Positions 1 to 64,000 of a DNA stretch of 64,000 nucleotides are shown here, one piece after another (the first letter of the stretch is position 1; every line of letters starts with the position of its first letter). The notes beneath the pieces are model-generated. The model saw only the letters and a program-made list of their open reading frames with translations. It was not told the DNA's origin and ran no database searches. Position numbers and translations under genes: made by a program. This DNA comes from Altererythrobacter sp. XM-24bin4 (GTDB lineage Bacteria; Pseudomonadota; Alphaproteobacteria; Sphingomonadales; Sphingomonadaceae). The DNA is taken from positions 1,866,334-1,930,333 of the forward strand of contig QCWG01000001.1 in NCBI GenBank assembly GCA_003149575.1. The letters run 5' to 3'.

Positions 1-400
1 CATTCGCACGGCGTGATTGGCCCACAATTTCCAGCTCGATCGCGAGGCAGGCTAGTTCATTCGAAAAACCACCAGCCTTTTCAGGCCATTCAGCGATCAA
101 CGCAGCACCTTCGCGATAGTCATCCAACCCAAGCTCGAGGACTTCGGCCGGGTTTTCCAAGCGATAGAAATCCGCATGGACGATTGGCGGTGATAGCGCA
201 TCATAAACCTCGATGATTGTGAAGGTTGGTGACGGAACCTCCCCCGTATGCCCCAAACCTGCGATGATGGCACGTGCCAGTGTCGTCTTCCCGGCGCCCA
301 AATTGCCCGTGAGCGCAACGACATCACCGGCTTTCAGCTTGCGCGCAATCGCCTGGCCAAACTCGGTCATGGCCGGCAGATCAGGTAATTCACGAATCAC
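1..400 (-). CDS. tsaE: TsaE, tRNA threonylcarbamoyladenosine ATPase (3' end cut by window edge)
   Basis: TsaE is the cytoplasmic ATPase that works with TsaB and TsaD to make t6A37 in ANN-decoding tRNAs. Reading leftward from a GTG at 400 gives 133 codons with no stop before the edge. A Walker A loop (GNLGAGKTT, residues 32-40) and the family motif PSPTF (56-60) are present, followed by the VHADFYRLE segment typical of the family. The GTG overlaps the divL stop as GTGA, so translation is probably coupled to divL. An internal ATG at residue 11 is a possible alternative start. The C-terminal end lies outside the window. Confidence 0.93.
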   Translation of the reverse strand, partial: MIRELPDLPAMTEFGQAIARKLKAGDVVALTGNLGAGKTTLARAIIAGLGHTGEVPSPTFTIIEVYDALSPPIVHADFYRLENPAEVLELGLDDYREGAALIAEWPEKAGGFSNELACLAIELEIVGQSRRAN

Positions 401-2736
401 GGCAGCATGATCAAGGCGGTGGTGCCAACGCCCTTCCTGCTTTCGAGTGTCAATTTGCCGCCGTGCGCTTCAACAAACTGGCGGGCCAGGGGAACGCCAA
501 GCCCGTCGCGCCGCTCGACCTTGCCGTCTTCGGTCAGGCGCAATCCATCGAGTAAACGTGCCAACTCCTGTTTGCCCATTCCGGATCCATTGTCCGAAAT
601 CACAATCCGCGCGCCATCCTTCGTACGGGCAACGTCAACCAGGATTTTGCCGCCGCGATCTGTAGCTGCGATGGCATTGTCGAGCAGGTGACCAATCGCA
701 CGGCTCAATTGCCTGGGGTCAGCATCAATCGCACCGCCCGCATTTCCGCGCAGGTCCAGGCTAAGTCCCTTGTCGCTGATCGCCTGCTCTCGCTCACGCA
801 CAATGCCGGTCACAAAGGGGAGCAGTTCGAGCCGCTTCTTCGAAAGCGGCAACATGCCCGCTTCACCTTGCGAGAGATCAAGCACGTTCTCGACCTGATC
901 GGTCAGGCGGTTGACCGAATCCAGAATGGCTTGAACGTATTCTTCCAACTGCGGACTGACGGGGCCAGCTGCACCGCTTTGAATCAACTCCGCAAAGCCG
1001 CCGATCGACGTGAGCGGAGTACGAAATTCATATGACATATTGGCCAGGAAGCTCGCTTTCACACGATCCGCCTCTTCCAGCGCTTGATTGCGCTCACGCA
1101 GCGCGGTCTCTGCCATTTGTGAATCCGTGATGTCGAGAACCGTCAACAGTCCATTGCCATCGGGCAAAGGCACACCCGCAAATTCAAGCGTTCGACCGCC
1201 CGCCAGCTCAACCCGCCCGCCTTTTTCCTTGCGGTCCAGTGTGGCAGACCGGATGATCTTGCCAATCGCATCCGCATGGGCAGACTTCTGCAGATTTGGC
1301 GCGATTGCTTCGATCAACTTGTCGGCAGAAGGGTGACCGTCAAGCGCTTCGGGTTCAATGCCCCAGATTCCCGCAAAGCTGCGGTTCCAAAGCTGAAGTG
1401 ACCCATCTGGAGCGAACACAGCGATCGCCTCGAACAGGCTGTCGAGCATGGCCGTTCGCGTTCGCAGCAAGGTGTCGCGCGTGGCGGATTCGGCCAATTG
1501 CTCTGTGCGATCTTCGGCGAAAAGAACCAAGCCGCCATCCGGCATAGGTTGACCGACAATCCGAAGATGTTGCCCCGCACCGAGCGGCCAAGCCTCCTCC
1601 ACCGCCTCGTTTAAGCTGAACCATTCGACCCGCTCGCGGCGCCAGGCGGGGAAATCTCGAACCTCTGGCGTGCGCCGTTTCTCTCGAGCATCGCTCAAGA
1701 AACGATCAAAGGGAATGTGATCGGATACGATTCCAAATGGCAGATCGAACAGCCGAATGAAGGGTTTGTTCGCAAAGGCCAATTTCTGATCGGCGTCAAA
1801 CTGAGCAACCCCAACCGACAATTGATCCAGCATTGCACGTTGCGCTTGGCGGAATGCGCGGAATTTGCGGGCAATCTGCTCTGTTTCTTCGATATCAATC
1901 GCGTAGCCAGCAATGCCTTCGTCACCGACTGCAAGGTCGCTAACCCGCAAAAGCCTGCGCTGCCAATCAATTGTCGCAGGAGATTCCCGCTCAATCGTTT
2001 CACCGCTTGCAGCGGCTTCCTTCGCGTAATCTCGTGCTGACTTGCCTTGATGGGATTCCAACAATTCGATCTGTTTGCTGACCACTTCGTCGGCGCTTTG
2101 CGCTGCCACAGCGTCGACATAGGCCCGATTCACCAGCTTGATATTGGCATCTTTTCCCCGGAACCACATGGGAATCGGGGCCGCCTCAATCAAACCAACC
2201 AGAGCAGTGAAATCACTTTGCGCCCGCGAAACCTGTTCGCGCAATAGAGCCAATTCGCCCTCGCTCTCGGTAAAATCGAAAATCCACACCTGCGCCGCCC
2301 CGCCTGGCGCGACTTTGGGGTCTGCCGCACACCCACGGAATGCCAGGCTGCGCCCCGCGCCATCCAATTTGATCGACATGCGAAAAGGCGCGGCAGTTCT
2401 CTGTGTGACCTTGATAGCCTGGGTCAAATCTTCAAGCTGCGCAGTTGTGAGGCCAGCGCTCGCGCCGCCGTCGAGCTCGCTCAAGAACGATGGAGGTGAA
2501 TCTAGGCCAAGCCACCCAGCAAGGCGTTCATGCACCTCTAACCTGCCATCGGCAAGGACCAGCATCGGGATGGCCGGGGCTTCTTCGAGCATGCCCGAGA
2601 GCCGCGCGCTTGAACGTTTCAGAACCTCAAATTTCTGGGACCTTTGCGCTGCTCTGATCATAAGCAACGCTGCGCCCACCGTCCAAGCGGCTAGCAGTAG
2701 CCCGATCATGGCCAAAGCGGTCGGCGAAAAGTCCAT
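397..2736 (-). CDS. divL: DivL-type PAS sensor pseudo-histidine kinase, Tyr in place of phospho-acceptor His
   Basis: The protein has 779 residues: one N-terminal membrane segment (about 7-27), several PAS-like regions, then a dimerisation/phosphoacceptor helix and a HATPase domain (N-box HLLDN at 683, G1 DNGSGMG at 715, G2 GLGVP at 745). The H-box reads MSYEFRTPL, with Tyr569 (codon TAT, 1030-1032) where kinases have His. This is the hallmark of Caulobacter DivL, which carries a Tyr at the same site and controls the DivK-CckA-CtrA cell-cycle circuit as a non-canonical kinase. It has the same direction as tsaE and overlaps it. An ahcY terminator lies just upstream, so divL probably has its own promoter. 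Identity as DivL rests on the Tyr, length and architecture. Confidence 0.88.
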   Translation of the reverse strand: MDFSPTALAMIGLLLAAWTVGAALLMIRAAQRSQKFEVLKRSSARLSGMLEEAPAIPMLVLADGRLEVHERLAGWLGLDSPPSFLSELDGGASAGLTTAQLEDLTQAIKVTQRTAAPFRMSIKLDGAGRSLAFRGCAADPKVAPGGAAQVWIFDFTESEGELALLREQVSRAQSDFTALVGLIEAAPIPMWFRGKDANIKLVNRAYVDAVAAQSADEVVSKQIELLESHQGKSARDYAKEAAASGETIERESPATIDWQRRLLRVSDLAVGDEGIAGYAIDIEETEQIARKFRAFRQAQRAMLDQLSVGVAQFDADQKLAFANKPFIRLFDLPFGIVSDHIPFDRFLSDAREKRRTPEVRDFPAWRRERVEWFSLNEAVEEAWPLGAGQHLRIVGQPMPDGGLVLFAEDRTEQLAESATRDTLLRTRTAMLDSLFEAIAVFAPDGSLQLWNRSFAGIWGIEPEALDGHPSADKLIEAIAPNLQKSAHADAIGKIIRSATLDRKEKGGRVELAGGRTLEFAGVPLPDGNGLLTVLDITDSQMAETALRERNQALEEADRVKASFLANMSYEFRTPLTSIGGFAELIQSGAAGPVSPQLEEYVQAILDSVNRLTDQVENVLDLSQGEAGMLPLSKKRLELLPFVTGIVREREQAISDKGLSLDLRGNAGGAIDADPRQLSRAIGHLLDNAIAATDRGGKILVDVARTKDGARIVISDNGSGMGKQELARLLDGLRLTEDGKVERRDGLGVPLARQFVEAHGGKLTLESRKGVGTTALIMLP

Positions 2737-2780
2737 CGATCCCAGCTATGCGCGGGCTGCGGCGGATGCAACCGATCACT

Positions 2781-2819
2781 AAAGAAAAGCCCCCGCAAAC
2801 ACATCAGTTTGCGAGGGCT
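2781..2819 (-). terminator. Rho-independent terminator of ahcY
   Basis: On the minus strand a 13-bp stem with one mismatch (arms 2807-2819 and 2788-2800, loop of 6 nt) is followed by TTTTCTTT. It sits 28 nt after the ahcY stop and separates ahcY from divL. Confidence 0.85.
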
Positions 2820-2847
2820 ATCGTAGATTTTCGGACGAACCGAGCGC

Positions 2848-4260
2848 TTAGTAGCGATAGTGATCCGGCTTGAAAGGTCCTGCCTGTGGCACGCCAATGT
2901 AATCGGCCTGCTTCTGGCTCAGCTGAGTCAGCTGAACACCAAGCTTCTCTAAGTGTAGCGCTGCCACCTTCTCGTCCAAGTGTTTGGGCAGAACGTAGAC
3001 TTCATTGTCGTACTCATCCGCCTTCGTGAACAATTCGATCTGCGCCAGCGTCTGGTTAGTGAAGCTGCTGCTCATGACGAAACTCGGGTGACCGGTCGCG
3101 CAGCCGAGGTTGACCAAGCGCCCCTTGGCAAGAACGAGGATCGAAGACCCGTCCGGGAAAGTCACAAGGTCGGTTCCTTCCTTGATTTCTTTCCATTTGT
3201 AATTGTCGAGCGCAGAAACCTGAATCTCGCTGTCGAAGTGGCCGATGTTGCACACGATTGCCATGTTTTTCATGGTTTCCATATGCTCGCCAGTGATCAC
3301 GTCTTCGTTGCCGGTCGCCGTCACGAAGATATCAGCGCGTTTCACCGCTTCATCCATCGTCACAACTTCATAGCCATCCATCGCTGCCTGCAATGCACAG
3401 ATCGGATCGATTTCTGTGACCATAACGCGCGCACCGCCATCGCGAAGTGACGCCGCTGAGCCCTTGCCAACGTCGCCATAGCCAGCAACGCAAGCGACCT
3501 TGCCAGCCAACATCACGTCAGTCGCACGGCGGATCGCGTCGACCAGCGATTCCTTACAGCCATAAAGGTTGTCGAATTTGGATTTGGTCACGCTGTCGTT
3601 CACATTGATCGCCGGGAACGGCAATTTGCCCTGCTTCGCGATCTGATAGAGCCTCATCACGCCGGTAGTGGTTTCTTCCGAGACGCCTTTGATGTTTTCA
3701 ACCGACTTGGTCAGATAACCTGGCCGTGCAGCAACGAAAGCCTTGAGCGCGCGCTGGAATTCGATTTCCTCTGCATTGCCAGGTGCTGGCAATTCTTCGC
3801 CAGCCTCGATGCGGGCGCCCCAAAGCGCGAACATGGTGGCATCACCCCCATCATCAAGGATCATGTTCGCCGTCAGGTCAGCATGTGATTCGGTCGACCA
3901 ATCAAAGATACGACCAACATAGTCCCAATAATCGGCCAAACTTTCACCCTTGATCGCAAACACGGGGATACCCTGCGCCGCAATGGCTGCCGCTGCGTGA
4001 TCCTGAGTCGAGAAGATGTTGCAAGTTGCCCAGCGGACTTCCGCACCCAGTGCAATGAGAGTTTCGATCAGAACGGCCGTCTGGATGGTCATGTGCAGCG
4101 AACCGGTGATGCGTGCACCTTTCAACGGCTGGCTCTCTCCGTATTCCTCCCGCAATGCCATCAAGCCGGGCATTTCCGTTTCGGCGATCGCGATTTCGTC
4201 TCGACCATACTCGGCCAGCGCGATGTCTTTAATGATGTAATCTTGTGCAGCTTTTGCCAC
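2848..4260 (-). CDS. ahcY: Adenosylhomocysteinase (S-adenosyl-L-homocysteine hydrolase)
   Basis: The enzyme hydrolyses S-adenosylhomocysteine to homocysteine and adenosine, recycling the product of methyltransferases; it is a cytosolic NAD-dependent tetramer. The 470-residue product has the family's [11 protein letters not shown] substrate segment (about 221-231), the NAD loop GYGDVGKG (260-267) and the conserved C-terminal KPDHYRY. I chose the GTG at 4260 because AGGAG (4268-4272) lies 7 nt upstream; an in-frame ATG 21 nt further upstream would place the Shine-Dalgarno inside the gene. It is a single-gene unit with its own terminator, divergent from the peroxiredoxin gene. Confidence 0.96.
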
Positions 4261-4285
4261 GGCCAAACTCCTGAAAATCAATCCA

Positions 4286-4301
4286 GCATCGCAGCCGATG
4301 C
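4286..4301 (-). other. Perfect 6-bp hairpin in the ahcY leader
   Basis: The arms GCATCG (4286-4291) and CGATGC (4296-4301) with a 4-nt loop form a perfect hairpin in the 5' untranslated region, about 14 nt from the Shine-Dalgarno. Its role is unknown. It does not match a riboswitch that I can recognise. Confidence 0.35.
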
Positions 4302-4340
4302 CAGTGCCAAAAATATGTCGGGGGCTCTAACGCCACGACT

Positions 4341-4372
4341 GCCCTAGGGCAAATATAAAAGATTCTTTATAT
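4341..4372. promoter_or_regulatory. Two adjacent palindromes between ahcY and the peroxiredoxin gene
   Basis: A 10-bp perfect palindrome, GCCCTAGGGC (4341-4350), is followed by a 7-bp AT-rich inverted repeat (ATATAAA 4353-4359, TTTATAT 4366-4372, 6-nt spacer). Both lie in the divergent intergenic region, just upstream of the predicted peroxiredoxin -35 box. They could be a regulator binding site or parts of the ahcY promoter. The assignment is inferred only from symmetry and position. Confidence 0.35.
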
Positions 4373-4381
4373 CCTTCATTA

Positions 4382-4409
4382 TTGCGGACGCGCAGCAAGC
4401 GCCTATATC
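4382..4409 (+). promoter_or_regulatory. Predicted sigma-70-type promoter of the peroxiredoxin gene
   Basis: TTGCGG (4382-4387) and TATATC (4404-4409) are separated by 16 nt and lie 38 nt before the start codon. The same arrangement (TTGCG, 16 nt, TATAT) occurs before the decarboxylase gene near 46.08 kb. Confidence 0.5.
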
Positions 4410-4447
4410 GAGCGCAGTTAAACGGAATTTCGAAAGGATATTACGCG

Positions 4448-4927
4448 ATGGCAATTTCGGTTGGTGACAAGCTTCCTGATGTAACTCTGGTCAAAGCGAC
4501 CGAAAACGGGCCGGAGCAAGTCTCCTCGGCCGATTATTTCGCTGGCAAGAAAGTAGCTCTCTTCTCGGTTCCGGGCGCCTTCACACCCACCTGTTCAGCA
4601 CGCCACCTTCCCGGTTATGTCGAGAAGGCCGCAGAGCTGAAGGCAAAGGGCATTGATGAAATCGCCGCGACCGCAGTGAACGATGCCTTTGTCATGGGCG
4701 CATGGAACAAGGCAGCTGGCAGCTATGACATCACGATGCTGGCAGACGGCAATGCCGAATTCGCGGAAGCGGTGGGCCTGACCATGGATGGTTCGGGCTT
4801 TGGTATGGGCAAGCGCGGTCAACGCTTTTCGATGATTGTCGAGGACGGCATTGTCAAAGAACTGAATGTCGAAGCGCCAGGCGACTTCTCGGTTTCGAGC
4901 GCGGAACACATGCTCGGCCAGCTCTGA
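4448..4927 (+). CDS. Peroxiredoxin, Prx5 type, single cysteine
   Basis: The 159-residue thiol peroxidase of the AhpC/TSA superfamily would reduce hydrogen peroxide and organic peroxides in the cytoplasm. The peroxidatic motif FSVPGAFTPTC places Cys49 in the usual position, and GQRFSMIVEDG is typical of the Prx5/hybrid group. No second cysteine exists in the protein, so it cannot form an intramolecular disulfide and must be recycled by an external thiol such as glutathione or glutaredoxin (inferred). The ATG at 4448 is preceded by AAAGGA; an in-frame ATG 66 nt upstream overlaps the promoter and is unlikely. It is followed by its own terminator. Confidence 0.93.
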   Translation: MAISVGDKLPDVTLVKATENGPEQVSSADYFAGKKVALFSVPGAFTPTCSARHLPGYVEKAAELKAKGIDEIAATAVNDAFVMGAWNKAAGSYDITMLADGNAEFAEAVGLTMDGSGFGMGKRGQRFSMIVEDGIVKELNVEAPGDFSVSSAEHMLGQL

Positions 4928-5229
4928 GCTTTCCAACATATGTAAGCTTGAAGGGCGCCCAGTGCGGCGGCCTTTTTCGTTTCATTGAGGCGAATTGAAC
5001 CGAATCAGACGCGCGATTCAGGCCGATACAATCAGTTCGCCGCAACTTGCGCTCGAAACACCCCCAATAGCTATCAGGCAAGCTGGGATCGTGTGAATGG
5101 CGCGATTATGGCTTCTCGTCACATTTTAAACGGGGGTTTGGCTCGCGCAAGCGGGTCAATTTCATATGGGTCGGCCGGTTTGTCCATAGATACAACATTG
5201 CAACCGGCTACGAATGAAGGAGTACACTG
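4928..5229. other. Intergenic region between peroxiredoxin and OmpA-family genes
   Basis: It contains the peroxiredoxin terminator (4951-4977) and the leader of the OmpA-family gene, whose Shine-Dalgarno AAGGAG sits 8 nt before its ATG. I see no gene here; the open frame from 4985 lacks family resemblance and a ribosome binding site. Confidence 0.6.
4951..4977 (+). terminator. Rho-independent terminator after the peroxiredoxin gene
   Basis: AAGGGCGCC pairs with GGCGGCCTT (one mismatch, 6-7 nt loop) and is followed by a T run (CCTTTTTCG). Confidence 0.7.
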
Positions 5230-6135
5230 ATGAAAGTCCACTCAAAGGGAACCAAAGCGATGCTCGCAATGTCGATTGTCGCAGCGCCCGCTTGGAGCGG
5301 AGCGGTTGCCCAAGACCAAACCGCGCCATCGGAAGAAGTCTTGACTACGGTTGTTGGCGTTGAAGGCCCGAAGATCGAAGGAATTATAGCCGCTCGCAAT
5401 GAAGATCGTCTGCAAATCACAACGGCAGGCGGAACTACCACCACGGTTGCGGTAAACGACGAAACCCGCGTACGCGGAACTGGTGGCTTCCTTGGTCTGG
5501 GGCGCAAAAGCCTCGGCATCGATGCGCTGCTCAACGGCCTGCCTGTGACAGTTGAAACCTGGCAATCCGGCGCAACGCTTGTTGCCAGCGACATTCGTTT
5601 CAAGAACGATGATCTTAAAACCGCTGCGATGATCCGCAACGGAACCGCTCAACGCTTCGCAGCAAACGAGCAGGCGATCGGAGAGAATAAGGTCGGCGTT
5701 AAAGAGAATGCACGCGCAGCAGAGGCTCTTCGCGGCCGACTTGGCGACATTGATCAGTATAACATCAAGGGCGTGACTAATGTCTACTTCGCCTCTGGCC
5801 GCTACCAGCTGTCTGGCAAAGCTCGCGAAAAGCTGTGCGCCGCAGCCGCTGAAGCCGATGCGATCGAAAACTCACTGCTACTGGTGGTTGGATACACTGA
5901 CTCAACTGGCAGCTATGAAGTAAACCAACGCCTGAGTGAGCAACGCGCAGGCCGCGTAGTTAACTACCTCCAACAGGAATGCTCGTGGAAGCCATTTCGC
6001 ATGTTGACGCCAACTGGCATGGCCGCCTCTGATCCGACGGCCGACAACAGCACTGCCGCAGGTCGTTCAGAAAACCGCCGCGTTTCAGTCAACATTCTGG
6101 TGAGCAAAGCGCTCGACGGATTTGGAGACAGCTAA
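5230..6135 (+). CDS. OmpA-family outer-membrane/periplasmic protein
   Basis: The 301-residue protein has a signal peptide (about 1-27, ending GAVAQ) and a beta-rich middle with a TTTTVAVNDETRVRG stretch resembling DUF5666-like repeats. A C-terminal OmpA/MotB peptidoglycan-binding domain follows (about 175-297), with VYFASGRYQLS, VVGYTDSTGSYEVNQ and GRSENRRV. It probably anchors the envelope to peptidoglycan. There is no obvious eight-strand barrel, so it is not a classical OmpA porin. It is monocistronic, with AAGGAG before the start and a hairpin after the stop. Confidence 0.85.
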   Translation: MKVHSKGTKAMLAMSIVAAPAWSGAVAQDQTAPSEEVLTTVVGVEGPKIEGIIAARNEDRLQITTAGGTTTTVAVNDETRVRGTGGFLGLGRKSLGIDALLNGLPVTVETWQSGATLVASDIRFKNDDLKTAAMIRNGTAQRFAANEQAIGENKVGVKENARAAEALRGRLGDIDQYNIKGVTNVYFASGRYQLSGKAREKLCAAAAEADAIENSLLLVVGYTDSTGSYEVNQRLSEQRAGRVVNYLQQECSWKPFRMLTPTGMAASDPTADNSTAAGRSENRRVSVNILVSKALDGFGDS

Positions 6136-6161
6136 GTCAATCTGACTTTTAGTTTTGGAGA

Positions 6162-6200
6162 GGCGCCCGCCGAAATTCTCGGTGCGGCGCCGTTTATTTT
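6162..6200 (+). terminator. Putative terminator after the OmpA-family gene
   Basis: GGCGCC near 6162 pairs with GGCGCC near 6186 with an inner CCG/CGG, followed by GTTTATTTT. The stem is interrupted, so support is moderate. Confidence 0.5.
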
Positions 6201-6228
6201 GCCAATCAATATCTAGGCCAGTCTCGCA

Positions 6229-6453
6229 GCGATGCGCGCAAAACCAGGCTCGCAGCCCGATCAAGATTTTGAGACCAGCCACATCTTCACCATCGGCGCG
6301 GGCAAGATCGGCGGCCTGACCCAACTTTGCCTCGTAATCTACGCCGACATAGGGGGCGAATTCAGGCACGAATTCATAACGTAAGCGAAGGCCGGGTTCG
6401 ATCTTGGTCAGACCCGCACTAATCTCTCGCTCCGGAATATCTTGCGCTGACAT
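6229..6453 (-). pseudogene. copB: Remnant of copper-resistance outer-membrane protein CopB (C-terminal end)
   Basis: The minus strand encodes SAQDIPERE, then GLRLRYEFVPEFAPYVGV, then LARADGEDV and GLRAWF, which I recognise as the C-terminal barrel strands of CopB, a copper-binding outer-membrane protein of about 250-400 residues. Only about 70 residues remain. Beyond 6453 the sequence switches to another gene on the opposite strand, so the N-terminal part is gone. At the other end the usual stop after the terminal AWF is absent and the frame runs on. The fragment is too short to fold as a barrel and has no start signal. Confidence 0.7.
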
Positions 6454-6672
6454 CTCGAGCTCGATTGGGTGTCGATCCCTGTTGCGCTTCTGATTGGCTC
6501 AATCGGTGCAATCAGCGTGTTCAAGGCGGTGTATATCGATAAGCGCGAACTGAAATGCGCCTGCGTAGGCGGAGACAGTAATGTGCCCTTGGGGTTTGTC
6601 TCACTGACCGAAAATCTGTTTATGATCAGCATGGCGCTGTGGATGTTGGTGAAGCCAAGCCTTGTCGGCTAA
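6451..6672 (+). pseudogene. Remnant of a MauE/DoxX-like redox membrane protein (C-terminal end)
   Basis: The plus strand from about 6451 reads LELDWVSIPVALL, then IGAISVFKAVYIDKREL, then KCACVGGDSNVPLGFVSL and a last membrane segment, ending at 6672. The CxC followed by NVPL(G)xVSLxEN is typical of the MauE-like membrane proteins found beside copper and mercury resistance genes. An ATG at 6469 could start a 67-residue product but the first membrane helices are missing. It abuts the copB remnant head to head at the palindrome TCGAGCTCGA. Confidence 0.55.
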
Positions 6673-6730
6673 ACGGTTATATCTGGCCCGGAGTGAAATC
6701 GAAGCCCTCTCCGTCCAATGCCTAGCATAG

Positions 6731-6952
6731 AGCATCGACGGCGCTCTTCAGGTCGTTGTCCTTACCAGTCGAACGCATTACCAAGTTCGCGACGGCTACA
6801 TCAAGGGAACCGGATATCCCAATGATCCGAACAGGGTTTTGCTTGTCTCAACACAAACCCCGTCGCCGAAGAAATATATCTTCGACACGGTAAGCGCATT
6901 CGATATTCCGTGCGCTATGACTGCGGGCAAAAGCAGGAACGCACAGCCGCCT
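6731..6952 (+). other. Open frame without start codon, possible gene remnant
   Basis: Between TAG at 6728 and TAG at 6953 one frame stays open for 74 codons and reads plausibly as protein (THYQVRDGYIKGTGYPNDP and KKYIFDTVSAFDIPC segments). It has no ATG, GTG or TTG with a ribosome binding site near its beginning. I do not recognise a family. It may be another remnant of the decayed region or chance. Confidence 0.25.
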
Positions 6953-7038
6953 TAGAGACCCGTTGAACGAAGCTTCAGCTTGAGGCACGCCTACAGTGGA
7001 ACGATTAGATGATAGAAGAAGCACAGCTGCGCTGAGAT

Positions 7039-7704
7039 CTAGTAGCCCATCAGGCTCATCACTTCCTTGCGGCTGCGATGATCTTCGAGAAAGCAGCCCA
7101 TCATGCGGCTGGTGAGCATTTCCACTTCGTGCACTTTAACACCGCGGCCCGTCATGCAAGCGTGCTCGGCCTCGATAACAACGGCTACACCGCGCGGTCC
7201 AAGGTTCTGCCAAATGCAATCGGCAACTTCAGCAGTCAGGCGCTCTTGCACCTGCAGGCGGTTGGCGAAACCATGAAGGACGCGCGCGAGTTTAGAGATG
7301 CCGACAACTTTCTTGTCGGGAATGTAGGCAATATGCGCCTTTCCCGTGATTGGCGCCATGTGATGTTCGCAATGCGACTGGAACGGAATGTCTTTCAGAA
7401 GAACAATCTCGTCATAACCGCCAACTTCTTCGAAGATGCGGCTGAGATGGACTGCGGGATCGCTCTGATAGCCTTGGCAGTATTCCAGCCAGGCCCTGCC
7501 CACCCGTTTGGGCGTGTCGACCAGGCCTTCTCTCTCTGGATTATCTCCGGCCCAGCGAATCAGTGTACGAATGGCTTCTTGCACATCTTCAGGAACGTCA
7601 GGCTTGTTCAAGGGATTCTCCGGATCAAACTCAGCGTTATCATGCACGCTCATATAGTTCATGGCTATGTCTTTCGCGTATGTCGTTCTTTCCTGACGCG
7701 CCAT
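7039..7704 (-). CDS. folE: GTP cyclohydrolase I
   Basis: FolE converts GTP to 7,8-dihydroneopterin triphosphate, the first step of tetrahydrofolate (and possibly queuosine-type) biosynthesis. The 221-residue protein has the zinc ligands Cys112, His115 (SHCEHHMAP) and Cys183 (HACMTGRG), and the conserved C-terminal EVMSLMGY-type end. The N-terminal 14-17 residues are weakly supported: in-frame ATGs at 7662 and 7653 are alternatives and none has a strong Shine-Dalgarno. It stands alone between the decayed copB region and tRNA-Arg. Confidence 0.95.
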   Translation of the reverse strand: MARQERTTYAKDIAMNYMSVHDNAEFDPENPLNKPDVPEDVQEAIRTLIRWAGDNPEREGLVDTPKRVGRAWLEYCQGYQSDPAVHLSRIFEEVGGYDEIVLLKDIPFQSHCEHHMAPITGKAHIAYIPDKKVVGISKLARVLHGFANRLQVQERLTAEVADCIWQNLGPRGVAVVIEAEHACMTGRGVKVHEVEMLTSRMMGCFLEDHRSRKEVMSLMGY

Positions 7705-7821
7705 CTAAAACGGCCGGCGCGTCTTGACGGGTCTTTCAAACACGCACTTAGATTCACGAGTTAAGCCCGGAGAAAGAACAGCATCTGCCCGTGAATGTTC
7801 CAAAAACTCTGCAGATTCTAC

Positions 7822-7851
7822 AAAAAAACCCACCCCCGAGGGGATGGGTTT
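7822..7851 (-). terminator. Rho-independent terminator after tRNA-Arg
   Basis: On the minus strand ACCCATCCCC pairs with GGGGGTGGGT over a tight loop and is followed by a run of seven T. It begins a few bases past the tRNA 3' end. Confidence 0.8.
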
Positions 7852-7854
7852 TCT

Positions 7855-7931
7855 TGGCGCGCCAGGAAGGATTCGAACCTCCGGCCGCCTGATTCGTAGT
7901 CAGGTACTCTATCCAGCTGAGCTACTGGCGC
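7855..7931 (-). tRNA. tRNA-Arg (anticodon ACG)
   Basis: A complete 77-nt cloverleaf on the minus strand: acceptor GCGCCAG pairs with CTGGCGC, D arm GCTC with AGCTGGATAGA loop, anticodon stem CCTGA/TCAGG with loop CTACGAA (anticodon ACG), T arm GGAGG TTCGAAT CCTTC, discriminator G and an encoded CCA (7855-7857). ACG is edited to ICG by TadA in bacteria and reads CGU, CGC and CGA. Confidence 0.96.
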
Positions 7932-7944
7932 GCGAGAGGGCCGG

Positions 7945-7973
7945 CACATAAGGGGGCTTTACCGCCTTTGCAA
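7945..7973 (-). promoter_or_regulatory. Predicted promoter of tRNA-Arg
   Basis: On the minus strand TTGCAA (7968-7973) and TATGTG (7945-7950) are separated by 17 nt; the tRNA begins 13 nt downstream of the -10 box. The -35 box lies inside the 3' end of mutT. Confidence 0.45.
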
Positions 7974-8378
7974 TCCCTTATCGGCCAATTCTTCAAACAG
8001 TTTTTCCGCTAGCACTACGTCAAGCGGTGGCTTGTCGAGCTTGTTAATCTCATCAGGCGTAAACCAACCGATTGACCCGCCTTCCAATGCCTGCGGCTCC
8101 CCCACCCAATACCGGCAAGTGTATAGCGCGATGACAATCTTTTCACCTCCGGTCGGCGAAGCATGTCTCGCTTCAGCAATCGAGCTATGCGAGTCGAGGA
8201 CGGCTTTGATCCCGAGCTCTTCGTGAAGCTCGCGAATCAAGGCTTCGTTCTGATTTTCATATACTTCCGCTTTGCCACCAGGAAATTCCCACAGTCCACC
8301 ATGCTGTTTGTGCAGGGGCCTCTTGTGCATCAGCCAGAGGCCATCTTGGCGCTGCAGAGCGCCAGCCACCACACGCAT
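7959..8378 (-). CDS. mutT: MutT-type 8-oxo-dGTP diphosphatase (Nudix hydrolase)
   Basis: The enzyme would clear oxidised guanine nucleotides from the pool. A full Nudix box runs from about residue 35 to 57 (GGKAEVYENQ, then REL-HEELG), and RPLHKQHGGLWEFPGGK before it is typical of MutT. From the ATG at 8378 the protein has 139 residues. A TTG at 8399 (AGGGGG upstream) or a GTG at 8420 would add 7 or 14 residues that are not family-like; the TTG has the better ribosome binding site, so the start is open. It is followed by tRNA-Arg on the same strand. Confidence 0.88.
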   Translation of the reverse strand: MRVVAGALQRQDGLWLMHKRPLHKQHGGLWEFPGGKAEVYENQNEALIRELHEELGIKAVLDSHSSIAEARHASPTGGEKIVIALYTCRYWVGEPQALEGGSIGWFTPDEINKLDKPPLDVVLAEKLFEELADKGLQRR

Positions 8379-8479
8379 GAATGTCGGATTTTTTTCCAAA
8401 CTTCGGTTCCCCCTCAACACATTTTTAACACCCTGAGGCGCAGAAGGCTCTCATCACGACGTAAAAACAGGTTTTGTCT

Positions 8480-8665
8480 ATGAAATTACCGACTTTCGTT
8501 AAGCGTATCGGGAGCGACAATTCCGGGGTAACCGCCGTCGAATACGGCCTGATCGCAAGTTTAATCGTTATTGCATCCATGGGAGCATTTGGTTCGGTTG
8601 CGGACGAGAATGCCCGGATGTGGAACACGGTTAAAACCGTGATGGTCGAGGTGGGATCAAGGTAA
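8480..8665 (+). CDS. Flp/Fap-type pilin, first copy
   Basis: The 61-residue prepilin has a short basic leader, a prepilin-peptidase site after Gly16 with Glu at +5 (G/VTAVEYG), and one hydrophobic helix (about 24-41). These are the marks of Flp pilins of the Tad tight-adherence system. The ATG at 8480 has AGG 8 nt upstream. The C-terminal part differs from the second copy and is more charged. No tad/cpa assembly genes are in this window. Confidence 0.85.
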   Translation: MKLPTFVKRIGSDNSGVTAVEYGLIASLIVIASMGAFGSVADENARMWNTVKTVMVEVGSR

Positions 8666-8781
8666 ATATTTTGAAAGCATCCGATTTAGGATTTTTCAAT
8701 AACTGCGGATTACACCTTTGTCAGTTCGGTCGGAATACTCGATCGGACACGGGTACCGAAGACTGAACTAGGGGACGACTA

Positions 8782-8949
8782 ATGACTTTCTTCAACAAGC
8801 TTCTCAAAAACGAGCAAGGCGCGACTGCAATTGAATACGGCCTAATCGCTGCACTGATCGCAGTTGCTGCTATCACTGCAATGGGCGCTTTAGGTGACCA
8901 GTTGGACAACACCTTCACTGACGTTTCGACCAAATTGGCAAACGCCTAA
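8782..8949 (+). CDS. Flp/Fap-type pilin, second copy
   Basis: The 55-residue prepilin: leader of 13 residues, cleavage site G/ATAIEYG with Glu at +5, hydrophobic helix LIAALIAVAAITAMG, short polar tail ending in NA. It lies 116 nt after the first pilin gene and is followed by a strong terminator. Pilin subunits are processed by a CpaA/TadV-type peptidase and assembled at the inner membrane. It is the more canonical of the pair and probably the major pilin (inferred). Confidence 0.9.
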   Translation: MTFFNKLLKNEQGATAIEYGLIAALIAVAAITAMGALGDQLDNTFTDVSTKLANA

Positions 8950-8975
8950 TTTTCGAACGGCATCGCCGAAAAGCG

Positions 8976-9007
8976 AAGCGGCGGGGGTTTCCCCGCCGCT
9001 TTTCTTT
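8976..9007 (+). terminator. Bidirectional terminator between pilin and lipoprotein genes
   Basis: An 11-bp perfect stem AAGCGGCGGGG/CCCCGCCGCTT with a GTTT loop is followed by TTCTTTT on the plus strand and preceded by AA-rich sequence. It can also serve the convergent small lipoprotein gene. Confidence 0.88.
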
Positions 9008-9050
9008 TGTGCGCAGTAAATTCCTCGGACTCTGCGCCCTGCTGGGCCTC

Positions 9051-9167
9051 TTACTGCGTAATCGGGGTCGAGGCGCTGGGAATGCTGCCCCCGCCCATAC
9101 AACCGGTGAGCGCCAGACTGAGCGAAGCCGCCGTTGTCAGTGCCAATGCCTTGCGCGAAAAAGCCAT
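9051..9167 (-). CDS. Very small lipoprotein (38 residues)
   Basis: From an ATG at 9167 with GGAGAG 5 nt upstream the frame encodes a lipoprotein signal peptide (SRKALALTTAASLSLALTGC) with lipobox LTGC and only about 17 mature residues (MGGGSIPSASTPITQ). It resembles small entericidin-like or orphan lipoproteins in size only. It follows accA by 113 nt on the same strand. Confidence 0.6.
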   Translation of the reverse strand: MAFSRKALALTTAASLSLALTGCMGGGSIPSASTPITQ

Positions 9168-9280
9168 GAATTCTCTCCGTTTTTCAGCGTCTGCGCCCCA
9201 CCACGCGCTTTGGAAAACACGCGCAGCATCGCGCATCGCAGCCTTCGCTGCAAGGGCGATCAACGGCAATTTGAAACGAT

Positions 9281-10228
9281 CTAACTTGCGCCGATCTGCA
9301 GGAAGCGTTCTTCGCGCATCTGCCGGATCTGGTCCGATGGCATCTTGCCAAGCTTCTCAAGCTCTTCAGCAATCGCATTGCCCAGGCTCCGCGCCATCGC
9401 TTCAGGCGCGCGGTGCGCGCCGCCAACAGGTTCTTTCACGATCCGGTCAATAATCTTCAAGCGCTTCAGATGTTGCGCAGTGACGCGCATAGCTTCGGCT
9501 GCGTCAGGTGCTTTCTCAGCGGTACGCCAAAGGATTGATGCACACCCTTCAGGAGAGATTACCGAATATACCGCGTGTTCAAGCATTAGCACACGCTCCG
9601 CACTCGCCAAAGCGACTGCGCCGCCAGAACCGCCCTCACCTACGATCGTCGCCACCATCGGTGTCGGCAATGCCAGACATGCCTCCGTCGAGCGTGCGAT
9701 CGCTTCTGCCTGGCCCCGTTCCTCGGCCTCAACGCCGGGAAATGCACCCGAAGTATCCACCAGCGTGACCACCGGCAGATCGAACCGGCCAGCCAGTTCC
9801 ATCAAGCGGATTGCCTTGCGATAGCCCTCTGGCTTGCCCATGCCGAAATTGTGTTTGAGGCGCGTCTCGGTATCGTGGCCTTTCTCATGGCCGATCAAAA
9901 CAACGCGCTTACCCTTTAGCCGGGCAAATCCGCCCTGAATCGCTTCATCATTGCCGTAATAACGATCACCGCCCAATGGCACGAATTCGTCAAAGGCGTG
10001 TTTGATGTAATCGCGCAAATGCGGCCGCTGCGGGTGCCGTGCAACCTGCGTCTTTTGCCAAGGGGTTAGCGAGGCATAAGTGCTCGCCAGAAGTTCCTTG
10101 CTTTTTTGTTCGAGCCGCTTGAGCTCCGCGCCGACATTGACCTCGTCATTGTCAGCAGCGGCGCGCAGTTCTGCGATCCGCTCTTCGAGCTTGGAAATCG
10201 GCTTCTCGAATTCGAGATATGAAATCAT
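9281..10228 (-). CDS. accA: Acetyl-CoA carboxylase carboxyltransferase subunit alpha
   Basis: AccA with AccD transfers the carboxyl group from carboxybiotin to acetyl-CoA, the committed step of fatty-acid synthesis. The 315-residue protein starts MISYLEFEKPI and carries the crotonase-fold core with DTSGAFPGVEAEERGQ and GEGGSGGA oxyanion motifs, and matches the family length. It follows xerD after 15 nt and probably shares its transcript. An annotator should note the ordinary AccA N-terminal helix is complete. Confidence 0.97.
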   Translation of the reverse strand: MISYLEFEKPISKLEERIAELRAAADNDEVNVGAELKRLEQKSKELLASTYASLTPWQKTQVARHPQRPHLRDYIKHAFDEFVPLGGDRYYGNDEAIQGGFARLKGKRVVLIGHEKGHDTETRLKHNFGMGKPEGYRKAIRLMELAGRFDLPVVTLVDTSGAFPGVEAEERGQAEAIARSTEACLALPTPMVATIVGEGGSGGAVALASAERVLMLEHAVYSVISPEGCASILWRTAEKAPDAAEAMRVTAQHLKRLKIIDRIVKEPVGGAHRAPEAMARSLGNAIAEELEKLGKMPSDQIRQMREERFLQIGAS

Positions 10229-10243
10229 GCGGCAGCGCTAGTC

Positions 10244-11128
10244 TTATGTTGCGTTTCGGGCAAGAGGATGTCGCGCATTTACCAGCGCAACCAAGCGCGC
10301 AGCATCGACATGGGTGTAAATTTGCGTTGTGGAAATATCCGCATGTCCAAGCAGAGTTTGTAGCACGCGCAGGTCCGCACCACCTTCCAGCAGATGCGTT
10401 GCGAAGGCATGGCGCAACACGTGCGGACTGACCGATCCGGGATCGATATCGGCCCGCAAAGCCAGTTCTTTCAACATCTGGTATAGGCGCACACGGGTCA
10501 AATGCTTGGCGCGCGACGGGAACAGGAATCGCGCAGCTGGCCCAGAGGGCGCCCCTCGAACCGCCATCCAAAGCGCGATTGCCTCTTTGGCGCGCTCGCT
10601 CACCGGAACCATCCGGGCTTGCCCGCCCTTGCCCATCACCGTCAGCAAGGGGGCATCGCGAGGGACCGAGGAGACAGGAAGCGAAACGAGTTCACTTGCG
10701 CGCAATCCCGAACCGTAAAGCAATTCCAGCAAGGCCAATTGACGAACCGCCGCCGGTTTGCCGCTGCCCGTCTCCAATTCCGCTCGATTGAAAAGTTTGT
10801 CGACGTCATCATGCGAGAGAATCTTGGGCAAGGGTCGCCGCGCACGCGGCTTGGGAAGCGCATTCGAGGGATCGTCTCCCCGCCAGCCTTCATCCACTGC
10901 AAAACCGAAGAATTGTCGTAGCGCCGAGCTTTTGCGCGCCACTGTAGAAGGTGCCAGCCCAGACCATGCTGCGGCCAGTTTCTGTACATCTGCGCGCGAT
11001 GCCTTAGCTAGGTCTCCGATCAGGTCCTCCGAGCCCTGCAAGTCGCGTCGATACGCCGCCAGCGTGTTGATCGCTGCCCCGCGTTCGGCTGCCAACATGT
11101 CGAGAAAGGCTTCGCTGGCCGCGCTCAT
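10244..11128 (-). CDS. xerD: Tyrosine recombinase XerD
   Basis: XerD with XerC resolves chromosome dimers at dif under control of FtsK. The 294-residue protein has the SAM-like N-terminal domain and the full catalytic set: Arg143 (GLRASE), Lys167 (GKGGQ), His236 and Arg239 (HVLRHAF), His262 (LGHADI) and nucleophile Tyr271 (QIYTHV). Length and neighbours (accA, aroK-aroB) mark it as the housekeeping enzyme and not an island integrase. It is 3 nt from the upstream secreted-protein gene. Confidence 0.94.
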   Translation of the reverse strand: MSAASEAFLDMLAAERGAAINTLAAYRRDLQGSEDLIGDLAKASRADVQKLAAAWSGLAPSTVARKSSALRQFFGFAVDEGWRGDDPSNALPKPRARRPLPKILSHDDVDKLFNRAELETGSGKPAAVRQLALLELLYGSGLRASELVSLPVSSVPRDAPLLTVMGKGGQARMVPVSERAKEAIALWMAVRGAPSGPAARFLFPSRAKHLTRVRLYQMLKELALRADIDPGSVSPHVLRHAFATHLLEGGADLRVLQTLLGHADISTTQIYTHVDAARLVALVNARHPLARNAT

Positions 11129-11131
11129 GGT

Positions 11132-12976
11132 CTAAACGCGCGCGATCGCCTCCACAGCGATCATTCTGGCTTCCGCCTCCAGACCGACCCGGCGCAGAGA
11201 GGAAACTATGAAGTAGAGATGACGCGGTGTCATGCGATCCCATCCCTCGCCCTGCATTCCCAACCCTGCGAGCAATGCGACCAATGCCGCGTTATTAACG
11301 TCTGCCGCGCGTGTGATGGCGCGTGACCAACGGCTTTGGCGGACTAGGTCTGCCTCCGTTCGGCTGGTAAAGTCACTGAGATCTCTAGGGGCAACCCGTT
11401 CCAGCCCGGCCAATCCCGCCAGCAGAAACTGCGAACGGCGGTAATCTGCGCTGCTATCACCATCAATGAAGCTATCGATCGCTTCGCGAGGCTCAATTCG
11501 GCCAACGGCGTTGCGCCCCACCGCGATCAGCGCCCATGCATCGCTTCCTTGCTCGACGGCCTCAGACCAGGCTGCCGCATCGCGGTCCAGACCAGCAGTC
11601 AGCATGGACGCGATCAGAGCCGGTGCATGTTCCGCCAAATCGGGTGACGCGGGAATCCTCGCGGCTGCATAAGCTGTCAGGACCAAGCGACCATAGTCAA
11701 GAGAATCCCCATTCCCCCAGACCGACTGCATTGCCGAGACGCGTTCGGGCGCTGTGTTCGCGACGTAAGCTTCTCGCAACAGAGTGGCGCGGTCGGCGGC
11801 TTCGCCTGTAATATTCTCATTCGCATAGATTTGGCTGTAGAGATCAATCGCGGCCTGCGAAGAGAATATACCTTCACGTGCTGCTCGATCCGCGCCAATC
11901 GCCCGCTGTTGCAAGGAAAGTGTCGGCGTTACCGCCCAAACCCGCTCGTAATAGGGTTCCACATTTGCTCGAAGTGATTCGGGAATTTCCTCTCCAACAG
12001 CGTTTGCTATCGCAAATCGCCACGGATTGATCCCGTCCACGCCGTCCCACTCGACATCAACTGCTCTGCGGCCCCGCCCGGCAGCCCCAGCCAACCGTTG
12101 AGCCAGCAAGACATCAATACCAGGGGCAATTTCGTCGCGCAGCGCACGATCGAGCTGACGCCCGCCCAATACACCCTCGCCCGCATAGGAATTGCAGATT
12201 GCACCAAGCATGCGCCATTGTGGGTCTTCGCGCTCGGAACCGACCAATCGAACAACCGGACAGGTACCGATCAGGTCGGTCGTCGCTATGTAGGCTTCGA
12301 GCCCGGCGTCAACGAGCGCCGTATTCCAATTGCCCGTGTCGATATCCTGCAGCAGCGATCGTGCAGCATGATATTCGCCCATATTGTTGAGCGCCTGAAC
12401 CCGAAGAGCGGCGAATTCGACCGGACTCATGCCTTCGGGAGCCTGCAGCCTGCTCGCCAAAGCCCGGCGCAGCAGAACATGGCCCCAGCGCGAGACGACT
12501 GGCCGTTCAAGCCCGCGAAGCGCAGCCTGAACCAATACAGCTGGTTGCCGCGCCAACGAGGCGGAGGGAAACCCGCCTTCCTGTGAAGAAATCACTCCGA
12601 CCCGCGTCATCGCACGCCGTGCCGCCGGCGGAATGTCGTAACTGGGGCTTAGACCAAGTAGATCGTCCAGCTCGTCTGGCGACATTTCTTCCAATTCCTC
12701 AAGCGTGGGAATGGTCGAAAAATCGAACTGAGAGAGGTCGCGCAAAGGATCGCCCGCACCCGGTATCGGCTGCACGGTTGGCGCACCCGGTTCCTGCGGC
12801 TGCCCCGGTACAGGAGCGGTTGGCGCGGCTGGAGCGGTGGGTGCAGGTGTCGGCCTTGGTTCCGGATCGTCAAAGCCAGGCGGCAGCAAAGATTCCGGCG
12901 CGTCTTGCGCCGCAACGAAACTGGCGCTGAGCGCAATTGCAGCCACGCCTGCACAAATCCATGTCTTGCGGGTCAT
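11132..12976 (-). CDS. Large secreted alpha-helical protein of unknown function
   Basis: I do not recognise a named family. From the ATG at 12976 the 614-residue product has a signal peptide (about 1-23, ending FVAAQ), a Pro/Ala-rich linker (about 30-75), an acidic stretch with EELEEMSPDELDDLLG, and then about 450 residues of Ala/Leu/Arg-rich helices that look like solenoid repeats (TPR- or SEL1-like by texture only). The start overlaps the stop of the small membrane protein gene as ATGA. xerD follows after 3 nt. Position between aroK and xerD suggests a conserved order in related genomes (inference). A periplasmic structural or scaffolding role is possible but unproven. Confidence 0.8.
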   Translation of the reverse strand: MTRKTWICAGVAAIALSASFVAAQDAPESLLPPGFDDPEPRPTPAPTAPAAPTAPVPGQPQEPGAPTVQPIPGAGDPLRDLSQFDFSTIPTLEELEEMSPDELDDLLGLSPSYDIPPAARRAMTRVGVISSQEGGFPSASLARQPAVLVQAALRGLERPVVSRWGHVLLRRALASRLQAPEGMSPVEFAALRVQALNNMGEYHAARSLLQDIDTGNWNTALVDAGLEAYIATTDLIGTCPVVRLVGSEREDPQWRMLGAICNSYAGEGVLGGRQLDRALRDEIAPGIDVLLAQRLAGAAGRGRRAVDVEWDGVDGINPWRFAIANAVGEEIPESLRANVEPYYERVWAVTPTLSLQQRAIGADRAAREGIFSSQAAIDLYSQIYANENITGEAADRATLLREAYVANTAPERVSAMQSVWGNGDSLDYGRLVLTAYAAARIPASPDLAEHAPALIASMLTAGLDRDAAAWSEAVEQGSDAWALIAVGRNAVGRIEPREAIDSFIDGDSSADYRRSQFLLAGLAGLERVAPRDLSDFTSRTEADLVRQSRWSRAITRAADVNNAALVALLAGLGMQGEGWDRMTPRHLYFIVSSLRRVGLEAEARMIAVEAIARV

Positions 12977-13146
12977 TGTTCGGCCAACTCCGGAATGGCA
13001 ATTTCCTGCGAGATCGGGTGCAATGCCTCTTCTCCGCCATCGAACCAAGCCAGGCAAAGGATCCCGACCAAAGCGGCAACCGCCAGCCAAATTCGCTTGG
13101 CGCGCGGCTCGCGCTTTTGCGAAGTCACACCAACCGAGTCATCCAT
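12973..13146 (-). CDS. Small single-pass membrane protein
   Basis: The 57-residue product (ATG at 13146; an ATG at 13176 would give 67) has a basic stretch REPRAKR, one membrane helix (IWLAVAALVGILCLAWF) and a short acidic periplasmic tail ending PELAEQ. Its stop overlaps the start of the large secreted protein by 4 nt, so the two are translationally coupled and may form a complex. Its promoter must lie in the 68 nt shared with divergent aroK. Confidence 0.65.
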   Translation of the reverse strand: MDDSVGVTSQKREPRAKRIWLAVAALVGILCLAWFDGGEEALHPISQEIAIPELAEQ

Positions 13147-13214
13147 GGAAAGAATTGTGCTGCGTCTGCTTACCATATTGCATGGCCGATAGCCGATCTA
13201 TAGGCCGCTCTGCA

Positions 13215-13784
13215 ATGACTGACGCACAGCCTACCCTCAATGAAGAGCGGATTGCCGGAATCATCAAGCGGCTGGACCGGCCAATCGCATTGGTCGGGCT
13301 GATGGGCGTGGGCAAGTCGACCATCGGAAGGCGGCTGGCCAATGCGTTGGGCCGCCCGTTTGTCGATGCGGACGACGCGATAGAGGATGCCGCCCAGCAC
13401 AAGATTTCAGAAATCTTTGAACAATTCGGTGAGGACTATTTTCGCGACGGAGAACGGCGTGTGATTGCCCGGCTCATCGAAGAACACGACGGCGTTATCG
13501 CGACGGGCGGCGGCGCATTCGTAAACGACGATACACGCGCCTTGATTCTGGAACAGGCAATTGCGGTTTGGATTGACTGCGACATCGATACCTTGGTCGA
13601 GCGCACAGCGCGCAAGAACACCCGCCCACTGCTCAAAACCGGCGACCCGCGTGAGATACTCGGCAATCTCTACGAAAAGCGCAAAGGCTTCTATTCGCAG
13701 GCACAAATCCATGTCATGAGCGACGCCGGTCCGCACGATTACACTGTGACGAAAATTCTGGAGGCGCTCGACTCATGGCTGTGA
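13215..13784 (+). CDS. aroK: Shikimate kinase
   Basis: AroK phosphorylates shikimate at O3 in the chorismate pathway. The 189-residue protein has Walker A GLMGVGKST (28-36), the DADD substrate motif, TGGGAFV and the lid Arg in NTRPLL. I chose the ATG at 13215; an in-frame ATG at 13182 would add 11 residues. It overlaps aroB by 10 nt, so the two are co-translated. Confidence 0.95.
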   Translation: MTDAQPTLNEERIAGIIKRLDRPIALVGLMGVGKSTIGRRLANALGRPFVDADDAIEDAAQHKISEIFEQFGEDYFRDGERRVIARLIEEHDGVIATGGGAFVNDDTRALILEQAIAVWIDCDIDTLVERTARKNTRPLLKTGDPREILGNLYEKRKGFYSQAQIHVMSDAGPHDYTVTKILEALDSWL

Positions 13785-14878
13785 TCCCGGTCCAACTAGC
13801 TGGTCGAAGTTATGAAGTGCTGGTCGATCACGGCTTGCTTGACGATGCCGCAAATGTTGGCGCAGCATTTTTGCGCAAGGAAACTGTCCCGATTGTCGCC
13901 GATACCAATGCGAAGGCGCACCATGGCAAACGTCTTGAAGCTGCCCTGGCTACGGCAGGCCACAAAGCCACATGGTTTGAGGTAGCATCCGGAGAAGCCT
14001 CAAAAAGCTGGCAAGGCCTCCAGGAACTAACCGACTGGCTGCTTGCGCAAGGGGTAGAGCGCGGCGATCATGTGTTTGCGCTGGGCGGCGGCGTGGTTGG
14101 CGATCTGACCGGATTTGCCTGCGCAATCCTGAAGCGTGGCTGCGGCTTCGTGCAAATCCCCACCACCTTGCTCGCTCAGGTTGATTCGAGCGTAGGCGGG
14201 AAGACCGCAATCAACACAAATGCGGGCAAGAATTTGATCGGGGCATTCCATCAGCCCGCGCTCGTGCTGATCGACCCGGCCACACTCGACACATTGCCGG
14301 ATCGCGAGATGCGCGCGGGCTATGCCGAAGTGATCAAATACGGCGTTCTGGGGGACCGCGAATTCTTCGATTGGCTCGCCGAAAATGGCAAGAAAGTAGT
14401 CGCCCGCGATCCAGGCGCACTTGTCCATGCGATTTCGACCAGCGTAGCGGCCAAAGCGCGGATTGTCGCAGAGGACGAGCGCGAGACCAGCGGCGCGCGC
14501 GCGTTGCTGAATCTGGGTCACACGTTTGGACATGCGCTTGAAGCGGAAACGGGTTTTTCCGACAGATTGCTTCATGGTGAGGGTGTCGCACTCGGTATGG
14601 TACTCGCCGCCCGGTACTCGGCGCGGCGCGGACTAATCAGCGTTGAGGACGCCGCATTGGTTGCCAGCGCTATCGAGGCATCCGGCCTTCCGTCGGAGAT
14701 TTCGCAGCTCGGACTCGATTGCGATGGCTCCAAACTGGCGGATCACATGTTGCACGACAAGAAGATGGACGCGGGCACTTTGCCATTCATTTTGCTGCGC
14801 GGCATCGGTGCAGCATATCTGGCAAAGGACGTAGCTCTGGATGACGTTGCAAGCTTCCTCGACGAGCAGCTTCAATAG
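13775..14878 (+). CDS. aroB: 3-dehydroquinate synthase
   Basis: AroB turns DAHP into 3-dehydroquinate using NAD and a divalent metal. The 367-residue protein has the NAD-binding GGGVVGDLTGF, the active-site segment QIPTTLLAQVDSSVGGKT and the metal-binding HTFGHALE and LLHGEGVALG motifs. It overlaps aroK, as is common, and ends with TAG. Confidence 0.97.
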   Translation: MAVIPVQLAGRSYEVLVDHGLLDDAANVGAAFLRKETVPIVADTNAKAHHGKRLEAALATAGHKATWFEVASGEASKSWQGLQELTDWLLAQGVERGDHVFALGGGVVGDLTGFACAILKRGCGFVQIPTTLLAQVDSSVGGKTAINTNAGKNLIGAFHQPALVLIDPATLDTLPDREMRAGYAEVIKYGVLGDREFFDWLAENGKKVVARDPGALVHAISTSVAAKARIVAEDERETSGARALLNLGHTFGHALEAETGFSDRLLHGEGVALGMVLAARYSARRGLISVEDAALVASAIEASGLPSEISQLGLDCDGSKLADHMLHDKKMDAGTLPFILLRGIGAAYLAKDVALDDVASFLDEQLQ

Positions 14879-14919
14879 GGCTAGATCAGCGACAAAAGCA
14901 GACATGAGGGGAGTTCTGC

Positions 14920-16320
14920 ATGACCGTTGCCGAAGCCACACCAGAGCTTGATTTCGATTGGGACGATAAAAGCTTTCTTGGCCACCCGAAGGGGCTTGGC
15001 TATCTCGCCTTTACTGAAGCGTGGGAGCGTTTCAGCTTTTACGGCATGCAGGCACTGCTGGTGCTCTACATGGTCAATTTCCTGCTCTTGCCGGGAAATG
15101 TCGAGCAAGTCGCGGGCATCGAACAGCTTCGTGCGCTCTATGGCGGACTCGAAGGACAAGCCTTCGCAAGCGCGATCTTCGGTACCTATGCCGCAACGGT
15201 TTATCTGACACCCATCTTTGGCGGCCTGCTGGCTGACCGGGTTCTGGGCAAACGGCGCACCGTGCTTCTTGGCGCGGTCACCATGGCGCTCGGCCATTTC
15301 CTGATGGCGTTCAACGTCACCTTCCTGTTCGCGCTGCTGTGCCTGATCCTTGGTTCAGGAATGTTCAAAGGCAATATCTCCAGCCAGGTGGGTAGCCTTT
15401 ACAAACCCGAAGACCTGCGCCGCGCCGATGCTTTCCAGATCTTTTATCTGGGCATCAATGCGGGCGTGATTGCGAGCCCGCTGGTGGTTGGCACATTGGG
15501 TGAAACCATGGGCTGGCATTGGGGGTTTGGCGCAGCGGGGGTCGGCATGCTGATCGGCCTTGTTATCTATGTCGCAGGTCAGAAATATTTGCCCAAGGAA
15601 CATTTCGACGTCGCAGCGAAAACAGCAAAAGCAGCGCAGGATCCGATGTCGCGCAATGACTGGCTCGCCACCATTGCACTGCTGCTGCTGATCCCCGTTC
15701 TGGCCGTCGCAATCGTTCCCAACAACCAGATATTCAATGCCTATCTGGTTTGGGGGGATCAGCAATTCGCGCTTTACTGGGGTGACGAGAAGCTTCCTAC
15801 GACTTGGCTTATCACGCTCGATGCTGTCGTATCCGTCAGCTTCCTCGCCGGTGTTGCTGCCTTTTACCGTTGGTGGAAGACCAAATGGCAGGAGCCCGAT
15901 GAACTGAGTAAAATCATCATCGGATCGGTATTCTCGATTGGCGGCATGGCCTGCCTCTATATGGCCGCTACAACGACACCTGCGGGCGAGAAAATCGGCC
16001 TGTTCTGGCCGGTCATGTTCCACATCGTAAACTCGATCGGCTTTGCGCATATGTTACCCGTCAGCCTTGCACTGTTTGCGCGGCTCGCGCCCAAACAGAT
16101 ATCCGGAACGGTTATCGGGCTTTACTTTCTGGCATTCTTCGCCGGCAATTCGATGGTGGGCTATGTCGGCGGCTGGTTCGAGACTATGCCGGTTACGCAG
16201 TTCTGGCTGATCCACATGGGCTTTGCCGCGGCGGCGGGCGTGGTGTTCCTGCTGTTCAAGCTGCTGCTCGCACCGCGCCTGATGCATAGCGCAGAGCCGG
16301 AGGATGTCGCGCTCGCATGA
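14920..16320 (+). CDS. Proton-dependent oligopeptide transporter (POT/PTR2 family)
   Basis: The 466-residue inner-membrane protein of the major facilitator superfamily would import di- and tripeptides with protons. The POT signature ExxERF is at 33-38 (EAWERFSFYG), the second signature GSGMFKGNIS follows, and about 12-14 hydrophobic segments can be read. The charged cytoplasmic stretch around AAKTAKAAQDP separates the halves. A Shine-Dalgarno-like GAGGGGAG precedes the start. It overlaps the next gene by ATGA. Confidence 0.92.
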   Translation: MTVAEATPELDFDWDDKSFLGHPKGLGYLAFTEAWERFSFYGMQALLVLYMVNFLLLPGNVEQVAGIEQLRALYGGLEGQAFASAIFGTYAATVYLTPIFGGLLADRVLGKRRTVLLGAVTMALGHFLMAFNVTFLFALLCLILGSGMFKGNISSQVGSLYKPEDLRRADAFQIFYLGINAGVIASPLVVGTLGETMGWHWGFGAAGVGMLIGLVIYVAGQKYLPKEHFDVAAKTAKAAQDPMSRNDWLATIALLLLIPVLAVAIVPNNQIFNAYLVWGDQQFALYWGDEKLPTTWLITLDAVVSVSFLAGVAAFYRWWKTKWQEPDELSKIIIGSVFSIGGMACLYMAATTTPAGEKIGLFWPVMFHIVNSIGFAHMLPVSLALFARLAPKQISGTVIGLYFLAFFAGNSMVGYVGGWFETMPVTQFWLIHMGFAAAAGVVFLLFKLLLAPRLMHSAEPEDVALA

Positions 16321-17084
16321 CCCGCTTCATCGATCTCTCTATCCCGATCACCAACGATGTGATTTCCGATCCGGAGGTGATGCGGCCCAAGGTCACTTAC
16401 ATGACCCACGAGAACACGTGGGAGCAGATCGCGATGTTCTTCCCCGGACTCGAAAAGGACGATCTACCAGACGGTGAAGGATGGGCGGTCGAATTCCTTG
16501 AACTGTCCACGCACAACGGCACACATATGGACGCGCCGTGGCACTACCATTCAACCACGGACGGCGGAGCCAGCCCTGCCCCGAGCATCGACGAGGCACC
16601 GCTCGACCGGTTCTTCCGACCCGGCGTGAAGCTCGATTTCAGTCATCTGCCACACGGGCATGTGGTGAGCGCGGCGGAGCTGGAGGAAGCGTTCCAAAAG
16701 ATCGGTTACGCGCTACAGCCGCTAGACATCGTATTGATCCAGTCAGGCGCGGTCTATGGAACGGAAAATTTCACCGATCAGGGCGTGGGACTTGGCACGG
16801 AAGCGACGCTGTGGCTGACCGAACGCGGCGTGGAAGTTGTCGGCACCGATGCCTGGAGCTGGGATGCACCGTTCAGCCACACCGCTCGGCGCTGGGCCGA
16901 AACCAAAGACCCGTCGATTATCTGGGAAGGGCACAAGGCCGGGCGCATCCGCCCCTACTATCAGATTGAAAAGCTGACAAACCTGGCCACACTGCCCGAT
17001 TTTGGCTTTACTTTCAGCTGCTTCCCCGTGAAGATTGAACGTGCCAGCGCAGGCTGGATTCGTGCGGTCGCAATCGTGGAGTAA
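16317..17084 (+). CDS. Cyclase-family metal hydrolase (kynurenine formamidase-like)
   Basis: The 255-residue protein belongs to the metal-dependent cyclase family, which includes KynB kynurenine formamidase and isatin hydrolase. The zinc motif HxGTHxDxPxH is complete: His66, His70, Asp72, His76. The start overlaps the transporter stop (ATGA), so it may act on a compound imported by it. No other kynurenine-pathway gene is nearby and the length exceeds KynB (about 210), so the substrate is open. Confidence 0.85.
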   Translation: MTRFIDLSIPITNDVISDPEVMRPKVTYMTHENTWEQIAMFFPGLEKDDLPDGEGWAVEFLELSTHNGTHMDAPWHYHSTTDGGASPAPSIDEAPLDRFFRPGVKLDFSHLPHGHVVSAAELEEAFQKIGYALQPLDIVLIQSGAVYGTENFTDQGVGLGTEATLWLTERGVEVVGTDAWSWDAPFSHTARRWAETKDPSIIWEGHKAGRIRPYYQIEKLTNLATLPDFGFTFSCFPVKIERASAGWIRAVAIVE

Positions 17085-17088
17085 GTCA

Positions 17089-17544
17089 ATGCGGGTTGGA
17101 AAGGCGTCCTTGACGGATAGCCAGGTCAGGGACTTGCTCGAAGCGCATCAGCGCAACATGTTTGAAATATCTCCGCCTGGCACTTCATTTGCGTTGGACT
17201 TGTCCGGGCTCTCTGGCCCGACGATTTCCCTGTTCGGGGCATGGGAGGGTGACACGCTGATGGCGGTGGGCGCGCTCAATCGACTGTCGGACACCGAAGC
17301 CGAGATCAAGTCCATGCGTACCCATGCAGACCATCTGGGCAAAGGCGCAGCTCAAGCCGTTCTGAATCTGATTCTGGAAACCGCGCGAGCTGATGGCGTT
17401 GAACGTCTCAGTCTGGAAACAGGGACAAGTGAGGAGTTCATGCCCGCAGTGAAGCTTTACCTCAAGAACGGATTCGAGCGGGGTGAAGCGTTTGCCGACT
17501 ATTCAAATGGTCCGCACAATCAGTGTTATCACTTAGCGCTTTAG
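17089..17544 (+). CDS. GNAT-family N-acetyltransferase
   Basis: The 151-residue protein has the GNAT fold order, with the beta4 segment EIKSMRTHADHLGKGAAQAVLN as the acetyl-CoA pyrophosphate loop (R/Q-x-x-G-x-G/A in HLGKGAA) and a late YLKNGFERG as in small-molecule acetyltransferases. The ATG at 17089 has GGAG upstream, inside the end of the cyclase gene. It is the last gene of the rightward transporter unit and converges on pccA with 9 nt between. The substrate is unknown. Confidence 0.85.
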   Translation: MRVGKASLTDSQVRDLLEAHQRNMFEISPPGTSFALDLSGLSGPTISLFGAWEGDTLMAVGALNRLSDTEAEIKSMRTHADHLGKGAAQAVLNLILETARADGVERLSLETGTSEEFMPAVKLYLKNGFERGEAFADYSNGPHNQCYHLAL

Positions 17545-17553
17545 TGCCTCCGG

Positions 17554-19575
17554 TTATTCCAGCTCAAGGATGATCGCATCAACAGCCAGGCTCTCGCCCT
17601 CGCCCGCGTTAATCTTGGAAACAATCGCCTGTTTCTCCGCGCGCAGGATGTTTTCCATCTTCATCGCTTCGACGGTCGCCAGCGGCTGTCCGGGCTGAAC
17701 TTCATCGCCTTCCTGGACGTGTAGCTTCATCAGCAGGCCCGGCATCGGGCAGATCAGCAACTTGGAAAGATCAGGCGGTTCTTTCTCAATCATGTGGCCC
17801 GCCAAATGCGCAATTCGCGCTGGTAGCACGCGCAAGATGTGGGTCGCGCCGCGTGTCGTGATTGCATAGCCGGTATGATTGCGCGCAAGCTGGATCGTTA
17901 ACGCCTCTTCGCCAAACTCTATATCCACCATCGTTTGACCCGGCGTGTAATCGAATGTGAGATCAATCGCCTGGCCATCAACGGTGATTGCATCCTCTTC
18001 GAGAACCACCGCATATTCGGTTTCGCCAATCTTCACCGACCAATCGCCCGGCGCATACATCTCATCAGCAAGCTGCTGATCAATACGCCGTGCGCGGTCT
18101 GCATCAACCGTCGCGATGACGCCGCCGATTGCCGCCAATCCGCGCAGCAATTCGTCAGACGTTGCAGCGCCTTCAAAACCGTCCGGATATTCCTCTGCGA
18201 TAAAGCCGGTGGTCAGTTCGCCTGAACGAAACCGATCATGCTGCATTATGGCGCTGAGAAAATCGACATTGTGCCCCAGCCCCTTGATGCGAAAAGCATC
18301 CAGAGCCTGAATCTGCAGATCAGCCGCTTCGTCGCGTGTTTCGCCCCAAGTGATCAGCTTGGCGATCATCGGGTCATAGAACATGGAAACTTCGCCGCCT
18401 TCATAGACGCCGTCGTCAATCCGCACTCCATCGACGCCGCGCCTGCCATTGGCATTGCCATCGTCGGTCCAGCCTTCGAGCGCGGGCTGGTATTCGACCA
18501 AGCGGCCCGTCGACGGCAGAAAGCCGCGATAGGGATCTTCGGCATAGACACGGTTTTCGATCGCCCAGCCATCAATGCCGATATCATCCTGCGTCATTTC
18601 CAGCTTTTCGCCAGCAGCAACGCGGATCATCTGCTCGACCAGATCAATGCCGGTGATCGCTTCGGTAACCGGATGTTCCACTTGCAGGCGGGTGTTCATT
18701 TCTAGGAAGTAGAAGCTTTCGCCAGTGGTGTCCGCGCCGCTGACGATCAGCTCAACCGTGCCGGCGGAGTGGTAATCGACTGCCTTGGACAACGCGACGC
18801 ATTGCTCGCCCATCGCCTTGCGCATCTTGGGGGTCACGAAGGGCGACGGCGCTTCCTCGACCACCTTCTGGTGGCGACGCTGGATCGAACATTCGCGCTC
18901 GTTCAGATAGAGCACATTGCCGTGCTTATCGCCCAATATCTGGATTTCGATATGCCGCGGGTCTTCAATGAATTTTTCAATGAAAACGCGGTCATCGCCG
19001 AAGGAGTTCAGCCCTTCACGCTTGGTCGCTTCGAAGCCTTCGCGTACGTCCTTCTCTGAATAGGCAAGGCGCATGCCCTTGCCGCCGCCACCCGCGCTGG
19101 CCTTCATCATCACCGGATAGCCGATGTCATTGCTGATCTCGACCGCGTGCTCGGTGTCGCGGATCTCGCCAACAAAGCCCGGGACGACATTCACGCCTGC
19201 TTCCTTGGCAAGCTTCTTGGATTCGATCTTGTCGCCCATCGCCGCGATGGCCCCGGCTGGTGGTCCGATAAACGCGATACCTTCCTTCTCCAGCGCTTCA
19301 ACAAAGCTTGCACGCTCGGAAAGGAAGCCATAGCCAGGGTGTACAGCCTCCGCGCCGGTCTGCTTGCAGGCCTCGATGATCTTGTCCGCAATGAGGTAGG
19401 ACTCAGCGGCAGGCGGCGGGCCGATGTGCACGGCCTCGTCTGCCATCTTCACGAAGGGCGCGCGTGCATCAGCATCGGAATAGACCGCAACGGTCTGAAT
19501 ACCCATGCGACGGGCGGTCTTGATAACACGGCAAGCGATTTCACCGCGATTGGCAATCAGGATTTTTTTGAACAC
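17554..19575 (-). CDS. pccA: Propionyl-CoA carboxylase, biotin-carrying alpha subunit
   Basis: PccA carboxylates its biotin with bicarbonate and ATP; PccB passes the carboxyl to propionyl-CoA to give (S)-methylmalonyl-CoA. The 673-residue protein has biotin carboxylase and ATP-grasp domains (KKILIANRGEIACRV at the start, GGGGKGMR loop), a BT linker and a C-terminal biotinyl domain with VEAMKMENIL (Lys639 biotinylated). The GTG at 19575 follows the stop of the Cys-rich gene directly, with GGGGA upstream. It is last in the propionate operon. Confidence 0.95.
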   Translation of the reverse strand: MFKKILIANRGEIACRVIKTARRMGIQTVAVYSDADARAPFVKMADEAVHIGPPPAAESYLIADKIIEACKQTGAEAVHPGYGFLSERASFVEALEKEGIAFIGPPAGAIAAMGDKIESKKLAKEAGVNVVPGFVGEIRDTEHAVEISNDIGYPVMMKASAGGGGKGMRLAYSEKDVREGFEATKREGLNSFGDDRVFIEKFIEDPRHIEIQILGDKHGNVLYLNERECSIQRRHQKVVEEAPSPFVTPKMRKAMGEQCVALSKAVDYHSAGTVELIVSGADTTGESFYFLEMNTRLQVEHPVTEAITGIDLVEQMIRVAAGEKLEMTQDDIGIDGWAIENRVYAEDPYRGFLPSTGRLVEYQPALEGWTDDGNANGRRGVDGVRIDDGVYEGGEVSMFYDPMIAKLITWGETRDEAADLQIQALDAFRIKGLGHNVDFLSAIMQHDRFRSGELTTGFIAEEYPDGFEGAATSDELLRGLAAIGGVIATVDADRARRIDQQLADEMYAPGDWSVKIGETEYAVVLEEDAITVDGQAIDLTFDYTPGQTMVDIEFGEEALTIQLARNHTGYAITTRGATHILRVLPARIAHLAGHMIEKEPPDLSKLLICPMPGLLMKLHVQEGDEVQPGQPLATVEAMKMENILRAEKQAIVSKINAGEGESLAVDAIILELE

Positions 19576-19737
19576 TCAGGCGTCCCCTGGTTTTTCAGGC
19601 CCAGTTTGCGGGCTTTCCATTTCATTGTCGCTATAGCCGATGCAATCACAGTCCTTGCAGGAACAATGCATCTCCGGATCGGTTCCAGCATGATGATAGC
19701 CAATCGGATGGCCGCAGTTTAGGCAATCACTGCTCAC
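19576..19737 (-). CDS. Hidden 53-residue Cys-rich protein inside the propionate operon
   Basis: Between scpA and pccA a frame starts with GTG at 19737, overlapping the scpA stop as GTGA, and ends with TGA at 19576, directly abutting the pccA GTG. The product has six cysteines in two clusters, CLNCGH (Cys5, Cys8) and CSCKDCDC (Cys25, 27, 30, 32), with His10, 15, 16 and 24 nearby and a polar tail. This pattern fits a small zinc- or iron-sulfur-binding knuckle. I do not recognise a family. Perfect packing between neighbours and the cysteine pattern argue that it is a real gene. Confidence 0.72.
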
Positions 19738-21965
19738 TCCGCCGCCTCATCCATTGGAGGCATGTTGTGGCCAAGCAGCGTCAGGATATCTGCCGCACAT
19801 TCGACCACGTTCGAGCCAGGGCCATAAATCCCCTGAACGCCCTTTTCGCGCAGGAAATCATAGTCTTGTGGCGGGATCACCCCGCCGGCAGTCACCTTGA
19901 TATCAGGCCGCCCGGCATCGCGCAGCAGCTGTATCAGCTCGGGGATCAGCGTCTTGTGCCCTGCGGCGAGCGAGCTTGCACCCACCACGTCGACCTGCTT
20001 TTGCAGCGCGAGCGCGGCGGTTTCCTTCGGCGTCTGGAACAGCGGGCCGGAAATCACCTCGAAACCCATATCGGCAAACGCGGACGCGATCACATTCGCG
20101 CCGCGATCATGCCCGTCCTGCCCCATCTTGGCGACCATGATGCGCGGTTTGCGGCCCAGCCGGCGCTCCACGGCGTCGACGCCATCGGTTACCTGAGCCC
20201 AACGCTGATCAAATTCGTATGCGGTTTTGTAAACCCCGCTGACCGGCTTTGGTGTCGCGTCATGGCGCCCGAACACTTCTTCCATTGCGGCCGAAATCTC
20301 GCCCAGCGTCGCATCATAGCGTGCAGCGTCTACCGCCCGCGCAAGCAAATTGGTGTCACCCTTTCGGGCCATTTCCTCCAGGACTGACGGCGGCAACGGA
20401 ATCCCGTTCTCGTCAAGCCCGGTGCTCAGTGCTTCGCTACTTGCGCCCGGGTAAGCCGCAGCGGCTTCGCGCAGTGCCGCCAACGCCGCCTGACACGCTG
20501 CTTCATCACGGCTCGCGCGCACTTGCTGCAATCGCTCGATCTGGCCGGTGCGAACCTTGTGATTGTCGATGTCGAGCGTTTCGATCTGCGCTTCTTCAGC
20601 AAGGCGATACTTGTTGACGCCAACAATCACGGTTTCGCCCTTGTCGATGCCGGTCTGCTTTTGAGCAGCCGCGCTTTCAATCGCAGCCTTGGGTGCGCCT
20701 GTATCGACATAGGCAGTCATTCCGCCGGCCTCATCGACTTCCGCGATCAGCTTTTCAGCTTCTTCAACCAGTTTCGCGGTCAGCGCTTCGATGTAATAGC
20801 TGCCACCCAGCGGATCGACGACGTTAGTGATGCCACTTTCTTCCTGCAGAACCAGTTGTGTGTTGCGAGCAATACGCGCTGAGAAGTCGGTAGGTAACGC
20901 TATAGCTTCGTCCAGTGCGTTTGTGTGCAAGCTTTGCGTGCCGCCCAGCGTCGCCGCCATCGCCTCCACCGTCGTGCGGATTACGTTGTTGTAGGGGTCT
21001 TGCTCTTGCAGTGAAACGCCGCTGGTTTGGCAGTGGGTGCGCAACATCTTGGAACGTTCCTGCTTCGCGCCGAGACCGTGCATCACGCGGTACCACAGCG
21101 TGCGCGCCGCGCGCAGCTTCGCGATCTCCATGAAGAAGTTCATGCCGATCCCAAAGAAGAACGATAGGCGTCCGGCAAACGCATCGATGTCCAGCCCTGC
21201 CGCCATCGCCCGCTGCACATATTCCTTGCCGTCAGCGATGGTGAAGGCCAGCTCTTGCACCGCTGTCGCCCCGGCTTCATGCATGTGATAGCCGCTGATC
21301 GAAATAGAGTTGAATTTCGGCATGTTGGCCGAGGTATAACCGACGATGTCCGACACAATCCGCATGCTCGGCTCAGGCGGGTAGATGTAAGTGTTCCGGA
21401 CCATGAATTCCTTCAGGATGTCGTTCTGGATCGTGCCCGAAAGCTGTTCAGGCGAGACACCCTGACGCTCGCCCGCAACGATATAGAACGCCAGTACCGG
21501 GATCACAGCTCCGTTCATCGTCATGCTGACGCTCATCGTGTCGAGCGGGATCTGATCGAACAGGATTTCCATGTCCTTGACGGTGTCGATCGCAACGCCC
21601 GCTTTGCCGACATCGCCAACTACACGCGGGTGATCGGAATCATAGCCGCGGTGTGTCGCCAGATCGAACGCTACCGACAACCCCTTCTGGCCTGCTGCCA
21701 GATTGCGGCGATAGAATGCATTCGATTCCTCAGCCGTAGAGAAACCCGCATACTGGCGGATCGTCCACGGGCGGCCCGCATACATGCTGGCCTTAACGCC
21801 GCGTGTGAATGGCGCAAATCCCGGAAGCCCCGGATCCTGAGCATCCGCTTGTGTATAGAGCGGCTTGATGGCGAAGCCTTCGGGCGTTTCCCAAGTCAGG
21901 TCACGCCCCTTCACTTCCTTGTCGGCAAGCGCTTCCCAGTCAGATACGGTCGGTTTTTCAGTCAT
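19734..21965 (-). CDS. scpA: Methylmalonyl-CoA mutase, single-chain
   Basis: The enzyme converts (R)-methylmalonyl-CoA to succinyl-CoA using adenosylcobalamin. The 743-residue protein has the TIM-barrel domain with [13 protein letters not shown] and the C-terminal cobalamin domain with DGHDRG, whose His619 is the cobalt ligand. It corresponds to the large-subunit-type homodimer. It sits in the middle of the propionate operon, 48 nt after the enoyl-CoA hydratase gene. No MeaB-type GTPase chaperone gene is in the window. Confidence 0.96.
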
Positions 21966-22013
21966 AGCGCGGCTCTTAGCACAGTTGGATCAGCGCGGAA
22001 GTCTGCGGCAAGC

Positions 22014-22799
22014 TTACTTCCCCTTAAACTCAGCCTTGCGCTTTTGAAGAAAGGCCATGCCGCCTTCCCTCGCATCTTCGCTCCGGCCCGCAATGTGCTG
22101 TGCCTCTGCTTCTGCGAGAAGCACTTGCTGGAGCGAACCATCGAGCGCCGTCGCAATGTTGCGCTTCATCGCCGCATAGGCCAACGTCGGCCCATTCGCG
22201 AGCTTGCCTGCCAAGGCGCGCGCTTCTTCCATCAAGTCTTCGGCTTCTACGGCCTTGTAGATCAGACCCCATTCCTCGGCCTGTTCTGCACCGATCTTCT
22301 CGCCCAGCATCATCATGCGGGTGGCGCGCGCGCGGCCAATGGCACGGGCGAGCAACCAGGTAGAGCCGCCATCGGGGACCAGGCCGATATTCACGAAAGC
22401 TTGCAGGAAGTAAGCATTCCTGCTGGCGATGGTAAAATCAGCTGCGAGAGCGAGTGAACACCCCACACCTGCTGCCGGGCCGTTTACGGCACAGATCACA
22501 GGAACATCTGCGCGGATAAGATGGCTTATCGCCGGATTGTAGTGGTTGTTCAGCGCTTCGTGACTGCCGCCCTTGCCGGTCAACGCACTGTCGGAGCCCC
22601 GCGCAGACAGATCAGCGCCCGAGCAGAAGCCCTTGCCTTCGCCGGTAATCAATACGGCACGCGCATCACCCAGATCGTAAAACACCTGGCCGATCTCGTC
22701 GGCCATAGCGGGAGGCATGGCGTTCAGGCGTTCTGGTCGGTTCAATGTGATGGTGAGCAGTGGACCGTCGCGGTCAACCTTGATGGTTTCGTAGGACAT
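22014..22799 (-). CDS. Enoyl-CoA hydratase/isomerase family protein
   Basis: The 261-residue crotonase-fold protein has the oxyanion segments ITGEGKGFCSGADLS and NGPAAGVGCSLALAADF and ends in the common C-terminal KRKAEFKGK. It resembles PaaG-like 2-(1,2-epoxy-1,2-dihydrophenyl)acetyl-CoA isomerases and short-chain hydratases. Its stop touches the mce stop/start junction (1-nt overlap), placing it in the propionate operon, possibly for upstream beta-oxidation of odd- or branched-chain acyl-CoAs. The substrate is not fixed by sequence. Confidence 0.88.
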   Translation of the reverse strand: MSYETIKVDRDGPLLTITLNRPERLNAMPPAMADEIGQVFYDLGDARAVLITGEGKGFCSGADLSARGSDSALTGKGGSHEALNNHYNPAISHLIRADVPVICAVNGPAAGVGCSLALAADFTIASRNAYFLQAFVNIGLVPDGGSTWLLARAIGRARATRMMMLGEKIGAEQAEEWGLIYKAVEAEDLMEEARALAGKLANGPTLAYAAMKRNIATALDGSLQQVLLAEAEAQHIAGRSEDAREGGMAFLQKRKAEFKGK

Positions 22800-23239
22800 T
22801 AATGCGCTCCGTCTTTCGGCGTTTCCATGATTTCCGTAAGCATGCCCTGCATATCCTTGGGATGGACGAAAAAGATAGGCGTGCCGTGCGCACCAATGCG
22901 TGTGGGGCCAAGAATACGCTTGCCTATTGCTTCGAATTCCTCCCTCGCCGTAGCGATATCTGGCACTTCGAAGCAGACGTGATGCTGGCCGCCCAAGGGA
23001 TTCTTCTCGAGGAAGTTATTTATCGGGGAACTGTCATCAAAGGGCTCGATCAGCTCGATTTGCGTCCCATTCATGCCCGAATCGGTCGGCGTATTGACGA
23101 AGCAGACCTTCACGCCCTGCTCTGGCAAGTCGAAGGGCTCCTCGATATCTGTCGCACCCATCGTGTCACTATAATGCGCGATCGACTCTGCGATCGAGGG
23201 CGTTGCTACGCCGATGTGATTGAGACGTCCCAGTTTCAT
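22799..23239 (-). CDS. mce: Methylmalonyl-CoA epimerase
   Basis: The 146-residue vicinal-oxygen-chelate protein interconverts (S)- and (R)-methylmalonyl-CoA between PccAB and ScpA. It shows RLNHIGVATPSI with the first metal His, the GQHHVCFEVPD segment, and a C-terminal GTPIFFVHPKDMQG with the conserved Glu later (LTEIMET). It overlaps the neighbours by one base on each side. Confidence 0.94.
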   Translation of the reverse strand: MKLGRLNHIGVATPSIAESIAHYSDTMGATDIEEPFDLPEQGVKVCFVNTPTDSGMNGTQIELIEPFDDSSPINNFLEKNPLGGQHHVCFEVPDIATAREEFEAIGKRILGPTRIGAHGTPIFFVHPKDMQGMLTEIMETPKDGAH

Positions 23240-23697
23240 TATTCCACCACCACTTCCGTTTTGACCGAGTTGGCTATGAAGCAGGCCTTATGCGATTTGT
23301 GATGCAGCGCATCGACTTCTTCCGCAGTGGGCCGGTTCTCGCCGGAAAATCCGATTTTCGGCTTCAAGCTAACCCTGGTCATGGCCATCTGGCCACTCTC
23401 GTTTTTCTCCATAAGGCCTGACGCCTCGTCAACGTAGCTATCGACGCAGAAACCGCGCTGAGCCGCGAAGGAGAGAAAGAACAGCATATGGCAGCTTGAT
23501 AGCGCAGCTACAAACGCCTCTTCCGGATCGACGCCTGCTTCGTCGGAATAGGGCAATGAAACGATATGCGGAGAGGATGACGCCGGGACCACGGCCCCGC
23601 CATCAAATTCCCATTCGTGCCGTCGGCTGTATTTGTTGTCTGTGAAGTCTTCCGATGCAGATCGATTCCAAGATACCGTCGAAGTGTAGATTGCCAT
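23239..23697 (-). CDS. OsmC-family peroxidase-like protein
   Basis: The 152-residue protein has the OsmC fold with the two redox cysteines in expected places: SSCHMLFFL in the central helix and HKACFIANSVKTE near the end. OsmC/Ohr proteins reduce organic hydroperoxides. I chose the ATG at 23697 (AAGGG upstream); a further in-frame start at 23736 adds residues unlike the family. It is inside the propionate operon. A TATATC box on the minus strand about 60 nt upstream may give it its own promoter, but no good -35 is visible. Confidence 0.86.
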   Translation of the reverse strand: MAIYTSTVSWNRSASEDFTDNKYSRRHEWEFDGGAVVPASSSPHIVSLPYSDEAGVDPEEAFVAALSSCHMLFFLSFAAQRGFCVDSYVDEASGLMEKNESGQMAMTRVSLKPKIGFSGENRPTAEEVDALHHKSHKACFIANSVKTEVVVE

Positions 23698-23776
23698 GGT
23701 TGCGAGCCCTTTGTTTGAGGCTTCGCCACTTGTCATTTTTTGTTCGGTCTATCCAGCGATATAGCGAGGCCCAGTG

Positions 23777-24007
23777 TCAAAGTTGCAGCCCCAAAAAACT
23801 CGCGACGCCTAGACCAGTAAAAATCACGGCCAATAACAAATGAAAAGACTGTGTCCCTTTGTATCCATCAGAACCGCGCCCAAACCTATCTATAGACATC
23901 GCCTCGCCAAAATCCTCACCGGCATCACCGTTCAGATCGTTGCGCAGCCAGGCGATCAGGTTGATTCCCGCGAGTGCAAAACAGACATAAGGAAACAGTT
24001 CAGGCAT
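23777..24007 (-). CDS. Small two-helix membrane protein
   Basis: The 76-residue product (ATG at 24007) has two hydrophobic helices (about 5-20 and 55-75) around a polar, acidic loop (NDLNGDAGEDFGEAMS). It lies between pccB and osmC on the same strand with gaps of 139 and 79 nt. No family is recognised and the ribosome binding site is weak. Helix pattern and position support a real gene moderately. Confidence 0.5.
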   Translation of the reverse strand: MPELFPYVCFALAGINLIAWLRNDLNGDAGEDFGEAMSIDRFGRGSDGYKGTQSFHLLLAVIFTGLGVASFLGLQL

Positions 24008-24146
24008 CACAGCAGCACTCTTCAGTTGGATGAGGAGGCGTAGAGCCGATTGGTCGTCAAATCCTTACAAGTTCGAAGCCGTGCCGCGACAGCAAGTCGC
24101 AAGACGTTATTCACGTCCTGCGATGGTCAAAGCAAGAAACGAAAAG

Positions 24147-25679
24147 CTAAAGCGGGATATTGTCGTGTTTCTTCCACGGGTTCTCGAGCGCTTTGTTGCG
24201 CAGTTTCCTGAGGCCGAGCGCGATGCGCTTGCGGGTCGAGTGTGGGTAGATCACTTCGTCAATGTAACCTCGGCTAGCCGCTACGAAGGGATTGGCAAAC
24301 CGGTCTTCATATTCCTTTGTTTTCTCCGCAATCTTGCCCGGATCGTCGCGGTCTTGGCGGAAGATGATCTCCACCGCACCCTTCGCGCCCATCACCGCGA
24401 TCTCTGCAGTCGGCCACGCATAGTTCAAATCGCCGCGCAAATGCTTTGAGGCCATGACGTCATATGCCCCGCCATAGGCCTTGCGAGTGATAATGGTGAT
24501 CTTGGGCACAGTCGCCTCGGCGTAAGCGAACAGCAGCTTCGCGCCGTGTTTGATGATCCCGTTATGCTCTTGCGCGGTTCCAGGCAGGAAGCCGGGCACA
24601 TCCACAAAAGTGAGGATCGGAATTTCGAATGCATCGCAGAAACGCACGAAACGCGCGGCTTTCTTTGATGAGTTGATGTCGAGCACACCAGCGAGCACCA
24701 TCGGTTGGTTCGCGACGACGCCCACGGTGCGCCCTTCCACCCGGCCAAAACCGCAAATGATATTCGCTGCATGGGCAGGCTGAATTTCAAAGAAATCGCC
24801 TTCGTCCAGCGTCTTGCGGATAACTTCGTGCATGTCATAGGGTTGGTTCGCATTGTCGGGAATCAGCGTGTCGAGGCTGTCCTCGATGCGGTCCCAGGGA
24901 TCATCGGTCGGGCGCTCTGGCACGTCTTCGCGGTTGCTGAGCGGTAGATAATCAAAGAACGCCCGCGTTGCCATCAACGCTTCGACATCGTTTTCGAACG
25001 CGATATCCGCCACCGAAGTCTTAGTGGTGTGAGTGATCGCACCACCCAGCTCTTCTTGCGTGACTTCTTCATTGGTTACGGTCTTCACAACGTCCGGGCC
25101 CGTCACAAACATGTAAGAGCTGTCCTTCACCATGAAGATGAAGTCAGTCATGGCTGGCGAATAGACTGCCCCGCCCGCGCATGGCCCCATGATCAGGCTG
25201 ATCTGCGGCACGACGCCGCTGGCCAGCACATTGCGCTGGAACACATCAGCATAGCCGCCCAGTGACGCCACGCCTTCCTGAATGCGCGCGCCCCCGCTGT
25301 CGTTCAGCCCGATTACCGGCGCGCCATATTTCATGGCGCTTTCCATTACTTTGCAGATTTTTTCCGCGTGCCGTTTGGACAGACTGCCACCAAAGACAGT
25401 GAAGTCTTGCGAATAGACATAGACGAGGCGGCCGTTGATCGTCCCGGAGCCGGTGACCACGCCATCGCCCGGAATCTTCTGATCCTGCATGCCGAAATCG
25501 ACGCAGTCATGCTCGACATAAGCGTCCAGCTCTTCAAACGAGCCCTCATCGAGCAGCATGTCCAGCCGTTCGCGCGCGGTCAGCTTGCCCTTGGCGTGTT
25601 GCGCGGCGATCCGCTTTTCTCCGCCACCAAGATTTGCAGCTGCGCGGCGGCGTTCCATTTCAGCGATATTTGCGGACAT
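24147..25679 (-). CDS. pccB: Propionyl-CoA carboxylase beta subunit
   Basis: The 510-residue carboxyltransferase transfers CO2 from biotin on PccA to propionyl-CoA. It has two crotonase-fold halves, with [12 protein letters not shown] and [11 protein letters not shown] in the first and [19 protein letters not shown] and [13 protein letters not shown] in the second. CAGGGGGCC precedes the ATG. It is the first gene of the leftward propionate operon ending at pccA. Confidence 0.95.
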
Positions 25680-25749
25680 CAGGCCCCCTGAATGTGACTT
25701 TGTACTTGAGTAAAGCGCCTAGCCAGCGAAAGCCTGCAGCGTCAACGTA

Positions 25750-26472
25750 TCAAAAACGCAGTGTTATCCGGCGCGCGAGAGCGGGAGATAATGAATAGGC
25801 CCAGCGCAGCAGCCGAACCTGCCCAATATTGGCTTCATCTGCTCCGCTTTCGATCGCGTCCATGATCTGCGCCGCGCACTCGGCGGCGGGCATTTTCGAC
25901 ATCAGATTATCCGCGTTCATCTGCGTGTCCACAACCGGCGGCAGCGCTTCGATCACGTGGATATTGGTGTCCTTGAGCTGTTCGCGCAGCGTCAACGAAT
26001 AGGCACGCAGCCCCGACTTGGTGGCGCAATAGACCGGCTGGCGCGCAGCAGGCGCAATCGCAAGCCCGCTGGTGACATTGACAATCGCAGCCTCAGGACG
26101 GTGCCCCAACATCGGCACCAAAGCCGTAGTGAGCCGGATCGGCGCGCTCAAATTGGCATAAATACAATCATCAGCAGCATCACTGTCTGGCAAGCCCTTG
26201 CGGAAATCGTGATCGACCAATTGCCCTGCATTGTTGATCAGAATGTCGAACTCGCGCTCGCCAATATCCGCAATCAGCGCATCGACACCTTTCGCGTTGG
26301 ACAGGTCGGCCTCGATCACTTCGAAGCCTTCTTCCTGCATCGCCGCCATTCGTTCCTTGTTGCGACCCGTTAGCGTAACTTTTGCGCCCTTTTTTTTCAT
26401 CAAACGCGCCAATTCGCGCCCGATCCCCGTGCTGCCTCCGGTCAGCAATACTGCCTTGTCTTTCAAGTCCAT
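25750..26472 (-). CDS. Short-chain dehydrogenase/reductase (DltE-like)
   Basis: The 240-residue classical SDR has the cofactor loop TGGSTGIG (11-18), INNAG, catalytic Ser135, Tyr148 and Lys152 (YCATK). Its nearest texture is the DltE/YdfG-like oxidoreductases. It overlaps the stop of the epimerase-like gene upstream by one base, so both are in one unit. The substrate is unknown. Confidence 0.88.
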   Translation of the reverse strand: MDLKDKAVLLTGGSTGIGRELARLMKKKGAKVTLTGRNKERMAAMQEEGFEVIEADLSNAKGVDALIADIGEREFDILINNAGQLVDHDFRKGLPDSDAADDCIYANLSAPIRLTTALVPMLGHRPEAAIVNVTSGLAIAPAARQPVYCATKSGLRAYSLTLREQLKDTNIHVIEALPPVVDTQMNADNLMSKMPAAECAAQIMDAIESGADEANIGQVRLLRWAYSLSPALARRITLRF

Positions 26473-27491
26473 CAGAGTTTCACAATCCCATGCTCGACCA
26501 GGCTACGTGCCGTGTCTTCCAATGTCTGTTCGGCAGAAATGAACTGGAAGCCAAGCACTTCTTCGGTGTGCTTGCCGGACACATCACGCACATTGCCCAG
26601 CTCTGGCTTGATCTGCTTCATTTCTTCCATGAATAGCGCGAGGATGCTGACAAGCCAGTTCGGCATCGGTCGTTTGGGTACCTTGCCGGCAAGTTCGGGC
26701 GCGCGTTGTCGAACTATGTTGGCCATTTCGCGCAGCCACAGAAATTTCTCGGACGTGGGGAAGCGTTCGCCGCGCACCTTCTCTTCCGGGGCTTCAATTG
26801 CCAGCACATGCGCCCTTCCAACATCGCGGATATCGGTTACGCATATGCCCATATTCGGGATCATGGGGATCGATCCGTCAATGATCTTCTTCACCAATTC
26901 GATGCTTGTTGACAGGTCATCATTGTAAACCGGCCCAAACACCGCAACCGGATTGACCGAACAAAAGATCATCTCTGGCGCGTTTTCCGCCACCCAGTCG
27001 CGCGCGGCACGTTCTGCCACGGTCTTTGACTCGATGTACGGTGCGACATTCGCATCAAGGTTCGTCCAATCAGTGTGATCGAAATGGTCCTTCTCTGGAT
27101 GGCCATAGGCAATTGCAGCGGCAGAGCTTGTCTGAACAAACCGCTGAACCCCAGCGTCCTTGGCAAAACGCAGCGCGCGAAGAGTGCCCTCACGCGCGGG
27201 AACTAACAGCTCGTCCTTGTGCTTGGGTACGGCGAGCGGAAAAGGCGAAGCGACATGCGCCACGGCGTGACAACCGGCATTCGCCTCTGCCCATCCCTCA
27301 TCGCTCATCAGATCAGCCTGAAAGACCTTGAGGCGATCACCAGCATCCGGCCAGCGTTCACGCAGGCGTGGCTCGCTCTTGGCAGCGTTCCTCACGGTAG
27401 TATGAACGGCATATCCCTTGACCAGAAGCTGGTCGATGACTTCGCCGCCAATATAGCCTGTGCCGCCAGTTACGAGTACAGTGCCTGTCAT
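26472..27491 (-). CDS. NAD(P)-dependent epimerase / dihydroflavonol-reductase-like SDR
   Basis: The 339-residue extended SDR has GGTGYIGG near the N-terminus (9-16), Tyr152 and Lys156 (YIESK), and the KSEPRLRERWP-type region seen in dihydroflavonol-4-reductase-like aldehyde reductases. These enzymes often reduce aldehydes or ketones. It is first in a two-gene unit with the DltE-like SDR and diverges from the FAD oxidoreductase. Confidence 0.88.
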   Translation of the reverse strand: MTGTVLVTGGTGYIGGEVIDQLLVKGYAVHTTVRNAAKSEPRLRERWPDAGDRLKVFQADLMSDEGWAEANAGCHAVAHVASPFPLAVPKHKDELLVPAREGTLRALRFAKDAGVQRFVQTSSAAAIAYGHPEKDHFDHTDWTNLDANVAPYIESKTVAERAARDWVAENAPEMIFCSVNPVAVFGPVYNDDLSTSIELVKKIIDGSIPMIPNMGICVTDIRDVGRAHVLAIEAPEEKVRGERFPTSEKFLWLREMANIVRQRAPELAGKVPKRPMPNWLVSILALFMEEMKQIKPELGNVRDVSGKHTEEVLGFQFISAEQTLEDTARSLVEHGIVKL

Positions 27492-27560
27492 TGACTTTCT
27501 CCCTTGAAGCGAAGGATATGTCGCGGGATTTCAAATGACAACGCAGATAATCTCTCGGCG

Positions 27561-28673
27561 ATGAAGCAGATCGACTGCCTTGTGGTCGGCGCAGGCATTG
27601 CGGGGCTGTCCGCCGCTGCACGCATCGCTGCGCACCGCAGCGTTATCGTATGCGAAGCAGAAGGGGCAGTGGGTATGCACGCGTCCGGCCGCAGCGCTGC
27701 CTTTGCCCACTTCGACATGGAATCGGCGATCGTGCGCGCATTAACGGCGGCAAGCCTGCCTTTGCTGCAAGAGCTAGGCGCAAAGCCGCATCCCGCGCTG
27801 TTCGTGGCGCTGGACGGACAGCTGGAGAAACTCGACCAGCTGGAGACGAATTACCGCAAATGGGCACCCGGTATCGAGCGGCTCGACCCTGTTCAAGCCT
27901 GCGAACTGGTTCCTGTTCTGAAGCAAGACAGTGAGGGGATCGTCGGCGCGCTGCTTGATTCCGATGGGCGCAAGCTGGATGCGCACGCCCTGTTGGAGGG
28001 GCACCGCAAGGCCCTGCGTGTCTCGGGCGGTGAATTGACCGTTGGCGCGCCTGTCAAAGCAATACGGCGCAATTCCGATCGCTGGATCGTCGATACACCC
28101 GGACAAAGCTACTCTGCCAAGGTTATCGTGAACGCTGCGGGTGCTTGGGCAGACCATGTCGCAAGCCTGGCGGGGGTTGAACCTGTCGGCATTCAGCCGC
28201 TGCGACGCACGGTAATTACCTTCGATGTGCCTGCCGATATGGACGTATCGCGCTGGCCGTTCACAAAGACTGTAGGCACAGGTTTCTACATCGAGCCGGA
28301 GGGAAGCGGACGATTGCTAGCCTGTCCGATGGACGAACACCCGAGCGATCCTTGCGATTCCCAGCCGGAAGAAGAGGATATTGCGCTGACCGCCTGGCGG
28401 GTAGAACAAGCGACCACCCTCGAAATCAAACGCATCGCCAGCAAATGGGCGGGGTTACGCAGCTTTGCACCGGACCGTGAACCGGTTGTCGGTTTCGATC
28501 CGGACGCATCGGGATTCTTCTGGCTCGCAGGACAAGGCGGCTTCGGGTTGCAAACCTCGCCCGCGATGGCGTTGACCGCCGAAGCGCTGATTTGTCAGCT
28601 CGGCTGGCCAGAAGAACTGCGCGCAGTCAGTGTTGCGCCCGCCCAGCTCTCGCCCGCCCGCCTGCGCAGCTAA
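27561..28673 (+). CDS. FAD-dependent amine/D-amino-acid oxidoreductase (DAO family)
   Basis: The 370-residue protein has the dinucleotide loop GAGIAGLSAA (10-19), an FAD-contact segment HASGRSAAFAH, and a C-terminal WLAGQGGFGLQTSPAMA typical of the DAO/glycine oxidase/L-2-hydroxyglutarate oxidase group. The ATG at 27561 gives the family N-terminus; an upstream start at 27504 adds unrelated residues. It ends 1 nt before the convergent gor stop. The substrate is not determined. Confidence 0.85.
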   Translation: MKQIDCLVVGAGIAGLSAAARIAAHRSVIVCEAEGAVGMHASGRSAAFAHFDMESAIVRALTAASLPLLQELGAKPHPALFVALDGQLEKLDQLETNYRKWAPGIERLDPVQACELVPVLKQDSEGIVGALLDSDGRKLDAHALLEGHRKALRVSGGELTVGAPVKAIRRNSDRWIVDTPGQSYSAKVIVNAAGAWADHVASLAGVEPVGIQPLRRTVITFDVPADMDVSRWPFTKTVGTGFYIEPEGSGRLLACPMDEHPSDPCDSQPEEEDIALTAWRVEQATTLEIKRIASKWAGLRSFAPDREPVVGFDPDASGFFWLAGQGGFGLQTSPAMALTAEALICQLGWPEELRAVSVAPAQLSPARLRS

Positions 28674-28674
28674 C

Positions 28675-30021
28675 TTACTTCAACAGCACGAGTTCTTCCG
28701 CCATCGAGGGATGCAGCGCCACGGTATCGTCAAACGCCTGTTTGGTCAGCCCGGCTTTCACCGCTACTGCCGCAGCTTGCAATATCTCGGGCGATTCCGG
28801 TCCGATCATGTGGATGCCCAGCACCTTTTCAGAAGTTGCCTCGACGATCATCTTGTATAGCCCGCGTTCAGCGTGGGGTGAGAAGATGTTCTTCATCGGC
28901 CGGAAGTCCGAAGTGTAGACTTTTACGTCGCCATATTTCGCCCTCGCCTCTTCCTCCGTCAGACCTACACCAGCAAGTGGCGGCTGGCTGAACACAGCGC
29001 TTGGAATGGAGCCATAGTCGATCATGCGCGGGTTGCCGCCGAACACGGTGTCAGCAAAGGCATGGCCTTCGCGAATCGCAACCGGCGTTAACTGCACCCG
29101 GTCAGTGACATCGCCCACTGCATAAATGCTGTCGCAGCTGGTCCGGTTGTATTCGTCAACCTTGATGGCGCCATTGTCGGCCATCTCGATGCCAGCGCAC
29201 TCCAACCCCAGTCCCACGCTATTGGGGTCGCGACCAGTTGCGATCAGCACCTGATCAACTTTTACCGGATTGCTGTCCCCCAGATCGACCACAAGGCAGC
29301 CATCTGCGCCCTTCTCAACCGATTTGATCTGGCTGTGCATGCGGAAATCGATCCCGCGGCCCATCGCGATATGCAGCATACGATCGACGATCTGTGCGTC
29401 ATAGCTGCGCAGGATGCGGTCAGTCCGGTTCACCACCGTTACTTCGCTGCCCAGCGCATTGAATATCCCCGCGAACTCCATCGCGATATAGCCGCCGCCA
29501 ACCACCATCAGACATTTGGGCTGCTGTTCCAGATGGAACACTTCGTTGGAGCTGATGCAATGCTCAAGCCCCGGAAATTCGGGCATTGCCGGCCATGCGC
29601 CGGTTGCAACAAGAATGTACTTCGCGGTTACCTCGCGCCCGCTCGCAAGCCGCACCGAATGAGGGCCGGTGATGGTGGCTCGCTCTGCAAACACCTCAAC
29701 ATCGTGGCTGGCCAGAGTTTTGCCATAGAGGCCCTCTAGCCGGTCGACATCGGCATTCACGAAATCGCGCAGTGTCGCCCAGTCAAACCGCTTGCCTTCG
29801 ATAGTCCAGCCAAGTGTTTCAGCATGGCCGAGCTCCTCTGCGAAAATGGAACCATAGACCAGCATCTTCTTGGGCACACAGCCGCGTATGACGCAGGTTC
29901 CGCCAACGCGGTATTCCTCTGCAACTGCAACCTTGGCCCCATGGGCAGCGGCCACACGGCTGGCGCGCACACCGCCGGAGCCAGCGCCGATAGTGAAGAG
30001 GTCGTAATCGTATTCGGGCAT
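28675..30021 (-). CDS. gor: Glutathione-disulfide reductase
   Basis: The 448-residue flavoprotein reduces GSSG with NADPH. It has FAD loop GAGSGGVRA, redox pair Cys43/Cys48 (GGTCVIRGCVPKK), an NADPH loop GGGYIAMEFAG, and the C-terminal catalytic His in VALHPSMAEE. CxxxxC with VIRG fits glutathione reductases. AAGGAA precedes the ATG. A promoter with an embedded inverted repeat lies upstream. It could supply thiol for the 1-Cys peroxiredoxin of this window (inferred). Confidence 0.94.
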   Translation of the reverse strand: MPEYDYDLFTIGAGSGGVRASRVAAAHGAKVAVAEEYRVGGTCVIRGCVPKKMLVYGSIFAEELGHAETLGWTIEGKRFDWATLRDFVNADVDRLEGLYGKTLASHDVEVFAERATITGPHSVRLASGREVTAKYILVATGAWPAMPEFPGLEHCISSNEVFHLEQQPKCLMVVGGGYIAMEFAGIFNALGSEVTVVNRTDRILRSYDAQIVDRMLHIAMGRGIDFRMHSQIKSVEKGADGCLVVDLGDSNPVKVDQVLIATGRDPNSVGLGLECAGIEMADNGAIKVDEYNRTSCDSIYAVGDVTDRVQLTPVAIREGHAFADTVFGGNPRMIDYGSIPSAVFSQPPLAGVGLTEEEARAKYGDVKVYTSDFRPMKNIFSPHAERGLYKMIVEATSEKVLGIHMIGPESPEILQAAAVAVKAGLTKQAFDDTVALHPSMAEELVLLK

Positions 30022-30047
30022 CTGCGCGTTCCTTCAAGTGTTGGCGC

Positions 30048-30080
30048 GATATGGCGGTTGGAACGCCAAATGCCAACCGC
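30048..30080 (-). promoter_or_regulatory. Predicted gor promoter with an 8-bp inverted repeat
   Basis: On the minus strand TTGGCA (30071-30076) and CATATC (30048-30053) are 17 nt apart. A perfect inverted repeat, GCGGTTGG (30054-30061) and CCAACCGC (30073-30080) with an 11-nt spacer, spans the -35 box and the spacer. This is the usual place for a repressor or activator site. Confidence 0.5.
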
Positions 30081-30122
30081 TCACGCCAATCGGAACGCTA
30101 TTCGTTCAAGAAGTGCAGATTG

Positions 30123-31529
30123 TTACGCGCTGGCTGCGCGCGGGCCGCGGCTTTCGCCGCCGCCATGTCTGCGCCCGCCGCCTGGCTTGCCCCGGAATCC
30201 GCCTGAGCGATTGGGCTTGCCTTTACGTGCAGTATGCTTCTGCTTGGGTTTGCCCTGGGGGCCGCTTGGTCCATCACCACGCGGTGCAGCGCTGCGCGCT
30301 CCACCCTTGGGTTTAGGCTTTACGCGAGTGCGCTGCCCAGGCGCTGCGCGCTTGGTTGGGCCGACGCCTTCGACCACGGCACGGAAGTTATCCGGCAATG
30401 GCAAACGCTCAAACTCTGCGTCGGTATTCTTGCGAATATCCTTCAGATAGTCGCGCTCATCCTCGGCACAAAATGCGATTGCGATACCGTCCTTGCCCGC
30501 GCGAGCGGTACGACCGATCCGGTGGACATATTGCTCGGGAACGTTGGGCAGTTCGTAATTGATCACGTGGCTAACGCCGGGGATATCGATCCCGCGTGCC
30601 GCAACATCAGTCGCGACCAGAATGGGCGTTTTAGCCCGTTTAAACTCGTCCAAAGCGCGCTGCCGCTGCGGCTGCGATTTGTTGCCGTGAATAGCGTTGG
30701 CTGGAATGCCTGACTGCGACAGCTTCTTCACGACGCGATCCGCACCATGTTTGGTTCGCGTGAAGATCAGCACGCGTTCGAACTTGCCCGGAACCGGGTG
30801 ACGCTCTTTCAGCATCAATTCGAGCAAGGTCTGCTTTTCGTCCTGCTGGACCATGAACAGATATTGATCGATCCGCTCTGCCGTCGTCGCGGCGGGTGTC
30901 ACGGAGACATGGGCGGGGTTCTTGCAATATTGCCCCACCAGATCCTTGATTGCCTTGGGCATGGTCGCGCTGAAGAACAGCGTCTGGCGGTCCTGCGGGA
31001 CCAATTGGCTGATCCGGCGCAATGCGTGGACAAAGCCAAGGTCGAGCATCTGGTCAGCTTCGTCGAGCACCAAGATTTCAACGCCGGCGAGATTGAAGGC
31101 TTTCTGGTCGATCAAATCGAGCAAACGGCCTGGTGTCGCGACAAGAATGTCTGTTCCGCGATGCAGCTTGTTACGGTCTTTGCCGACCGATGTGCCGCCC
31201 ACAATGCTGTGCACTTTAAGGCCAGCCATCGCGCCATAATCCTTGGCGCTTTGAGCGATCTGTCCGGCCAACTCGCGCGTTGGTGCAAGCACCAGCATGC
31301 GGCAGCTCTTGAAAGGAATACGATTGTCGCTTTCGCGCAAGCGATCAATGCTGGGCAGCATGAATGCAGCCGTCTTGCCGGTACCGGTTTGCGCGATTCC
31401 CAATAGGTCGCGCCCTTCCAGCACTGGTGGAATAGCCTGCGCCTGGATCGGCGTTGGCGTGTCATAGCCCTTCATATCAAGGGCTTGGAGAACGGGCTGC
31501 GACAGCCCGAGATCAGTAAAGTTAGTCAT
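30123..31529 (-). CDS. rhlE: DEAD-box RNA helicase, RhlE type
   Basis: The 468-residue ATP-dependent RNA helicase has the Q motif, AQTGTGKT (I), PTRELA (Ia), DEAD (II), SAT (III) and HRIGRTAR (VI), then a long basic, Gly/Arg/Lys-rich tail (about 375-468) suited for RNA binding. Such helicases help ribosome assembly and cold adaptation. I chose the ATG at 31529 (MTNFTDLGLS); the frame is open 60 nt further upstream but that part is not family-like. It stands 101 nt upstream of gor. Confidence 0.93.
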   Translation of the reverse strand: MTNFTDLGLSQPVLQALDMKGYDTPTPIQAQAIPPVLEGRDLLGIAQTGTGKTAAFMLPSIDRLRESDNRIPFKSCRMLVLAPTRELAGQIAQSAKDYGAMAGLKVHSIVGGTSVGKDRNKLHRGTDILVATPGRLLDLIDQKAFNLAGVEILVLDEADQMLDLGFVHALRRISQLVPQDRQTLFFSATMPKAIKDLVGQYCKNPAHVSVTPAATTAERIDQYLFMVQQDEKQTLLELMLKERHPVPGKFERVLIFTRTKHGADRVVKKLSQSGIPANAIHGNKSQPQRQRALDEFKRAKTPILVATDVAARGIDIPGVSHVINYELPNVPEQYVHRIGRTARAGKDGIAIAFCAEDERDYLKDIRKNTDAEFERLPLPDNFRAVVEGVGPTKRAAPGQRTRVKPKPKGGARSAAPRGDGPSGPQGKPKQKHTARKGKPNRSGGFRGKPGGGRRHGGGESRGPRAASA

Positions 31530-31774
31530 AGTAACTCGCAATAAATGCGGCGCACGACTTGCTCTCTGGCGGATTCCGGATGGAATCATCGCGCGGCGCG
31601 GGTGTCAAACGACCCGCGTGAATAGGGAAGTCTTTGGGAAAAACCGAGGTGCGGCCTTAAGCGGATGTTTTCAAATCTTCCGCTGCTTCACGCTGGCACT
31701 GGCGCCTCGCTGAGAGAGTTATGGAGGCAAACCTGTCAGAAGTCAAAGTTATTCGCTGCGGTGCAGCATATGCT

Positions 31775-32257
31775 TCAGGTGGATCGCGCACCAAACGGTT
31801 TGTTAAGCTGCACTATTTTCCAGTTAAGGCACGCCGCGAAGCTCACCCAGACCAGATATGGCACGATCAACCAACTGGCGAGTACTGACCAGTCACGCAG
31901 AAATATCGCCAACGCGAGAACACTGGCCCACAGAAACGGCACTTCGATCAACGCCCAGTCCAGGCGTTTCAACGTGAAGAAGAGCGGCGACCATGCAAAA
32001 TGGAACACACCGTTGATGGCATAGAGCGCGATGAGAAGGCCGGTTTCACTATCTGCCTCTGCCGCCGCCCAGCTAAGCCAGAAGGCGTAAGCGGCAAGGC
32101 TAAGAATCACTGTCCACGCGGGCCCGAACAGCCAGTCGGGCGGCTGCCAGCTGGGTTTTTTCAGCTCGTAATACCAGCTCCCGATCGAGGTGAGTAACCC
32201 TCCTCCGCCTGCCAGGATAATGGCCCATGCGATGGCAAAGATTATTGGGAAGGTCAT
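31775..32257 (-). CDS. tspO: TspO/MBR-family membrane protein
   Basis: The 160-residue, five-helix membrane protein matches tryptophan-rich sensory proteins: KPSWQPPDWLFGPAWT near the start and WSPLFF in the middle are family signatures. TspO binds porphyrins and, in Rhodobacter, modulates tetrapyrrole-related gene expression under oxygen. It lies 23 nt after pgi on the same strand. Confidence 0.92.
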   Translation of the reverse strand: MTFPIIFAIAWAIILAGGGGLLTSIGSWYYELKKPSWQPPDWLFGPAWTVILSLAAYAFWLSWAAAEADSETGLLIALYAINGVFHFAWSPLFFTLKRLDWALIEVPFLWASVLALAIFLRDWSVLASWLIVPYLVWVSFAACLNWKIVQLNKPFGARST

Positions 32258-32280
32258 AGAGGATGCCTACGCGCAACCGT

Positions 32281-33825
32281 TCAATCCGCCAACCCCGCCC
32301 TTTCAAGCAGCGCTTTCGTGCTCGCATCAAAGTCGCCGTCGCCCGAACCAATCTCGTTCGCCATTTTCTTGCCCAGCTCCACGCCAAACTGGTCGAAGGG
32401 GTTGATCTCCATAAGAACTGCATTCGCAAATACACGGTGCTCGTGAAACGCGATCAGCGCGCCCAATGTCGCTGCATCCAAATCGTCGCACAACATCGTC
32501 ACGCTCGGCCGGTCTCCTGGGAATGCTCGCGCGGGATCTTTTCCGTCGGCCGCCATATTTCCACCCGCCATCAGCGCCGCACCTTGCGCAAAGCAATTGG
32601 TCAGCAGGATCGCGTGATGCGCAGGATCTAGCGCATCGCCCGGCGCAATGCTGACGATAAAGTCCACCGGCACCAGATGCGTACCCTGATGCAGCAGTTG
32701 GAACACGGCATGCTGCGCGTCAGTACCCACTCCGCCCCAGGTGATCGGCGCAGTCGGCCCGTCGACAGGTGAACCATCGGCCTTTACCCGCTTGCCATTG
32801 CTCTCCATCTCTAGTTGCTGGAGATAGTTGGGCAGCAGGCCCAGCCGCTCATCGTAGGCAAAGCACGCGCGTGTCTGGCAGCCGCGAAGGCGCGTGTAAT
32901 ATTGGTCCGCAAAGGCTGCGCGCAGGCACAGGTTTTCGGCGCCATCGGTATCACGGAAATGCAGGTCTACTGCTTGCGCTCCGGCCAGCATCGGAGTGAA
33001 ATCTTCCATCCCTACCGCCAGGGCGACCGGAAAGCCGATTGAGGACCACAGCGAATAGCGCCCGCCAACGCTTTCCGGGAACGGAAGTACGCGCGTTTCG
33101 TCGACGCCCCACTCAACCGCCCTTTCAGGCGACGCAGTCAGCGCGACAACACGGCCTGTCGGGTCTGGCACGCCATTGTCGCTGAGCCACTTCAGCGCCG
33201 ATGCCGCATTGGTCATCGTCTCTATCGTCGTGAAAGTTTTGGATGCGACTGCGATCAGCGTCTTCGCCGGATCGCAGGCTTCAAATGCTGCCTCCAGCGC
33301 TACGCCATCGATGTTCGAGACAACATGCACATCAACCAGCGCCAGATCGCGGGTCAGCGCATCGACCGCGAGCGCAGGGCCCAGCGCGCTGCCGCCAATA
33401 CCGATGTGGATCAGGTGCTCGACCTCTCCCAGTGCGCCGCCGTGGATCGCCTCGACCAGCATGCCCATGCGTGCGAGCAAAGCCTGGCCCTCTTCGACAT
33501 CTGCATCATCCCCGACGCCGCGCATCGCGCTGTGCGTTGCCGCGCGGCCTTCGGTCACATTGACTATTTCGCCGCCAAACAGTTTCGTACGCTTACCAGC
33601 GAAGTCACACGCCTTGGCCAGCTTCTCAAACCCTGCGATCAGGTCAGCGTCCAGATGTGTCTTTGACCAATCGAACAATATACCCGCTTGTCCTTCTTCC
33701 ACATCCCATTCGATCCGCGCGGACAAGGTGTCGACGCGCGCATCATCGCCTTCAAACAGTTCCGCGAGCGTCCGCTGCGGGAGGGATTGCAGATGGGTCC
33801 AAGCGGAGGAGATGTTGTCGCTCAT
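32281..33825 (-). CDS. pgi: Glucose-6-phosphate isomerase
   Basis: The 514-residue cytoplasmic enzyme interconverts glucose 6-phosphate and fructose 6-phosphate. Conserved segments include GIGGSALGP, the SKTFTTIETM phosphate loop, GGRYSLWSSIG and, near the C-terminus, NPFDQFGVELGK. I chose the ATG at 33825 (GAAAGG upstream); the frame is open to 34035 but that part is antisense to lepB. It is divergent from lepB with about 49 nt between the starts. Confidence 0.96.
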   Translation of the reverse strand: MSDNISSAWTHLQSLPQRTLAELFEGDDARVDTLSARIEWDVEEGQAGILFDWSKTHLDADLIAGFEKLAKACDFAGKRTKLFGGEIVNVTEGRAATHSAMRGVGDDADVEEGQALLARMGMLVEAIHGGALGEVEHLIHIGIGGSALGPALAVDALTRDLALVDVHVVSNIDGVALEAAFEACDPAKTLIAVASKTFTTIETMTNAASALKWLSDNGVPDPTGRVVALTASPERAVEWGVDETRVLPFPESVGGRYSLWSSIGFPVALAVGMEDFTPMLAGAQAVDLHFRDTDGAENLCLRAAFADQYYTRLRGCQTRACFAYDERLGLLPNYLQQLEMESNGKRVKADGSPVDGPTAPITWGGVGTDAQHAVFQLLHQGTHLVPVDFIVSIAPGDALDPAHHAILLTNCFAQGAALMAGGNMAADGKDPARAFPGDRPSVTMLCDDLDAATLGALIAFHEHRVFANAVLMEINPFDQFGVELGKKMANEIGSGDGDFDASTKALLERAGLAD

Positions 33826-33874
33826 CGCGAAAAGCCTTTCACAAGTTGGTCTCGCGCGATTAGGGACGGATGCG

Positions 33875-34705
33875 ATGGATGGGAAGACCGTAGGTACGAA
33901 TGCGCCCGCAATTGATGCGGAAGAAAGCGGCGAAAGCTGGGGCAGCTTTGCGCTGTTCGTGTTGAAGCTGGCACTGGTGGTGCTGATATTTCGCAGCTTC
34001 GTGTTTTCGCCCTTTTCGATCCCCTCGCAAAGCATGCAGCCAAGTCTATGGAATGGCGACTATCTGCTCGCGGCGAAATGGCCCTATGGAATCTCGAAAT
34101 ACTCGCTCCCTTTCGAGGCGCCGTTGATTTCCGGCAGGGTTTTTGCAGGCCAGCCCGAACGCGGTGATGTGGTTATCTTCAAGCACCCGATCGACGGTAC
34201 GGATTATATCAAGCGCGTTATCGGTTTGCCCGGAGACTCCTTCGCGATGCGTAATGGGCTGGTCGTGCTGAACGGCGAAGCCCTGCCGCAAACCCGGCTT
34301 GATGATATCGTAATACCTGTTTCGCCCAACAGCGGCTGTTCGCGAGATTCTGCCCTTGAAACGACTGCAGATGGCAGCGAGGTTTGCCGCTACACCCGTT
34401 TCCGCGAAACGCTGCCGTCCGGCAAAAGCTACGATGTAATCGATCTTGAGCCCAGCTTCGTTGATACAACCGCGCCGCGCATTGTGCCCGAAGGCCGCGT
34501 GCTGGTTCTGGGCGACAACCGTGATGCGTCCTATGACAGCCGCTACCCCGCTGAACCGGACAAAGGTGTTGGGCTTGTCCCGCAAGAAAAGCTGGTTGGT
34601 CGCGCCAGCTTGATCATGTGGTCAACCGATGGCAGCTCGGAATGGTTGAAGCCCTGGACCTGGATCAGTGGAGCACGCTGGGACCGGATCGGAGATAGCT
34701 TGTGA
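33875..34705 (+). CDS. lepB: Signal peptidase I
   Basis: LepB cleaves signal peptides of exported proteins at the outer face of the inner membrane. The 276-residue protein has one N-terminal membrane segment (about 25-45), then the catalytic Ser53 (PSQSMQP) and Lys113 (YIKRVIG), and the box GDNRDASYDSR. An insert of about 45 residues with CSRDSALETTADGSEVC may form a disulfide. The ATG at 33875 has AGGGA upstream. The stop overlaps the rnc GTG (GTGA). Confidence 0.95.
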   Translation: MDGKTVGTNAPAIDAEESGESWGSFALFVLKLALVVLIFRSFVFSPFSIPSQSMQPSLWNGDYLLAAKWPYGISKYSLPFEAPLISGRVFAGQPERGDVVIFKHPIDGTDYIKRVIGLPGDSFAMRNGLVVLNGEALPQTRLDDIVIPVSPNSGCSRDSALETTADGSEVCRYTRFRETLPSGKSYDVIDLEPSFVDTTAPRIVPEGRVLVLGDNRDASYDSRYPAEPDKGVGLVPQEKLVGRASLIMWSTDGSSEWLKPWTWISGARWDRIGDSL

Positions 34706-35373
34706 CCGATCTCGCACCAGAGACACGCGAATGGCTCGCCTCGCTTGGCATAGAGCCGGCAGACGAACCACGCTGGTTCGAAGCCCTCACGCATGGCAGC
34801 ACTGGCGAAAGCTCTGATTACGAGCGGCTCGAGTTTCTGGGTGACCGGGTGTTGGGGCTGACCATCGCAGAATGGCTGTTCGAATCCAGTGCATCTGCGG
34901 AAGGCCGTTTGTCACAGCGCTTGAATGCACTTGTCAGCAGGCAGACATGCGCACGGGTCGCCAAACAGATCGGTCTTGGCGACCACATCCGCCTGGGCAA
35001 GCAAGCACGCGATGATGGAGCGCGCGAAAGCATCAATATCCTTGGCGATGTCATGGAATCGCTCATCGGAGCGCATTTTGTCGAGAATGGCTTTGCGCCT
35101 ACGCGCGATCTGATCCGGCGGTTGTGGCAAGCCGAGTTTGAAGGCAGTGCGGGCAAGTCCAAACATCCCAAAAGCGCGCTTCAAGAATGGGCAGCGGGCA
35201 ATCAGCGTCGCCCTCCGCAATATGAGATAGTCAATCGCGAAGGGCCGGACCACGCGGCCAGATTCACTGTCCGTGTCAGCGTCAAGAATGTCGGGGAAGC
35301 CGAAGCCACCGCGAGCAACAAACAAGAGGCAGAGCGGCTCGCCGCTGCTGCCTTTATGGAGCAATTTGCATGA
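34702..35373 (+). CDS. rnc: Ribonuclease III
   Basis: RNase III cuts double-stranded RNA in rRNA processing and mRNA control. The 223-residue protein has the signature ERLEFLGDRVL (41-51), the second acidic site GDVMESLIGA, and a C-terminal dsRNA-binding domain (about 155-223). It begins with GTG overlapping lepB and ends overlapping era (ATGA): the classic lepB-rnc-era operon. Confidence 0.97.
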   Translation: MTDLAPETREWLASLGIEPADEPRWFEALTHGSTGESSDYERLEFLGDRVLGLTIAEWLFESSASAEGRLSQRLNALVSRQTCARVAKQIGLGDHIRLGKQARDDGARESINILGDVMESLIGAHFVENGFAPTRDLIRRLWQAEFEGSAGKSKHPKSALQEWAAGNQRRPPQYEIVNREGPDHAARFTVRVSVKNVGEAEATASNKQEAERLAAAAFMEQFA

Positions 35374-36275
35374 GTTCGAATGATAGCCAAAAATGCGGTG
35401 TCGTCGCCGTGATTGGCGCGCCCAATGCGGGCAAGAGCACGCTGGTGAACCAGTTGGTCGGGCAAAAGGTCGCGATCACCAGTTCCAAAGCACAAACGAC
35501 CCGCGCGCGCATGTTGGGCATTGCGTTGCATGATAATGTGCAGATGATCCTGGTCGATACGCCTGGTATTTTCGCGCCGCGCCGCAAGCTCGACCGCGCA
35601 ATGGTTAGCGCCGCTTGGGAAGGCGCACAAGCCGCCGATGCAGTGTTGCTGATGGTCGATCCTATCAAGCAACGCCGGCATGAGCTGGAACCGCTGCTTG
35701 AGGCGCTGGAAAAGCGGCCTGAACGCAAATTCCTTGTCATCAACAAAGTTGATCGCGCGAAGAAGGAAGATCTGCTTTTACTCGCACAGGAATTGTCCGG
35801 AAAGGTCGCGTTCGAGGAGATTTATTTCGTATCTGCGCTGACCGGCGACGGCGTGCCGGAATTAAAGCAGGCACTGGCTGACTTGATGCCTGAAGGCCCG
35901 TGGCACTACCCCGAGGATCAGGTGTCTAACGCGAGTGAGCGCTTACTCGCAACAGAAGTGACTCGCGAGCAGCTGTATCAGCAGCTGCACGAGGAATTGC
36001 CTTACGATTCCGCAGTACGCCCGGAAAGCTACACCCAGCGCCCCGATGGTAGCGTGGAAATCCGCCAGCAAATCGTGATTGGTCGCGAGAGCCAGAAGCC
36101 GATCGTGCTTGGCAAGGGCGGATCCAAGATCAGGTCCATTGGCGAAGCTGCGCGCAAGGAATTGTCCGAGATCCTAGGTGTGAAAGTGCACCTGTTCCTG
36201 CATGTTAAAGTCAGCCAAAACTGGGACGAGGACAAGGAAATCTACGAGGAAATGGGCCTCGATTGGGTGCGATAG
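35370..36275 (+). CDS. era: GTPase Era
   Basis: Era is the 16S-rRNA-binding GTPase needed for 30S maturation. The 301-residue protein has G1 GAPNAGKST (16-24), G3 DTPG, G4 NKVD, and a C-terminal KH domain with VLGKGGSKIRSIG. The stop is TAG at 36273. A small antisense ORF remnant overlaps the last bases. Confidence 0.97.
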   Translation: MSSNDSQKCGVVAVIGAPNAGKSTLVNQLVGQKVAITSSKAQTTRARMLGIALHDNVQMILVDTPGIFAPRRKLDRAMVSAAWEGAQAADAVLLMVDPIKQRRHELEPLLEALEKRPERKFLVINKVDRAKKEDLLLLAQELSGKVAFEEIYFVSALTGDGVPELKQALADLMPEGPWHYPEDQVSNASERLLATEVTREQLYQQLHEELPYDSAVRPESYTQRPDGSVEIRQQIVIGRESQKPIVLGKGGSKIRSIGEAARKELSEILGVKVHLFLHVKVSQNWDEDKEIYEEMGLDWVR

Positions 36276-36436
36276 GAATACTCGGCCTTTTGATACCACA
36301 CGTCGAGCACGTCATAACTTGCCTAGATCCCGTCAGGCTCTTTCAAGCGCAGGCCTTCTCCGATACGCGGCACAGCCGCAAAACGCAGCCGATACTGCGT
36401 TTGGTGCGTTTCATTCTGTACTTCGATTTCGATCAC
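36242..36436 (-). pseudogene. Small ORF after topA interrupted by an in-frame TAG
   Basis: A GTG at 36436 with AAGGGG 9 nt upstream opens a frame of 37 codons ending in TAG (36323-36325). The same frame then continues for 26 more codons (ASYDVLDVWYQKAEY and on) up to 36242, inside the end of era. The part before the stop (YRLRFAAVPRIGEGLRLKEP) and the part after it read as one small protein. I think the TAG replaces a sense codon, most easily TGG (Trp). This is inferred; a true 37-residue product cannot be excluded. Confidence 0.45.
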
Positions 36437-36530
36437 GTCTGCTGACCCCTTGGTTCAAGGCGATGGCATAAGGCTCAAAGCTTGACGATTTCCCAACGCG
36501 AAAGAGTGAAAGTTTCGCAGTGCAAGAAGG

Positions 36531-39071
36531 TTACTTTTTCGCTGCTGCTGTCTTCTTCGCAGGAGCCTTCTTCTTGGCCGGGACCTTCTTGCGCTTTTTC
36601 TTCGCCGGCCCCTTGGCCGCACGCGCGTCAATCAGCTCGATGGCCTTCGCCGCTTCGATGTCTTCCGGCTTGATATCCTTGGGAATAGTCGCGTTGACAT
36701 TTCCATCGGTGACGTATGGGCCATAACGACCTGGCATGACCTTTATCTCGCCGCCAGAGGTCGGGTGCTCACCCAGCGTCTTGATCGGTTCAGCCTTGCC
36801 GCGCCCGCCGCCCTTGCGATTGGCCGCTTCCGCCAGGATTGTGACCGCGGCATTCATGCCAATATCAAACACATCGCGCGTGCTCTGGAGCTTGCCGTAT
36901 TTGCCATCATGGCGAAGATAAGGGCCATAGCGCCCAATCGCAGCTTCGATTTCCTTGCCGGTTTCCGGGTGCGCTCCAACGATGCGCGGCAGGCCAAGCA
37001 GCTTGATCGCCCACTCCAGATCGAAGTCATCCAGATCCTTCGGAATTGAGGCGCGCTTTTTCTCCCCGTCAACTTCCATCTCGACATAAGGACCAAAGCG
37101 CCCTGTCTTGCGATGCACCTCTGCGCCGCTGTCCGGATCGGTTCCCATGACACCGTCTTCAGCGCCGCCGTCACCCTGCCCACCTGGCTGCGCAAAGCGG
37201 CGGGTGTATTTGCATTCGGGATAGTTGGCACAGGCAATGAACGCGCCGAAACGGCCACCGCGCAGCGCCAGGCGGCCATTCTCGCGCCCTTCGTCCCGGC
37301 ACATGGGGCACATACGCTGGCTTTCGCCATCCTCGCGCTCAGGGAAGAGAAAGTCAGACAAGTAATCGTCAAGAGCTTCGGTCACTTCCGAAGGCAACTT
37401 CTCCATCACCTCTTCGGTTTTGGGTTTGAAGTCCTTCCAGAATTTGCTCAGCAGTTCTTTGTACTCTTCGCGTCCGTCCGAGACCGTGTCGAGTTCGTCT
37501 TCCATACCTGCGGTAAAATCATAGGCGACATAATTGGGGAAGAATCGCTCCAGAAATGCTGTCAGAAGACGGCCAGATTCCTCTGCAAAGAAACGGTTTT
37601 TCTCCATTCGCACATAATCGCGATCACGCAGCGTCTGAATGGTCGAGGCATAGGTAGACGGACGGCCAATGCCCAACTCTTCAAGCCGTTTGACAAGCGA
37701 GGCCTCAGAAAAACGCGGCGGCGGCTGAGTGAAGTGCTGGTTGGCTTCCACCGCCTTTTTCAACGGGCTGTCGCCCTTGCGGATGACGGGCAACATACCG
37801 TCATCATCATCTTCCGACTTGTCGTCAAAGCCTTCCTGATAGACCGCAAAAAAGCCGGGGAACTTCACAACCTGTCCGGTCGCGCGCAGTTGATGCTGTC
37901 CGCTGGGGTCGCGCATAGTTACGGTTGTCCGCTCAAGTTGCGCAGCGGCCATCTGGCTTGCCATCGCGCGCTTGAAAATCAGATCGTAAAGCTTCGCCTC
38001 GTCGCCAGAACCCGCGTGATCGCGGCGGAAATCGGTTGGACGAATCGCCTCGTGCGCTTCCTGTGCGTTCTTGGCCTTGGTGGAATAGAAACGAGGCTTC
38101 TCGGGGAGATATGCCTTGTCGTAGCGGTCACCGATTGCATCACGCAAAGCGTGGATCGCGCCGGGGTCCATCTGCACGCCATCGGTACGCATGTAGGTGA
38201 TCGCACCCGCTTCATAGAGCGACTGCGCACAGCGCATCGTGTGGTTGGCGGAAAAGCCCAGCTTACGCGCAGCCTCCTGCTGCAAGGTTGATGTGGTGAA
38301 CGGCGGCGATGGATTGCGCTTGAGCGGTTTGGTCTCGATATCCTCGACCATAAAACGCGCACCCTCGACAGCAGTCTTGGCCGCCATCGCGCTGCCTTCA
38401 TTGCCCAGCGTCATCTTGTCGAGCTTCTTGCCGTCGAACTTGACCAACCGGGCATCAAATTCGCTGCCGTCCTGCTCCATCTTGGCAAGGACGGACCAAT
38501 ATTCCCCTGGCTTGAATATCTCGATCTCGTGCTCGCGCTCGCAGATCAGACGCAGCGCAACCGATTGCACTCGCCCGGCACTCTTCGCGCCGGGCAGTTT
38601 GCGCCATAACACCGGGCTGAGCGTGAAACCGAACAGATAGTCGAGCGCGCGGCGAGCCAGATATGCATCGATAAGCGGTTGATCGAGCTCGCGCGGGCTC
38701 TTCATTGCTTCGGTCACAGCCGCTTTGGTGATCGCGTTGAATGTGACGCGGTCTACCTTGGTGGGCAGCGCCTTGCGCTTCTTCAGCAGTTCCTGAACGT
38801 GCCAGCTGATCGCTTCGCCTTCGCGGTCAGGGTCAGTGGCGAGAATGAGCCGGGTTGCATCTTTCGCCGCATCGGCGATTTCCTTGAAACGCTTCTGCTT
38901 GTCACGATAGAGTTCCCAATCCATCGCGAAATCTTCGTCCGGGCGCACGCTGCCATCCTTGGGCGGCAGATCGCGGACGTGACCATAGCTGGCCAGAACC
39001 TTGAAGTCTGATCCGAGGTATTTCTCGATTGTCTTCGCCTTCGCGGGCGACTCAACGATAACAAGCTGCAT
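36531..39071 (-). CDS. topA: DNA topoisomerase I
   Basis: TopA relaxes negative supercoils through a transient Tyr-DNA bond. The 846-residue protein has the TOPRIM domain (VIVESPAKAKTIEKYL at the N-terminus, DPDREGEAI), nucleophile Tyr293 (ITYMRTDG), one four-Cys zinc ribbon (CPMC and, after a gap, CANYPEC) and further ribbon-like repeats without cysteines (GRYGPYV type). A Lys/Ala-rich basic tail follows, as in many alphaproteobacteria. I chose the ATG at 39071 (MQLVIVESPAKAK); 12 upstream residues in frame are not conserved. Confidence 0.96.
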   Translation of the reverse strand: MQLVIVESPAKAKTIEKYLGSDFKVLASYGHVRDLPPKDGSVRPDEDFAMDWELYRDKQKRFKEIADAAKDATRLILATDPDREGEAISWHVQELLKKRKALPTKVDRVTFNAITKAAVTEAMKSPRELDQPLIDAYLARRALDYLFGFTLSPVLWRKLPGAKSAGRVQSVALRLICEREHEIEIFKPGEYWSVLAKMEQDGSEFDARLVKFDGKKLDKMTLGNEGSAMAAKTAVEGARFMVEDIETKPLKRNPSPPFTTSTLQQEAARKLGFSANHTMRCAQSLYEAGAITYMRTDGVQMDPGAIHALRDAIGDRYDKAYLPEKPRFYSTKAKNAQEAHEAIRPTDFRRDHAGSGDEAKLYDLIFKRAMASQMAAAQLERTTVTMRDPSGQHQLRATGQVVKFPGFFAVYQEGFDDKSEDDDDGMLPVIRKGDSPLKKAVEANQHFTQPPPRFSEASLVKRLEELGIGRPSTYASTIQTLRDRDYVRMEKNRFFAEESGRLLTAFLERFFPNYVAYDFTAGMEDELDTVSDGREEYKELLSKFWKDFKPKTEEVMEKLPSEVTEALDDYLSDFLFPEREDGESQRMCPMCRDEGRENGRLALRGGRFGAFIACANYPECKYTRRFAQPGGQGDGGAEDGVMGTDPDSGAEVHRKTGRFGPYVEMEVDGEKKRASIPKDLDDFDLEWAIKLLGLPRIVGAHPETGKEIEAAIGRYGPYLRHDGKYGKLQSTRDVFDIGMNAAVTILAEAANRKGGGRGKAEPIKTLGEHPTSGGEIKVMPGRYGPYVTDGNVNATIPKDIKPEDIEAAKAIELIDARAAKGPAKKKRKKVPAKKKAPAKKTAAAKK

Positions 39072-39150
39072 TGTTTTGTTCTTAAGAATCCCTGACGTGT
39101 CTTTCACGCGTGTACGTACGCGCGAGGGTGGGAGCGGTTCTGCGGATTCG

Positions 39151-39764
39151 TCAAGAGCCTAACGACACCCGCCCACCAGCATACCTCTGCAGCTGGCCGC
39201 TTATCTCCAGCTCCAGCAGCGCCAATTGCACCGATGCCGCATTTTCTCCTGACTGCCGGATCAGCTCGTCCACTGCAACAGGCGCAGTGGTCAGCAGCGA
39301 TCCGATATCGGCAGACTCGGCCTCGGCCAATTCTTCAGGCTCGTGGTCGAAACCGACGGTTGTCTCGCGGAATGTCGAGCGCGGATTGCCATCGAAACCG
39401 CTTAGCAGCTCAACAACTTCCTCTGGAGACTGCACCAGCACTGCTCCTTCGCGGATCAGATGGTTGCAGCCTTGCGAGCGCGCGCCGAGCGGCGAGCCGG
39501 GGATCGCCATCACCTCCCGACCCGCTTCGCCCGCCGCACAGCATCGACTTCGCGCTCGATCCGCTCGACAGGTGCCGCTGAATAGCTACGCTTGCCCTTC
39601 GCACCCAGCTCCGGCAGCGCCTCAAGCGAATGTTCAGCCGTGCCAAACCTCGCGAGCAATTGGCGATAGGTTATGGGCCCGATGTGCGATGAGCGCAGCA
39701 GGCGAATGCGTGCAAATGCCTCTTTCTGGGAGAGGAGAGCTGGCTGCGACCCCGTGCTCTCCAT
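39151..39764 (-). pseudogene. dprA: dprA with its central Rossmann domain deleted
   Basis: The N-terminal fragment (39764 to about 39515) encodes the DprA helix-hairpin-helix domain (SQKEAFARIRLLRSSHIGPI, YRQLLARFG). The C-terminal fragment (about 39525 to 39151), in another frame, encodes GREVMAIPGSPLGARSQGC and the final winged-helix part. The join lies at 39515-39535 and changes the frame, so translation ends at 39510. About 160-170 residues carrying the nucleotide-binding core are missing compared with the usual length near 365. DprA loads RecA on incoming DNA in natural transformation; this copy cannot. Confidence 0.82.
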
Positions 39765-39780
39765 CAGCTTGCCGCTGGCC

Positions 39781-40380
39781 TCATTTCTTGCCCCCCACTT
39801 TGGGTTCTTCGCCCTTCATCAGGCGCCCGATATTTTCGCGGTGGAGATAGATGATCAGGCCTGCGATCGCGGCCAATACGGGGAAATACTCAGGGAAACC
39901 GAACAGCGGGGCGGCGGCAGCGGCGGCCACAACCGCGCTCATCCCGGCAAGGCTGGATATGCGAAAAATCGCAAGGATGCTGATCCAGATCGCGGCGTAA
40001 GCAAGACCAATCGGCCATGCGAGACCGAATGCCACACCTGCGTTGGTGGCAACGCCCTTCCCCCCTTTGAACTTCAGCCAAACCGGGAAACAGTGACCGA
40101 TCACAGCCGCACCCGAAGCGAAAGCGACCGTCGGGCCGCCCCACACTTGCTGCGCGATAAACACCGGCGCAAACCCCTTGGCCAAATCAAGCAGCAAGGT
40201 TGCCGCGGCCAAACCCTTGTTACCGGTGCGCAGCACGTTGGTGGCGCCGATATTGCCGCTGCCAATGCTGCGCACGTCGCCCATGCCCGCAGCTTTTGTC
40301 AGAAGCAAACCGATGGGAATCGAGCCGAGCAAATAGCCTAGAAGCGTCGCAAGAAGTATTGAGATCGAAACATCGCCAGT
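39781..40380 (-). CDS. plsY: Glycerol-3-phosphate acyltransferase PlsY
   Basis: PlsY is an inner-membrane enzyme that transfers the acyl group from acyl-phosphate to glycerol 3-phosphate. The 199-residue protein shows the three family loops: GSIPIGLL, SGNIGATNVLR and FKGGKGVAT, with five or more membrane helices. I chose the ATG at 40380 (MTGDVSIS); ATGs at 40386 and 40392 and a longer frame to 40443 exist and no start has a good Shine-Dalgarno. The broken dprA follows after 16 nt. Confidence 0.9.
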   Translation of the reverse strand, partial: TGDVSISILLATLLGYLLGSIPIGLLLTKAAGMGDVRSIGSGNIGATNVLRTGNKGLAAATLLLDLAKGFAPVFIAQQVWGGPTVAFASGAAVIGHCFPVWLKFKGGKGVATNAGVAFGLAWPIGLAYAAIWISILAIFRISSLAGMSAVVAAAAAAPLFGFPEYFPVLAAIAGLIIYLHRENIGRLMKGEEPKVGGKK

Positions 40381-40510
40381 CATGAACATATGCATAATGC
40401 AATCATTGCAATTGGACAGCACTATTATTCGTAGCGAGTCCACGCGATAAAGGGCCTAGTACCATTCGCCCCTACCTTGTCTGCGCGCAACAAATTGCTA
40501 CCGTCCAACT

Positions 40511-41314
40511 GTGGATCAGGTCTTCCCAGCCCCATCCCCGTCCGACGCAGATGAAGCGGATCTGGTTTCCCGCCTTACGTCGAAAGAGCGCGAATGCCTG
40601 AGGCGCTAGCTGAATGATGAGACCGCCAAGCAGATTGCTTTGGCGCTTGATTTATCGCACCACGCCGTCGAAAAGCGGCTCAAGTCTGCCAGAGCCAAAC
40701 TGGGCGTAGGCTCTTCGATCGAAGCCGCGCAAATGGTGGCACGCGTCGAAGGGTACGGTCAGACCGTATCCCAATCGCCGGACCTGTCAGATGCGGCAAT
40801 CGCCGGTCACACAGGACGCTCCAACTCACTGAAGATCGAAGCACTAACTATGATTATCATTCTTGCCGCATTGGTAACCGTCGCCATGCAGGCAAACCTC
40901 ACGGCGTCATCAGCCAATGAAGGCTTAAGCATCGAAGCTGACGAATTCCTGGTCGACGATTCGGGCCAGATAGAGGCACTCAGCATTTTCCGACTGACCA
41001 GCAAAGGCCCGGGGCAGGACGCCCCAACGGAAGAAGAGCTGGTCGAGTATCTTAATAGGCAGTTTCGCAAATACGACATGGATGGAAGCGGGTCGATCAC
41101 AGACACTGAAGTCCCAGATGCAGTTGCGGTTGAAGAAGATGGTAGGCCGATCATTGTTCACGATGCTCGCGCCCGAACAGAGTTCCTCGATCGCCACGAT
41201 CAGAATTCAGATGGCACCGTTAGCTATGCAGAATTCGTCGAAACCTCTCTCGCAAACTATCATAACGGTGTCGGAATCCTGGAAGTTCTGCGGGTCAAAA
41301 CGTTCCTGAAGTAA
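40511..41314 (+). pseudogene. LuxR-type HTH, membrane helix and EF-hand protein interrupted by TAG
   Basis: From a GTG at 40511 the frame encodes a LuxR/sigma-like helix-turn-helix (LTSKERECLRR, TAKQIALALDLSHHAVEKRL) with TAG at 40607-40609 between LRR and LNDE. In this kind of domain a Trp or other residue is expected there. After the stop the same frame runs 234 codons: rest of the HTH, a membrane helix (IIILAALVTVAMQANL) and two EF-hands, DMDGSGSITDTE and DQNSDGTVSYAE. A TTG at 40640 could start a product lacking HTH helix 1. It would be a membrane-tethered regulator with a calcium-binding outer domain. Intact function is doubtful. Confidence 0.65.
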
Positions 41315-41370
41315 GTCATCGAAGTCGCAGTTATTGACCTTGCAAAGGGCATCGGCCATTTTCGCACACC

Positions 41371-42168
41371 ATGGCCGATGCCGCTTCACCCATTCTGCTA
41401 TTCGATTCCGGAGTCGGCGGACTGACCGTGCTGGCAGAGCTTCGCAAGATCATGCCTGATGCGCCGGTGATCTATGCTGCCGATCTGGCAGGTCTGCCCT
41501 ACGGCGAGAAATCGGAAGCGCAGATCGCTGCGCGGGTCGCTGGATTGCTGGGCCGAATGGCAGAGCGATACCAGCCGCGTCTGGCCTGCATCGCTTGCAA
41601 CACCGCGAGCACGATTGCACTTGGCATGGTACGCGATGTGCTGGAAATTCCGATTGTAGGCACGGTTCCGGCGATCAAACCGGCTGCGGCCATAAGCAAG
41701 ACAGGCGTGATTGGCTTGTTAGGCACCGCGGCAACCATTCGTCAGCCCTATGTCGACCAGCTCGAGGCAGAATTTGCCAATGGGAACAGCCTTCTGCGTC
41801 ATGCAGCGCCAGGGCTGGTCGAAGTGGCCGAAGCAAAGCTGCGCGGAGAAGCCGTCGACATCGGTGTGATCGAAGCTGCGGCGCGAAAATTGCGGGACAT
41901 GCCTGAAGGTGAACGGATCGATACAGTCGTTCTTGCCTGCACACATTTCCCTCTGCTTGAAGACGAATTGCGCGCGGCATTCGGTCCCGAGGTTCAGTTT
42001 GTTCACGGCGCGCAAGGCATAGCGCGAAGGATCGCACATTTGACACAAGGCCAGTCATTCGCAGCCAGCCAATCAAGCCGGTTCATAACCACCGGGAACG
42101 TGCAATCTGCGCAAGCCCTGTTGCCTGCGCTTAATAAACATGGTTTTTCAGGGATCGAAGCCTTCTGA
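41371..42168 (+). CDS. murI: Glutamate racemase
   Basis: MurI makes D-glutamate for peptidoglycan. The 265-residue protein has LLFDSGVGGLTVL, the first catalytic Cys76 (ACNTAS) and the second Cys190 (LACTHFPLL). It stands alone between the interrupted regulator and hemA. Confidence 0.95.
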   Translation: MADAASPILLFDSGVGGLTVLAELRKIMPDAPVIYAADLAGLPYGEKSEAQIAARVAGLLGRMAERYQPRLACIACNTASTIALGMVRDVLEIPIVGTVPAIKPAAAISKTGVIGLLGTAATIRQPYVDQLEAEFANGNSLLRHAAPGLVEVAEAKLRGEAVDIGVIEAAARKLRDMPEGERIDTVVLACTHFPLLEDELRAAFGPEVQFVHGAQGIARRIAHLTQGQSFAASQSSRFITTGNVQSAQALLPALNKHGFSGIEAF

Positions 42169-42276
42169 ACTGCGAGTCATTCGCAAAGATCGCAGTAGAA
42201 AAGTCGTTTCGTCTCCACTACATCGCGTTTCCAATCGAAGCCGGAAACAGGGCGCAACGCAGCGGAAATACGCGAA

Positions 42277-43497
42277 GTGAATTACGACCAGATCTTCGAC
42301 AAAGCGATTGATCGCCTGCACGAAGAAGGCCGCTACCGCGTCTTCATCGATATCATGCGCAACAAAGGCGCGTTTCCCAACGCGCGCTGTTTCCATGGGC
42401 ACAACGGGCCCAAGCCAATCACGGTGTGGTGCTCGAACGATTACCTCGCGATGGGCCAACACCCGAAAGTGATCGGCGCGATGGAAGAGGCACTGCACGA
42501 TGTCGGCGCGGGTTCTGGCGGCACGCGCAATATCGGCGGCAACACGCATTTGCATGTCGAGTTGGAAAACGAACTGGCCGACCTGCATGGCAAAGAGTCC
42601 GCACTTCTGTTCACCTCGGGCTATGTCTCGAACGATGCGACGCTATCAACGCTGGGCAAACTGCTGCCCGGCTGTGTGATCTTCTCTGACGAATTGAACC
42701 ACGCCAGCATGATCGCCGGCATACGCAATTCGGGCTGTGAAAAGCGCGTTTTCCGCCACAATGACCTGCAGCATCTGGAAGATTTGCTTGCGGCTGAAGA
42801 TGCCGAAACACCCAAGGTGATCGCGTTTGAGAGCGTCTATTCTATGGACGGCGATATCGCGCCAATTCACGCGATCTGCGATTTGGCTGAGAAATACAAC
42901 GCGCTCACCTATATCGACGAAGTCCACGCGGTGGGCATGTATGGCGATCACGGTGGCGGGATTTCGGAACGTGACGAAGCCGCGCATCGCATCGACATTA
43001 TCGAAGGCACGCTGGGCAAGGCATTTGGCGTGATGGGCGGCTATATCGCGGCCGACAAGAAGATTGTCGATTGCATCCGCAGCTATGCGCCCGGCTTCAT
43101 CTTCACCACATCGCTTTCCCCGGTTCTCGCGGCAGGCGTGCTGGCAGCCGTGAAACACCTGAAGGAAAGCTCGGAAGAGCGTGACGCCCAGCAAATCAAC
43201 GCCAACATGCTCAAAGCGAAGTTCCACGACGCCGGCCTGCCAGTGATGGACAGCGTCACGCACATCGTGCCTGTCATGGTCGGAGATCCCGTTCGCGCCA
43301 AAAAGATCAGCGACATCCTGCTCGCGGAATACGGCGCCTATGTGCAGCCGATTAATTTCCCGACTGTACCGCGCGGGACAGAGCGTCTCCGCTTCACCCC
43401 CGGCCCAGCTCACACCGAAGCAATGATGGACCAGCTGACTCAGGCACTGGTCGAGATTTGGGACCGGCTAGAGCTGGAGTTGCGCAAGGCCGCCTGA
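42277..43497 (+). CDS. hemA: 5-aminolevulinate synthase (C4 pathway)
   Basis: The PLP enzyme condenses glycine and succinyl-CoA to 5-aminolevulinate, the first step of tetrapyrrole synthesis in alphaproteobacteria. The 406-residue protein has [32 protein letters not shown] and the PLP lysine Lys248 (EGTLGKAFG), all at the positions known from Rhodobacter HemA. The start is GTG at 42277. Succinyl-CoA supply from the propionate operon would feed this enzyme (inferred). Confidence 0.97.
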
Positions 43498-43578
43498 CTG
43501 AAGTCCATGTTCCGTAACGTCCTTTGAGTTCCCCAATTCATGCGCTAGCACGCGTGTGAACTTACAGGAGAGAAACGC

Positions 43579-44271
43579 GTGTACGGCAATCCGGATCAAA
43601 AGTATGATGAAGTCGTTCTTGGGCGGCGCTCGATCCGCGGCTATCTCGACAAGCCCGTTCCGCAAGAGCTGATTGAAGAAATTCTGGCAATGGCGATGCG
43701 CTCGCCCTCTTCAATGAATACCCAGCCCTATTACTTTCACGTCATCACCGGAGAGCCGCTCGACCGGATTCGCAAGGGCAATACCGAGCGCATTCTGGCA
43801 GGTGAACCAGACAGCCGTGAATTTCGCAAAGGACACCCGTTTCAAGGCGTCCATCGCGATCGCCAGGTCGGCTGTGCGATCCAGCTGTTCGAAGCGATGG
43901 GCATCGAACGTGATGACAAGGAAAAGCGGCAGGACTGGGTTCTGCGCGGCTTTCGCCAATTTGACGCGCCCGTCTGCGTAATCGTGACTTACGACAAGGA
44001 ACTATCGGACGCAGACGATACGGTGTTCGACTGCGGTGCGGTAACAACTGCGCTGGTAAACGCCGCATGGTCACGCGGGCTCGGCTGCGTGATCAACAGC
44101 CAGGGCATCATGCAGTCACCTGTTGTGCGCGAACATGCCAGCATCCCTGACGATCAGGTGATCATGAAAGCGGTCGCGATGGGCTGGCCCGACGAAGACT
44201 TCCCAGCAAACCCCGTAAAAATCGTCCGCCGTGAAGTGTCAGAGGCGGCTAGATTCGTCGGTTTTGACTAG
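43579..44271 (+). CDS. Nitroreductase-family FMN oxidoreductase
   Basis: The 230-residue protein has the family N-terminal FMN-binding RRSIRGYLDKPV and SPSSMNTQPY, and the later GLGCVINSQG. Such enzymes reduce nitroaromatics or quinones or act in ring-modification steps. It begins with GTG at 43579, with AGGAGAG upstream. The substrate is unknown. Confidence 0.9.
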   Translation: MYGNPDQKYDEVVLGRRSIRGYLDKPVPQELIEEILAMAMRSPSSMNTQPYYFHVITGEPLDRIRKGNTERILAGEPDSREFRKGHPFQGVHRDRQVGCAIQLFEAMGIERDDKEKRQDWVLRGFRQFDAPVCVIVTYDKELSDADDTVFDCGAVTTALVNAAWSRGLGCVINSQGIMQSPVVREHASIPDDQVIMKAVAMGWPDEDFPANPVKIVRREVSEAARFVGFD

Positions 44272-44342
44272 CCGTCATACATCCGGCGCTATGCCTTCGT
44301 CTCGCAGGAAATATGGGTGAGGAAGAAACGGTCTTCGTTGGT

Positions 44343-44678
44343 CTAAACGCGATAATCAATCATCCGACCAAACCGATCACCCAGCACTTTTTCGCATGCA
44401 TCAGTCGCGAATGCCTGATTGGTATTGTAGTTGTTATCCGGTGATCCGGGGTGCTCGGTCGGCGAGAAATGCAGCACAACAACCTGTTTACCTGCAGTCT
44501 CCTTCAGCGCGTCAAGCTCCTGCTGCAACGCATTGAGGCGCGTGATAACCGGGTCGGGCTTCACCGGTTGGAAATCACGGGACGGTGTAGTCTGAGTGGA
44601 TGTCGTTACCGCCCTTGATTGCGATAGAGCGGGGCTTGCCACCGCAACTGCCAACGCAGCCGCTGACGCTAAAATCAT
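44343..44678 (-). CDS. Small secreted protein of unknown function
   Basis: The 111-residue product has a signal peptide (about 1-19, cleavage after ALS), a Ser/Thr/Gln-rich stretch, a short coiled-coil-like segment (NALQQELDALKET) and a C-terminal part with HFSPTEHPGSPDNNYN and one Cys. I do not recognise a family. It lies downstream of the decarboxylase gene on the same strand, 95 nt apart. Confidence 0.6.
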   Translation of the reverse strand: MILASAAALAVAVASPALSQSRAVTTSTQTTPSRDFQPVKPDPVITRLNALQQELDALKETAGKQVVVLHFSPTEHPGSPDNNYNTNQAFATDACEKVLGDRFGRMIDYRV

Positions 44679-44773
44679 CTTTATTGACCGTCTCCCACAT
44701 TATGAATGAGAGAGACAAACGGCGCACATCAGTTTTCGTCAAGGCTGAGGGCAATTTACCCGGAAGTGGCCAA

Positions 44774-45979
44774 TCAACGCAAGTTTACCACGTTGTCCGC
44801 ATCAGGACGGATGCGGTCACCACGATAAAGGCTCATCATCGGCTCGTCTGCCACAATGTACTCTTCCGCATTGCCGAAGCCGTTGAACCCGGTCTTCATC
44901 GCTGCACCATAGGCGCCGAGCATGCCGATCTCGATGTAGTCGCCGGCCTGAATGTCGCAGGGGAGCGGGAATGGCCCCTGCATATAGTCAGCGTCATCGC
45001 AGGTAGGGCCATAGAAGGCGAAATCCTGCGCCGCGTCGCGCAGATCATCTTCCAGCGCGACCACCGGGAACCGCCAGTCGACATGCGCAGCATCGTAGAG
45101 AGCGCCATAGGCTCCGTCATTGATGTAGAGTTCTTCGCCGCGGCGCTTTTCTACCTTCACGATCATGCTCGAATATTCGGCACACAGCGCCCGACCAGGC
45201 TCGCACCACAGCTCTGCGTTGTAGGCAATTGGCAACGCTTCGAAGTGCTTGGCGATCATCGCGAAGTAATCTTCCAGCGGTGGCGGCTCCAGCCCCGGAT
45301 AGGAGCTGGGGAAACCGCCCCCAACGTCAATCATGTCAATCACAACAGACGCTTCGGCAATTGCCGCACGGGTCCGGTCCAGCGCCTGCACGAATGCAAA
45401 AGGGCTCATGGCCTGACTGCCGACATGGAAACATACGCCCAGCCAATCACAATGCTGGCGGGTCTGCTGAAGCAACACCGGCGCTTCGACAAGATCACAA
45501 CCGAATTTGCTTGCCAGTGAGAGCTCGGAAAATTCGCTCGACACACGCAGGCGCACGCACAGCCGCAAATCTTTCGCAGGCTTACCCGCTTGCGGATTGG
45601 TGCAAGCCTTCACGATCTTATCAAGCTCTTCCGCGCTATCGAGGCTGAAGGTTTTCACGCCATGCTGGAAATAGGCTTCACGGATCGCGCTGGGTGTCTT
45701 GATCGGGTGCATGAAGCACAGCACAGCCTCGGGCAGCGTCGCGCGCACCAGCCGCACTTCAGCGATCGAGGCGACATCGTAATGCGTCACGCCCGCATCC
45801 CAAAGAACACGCAGCAGATCAGGCGAAGGATTGGCCTTTACCGCATAGAGCGATTTTCCCGGAAACCTATCCAGGAAAAAGCGGGCCGCGCGATGCGCAG
45901 CTTGCGGGCGATTGAGGATAACGGGTTCATCCGGCGCGATCGCGCGAACTACAGCCTTAGCGTTGGGATAGATGTGCAA
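44774..45979 (-). CDS. Ornithine/lysine decarboxylase, type III PLP fold
   Basis: The 401-residue alanine-racemase-fold decarboxylase would make putrescine from ornithine (or cadaverine from lysine). PLP Lys48 is in YAVKANP; HVGSQ, GGGFPSSYPG and the C-terminal GPTCDDADYM with the substrate-binding Cys-Asp are present. The start is a TTG at 45979 with AGGGGG 9 nt upstream; no ATG or GTG is available. With nspC and CASDH nearby it completes a carboxyspermidine-type polyamine route. Confidence 0.92.
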   Translation of the reverse strand: MHIYPNAKAVVRAIAPDEPVILNRPQAAHRAARFFLDRFPGKSLYAVKANPSPDLLRVLWDAGVTHYDVASIAEVRLVRATLPEAVLCFMHPIKTPSAIREAYFQHGVKTFSLDSAEELDKIVKACTNPQAGKPAKDLRLCVRLRVSSEFSELSLASKFGCDLVEAPVLLQQTRQHCDWLGVCFHVGSQAMSPFAFVQALDRTRAAIAEASVVIDMIDVGGGFPSSYPGLEPPPLEDYFAMIAKHFEALPIAYNAELWCEPGRALCAEYSSMIVKVEKRRGEELYINDGAYGALYDAAHVDWRFPVVALEDDLRDAAQDFAFYGPTCDDADYMQGPFPLPCDIQAGDYIEIGMLGAYGAAMKTGFNGFGNAEEYIVADEPMMSLYRGDRIRPDADNVVNLR

Positions 45980-46064
45980 CTCAAGGGACCCCCTAAAGGT
46001 TCAGTGTTCAACCAAACGGTTATGAGCCTGCCTTGCGGATGTCCCTTGGGGCAGAAGAAGCGCG

Positions 46065-46092
46065 CATATAGGGCTTCTGCAGCAAATCGCAA
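46065..46092 (-). promoter_or_regulatory. Predicted promoter of the decarboxylase gene
   Basis: On the minus strand TTGCGA (46087-46092) and TATATG (46065-46070) are 16 nt apart, the same layout as the peroxiredoxin promoter. A 7-bp repeat GCAGAAG/CTTCTGC flanks the -10 region. Confidence 0.45.
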
Positions 46093-46094
46093 AT

Positions 46095-46117
46095 GAAAAA
46101 GCACGCCTCGTACGCGC
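46095..46117 (-). terminator. Weak terminator after nspC
   Basis: On the minus strand GCGCG and CGTGC form a 5-bp stem with one G-U pair and a 7-nt loop, followed by TTTTTC. It lies about 40 nt past the nspC stop, upstream of the decarboxylase promoter. Confidence 0.35.
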
Positions 46118-46158
46118 GATCATCGCCCTCATGTCCGGCCGTTTCTAAACCAACGCGC

Positions 46159-47337
46159 TCAGCTCAATCGGTTCCGAAAATCTTCGTACCCGAATGACTT
46201 CACCAGCTCCAGCTGGTCGATCTCGCTGTCCCAGAGGTATATGCTGGGCAGTTGCACGCCGTTAAACGTGTTGGTTTTGACCATCGAATAATGCGCTTGG
46301 TCGAGAAACGCAAAGCGTGCACCGGGTTCTGCCGGCACAGGCAGGCGATAATCGCCGATCACATCACCAGCCAGGCAAGACGGCCCGCCCAACCGGATCG
46401 GTACGTGCTCCTCGTCTGTGACTTCGCCAAGCATTGCGGGACGGTAGGGCGCTTCGATCACATCGGGCATGTGGCAGGTGGCGGAAACATCGGTGATACC
46501 CACTGGCATGCCGTTCCACTGCACATCCAGCAGCGTGCCAACAAGAATTCCAGCGTCCAACGCGACCGCTTCTCCAGGCTCGATGATGATCTCTGCGCCC
46601 GTGTCCGCTTTGGCATCGCGCAGGAACTGGATCAGTTCGTCGCGTTGGTAGTCGGCGCGGGTTATGTGATGCCCGCCACCCATGTTGATCCACTTTAGCT
46701 GGCCGAAATAGGGCTCGAGCGCGTCAAACACCGCGTCCCACGTGCGCTTCAATGGCTCCAGATCCTGCTCGCACAGATTGTGGAAATGGATGCCATCCAC
46801 GCCCTCCAGATGCTCTTCGGTCAGCTGGTCAAGCGGGAAGCCCAGTCGCGAACCGGGGCTGGATGGATCGTATTTCGCCACTTTACCGGTTGGCACCATT
46901 GGGTTGATGCGCAGACCAACGTCAAAGTCCTGCCCCCCTGCCCGCGCGTTCTCCAATATCAGCGAGGCACGCTTGAGCTGGTCAGGTGAATTGAAGATCA
47001 CATGATCCGAAAGTCGGCAAATCTCTTCGAGTTCTTCAGGCTTATAGGCAGCCGAGTAAGTCGCAATTTCGCCATCATAGAACTCGCTTGCGAGCCGCGC
47101 TTCCCACAGGCCCGATGTGCATACACCATCGAGGTACTCGCCGATGATGTGCGCGGTCGACCACATGGAGAACGCCTTCAGCGCACCCAACACCTTGATC
47201 TCGGCTGCATCGCGAATATCGGCCAATATCTTGCAATTGGCGCGCAGCTTAGCCGCATCCACAACGAAAGCGGGGCTATCGACGCGGTTCAAATCAAATT
47301 GGGCAAAGGCGCCCGGATCGCCAGCTTTCGTTTCCAC
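46159..47337 (-). CDS. nspC: Carboxynorspermidine decarboxylase
   Basis: NspC decarboxylates carboxynorspermidine or carboxyspermidine to the triamine, a PLP enzyme of the alanine-racemase fold. The 392-residue protein has the PLP Lys54 (LGALKAFSM), HFHNLCEQD, NMGGGHHIT and the C-terminal GPSCLAGDVIGDY with the active-site Cys. The GTG start overlaps the CASDH stop by one base. Confidence 0.94.
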   Translation of the reverse strand: METKAGDPGAFAQFDLNRVDSPAFVVDAAKLRANCKILADIRDAAEIKVLGALKAFSMWSTAHIIGEYLDGVCTSGLWEARLASEFYDGEIATYSAAYKPEELEEICRLSDHVIFNSPDQLKRASLILENARAGGQDFDVGLRINPMVPTGKVAKYDPSSPGSRLGFPLDQLTEEHLEGVDGIHFHNLCEQDLEPLKRTWDAVFDALEPYFGQLKWINMGGGHHITRADYQRDELIQFLRDAKADTGAEIIIEPGEAVALDAGILVGTLLDVQWNGMPVGITDVSATCHMPDVIEAPYRPAMLGEVTDEEHVPIRLGGPSCLAGDVIGDYRLPVPAEPGARFAFLDQAHYSMVKTNTFNGVQLPSIYLWDSEIDQLELVKSFGYEDFRNRLS

Positions 47338-48548
47338 TAGAAGGAGACCGGCCCATCAAGCTCTTCAACCGTCCACGGCAGACCGTGCTGGTTGAGCATT
47401 TCCATGAACGGATCGGGGTCCATTTCTTCCATATTGAACACGCCGTCGCCTGACCAGATGCCCTGCACCATCATCGCGCTGCCGATCATCGCGGGCACGC
47501 CGGTGGTATAGCTGACCGCTTGATTACCGGTTTCCTTATAGGCCGCTTCGTGGCTGCAGATGTTCTTGATATAGAATGTCTTTTCGCCCGACCCATCGAG
47601 CGCCTCACCAGTCGCGATACAGCCGATATTGGTGTTGCCCTTCGTCGTTTCACCCAGAGTTTCTGGCTTCGGCAAAACAGCGGCGAGGAATTGCAGCGGG
47701 ATGATCTCCTTGCCCTGATACTTCACCGGATCAATGCGCGTCATTCCGACATTCTGCAGCACGGTCAGATGCGTGATGTAGGCATCGCCAAATGTCATCC
47801 AGAAGCGCGCACGTTCAATCTCGGGATTAAATTTCGCCAGGCTTTCCAGTTCCTCGTGATACATCAAATAAGCATTCTTCGGCCCGACCGCTTCGAAATC
47901 GAATTCGGTCTTCACTTGCATCGCGGGGGTCTCGACCCACTCACCATTCTCCCAGTGGCGGGCAGGCGCGGTCACTTCACGAATGTTGATTTCCGGATTG
48001 AAGTTGGTGGCAAAATGCTGGCCATGGTCGCCGCCATTGCAGTCAAGAATATCAAGGGTGCGAATAGTCTTCAGTTTGTGCTTCTTCAGCCACATTGTGA
48101 ACACGCTGGTCACGCCGGGATCGAATCCGCTGCCCAGCAGCGCCATCAGCCCGGCATCCTTGAACCGGTCGTGATAGGCCCACTGCCACTTGTATTCGAA
48201 CTTGGCCTCGTCCTTCGGCTCATAATTCGCGGTGTCGAGATAGGAAACACCGGCCTCAAGGCATGCGTCCATGATCGGCAGATCCTGATATGGCAGCGCG
48301 AGGTTGACCACCAGGCTTGGCTGAATTTTGCTGATGAGGTTGACCATGGCGGGCACTTCTTCCGCGTCGATCTCGTAAGTGGCGACGTCATTTCCGGTGC
48401 GCGCCTTCACACTTTCGGCAATCGCATCGCACTTGCGCTTGGTCCGGCTGGCAAGGTGGATGTCAGAGAATATCTCTGTATTCATCGCCATCTTGTGGAC
48501 GCAAACCGAGCTGACTCCGCCGGCTCCGATGACAAGGACTGTGGACAT
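47337..48548 (-). CDS. Carboxynorspermidine/carboxyspermidine dehydrogenase (saccharopine-dehydrogenase family)
   Basis: The 403-residue NADPH enzyme condenses aspartate semialdehyde with a diamine to the carboxy-triamine, the step before NspC. It has the Rossmann loop VIGAGGVSSV at the N-terminus and saccharopine-dehydrogenase features (SRTKRKCDAIAE, LGSGFDPGVT). The adjacent, overlapping nspC gene fixes the role better than sequence alone. Aspartate semialdehyde is made by asd at 58.6-59.6 kb. Confidence 0.9.
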   Translation of the reverse strand: MSTVLVIGAGGVSSVCVHKMAMNTEIFSDIHLASRTKRKCDAIAESVKARTGNDVATYEIDAEEVPAMVNLISKIQPSLVVNLALPYQDLPIMDACLEAGVSYLDTANYEPKDEAKFEYKWQWAYHDRFKDAGLMALLGSGFDPGVTSVFTMWLKKHKLKTIRTLDILDCNGGDHGQHFATNFNPEINIREVTAPARHWENGEWVETPAMQVKTEFDFEAVGPKNAYLMYHEELESLAKFNPEIERARFWMTFGDAYITHLTVLQNVGMTRIDPVKYQGKEIIPLQFLAAVLPKPETLGETTKGNTNIGCIATGEALDGSGEKTFYIKNICSHEAAYKETGNQAVSYTTGVPAMIGSAMMVQGIWSGDGVFNMEEMDPDPFMEMLNQHGLPWTVEELDGPVSF

Positions 48549-48813
48549 GAGGGATTTACCTTTCGAAATCGAATCTTTGGCCGCTCTCTAAAGCAATGCG
48601 CGGAGTGCGTAAATTGATCGGAATCTTTCCTACTTTGCGCGGCTTGGGCATGATGCTCGAATGCAAGCAGAGAACACCCCAAACCCGCAGAAATCCGTAC
48701 AATTTCGGTTTCATAAACCGGTGAGTATTTTTCACCAATGGACTGTGTTCCATGTGTTCCATCCTGTAGGAAACTAGCCTCAAATAACAAAGTGCCAGGA
48801 CAAGAAGAGCGCG
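48549..48813. other. Divergent intergenic region between CASDH and the dehydratase gene
   Basis: It holds a perfect 6-bp hairpin CGGTTT/AAACCG (48706-48720, loop CAT) and a tandem TGTGTTCCA direct repeat near 48747-48765. No gene or recognised RNA is seen. Confidence 0.4.
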
Positions 48814-49773
48814 ATGACAGAAACCACACGACTGCCGACCCGCGAGGGAGTGATTGAAGCCGCGGAGAGAGTTGCAGCGATCTTGCCGCCTACTCCGCTA
48901 CTTCCGATAGAGATCAATGGAACCCGCTGCTGGGTGAAGGCCGAGAATCTGCAACCTATTGGCGCGTTCAAGATCCGCGGAGCATGGAACCGGCTCTCAT
49001 CGCTCAGCGATGAGGAACGCGCGATGGGCGTAGTCGCGGTTTCAAGCGGTAATCACGCGCAGGGGGTGGCTTGGGCGGCAAAGCGGCTGGGAATTGCGGC
49101 GGCGATCGTAATGCCGGCTGACGCGCCAGAGGTGAAGCTGGAAGGGACGCGGGCACTGGGCGCGAAGATCGTCACCTATGACCGTCAGGGAGAAGATCGC
49201 GACAAGGTTGCTGCAAAGCTGATTAAGGAACGCGGCGGCACATTGGTGCACGCCTTTGCCGATCCATGGGTAATGGAAGGTCAGGGCAGCGCCGGAATCG
49301 AGATTGCGGCTCAATTGGGCCGCGAACCGAGCCGGATCATTGCATGTTGTGGTGGTGGCGGGCTGACAGTCGGTCTCACGCTGGCGTGCCCCGATGCGTC
49401 TATAGTGCCGGTAGAGCCCGAAGGTTGGGACATGGTCGGGCAATCGCTAGCGAAGGGAACGCTTGTGCACGCCGGAGCCGACGCGCCAAAAACGATATGT
49501 GATGCGCTTCAGCCTACTGCGACGAAGCAGATCAACCTCGATCTGCTTTTGGGGCGAAGCGACCCGGGCGTGACTGTAACCGATGACGAGGTGCGTGCGG
49601 CGCAACGCTTTGCCTTCTCGCGACTGCACCTTGTGGTTGAACCGGGAGGCGCAGCAGCTCTGGCCGCCGCGCTGGCGGGCAAAGTGCCGCTTGATGAAGC
49701 TACAGTGCTGATGGTCACAGGCGGCAATGTCGACGCGCATGCCTATGCACAGACGATTGCCGGAGATGCATAG
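48814..49773 (+). CDS. Serine/threonine dehydratase-like PLP enzyme
   Basis: The 319-residue fold-type II PLP protein has Lys53 in GAFKIRGAWN, the SSGNHAQGVA loop and GGGGLTVG, as in catabolic threonine dehydratase and serine/threonine ammonia-lyase. It lacks the ACT-like regulatory domain of biosynthetic IlvA, so it is more likely catabolic or a serine racemase relative. It lies 60 nt before the MAPEG pair. Confidence 0.88.
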   Translation: MTETTRLPTREGVIEAAERVAAILPPTPLLPIEINGTRCWVKAENLQPIGAFKIRGAWNRLSSLSDEERAMGVVAVSSGNHAQGVAWAAKRLGIAAAIVMPADAPEVKLEGTRALGAKIVTYDRQGEDRDKVAAKLIKERGGTLVHAFADPWVMEGQGSAGIEIAAQLGREPSRIIACCGGGGLTVGLTLACPDASIVPVEPEGWDMVGQSLAKGTLVHAGADAPKTICDALQPTATKQINLDLLLGRSDPGVTVTDDEVRAAQRFAFSRLHLVVEPGGAAALAAALAGKVPLDEATVLMVTGGNVDAHAYAQTIAGDA

Positions 49774-49833
49774 GTTGCGTTTGACAATTGACCTTGTGCT
49801 GCGCAGTCTTGCTGCTTCGAGGGGAGATAAATC

Positions 49834-50280
49834 ATGCAAGCTCAAATGCTAGCACCAGGAGCGGTGCTTATTGTCTGGTCAATAATCATGTTGATGTGGA
49901 CGGCGGGAACCCGGTTTCCGGCCATGGCAAAGTCAGGCATGGACTTGAAAAATGCCAAGCCTGGCGGACGCGGACAAGATCTGGAAGGCGCCATTCCCGA
50001 CAAGGTGAACTGGAAATCGCACAATTATTCGCACCTGATGGAACAGCCGACCATCTTCTATCCGACCATCATCATTCTGGCGATGATGGGAGCTGGCGCG
50101 ATCGACGTTTTGCTGGCGTGGATCTACGTCGGTCTGCGGATCGTCCATTCGCTCTGGCAAGCGCTAGTGAACGTTGTTGCCATTCGCTTCCTGCTTTTCA
50201 TTCTTTCAACCTTGGCACTGGCCGCGCTTGCTGTGCGAGCGGTATCGGTCACATTGCTGGCAGACCCGGGAGTACTTTGA
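49834..50280 (+). CDS. MAPEG-family membrane protein, first copy
   Basis: The 148-residue four-helix membrane protein matches the MAPEG (membrane-associated eicosanoid and glutathione metabolism) superfamily: HNYSHLMEQPTIFYP and AWIYVGLRIVHSLWQA are the helix-2 and helix-3 signatures. GAGGGGAGA precedes the ATG. The last base of its stop is shared with the next gene. Activity (glutathione transferase or peroxidase) is not established for such proteins. Confidence 0.85.
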   Translation: MQAQMLAPGAVLIVWSIIMLMWTAGTRFPAMAKSGMDLKNAKPGGRGQDLEGAIPDKVNWKSHNYSHLMEQPTIFYPTIIILAMMGAGAIDVLLAWIYVGLRIVHSLWQALVNVVAIRFLLFILSTLALAALAVRAVSVTLLADPGVL

Positions 50281-50723
50281 TGATCGGAATGGATATCCTG
50301 CAACCTGTTGTCGCGCTCACCATCTGGACGATGGTTATATGGTTCTGGATGTATGCCACACGCATTCCAGCGATGAGCAAGGCAAAAGTCGATCCTAAGG
50401 AGCTTTCACGCCTGCCCACCTCCGCAGGATTGGATGCTCAACTACCACCCGAAGTCCAGCGAAAAGCGCACAATTACAATCACTTGCACGAACAACCGAC
50501 GGTTTTCTATGCTGTGGCGATTGTACTTGCGATCATTGGCCAGGGCGACGGTATGAATTCTCTGCTGGCCTGGATATATGTTGGGCTTCGCGTCGCGCAC
50601 AGCCTTGTCCAGGCAACCGCCAATGTAGTGTTGGTTCGCTTTGTGCTGTTCGCCCTATCGAGCCTTGTGCTGATCGCGCTGATATTCCACGCAAGCATCA
50701 GCGTGTTTGATATTCATATGTAA
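50280..50723 (+). CDS. MAPEG-family membrane protein, second copy
   Basis: The 147-residue paralogue has HNYNHLHEQPTVFYA and AWIYVGLRVAHSLVQA. It starts at the ATG sharing one base with the stop of the first copy (TGATG), so the two are coupled and may hetero-trimerise. A later ATG at 50289 is possible. A GC-rich hairpin follows. Confidence 0.85.
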   Translation: MIGMDILQPVVALTIWTMVIWFWMYATRIPAMSKAKVDPKELSRLPTSAGLDAQLPPEVQRKAHNYNHLHEQPTVFYAVAIVLAIIGQGDGMNSLLAWIYVGLRVAHSLVQATANVVLVRFVLFALSSLVLIALIFHASISVFDIHM

Positions 50724-50731
50724 TGAAAGCG

Positions 50732-50756
50732 GGGGGCGCTTTAACGGCGCGCCCCC
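50732..50756. terminator. GC-rich hairpin between convergent MAPEG and trxB genes
   Basis: GGGGGCG (50732-50738) pairs with CGCCCCC (50750-50756) across an 11-nt loop. A short T-containing tail (CGCTTTCATT) is present only on the minus strand after the stem, so termination is likely but not strong. Confidence 0.5.
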
Positions 50757-50762
50757 TGCATT

Positions 50763-51737
50763 CTACTCGGCCGCTTCTGTCGCGGGTTCTTTTTCAAATT
50801 CCAGTGTCGCGAGGAACTTCTCCGCATCGAGCGCGGCCATGCACCCCATGCCTGCCGCTGTTACCGCCTGGCGATAGACATGGTCCGTCACGTCGCCGGC
50901 TGCGAAGACGCCTGGAATCGCGGTTTTCGGCGTGCCAGGTTTCACATCGAGATAGCCACTCTCGTCCATCGCCAGCTTGCCTTTAAACAGCTCGGTCGCA
51001 GGAGCATGGCCGATAGCCACGAACGCGCCATCGACTTCCAGAGTGGATTCTTCGCCAGTCTGGGTGTCTTTCAGAACCAGATGATGCAGCGCGCCATCTT
51101 CGCCCGCCTCGAACCGGACTACCGTCTTGTTCCAAAGCGGTGTGATCTTGTCCGACTTGAACAGCCTTTCCTGAAGGATCTTCTCGGAACGCAGTTCATC
51201 ACGGCGATGGATCAAGGTAACATCGTCCGAGTGATTGGTAAGGTAAAGTGCTTCTTCAACGGCGGTGTTGCCGCCGCCGATCACCGCCACCTTCTTGCCG
51301 CGGAAGAAGAATCCGTCGCAAGTCGCGCAAGCACTCACGCCCTTGCCGCCCAGTTCTTGCTCGCCCGGAACGCCAAGCCATTTGGCTTGCGCGCCAGTCG
51401 CGATCACAACCGTGTCTGCAATATACTCATCGCCGCTGTCGCCCACCGCGCGAAACGGTGAACCATTGTCAAAATCAACCTCGACAATGGTGTCCCACAT
51501 CATCCGCGTGCCAACATGTTCGGCCTGCTTCTGCATCTGCTCCATCAACCACGGGCCTTGAACCACATCCTCAAAACCCGGGTAGTTCTCGACATCTGTC
51601 GTGATGGTCAGCTGGCCGCCGGGTTGGATGCCTTGCACAACAATCGGTTCAAGCATGGCGCGCGCGCCATAGATAGCTGCGGAATAACCCGCCGGGCCTG
51701 AGCCGATAATGAGCATCTTGGTGCGGTGAGTAGCCAT
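50763..51737 (-). CDS. trxB: Thioredoxin-disulfide reductase
   Basis: TrxB reduces thioredoxin with NADPH. The 324-residue flavoprotein has the FAD loop IGSGPAGYSAAIY, redox Cys137/Cys140 (CATCDGFF), an NADPH loop GGGNTAVEEA and FAAGDVTDH. It has the usual bacterial length. It is monocistronic, converging on the MAPEG genes. Confidence 0.96.
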   Translation of the reverse strand: MATHRTKMLIIGSGPAGYSAAIYGARAMLEPIVVQGIQPGGQLTITTDVENYPGFEDVVQGPWLMEQMQKQAEHVGTRMMWDTIVEVDFDNGSPFRAVGDSGDEYIADTVVIATGAQAKWLGVPGEQELGGKGVSACATCDGFFFRGKKVAVIGGGNTAVEEALYLTNHSDDVTLIHRRDELRSEKILQERLFKSDKITPLWNKTVVRFEAGEDGALHHLVLKDTQTGEESTLEVDGAFVAIGHAPATELFKGKLAMDESGYLDVKPGTPKTAIPGVFAAGDVTDHVYRQAVTAAGMGCMAALDAEKFLATLEFEKEPATEAAE

Positions 51738-51814
51738 AGTAAAATCCTGATAGTGTCACCAAGCGATCTAGTCACTGTAACCACAAGCTTCAATTCGTGT
51801 ACGCAAGGAAAGCG

Positions 51815-52594
51815 TTACACATCCACAAGCGCGGCTTTCAACGCCTCGCGTTTGGCCGCATCGACGTCCAGAACCTGCTCCAAGTAAGCTTCGGTTGATC
51901 CGAAACGCTCTTTGACTGAACGCCGCGCCGCTTCGAGAAATTCGGCGTCAACTCCCATCAACACGCGCACCGTCGCTTCATCGATCCCGCCATATTTGTC
52001 GCCCATCAGCTCCATGCCATGGCGAATACGCTCTTCATTGCGCGGCGAGTGATTGGTGAGCAGGTAATCCTCCATCGCATCATCAGGATGCACGCCCAAG
52101 ATGTGATGGAGAAGATCGACAGCGATCCCGGTGCGATCCTTGCCCGCTGCGCAGTGAACCAAGCTGGCGCTCTCTCCCTCTGTCAATACGGAAAAATAAC
52201 GCTTGAGAACCCAATTCACGCCTTCGCGATCGGGCAGCGCACCATACAGGTCTACCATCGCCTGATGCGCGTTTGCCGCATCAACATTGCCTTGGGCTGC
52301 CTCCAGATGCGGAGCGAGCCCGGCCGTCTCGCCAGAGAAATAGATCACCTCTCCGTCAAAGCCTTCAGGTCGCTTGCATGTGTGCCGTTCTCGCTCGCTA
52401 TCGCCGCGCAAGTCGATCACATAGCGCAAATCCAGCGCTTCGACCGTCGCCAGGTCATGCTCCCCTGCCTCGGCATGATGGCCAGAGCGAAACAATAGCC
52501 CAGTTTTGACCTTTCCGCCTCCGGCAACGGCATATCCGCCATAGTCACGCAGGTTGTGGATGGCATTGGTCGGCAAGAAGCGGTCACGAATCAT
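51815..52594 (-). CDS. Tyrosine/dual-specificity protein phosphatase
   Basis: The 259-residue protein (ATG at 52594) has the P-loop HCAAGKDRTG with nucleophile Cys148 and Arg154, and the N-terminal NLRDYGGY with LFRSG typical of the Y_phosphatase3 family (mycobacterial PtpB-like). Such enzymes act on phosphotyrosine or phosphoinositides. The frame is open to 52735 but that part is not conserved. The substrate is unknown. Confidence 0.88.
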   Translation of the reverse strand: MIRDRFLPTNAIHNLRDYGGYAVAGGGKVKTGLLFRSGHHAEAGEHDLATVEALDLRYVIDLRGDSERERHTCKRPEGFDGEVIYFSGETAGLAPHLEAAQGNVDAANAHQAMVDLYGALPDREGVNWVLKRYFSVLTEGESASLVHCAAGKDRTGIAVDLLHHILGVHPDDAMEDYLLTNHSPRNEERIRHGMELMGDKYGGIDEATVRVLMGVDAEFLEAARRSVKERFGSTEAYLEQVLDVDAAKREALKAALVDV

Positions 52595-52800
52595 GCCTTG
52601 ACTGGTGGCAGCCTTCGTGGGGTGCGGCAAGCTCAACCGCTCATCTGATGAAGGGCGCGCGGCAAAGTAGTGTGAGCCCAAACGCCAAACATCTCCTCGA
52701 GCTAATCTGGATTGGACCCCATGGCTGGCAACCATGTTAGAGATGGACGAGCTGATGGGCTAAGCCTGTGTCTGGACAGAGCCAAGTCCGCGAATTCGCT

Positions 52801-53706
52801 CTACCCCTTGCCCTTAGTTTTGGTGTTACCCTTCTTCGCATTGGCCTCGATAAATTCGATAATCTGGCCGGCAATATCTTTGCCGGTTGCGGTCTCGATG
52901 CCTTCTAGTCCGGGCGAGCTGTTTACTTCCATGATAACTGGGCCATGATTGCTGCGCAGCAGGTCCACTCCGCAGACATTCAGCCCCATCGCCTTCGCCG
53001 CACGGACGGCGGTTGAACGTTCTTCAGGGGTGATCTTGATGAGGCGCGCGCTACCGCCGCGGTGTAGGTTGCTGCGAAACTCTCCCTCGGCCCCTTGGCG
53101 CTTCATTGCGGCGACCACCTTGCCACCGACCACGAGACAGCGGATGTCCGAACCGCCAGCTTCCTTGATGAATTCCTGCACCATAATGTTCACATTTGCG
53201 CCGCGGAACGCCTCGATAATCGACGCGCCACCCTTCAGCGTTTCGGCAAGGACCACACCGATACCCTGTGTCCCTTCAAGCAGTTTGATGACTACCGGCG
53301 GTCCATTCACAGCCTTGATAATCTGCTCGGCTTGCTTTGGATCGTTGGCATATGCCGTCAGTGGCAGGCCGAGGCCGTATTTCGCCATAATCTGGGTAGA
53401 CCGGAGCTTGTCCCGGCTGCGACCAATCGCGACACTTTCGTTGAGTGACCAGACTCCGCCCATTTCGAACTGACGCAGAACGGCCAATCCATAGTTGGTG
53501 ATCGACGCTCCGATGCGCGGGATGACGGCATCATACCCCTTCAGCGTTTCTCCACGATACATGACAGTGGGTCGGTGACTGGCGATATTCACTGTGCAGC
53601 GGGTAGTGTTGAGAATATCGAGTGTATGCCCGCGCTCCTCCGCAGCGCTGACCAGCCGCTGGTGAGAATAGAGGCTGGGATTTCGCGCTAGCATGGCAAT
53701 TTTCAT
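52801..53706 (-). CDS. rimK: RimK-family alpha-L-glutamate ligase (ATP-grasp)
   Basis: The 301-residue protein has the ATP-grasp fold with [24 protein letters not shown] and the metal-binding [12 protein letters not shown]. RimK adds Glu residues to the C-terminus of ribosomal protein S6 in E. coli, and homologues add amino acids to other carriers. The RimB gene is 5 nt upstream, which supports RimK over other ATP-grasp roles. Confidence 0.9.
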
Positions 53707-53711
53707 AAGAA

Positions 53712-54182
53712 TTATCCTCTGCTTTTCAGCAATTTACGCTCGTGCAAGGGCGATTGGAGATAGGAGCGGCTCGGTTCGACCAGAAACCTGCGCCGTAATG
53801 CGGTCCGCCCGATCAGTATCGGGAATTTCATGTCTGATCGGTCAGCAAGGCTGAATTCAGCACGGAATTTATGGCTTCCCAGTGTTAAAGCGGTTTTGAT
53901 GATAAAACGTGTCTGCCCGTCGCCATTCGAGCTTGTAATGATACGGCGATCTGCGCGTGGGACTTCGCATGTAACCGGCTCGCTGCGGCCTTCACCCAGA
54001 TCGAGTAGAAAGCGTACCCAGCGTTGGCCATCGCGATCAAACCGCTCGATCTCGGTTGCGTGAAGCGAAGATGTCCGGGCGCCAGTATCAATCTTGGCTG
54101 GGATGCGCGCCGATACAAGATCGGGCAGACCGACCAGTTCACGCCATCCGACAATGGCCGGTTCAGGGCGACTTGCAGCCAA
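53712..54182 (-). CDS. rimB: RimB-type retropepsin-like/ATP-dependent zinc protease family protein
   Basis: The 156-residue protein belongs to the family often called RimB or ATP-dependent zinc protease: [13 protein letters not shown] with the Asp-Thr-Gly of aspartic proteases (Asp32), and [22 protein letters not shown] near the end. It starts with TTG at 54182, directly after the TAG of the lipoprotein gene, with GGGAG 8 nt upstream. RimB acts with RimK on poly-Glu tails in Pseudomonas. Confidence 0.85.
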
Positions 54183-55205
54183 CTATCTTGCTCCCAAAAT
54201 CGCTAGACCATCGCCGCCGTCGCCGACATCCAATCGCCTCAGCACTTCACCGGAGGCGAAATCGACTTCAGCCACGGTATCGCTTGCGGTTTCAGCGACA
54301 TACACGCGCTTGCCATCATTCGACCACAGGATCGTAACCTGGAAACGATCTTCGGCTTCCTCTGGGCTGGAAACAGAAATCTTGCGCACGACTTCGCGTT
54401 TGTCCAGGTCGATCACTGTCAGACCGCCATCCATCAGGTCGGACGTGACGGCAAAGTCACCTTGCGGCCGGATAGCCAATCGCAGCGGAAACGCTCCGGT
54501 CTTTAATGTGGTACGCACCGCCATAGTATCAGGATCGAGCTCATAAGCTTCGTTCGATCCGCGCGCTGACACCCACAGCGCCGTCCCATCCGGCGACAAT
54601 GCAATGCCCTCTGGCTCTTCCCCGACAGTGACCGACATCGGAGCGCGGCGTGTCCGCAAGTCGATCCGTGTGACGGTCTTCGAACCCAGATCAGTGGTCC
54701 AGGCATGCCGTGAATCGGGGGCCACGACCAGCATGTGCGTACCGAGTTTGCCCGACGAATACTCGAAGGTCTTCGCATCACCCAGCGGATCGCGGATCCA
54801 GAAGATCGACTGACGCCCCTCAGCGGTAGAATAGAGATCGCCATTCGCATGCCATACGATGCCGTGTGGACGAGCATTCTCGCCCAGATCAATGCTGCGG
54901 ACCTTTTCCAATGTGTCGGTCGCAAAGATGTCGACTGTAGTACCGCCATAGCATGCCAGGGCGACATGTTGACCATCAGGCGAAGTCGCCAGTTCATGCG
55001 GATTTTTGCAACTGTCGAGCCGCAACACTTCCACGCCTGTTGCCAGGTCAACCTTGGACAAAGTGTCGCCGAATTTGTTGGCGACAAAAAGCGTACCTGA
55101 CGCAGGGCTTGCTGCATCACTGGAGTTCGCAGCCGGGCCAACCTCGACCGGCGAACAGCCAACAATCATCAAGGCGGTGCAGAGGGCATGGAGTTTTGCC
55201 TTCAT
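54183..55205 (-). CDS. YncE-like beta-propeller lipoprotein
   Basis: The 340-residue protein has a lipoprotein signal (IVGC, lipidated Cys17) and then six or seven YVTN/YncE-type repeats such as GTLFVANKFGDTLSKVDLATG and PEGIALSPDGTALWVSARG. It would be a periplasmic seven-blade propeller binding protein or ligand. The ATG at 55205 is preceded by GTG in frame; GAGAG is upstream. It is first in an operon with rimB and rimK. Confidence 0.88.
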   Translation of the reverse strand: MKAKLHALCTALMIVGCSPVEVGPAANSSDAASPASGTLFVANKFGDTLSKVDLATGVEVLRLDSCKNPHELATSPDGQHVALACYGGTTVDIFATDTLEKVRSIDLGENARPHGIVWHANGDLYSTAEGRQSIFWIRDPLGDAKTFEYSSGKLGTHMLVVAPDSRHAWTTDLGSKTVTRIDLRTRRAPMSVTVGEEPEGIALSPDGTALWVSARGSNEAYELDPDTMAVRTTLKTGAFPLRLAIRPQGDFAVTSDLMDGGLTVIDLDKREVVRKISVSSPEEAEDRFQVTILWSNDGKRVYVAETASDTVAEVDFASGEVLRRLDVGDGGDGLAILGAR

Positions 55206-55519
55206 CACAATTCTCTCACTTTGGTCCAGCCGTTACGGAATGCAGGCCCCCTACAGCATTTGTCCCATCCATCCCAAGCGGATTCGCGGGGCAAACGGCG
55301 ATTGCGAGAAAATCACAACAAGCATGGAACCATCCCTTTCTCTCGTGGCTATTTGACCACGGGCCAGGCCCCTCTGGCGTGCGACAAGAAAACGCACGTG
55401 ATGGCGGACCGTACCGACTTCGGTCGAGTGGGGTCCGTTATGCGACCTCTCCAAAGACCGCAGTCGATGATCATTATAACATTCCCCGCGTGGGGGCAGA
55501 CATGCTTTTGGAGACCAAA
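55206..55519. other. Divergent intergenic region of 314 nt
   Basis: It separates the propeller-rimB-rimK operon from the small lipoprotein gene. It contains a nested hairpin (GGACC 55406-55410 with GGTCC 55432-55436 around ACCGA 55413-55417 with TCGGT 55420-55424) and CCCCGCGTGGGG close to the lipoprotein Shine-Dalgarno. No gene is evident; an RNA structure in the leader is possible. Confidence 0.4.
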
Positions 55520-56080
55520 ATGCGCAAGAACGTAATGGTACCTGCGATTGCAGCGGCTAGCCTTGCTGTTGCAGCCTGTGGTGGCGAAGCAACCACTGAA
55601 GCTAATGCTGGTGCAGCACCGATCACAGCTGAAGAAGTAGCAGCGGCTCAGCAAGGCTGGGGCGAAGGCATCGTCAATATCGGCAAGGTTCACAGCGAAG
55701 GTGGTGACGTTGCTGCCGCAGCGACAGACCACATCAACACATTCTACGCCTACGAAGATGGCGCTGACGTACTGTTCAAGCCGACTCTGGCTGCCGAAGA
55801 CCAGTTCCGCGGCAATTTCGGCGAAGCGCTGAGCTACTTCATCGGCACCGAAGGCACGGAAGATGGCGGCTTCGCAATCGCACCTTACACAAACGTGCGG
55901 TGGGAAAACGAAGGAACCATCACTGACGGTGACAGCGCGCTGGCGATGGGCAATTACTACTTCACCGGCACAGACGGCAATGAAACCAAGGTTGAATACA
56001 CCTTCGGCTACATGCGCAATGAAGCTGGCGACGTGGTGATTAACCTGCACCACTCGTCGCTGCCATTCAGCGCAGAATAA
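55520..56080 (+). CDS. Lipoprotein with SnoaL/CaMKII-association-like domain
   Basis: The 186-residue product has a lipobox (VAAC, Cys20), a short Ala/Thr linker, and a cystatin-like fold domain by sequence texture (WGEGIVNIGK, DHINTFYAYEDG, VLFKPTLAAEDQFR, GNYYF, VEYTFGYMRN, HHSSLPFSAE). The HHSSLPF end is typical of the family often mislabelled phosphoribosyl-AMP cyclohydrolase. GGAG lies 7 nt before the ATG. Function is unknown, perhaps a periplasmic ligand-binding dimer. Confidence 0.8.
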   Translation: MRKNVMVPAIAAASLAVAACGGEATTEANAGAAPITAEEVAAAQQGWGEGIVNIGKVHSEGGDVAAAATDHINTFYAYEDGADVLFKPTLAAEDQFRGNFGEALSYFIGTEGTEDGGFAIAPYTNVRWENEGTITDGDSALAMGNYYFTGTDGNETKVEYTFGYMRNEAGDVVINLHHSSLPFSAE

Positions 56081-56159
56081 ACGCTGAACAGCGAGCCTGC
56101 CAATAAGGCAGGATATTGGCCCCCGTCGCGCAAAGTTGCGGCGGGACTCTTATTTTGCT

Positions 56160-56609
56160 TCATGTCTTGGGACGATTAACAAGTCGGGCGCAAAGCGCGG
56201 CGAGCACTCCAAAAAAGGTAACATAGAACGCAGCAAACTTGATCGGCTGAGCCGTCGCAGCCGTAGCTGCCATCCAGTCAACGCCTTCGTTTTGCAGCAT
56301 CTGAGCGAACTGCAGGATAGTTTCCAGATAGTCGCTGATCAGGAAGACAACGGCGGCCGCTGCTATAAATCCGCCAAGAAGCCGAACCAGTGCGTTGCCG
56401 GACCGATAGAAACTTCGTCCGGCAACAAAGCTCCCCCAGCCATAAACCGCAATGAACACAAAGTCCGCGATCATGCCGTAGATGACTGCATTGCGCAGGC
56501 CGTTGGCGCGCCAGTCTGCTTGAATGGTATTGACCATTTCCGCAGTACCGGCACCCTGATGATCGACGATATTGTATTGGCTCGCATCGCCGGCGAGCGC
56601 GCCCAACAC
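56160..56609 (-). CDS. Multi-pass membrane protein with unclear start
   Basis: From a GTG at 56609 the product has 149 residues with three or four hydrophobic segments and an acidic N-terminal loop (NIVDHQGAGTAEMVNTIQ). The frame upstream of the GTG stays open and encodes hydrophobic residues (KFWLSGLGIFGIFIVLGALAG) that look like the true first helix, but no ATG, GTG or TTG precedes it. The codon 56664-56666 is ATA, where an ATG would give a natural start 6 nt after the hydrolase stop. Start-codon loss or a non-standard start is possible. The family is not recognised. Confidence 0.55.
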   Translation of the reverse strand: MLGALAGDASQYNIVDHQGAGTAEMVNTIQADWRANGLRNAVIYGMIADFVFIAVYGWGSFVAGRSFYRSGNALVRLLGGFIAAAAVVFLISDYLETILQFAQMLQNEGVDWMAATAATAQPIKFAAFYVTFFGVLAALCARLVNRPKT

Positions 56610-56672
56610 GATGAATATTCCAAATATTCCGAGGCCAGAGAGCCAAAACTTGAGAGGGGGCTTTATCTTAGG

Positions 56673-57425
56673 TTATGCCGTCTCCTGAAGCCAGTTAGCG
56701 ATCGCATCGCCCATTTCGGGCTTGGTTGCGCTCATCAAATGATTGCCCGGCGTTTCAACGAATGTCGCATCTGGCAGCATGCCAGCAAGCTCTTCCGCCG
56801 ATCCATTATCGCGGTCTTCCTCACCACATACCACCAGCGTCGGGACCGTGACATTGGCAAGCATCGCAAGATCAAGATCAGGCATGGTGTCAAGCAAAAG
56901 GCGAGCCGCGACCCGGTTCACGCCCTGAGACTTCAGAAACTGACGCGAATAGTAAGCTGGATCGTCTTTTCCGATCGTGTCGAATTCATCAATCACGCGT
57001 TTGAAAAAGGCTGAGCGCTTGTTCCACTCGCCTAGCCCCGCTGTGCCCATCCCGCCGACAATCAACCGTGAGGGATTGAGCACGCCATGCGCCACCGCAT
57101 GCAGCGAAGTGCGCGCGCCAAGTGAAAATCCGCCGAGAACATAGTCGTCAAGCTCGAGATGCTCGATCAATGCCGCAACATCACGCACCAGGACATTTTG
57201 CGGATAGCTGTCGGGATCGGTCGGGCTTTCGCTTTCCCCATGCACGCGGAAATCGAGCATGATCGCTTCGTACCCAGCCTCGGCGATCTTTGCGTCATGC
57301 CCCCATTTGATCCAGTTCATATCCGCGCTGGAAAACAACCCGTGCAGCAGTACCACGGGCGGTCCTTCGCCCGTACGGTGAACGGCAAGCTTGGTGCTGT
57401 CGAAGCTTTCAAAATAGTCCGTCAT
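56673..57425 (-). CDS. Alpha/beta hydrolase
   Basis: The 250-residue protein has the oxyanion HG (LLHGLFSSADMNW), nucleophile Ser101 in GGFSLGAR, Asp204 (CGEEDRDN) and His229 (PGNHLMS). I chose the ATG at 57425, which overlaps the GFA gene stop by 4 nt. It is the third gene of a tightly coupled operon. The substrate is unknown. Confidence 0.9.
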   Translation of the reverse strand: MTDYFESFDSTKLAVHRTGEGPPVVLLHGLFSSADMNWIKWGHDAKIAEAGYEAIMLDFRVHGESESPTDPDSYPQNVLVRDVAALIEHLELDDYVLGGFSLGARTSLHAVAHGVLNPSRLIVGGMGTAGLGEWNKRSAFFKRVIDEFDTIGKDDPAYYSRQFLKSQGVNRVAARLLLDTMPDLDLAMLANVTVPTLVVCGEEDRDNGSAEELAGMLPDATFVETPGNHLMSATKPEMGDAIANWLQETA

Positions 57426-57874
57426 TCTTCGCGTCCGCCGCTCCAGAGCATCTCCCATTCGTCCGGCGCTGTCGGCTGCGTTAGCCACACGGGCAATTCC
57501 TCTCCTAGATGAAGCCACGGTTGCTTGCGACTGACCCAGAGGTGCCCGGTCAACTGCAGAGCGGACGTGTCGTCAAGCGTACCCGCCTTGATCGTGACCT
57601 TCCCCGGCCTGCTTTTGCCTTCATGATAGATCCGGCTGCCGCAACTGGGGCAAAAATAACAATCGGTTTGAGCGCCGCTATCGGCGGTCTTGGTATAGCT
57701 GCCCAGCTCGCCCTCAACGGTCAGGTTCGTCGTATCCATGGACAGTGAGATACCAAACGCGCTTGACGATTGCTTCTGACAATCAAGGCAATGGCAGGCG
57801 TACCCCTTAGCCTCAGCCTTTGCGCGATAGGTCACAGCGCCGCACTGGCACCGCCCAGTCAGAATAGCTGTCAT
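57422..57874 (-). CDS. GFA-family (glutathione-dependent formaldehyde-activating-like) zinc protein
   Basis: The 150-residue protein has the GFA zinc motifs CQCGAVTY, CHCLDCQK and CPSCGSRIY, all expected cysteines present. Members bind glutathione or small thiol adducts; the formaldehyde role is shown for few. It overlaps both neighbours by ATGA (starts at 57874, ends at 57422). Confidence 0.88.
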   Translation of the reverse strand: MTAILTGRCQCGAVTYRAKAEAKGYACHCLDCQKQSSSAFGISLSMDTTNLTVEGELGSYTKTADSGAQTDCYFCPSCGSRIYHEGKSRPGKVTIKAGTLDDTSALQLTGHLWVSRKQPWLHLGEELPVWLTQPTAPDEWEMLWSGGREE

Positions 57875-58518
57875 CGCTTGGTCAGCCCTTTTTGCTCCAT
57901 GCGCCATTTCGCCATTTCGATCCGGTCCTGCCCGAAGAAGGGTTCGCCCTCAAACACCAGCGTCGGCACCCCCCAATGACCAGCGGCCGCCAACGCATCT
58001 TGGTTCGCGGCGATTTCCGCGTCGAGTTCCTCTGTCCGAGCTGCCGCCTCGGCATCCAGCTCGTCCAGATGCAGCCCTGCACGTTTGACCGCTTCAGCCA
58101 GATGGTCACCCTCGTGCCAATTATCGACTTCACCTGACCAGATGATCTTGGACACTTCGTCGGCGAAAGCGATACCTTTGCCGCGCCTTTGAGCCGCCTG
58201 CCCCATACGCGTCAGCCGGTAGATGTAAGGCTGCTCGTCAGACACTTTGCGTGTCATCATGTCCTGCACCACCGGGTCAGGGCGCGGCCAACGATAGGGA
58301 GTTCCCAGCATCTGAGCCGAACGCGCGGAATCTATGAAGATGTATCGGCCCTGCAAGGCGTTGGTGAACAGGATGTCGGGATCGCGGATCGCGATCGGAT
58401 ATACCGGCCGCAGCGCGATATCGACATTGTGAGTCTCAGACAGTTCGCTATATCGCCCTATGGCGAGATAGCTGTAAGGCGAACGAAAGCTGAAATAGAG
58501 ATCTGCAGTCAGTGTCAT
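57871..58518 (-). CDS. DsbA-fold protein, 2-hydroxychromene-2-carboxylate isomerase-like
   Basis: The 215-residue thioredoxin/DsbA-fold protein has FSFRSPYSYLA at the N-terminus, the HCCA isomerase/kappa-GST signature with a Ser in place of the CxxC, and GVPTLVFEGEPFFGQDRI at the end. These enzymes use glutathione. The ATG at 58518 is inside a slightly longer frame. It is first in the coupled operon with GFA and alpha/beta hydrolase genes, so a glutathione-dependent detoxification is a fair guess. Confidence 0.88.
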   Translation of the reverse strand: MTLTADLYFSFRSPYSYLAIGRYSELSETHNVDIALRPVYPIAIRDPDILFTNALQGRYIFIDSARSAQMLGTPYRWPRPDPVVQDMMTRKVSDEQPYIYRLTRMGQAAQRRGKGIAFADEVSKIIWSGEVDNWHEGDHLAEAVKRAGLHLDELDAEAAARTEELDAEIAANQDALAAAGHWGVPTLVFEGEPFFGQDRIEMAKWRMEQKGLTKR

Positions 58519-58566
58519 GCAGAACTTGTGCCGCATTCATAGACACTCGTCACCCCTTGAAATGCG

Positions 58567-59592
58567 TCACCCCTTCTTGAGATGCGTGCGGCCGAGCAGT
58601 TCGGCAATCTGAACAGCATTCAGCGCCGCGCCTTTGCGCAGATTGTCTGACACGCACCAAAGCGTCAGGCCATTCTCTACCGTCGGGTCTTCGCGAACCC
58701 GGCTGACATAGGTAGCGCCATCGCCTGCGCATTCGACCGGGGTGACGTATCCGCCGTCCTCGCGCTTGTCGACCAGCATAACGCCCGGCGCCTCACGCAG
58801 GATTTCCATCGCTCGTTCGGCTGAAAGCTCATTCTCGAATTCGATATTGATCGCTTCGGAATGGCCAACGAACACCGGCACGCGCACACATGTGGCAGTC
58901 AGTTTGATCTTGGGGTCAAGAATCTTCTTGGTCTCGACCACCATCTTCCATTCTTCCTTGGTCGCTCCATCGTCCAGGAAGACATCGATATGCGGGATCA
59001 CGTTAAAGGCGATCTGCTTGGTGAACTTTTCCGCTTCAACGGGGTCACCAACAAAGATTGCGCGGCTCTGCTGGAAAAGCTCGTCCATTCCGGCCTTTCC
59101 TGCGCCTGACACGGACTGATAGGTCGAAACAACGACACGCTTGATCGTCGCCGCATCGTGCAGCGGCTTTAGCGCGACAACCATTTGCGCAGTCGAGCAA
59201 TTGGGGTTCGCGATGATGTTGCGTTTCGAATAGTCGTCGATCGCTTCCGGATTGACCTCTGGGACGATCAGCGGAACGTCCGGATCCATCCGGTAGAGAG
59301 AGCTGTTGTCAATCACCACACAGCCTGCCGCCGCAGCCTTGAGCGCATATTCCTTCGCCGGGCCGCTGCCAGCCGCGAACAGCGCAATATCCCAGCCCGC
59401 CCAGTCAAAATGCTCAATGTTCCTGCATTTGAGCATCTTGCCGGTGTCGCCGAATTCCACCTCTGTCCCGTGCGAGCGCGACGATGCGACTGCCGCGACC
59501 TCATCACACGGAAACTCGCGCTCTGCGAGGATCTGCATCATTTCGCGCCCGACATTGCCTGTCGCGCCAACAACTGCCACCCGATAACCCAA
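58567..59592 (-). CDS. asd: Aspartate-semialdehyde dehydrogenase
   Basis: Asd reduces aspartyl phosphate to the semialdehyde for lysine, threonine, methionine and, here, carboxyspermidine synthesis. The 341-residue protein has GATGNVGREM and the catalytic Cys132 (NPNCSTAQM). The start is a TTG at 59592 with GGAG 8 nt upstream. It lies 48 nt upstream of the HCCA isomerase-like gene. Confidence 0.96.
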   Translation of the reverse strand: MGYRVAVVGATGNVGREMMQILAEREFPCDEVAAVASSRSHGTEVEFGDTGKMLKCRNIEHFDWAGWDIALFAAGSGPAKEYALKAAAAGCVVIDNSSLYRMDPDVPLIVPEVNPEAIDDYSKRNIIANPNCSTAQMVVALKPLHDAATIKRVVVSTYQSVSGAGKAGMDELFQQSRAIFVGDPVEAEKFTKQIAFNVIPHIDVFLDDGATKEEWKMVVETKKILDPKIKLTATCVRVPVFVGHSEAINIEFENELSAERAMEILREAPGVMLVDKREDGGYVTPVECAGDGATYVSRVREDPTVENGLTLWCVSDNLRKGAALNAVQIAELLGRTHLKKG

Positions 59593-59667
59593 TTACATTC
59601 TCCGTCGCATAAAATTGCTTGCACACCCCGCTGCCGCGACTAGCCCTGCATAGCAAGAGGAAAACCT

Positions 59668-60576
59668 ATGCATGCCAATACAGCCGAATGGCGCGGTCGC
59701 GCGAACTATTTCACCTTTGAGGGACACCAGATCGCCTATTGGACCGGCGGTGAGGGTCCCCCCCTCCTGCTTGTCCATGGTTTCCCAACCTGCGCATGGG
59801 ATTGGGAACCTGTGTGGGAAGAGCTTTCCAAACATTACAGCCTGATCGCGTGCGACATGTTAGGCTTCGGCTTGTCGGCAAAACCCCGCTCAGGCTATTC
59901 GATCCACCTTCAAACAGATCTTCAGGAAGCACTGCTCTCACACCTCAAGGTTAGTGAGTGGGATGCGCTCGTGCATGATTACGGCGTGTCGGTGGGGCAG
60001 GAATTGCTGGCCCGAAACGTCGACGGTACTGGCGCAACCGGATTGGGTCAGATGATATTCCTCAACGGGGGCATATTTCCGGATCAGCACCGCCCGCGGC
60101 CAATCCAGAAACTGGGCACTTCGCCCATGGGCTTTATCGTCAGCCGATTGCTGAACCGAAAGGGTTTCGGGAAGAGCTTCTCAGAAGTTTTCGGCCCAGA
60201 CACTCAGCCGAGCGAAGCCGAACTGGACAGCTTTTGGGAATTCATTAACGAGCATGACGGAAACCTGATCTTCCACAAACTGCTGCACTACATCGCCGAT
60301 CGCCGCGAACATGAGGCGCGCTGGGTGGGCGCGTTAGAACATTCGCAAGCGCGCATCGGCCTGATCAACGGTGCACTTGATCCGGTGTCCGGAGAACACG
60401 CCTATCGCAAATGGCGCGACGTGTTGCCCAATGCGCGCAACCATTTACTGCCCAAAATCGGGCACTATCCCCAGGTGGAAGCTCCCGACGAGGTCGCAGC
60501 CAAGGTGCTTGAATGGTTGGCGGAAACCCCGCGCCCTATTCAGGCGGAGTCACGCCGTGCCGTTCGAGGAAGTTGA
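59668..60576 (+). CDS. Haloalkane-dehalogenase/epoxide-hydrolase-like alpha/beta hydrolase
   Basis: The 302-residue protein has an Asp nucleophile in place of Ser: VHDYGVSVG (Asp104), as in haloalkane dehalogenases, epoxide hydrolases and MEST-like proteins. HGFPTCAWDW carries the oxyanion site, and later NGALDPVSG and KIGHYPQVEAP carry Asp and His. Its last 41 nt overlap the end of the convergent S9 peptidase gene. The substrate is not known. Confidence 0.88.
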   Translation: MHANTAEWRGRANYFTFEGHQIAYWTGGEGPPLLLVHGFPTCAWDWEPVWEELSKHYSLIACDMLGFGLSAKPRSGYSIHLQTDLQEALLSHLKVSEWDALVHDYGVSVGQELLARNVDGTGATGLGQMIFLNGGIFPDQHRPRPIQKLGTSPMGFIVSRLLNRKGFGKSFSEVFGPDTQPSEAELDSFWEFINEHDGNLIFHKLLHYIADRREHEARWVGALEHSQARIGLINGALDPVSGEHAYRKWRDVLPNARNHLLPKIGHYPQVEAPDEVAAKVLEWLAETPRPIQAESRRAVRGS

Positions 60577-62761
60577 AATAGGTATTCCAAAGATGCGGTG
60601 AGATATTCTCGCCCGCCACGCGGTGCGTGTATCCGGGATAGAGCATCATCTCGAACGGGACATTGCCCTCTTGCAACGCCGCGATCAGTTCTGACGAATG
60701 TTCGAACACCACATTGTCGTCAGCCATGCCGTGCACCAACAACAGCGGATCTGACATCTTGGTCGCGTCCTTCATCGCATTGGAATCCTCATAGGCCGTC
60801 GGTACAAGTCGCGGATCGCCCATATAACGCTCTGTATAGTGCGTGTCGTAAAGCTCCCACTTGGTAACCGGCGCGCCGGAAATACCCGCGGCATAGACGC
60901 CCGGCTCTGCCTGCAAGCGCTTCAAGGTCATGTATCCGCCGTAGGACCAGCCGTAGATCGCAATCTTGTCCGGATCGACGAATTCAAGCGTCTTAAGGAA
61001 CTCGGTACCTTTCGCCTGATCGCGCACTTCGACCCCGCCCATCGCGCGGTAGATTGGCTGTTCGAAATCGACCCCGCGATTGTTCGACCCGCGATTGTCG
61101 AGCGCAAACCAGATATAACCCTTATCGACCACCGCTTGCGCCAAAGCCCCGTCCCAGCCGCGATCGACCAACTGCGGGCCAGGTCCGCCATAGTGGTAGA
61201 AGAACACGGGGTATTTCTTGCCCGGCTCCATTTCCGGCTTGATCATCGTGTAATGCAGCGGTGTGCCATCTTCGGCGGCCACCGTGCCAAATTCTGGCGC
61301 AACATGGCTGGCCAGATACGGCGCATAAGGATGATCCACGTCGAGCGCGTTTTCTTCAACCCAGGCGATCCGGTTGCCGTCCATATCGGCAAGATAGGTT
61401 TGTGGCGGCTGGTTTGATGCAGAGCGCGAGATCAGCAGCGATTGCCCTTTCTTGTCCATGCTGGCGGAGTTGACGAAGCCGGGTTCGGTCAGCCGCGTCC
61501 ATTCGCCGGGGGTATCGAGGTCAAGCGCGTAGATATGCCGTTCCAGCACACCATCGGCATTGCCTGCGAAATAGAGGCGGCCACGCTCCTGATCGACGCC
61601 GACAAGGCCAGTGACAACCCATTCGCCGCTGGTGAGCTGTGTCCATTCGCCTTCAGCAAACCGGTAGAGGTGCCCAAAACCGTCGCGCTCGCTCCACCAG
61701 ATCAGCGATCCGTCGTTGAGGAAGCGATAATTGTCGTCCAAGTTGATCCAGAAGTCATCACGCGCTGCGCTTTCCGTGAACCACAACTGACTTTCGCCGG
61801 TAATCGGATCGACACGCAGCATGTCGAGCACGGTTTGTTCGCGGTTCTGGCGCTGGACATAAAGATAATCGTCCGGGCCCCAATCGACCCGCGCGAGATA
61901 GATATCGGTCTCTTCGCCCAGATCTACTTTCACACGGTTCTGCCCGTCCGGGTCCATGATGTAGAGCTCGACAATCGCATTGTCGCTGCCCGCGAAGGGG
62001 TATTTCTGAGAAAATACCCGTGTGCCAGTCGCGCCAATCGCGGCGCGGTTCACAACCGCCACAGGTGTTTCATCAGTGCGCTGGACTGCGATGCGCGTAT
62101 CATTCCCGTCCCACCAGAAGCCAGTGAGGCGGGCCATTTCCTCCTGTGCGACGAACTCGGCTTCGCCCCAGCGGATGTTCTCGCCTTCCTTGGGAGTGAT
62201 CGACGTAGCTTCCGAGCCTACTTCGCCAACCCAAAGCTGGCGATCGCGCACGAAAGAGACATAGCCAGCGCGGGGGCTGAGCTTGGGGTTGAGCTCGCTC
62301 TCTTCAGTGTCAGTCAATTGCGTGACTGATCCATCAAGGCCTGCGAGATAGAGGTCACCGTCCAGCGGCACGAGCACGGACTTGCCATCGCTCGCCCATT
62401 GATAGCTGATGATGCCCTTGAGATTGCCGACACGCTGCCGCTCGCGCTGCATCAGCTCATCCTCGGACAGCGTGCGGCCTGAGCTGAGCTTCTCGCTGTC
62501 GACCAGCATGGTCCACTCGCCCCTCTCACGATCAAAGCCCCACAGATCATAGCGCGCGCTGTCATCCTCGCGATTGCCCAGCAGCGTGAGATAGCGTCCA
62601 TCGGGCGAAAGCTTGGCCTCGCGCGGGCTTGATCCATTGAGGCTTGGCGAAGCGAATACCCGCTCAAATGTCAGTTCTGGCGCATCGCTCATCGCGTGAT
62701 CATCCGCGAGTGTTGGAGTGGCAAGAGCAAGCGAAGCGGCAACGGCGATGAGTAAGCGCAT
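60536..62761 (-). CDS. S9-family prolyl oligopeptidase/dipeptidyl-peptidase IV-like
   Basis: The 741-residue secreted protein has a signal peptide (about 1-19), an N-terminal beta-propeller and a C-terminal alpha/beta hydrolase domain with nucleophile Ser in GWSYGGYM, Asp in HGMADDNV and His in PGYTHRV. The RIAVQRTDE and EEMARLTGFWW region with Glu residues fits the DPP-IV substrate-binding EE motif. It probably releases X-Pro or X-Ala dipeptides in the periplasm. It overlaps the hydrolase gene tail to tail. Confidence 0.92.
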   Translation of the reverse strand: MRLLIAVAASLALATPTLADDHAMSDAPELTFERVFASPSLNGSSPREAKLSPDGRYLTLLGNREDDSARYDLWGFDRERGEWTMLVDSEKLSSGRTLSEDELMQRERQRVGNLKGIISYQWASDGKSVLVPLDGDLYLAGLDGSVTQLTDTEESELNPKLSPRAGYVSFVRDRQLWVGEVGSEATSITPKEGENIRWGEAEFVAQEEMARLTGFWWDGNDTRIAVQRTDETPVAVVNRAAIGATGTRVFSQKYPFAGSDNAIVELYIMDPDGQNRVKVDLGEETDIYLARVDWGPDDYLYVQRQNREQTVLDMLRVDPITGESQLWFTESAARDDFWINLDDNYRFLNDGSLIWWSERDGFGHLYRFAEGEWTQLTSGEWVVTGLVGVDQERGRLYFAGNADGVLERHIYALDLDTPGEWTRLTEPGFVNSASMDKKGQSLLISRSASNQPPQTYLADMDGNRIAWVEENALDVDHPYAPYLASHVAPEFGTVAAEDGTPLHYTMIKPEMEPGKKYPVFFYHYGGPGPQLVDRGWDGALAQAVVDKGYIWFALDNRGSNNRGVDFEQPIYRAMGGVEVRDQAKGTEFLKTLEFVDPDKIAIYGWSYGGYMTLKRLQAEPGVYAAGISGAPVTKWELYDTHYTERYMGDPRLVPTAYEDSNAMKDATKMSDPLLLVHGMADDNVVFEHSSELIAALQEGNVPFEMMLYPGYTHRVAGENISPHLWNTYFNFLERHGVTPPE

Positions 62762-62832
62762 TCCAAGGACAGACCTCTCTCAAATCGGTTTGGCGATGCA
62801 TGGCGAAAAACTTGAACGATTGCAAAGTTCCA

Positions 62833-62866
62833 ACGAAAAAGGGCGGCCCCGCAGGACCGCCCTTCT
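62833..62866 (-). terminator. Rho-independent terminator of the trmD-rplS operon
   Basis: On the minus strand AAGGGCGGTCC and GGGCCGCCCTT form an 11-bp stem with one G-U pair around TGCG, followed by TTTCGTT. It lies 21 nt past the rplS stop. Confidence 0.85.
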
Positions 62867-62886
62867 CTATTTCGCTGATGCGAGAT

Positions 62887-63255
62887 TTACGCCTTCGGCG
62901 CATTCTCACGGCGTTCGGCGATACGCGCACGTTTACCGGTGCGGCCACGCAGATAATAGAGCTTCGCGCGACGCACGACACCGCGGCGAACCACAGTGAT
63001 GCTGTCAACGATTGGTGCATAGAGCGGGAATACACGCTCAACACCTTCGCCAAAGCTCATCTTGCGGACAGTGAAATTCGAACCCATTCCGCGGTTGGAA
63101 CGGGCGATCACTACGCCTTCGAAATTCTGAATACGCTCACGTTGTCCTTCGACAACCTTCACGCCCACGCGAACGGTGTCGCCGACGCGAAATTCGGGCA
63201 TGTCCTTGCCAGCTTTGGCAATTTCTTCCGCTTCGATTTGCTGGATCAGGTTCAC
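62887..63255 (-). CDS. rplS: 50S ribosomal protein L19
   Basis: L19 sits at the 30S-50S interface. The 122-residue protein begins [11 protein letters not shown] from a GTG, contains [23 protein letters not shown] and [10 protein letters not shown], and has the Ala/Arg-rich tail common in alphaproteobacteria. It follows trmD after 5 nt, the usual rpsP-rimM-trmD-rplS order. Confidence 0.97.
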
Positions 63256-63260
63256 TGGTC

Positions 63261-64000
63261 CTAGTCCTTCTTTTTTCGCTGCACACCAGAGGCAGATCGG
63301 ACTGGATCGCCACTATAGCGTTCCCATAAGTCCGGCCTGCGTAGCCGAGTGTCGGTTTCCGCTTGCGCTTTACGCCAAGTATCCACCTTCGCATGATCCC
63401 CCGATCGCAGCACTTCAGGGATCGTGCGCCCTTCCCATGTTTGAGGTCGGGTATATTGCGGATATTCGAGCAATCCATCTTCGAAGGATTCTTCGGTTCC
63501 GCTTGAAGGCGCGCCCATTACGCCGGGAAGCAGCCGAATGCAAGCATCAAGTATCGCCAATGCCGCCGGTTCCCCGCCGGAAAGCACGATGTCCGCCAGG
63601 CTGACTTGCTCGATTTCGGGGCGAGCCTCGAACAGCCGCTCGTCAAACCCCTCGAAACGGCCGCAAATGATGGTGACGCCGGACCCTGATGCTATCTCGC
63701 GAATCCGTGCCTGCGTGATGGGTTTCCCGCGCGGTGTCATGGCGAGGATGGGCACTTTGGGCGAGGAAGCCCCCTCCACTTCAGAGGAGCGCTTTTGCAT
63801 TTGCAAAACAGAATCAAGCGCAGCCGCCATTACATCGGCCTTCAGCACCATCCCGGCACCGCCGCCCGCTGGCGTATCATCAACCGTGCGATGCTTGTCC
63901 TCGGTAAAATCGCGCGGATTGACTGTGTCGCAAGACCAGTCCCCGCGCTCGAGCGCCTTGCCTGCGAGCGAAACGCCCAGCGGCCCGGGAAACATCTCTG
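63261..64000 (-). CDS. trmD: tRNA (guanine-37-N1)-methyltransferase (5' end cut by window edge)
   Basis: TrmD methylates G37 of tRNAs with a 3'-side G36 and prevents frameshifting. The SPOUT trefoil knot is seen in [14 protein letters not shown] and LPGVMG, after a conserved start ([11 protein letters not shown]-like). The frame is open to the edge (GAG before the ATG at 63995), so the first residues are outside the window and that ATG is internal. 246 codons are visible. Confidence 0.95.

Follow-up and report, generated by a model that had tools for sequence, protein, structure and literature searches.

An in-frame TAG in the gene of a putative membrane-tethered LuxR-type regulator with EF-hands: a probable young pseudogene within a conserved plsY-murI neighbourhood

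The window, the whole stretch of 64,000 nucleotides from Altererythrobacter sp. XM-24bin4 analysed here, carries on its forward strand an interrupted gene with syntenic orthologues, hereafter gene X (40511–41314), with a GTG start, a coding frame at 40511–41311 and a TAA stop at 41312–41314. It is flanked by its conserved divergent neighbour plsY (39781–40443, reverse strand) and, on its own strand after a gap of 56 bp, by the conserved downstream neighbour murI, encoding glutamate racemase (41371–42168). The forward-strand features of gene X comprise a LuxR/GerE helix-turn-helix (HTH; residues 21–76, 40571–40738; Pfam GerE, E=1.9e-9), a predicted membrane helix (residues 107–125, 40829–40885), where the 19-residue hydropathy window reaches its maximum from residue 107 and an orthologue model has a helix at residues 102–123, and an EF-hand pair (residues 180–244; Pfam, E=2.7e-7). 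The two EF-hand loops, DMDGSGSITDTE at 41075–41110 and DQNSDGTVSYAE at 41204–41239, are found both by Pfam and in the sequence itself, and on inspection carry canonical residues at positions 1, 3, 5, 6, 8 and 12. For the window protein, GerE scored 37.4 bits against a curated cut-off of 23.5 and EF-hand_7 scored 31.3 bits against a cut-off of 30, the two models matching 12/12 and 11/12 aligned family members respectively; since both exceed their cut-offs, the combination of HTH, membrane helix and EF-hands is not a product of chance. In NCBIfam, no model matched the gene X protein at its cut-off.

In the second helix of the HTH, an in-frame TAG at 40607–40609, codon 33 of the frame, takes the place of a Trp codon (TGG) that is nearly invariant, and beyond it the frame stays open as far as 41311. 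An earlier note had described this frame with its coordinates, TAG, HTH, membrane helix and two EF-hand loops, and the lack of any further stop, from the letters alone; each of these elements is confirmed, and the same architecture is conserved in the orthologues.

At least 12 further genomes of the same genus have a relative of X at exactly this position between plsY and murI, and among named genomes the arrangement recurred in other genera, Qipengyuania aquimaris, Citromicrobium, Alteriqipengyuania and Altererythrobacter among them, with two canonical EF-hand loops in most of the X relatives recovered. A scan of the genome contigs with the window protein alone gave no match. Many genomes of the genus, with G008 and G033 as near relatives among them, lack X and have plsY directly beside murI; gene X is therefore dispensable. 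The earlier note had proposed asking which residue replaces the TAG in homologues, and the alignment gives a clear answer: Trp in all readable plsY-X-murI orthologues, except for one metagenome-assembled genome with Cys. All orthologues checked begin upstream of this position and none of the relatives aligned has a stop there, so that the TAG is species-specific. Because the orthologues carry Trp at this position and begin upstream of it, a single base change from TGG to TAG is the simplest history. Apparently homologous TAGs in G034, G077, G096, G029 and G069 were rejected, since each of those stops precedes the ATG of another paralogue.

The identical TAG is present in G002, another assembly of the species, which differs in size from the window genome (G000) and is about 1% divergent from it, with seven base differences within the frame of gene X. 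Although one wrong base would suffice to create such a stop, an assembly or sequencing error is hardly credible when it is common to two assemblies that differ in size and, by about 1%, in sequence, and we conclude for the same reason that the TAG is not a base-calling error.

The seven differences were used for the comparison of synonymous and non-synonymous change that the earlier note had suggested, and they favour inactivation. Between G000 and G002, gene X shows 6 non-synonymous substitutions and 1 synonymous (dN/dS about 2), whereas the 297 control ORFs in the 400 kb around it show 537 and 968 respectively (dN/dS 0.18); the contrast is significant (Fisher p=0.010), on few events of which some may be unpolarised. 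Intact pairs of the X family have dN/dS values of 0.17–0.47, and an intact pair of equal protein divergence has 6.5 non-synonymous to 12.5 synonymous changes (p=0.026 against the window pair). Under neutrality, at least 6 of 7 changes would be non-synonymous a third of the time, and at a dN/dS of 0.5 this would occur in 9% of cases. One of the changes is at residue 110, which is Glu in G000 and Gly in G002 and nearly all relatives. Purifying selection on gene X thus appears to have been lost after the TAG arose, a conclusion that is probabilistic since the count is as small as seven substitutions. Long-term acceleration of this copy before the TAG was considered and gained no support, the branch lengths in the HTH tree being similar (0.25 versus about 0.21).

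On this evidence, gene X of the window is most probably a young pseudogene, recently inactivated, a reading to which we assign a probability of about 0.82. A G to A change in the ancestor of the species would have converted the Trp codon at position 33, in the HTH, to TAG; protein synthesis would then stop after 32 codons, and the interrupted gene would yield no DNA-binding product, amounting to a loss of function in this species. The disabling change stands at a position where the intact orthologues carry Trp, and it is accompanied by the apparent relaxation of selection described above. Against this reading, both EF-hand loops are still canonical, a weak operator-like element is kept, only seven substitutions are available and no second disabling change was found in gene X of either G000 or G002. 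The missing second stop is nevertheless uninformative, because the chance of meeting no further stop among seven neutral changes is about 0.84. Neither homologues starting after the TAG nor signs of old decay downstream, which the earlier note had named as contrary evidence, were found. Of the three options that it offered, recent inactivation is the one that agrees with the Trp-bearing orthologues and with a dN/dS of about 2 against 0.18, whereas readthrough and a shorter product from a TTG gained no support.

Low-level readthrough of the TAG by a near-cognate Trp or Gln tRNA would produce a small amount of full-length regulator and make of the stop an attenuator. In favour of this, the frame after the stop is intact in both assemblies, and Belinky et al. 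(2021) argued from dN/dS values staying below 1 that bacteria tolerate many in-frame stops (PMC7918605). Gene X resembles those cases in its shared in-frame TAG and otherwise open frame, yet it differs from the ones called functional in its dN/dS of about 2, and its stop is found in no relative. The translation machinery speaks against readthrough as well: the 43 tRNA genes detected in the genome were all typed and none has a CUA anticodon, the release factor 1 gene prfA is present, and TAG terminates 79 of 303 ORFs, so that there is neither a UAG-reading tRNA nor a reassigned UAG. We consider readthrough improbable, and the earlier suggestion of a TAG-gated gene found no support. Slightly less probable still would be that the TAG has been retained as a switch, rare readthrough giving traces of regulator, or that an EF-hand membrane protein devoid of its HTH has been newly employed in this species.

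A shorter product lacking a working HTH could start within the frame, at TTG 40640, ATG 40733 or ATG 40850, and would buffer or sense calcium by means of the intact EF-hand loops. Yet no Shine-Dalgarno sequence is visible before any of these codons, and no orthologue begins at them. The TTG, proposed in the earlier note, would cost the protein the first half of its HTH, and the ORF from this codon shows 5 non-synonymous changes and 1 synonymous between G000 and G002. Such a product is likewise improbable, a little more so than readthrough, and the young pseudogene remains the preferred reading.

The upstream region of the intact genes holds a further element. Ten X-bearing genomes of the genus each have a single copy of the palindrome ACGGTNNRACCRTACT, always just upstream of X (for example at G026:C1:459540-459555, ahead of the X orthologue); the six X-less genomes searched have none, and its reversed control pattern has no occurrence. 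At the corresponding place, relatives from other genera have GTACCA-N4-ACCGTAC, and a similar element is present at some paralogues away from murI. These patterns suggest that the element is the putative binding site of the X protein itself. In the window, a weak copy of the operator-like element of the family, AGTACCATTCGCCCCTACCTTGT, lies at 40458–40480 on the forward strand (20.0 bits); of the elements of 28 relatives scored by leave-one-out, 25 are above this value (20.4–33) and three below. An erased operator was considered and rejected: the window looks badly eroded relative to the genus-type palindrome, but it keeps a weak copy of the form used by relatives in other genera, and operator decay was therefore dropped as evidence for a pseudogene.

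The intact family was modelled on the Erythrobacter fulvus orthologue together with 18 relatives. In the model the HTH is confident, its pLDDT exceeding 90, as is the EF-hand pair, and a membrane helix is present; at a pTM of 0.42, the mutual arrangement of these parts is not confident. Trp 31 of this protein, the counterpart of the TAG, lies within the second HTH helix (residues 22–32). A Foldseek search with the whole model matched parvalbumins and DNA-binding domains of the LuxR type, none at an E-value as low as 0.001, and the TM-scores by target length against the DNA-binding domains of GerE, LiaR and DosR were about 0.82–0.85. The X HTH is thus alike in sequence and predicted fold to the LuxR/FixJ/NarL-type domain (Pfam GerE, PF00196), but unlike these regulators it is N-terminal and membrane-tethered, with neither receiver nor autoinducer domain.

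We infer that the intact protein would be a one-component regulator tethered to the inner membrane: its N-terminal LuxR-type HTH would face the cytoplasm, and beyond a single membrane helix its EF-hand pair, in the periplasm, would probably bind calcium. Calcium would then alter DNA binding at the palindrome before X itself, and the downstream murI would probably also be affected via the promoter ahead of X and murI. The canonical EF-hand loops point to calcium sensing; judged by its domains, the family has roughly an even chance of being a calcium-responsive regulator.

Membrane-integrated one-component regulators such as ToxR and CadC have an N-terminal DNA-binding domain in the cytoplasm, joined through a single membrane helix to a sensing part in the periplasm. 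X would share this layout, with the difference that ToxR and CadC use an OmpR-like winged helix, whereas X has a LuxR-type HTH and an EF-hand pair as its sensing part; Pfam found no Trans_reg_C match in the family, the GerE and sigma-70 region 4 models matching instead. CaBP of Caulobacter vibrioides is likewise reported to be an alphaproteobacterial periplasmic EF-hand protein tied to gene regulation, but it is described as soluble and secreted, with no DNA-binding domain of its own, whereas X carries an HTH (PMC13171946). Our literature search did not find a paper describing the X family, which we regard as an uncharacterised, putative one-component calcium sensor.

The TAG itself is ordinary, the sign of a dispensable regulator being lost from a single species. 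The more interesting part is the intact family, which combines a LuxR-type HTH, a membrane helix and EF-hands and keeps its place between plsY and murI throughout Erythrobacteraceae. Should it prove responsive to calcium, it would offer a direct link from calcium to transcription of a kind rare in bacteria, beside a cell-wall gene, for which the window species and the relatives without X offer natural deletion controls.

Several related genes were met along with the family. A relative away from murI, within the stretch covered (L110 / L239, in G069), has the HTH and membrane helix with no EF-hand match. A sister HTH-membrane family without EF-hands (L258–L261, L263; LTxKEKxxLRLxLRGHDAKSSA) seems to be widespread in the genus, and the sequence upstream of it is conserved (in translation EKFGVARP..AP, followed by TAG). 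Finally, the HTH regions of E. fulvus (L211) and G012 (L084) are 97% identical, against 58% for plsY and 69% for murI, which suggests that gene X was exchanged between the two lineages by transfer or recombination. The C-terminal parts of these two proteins differ, and the sensing part appears to have been swapped within the X family.
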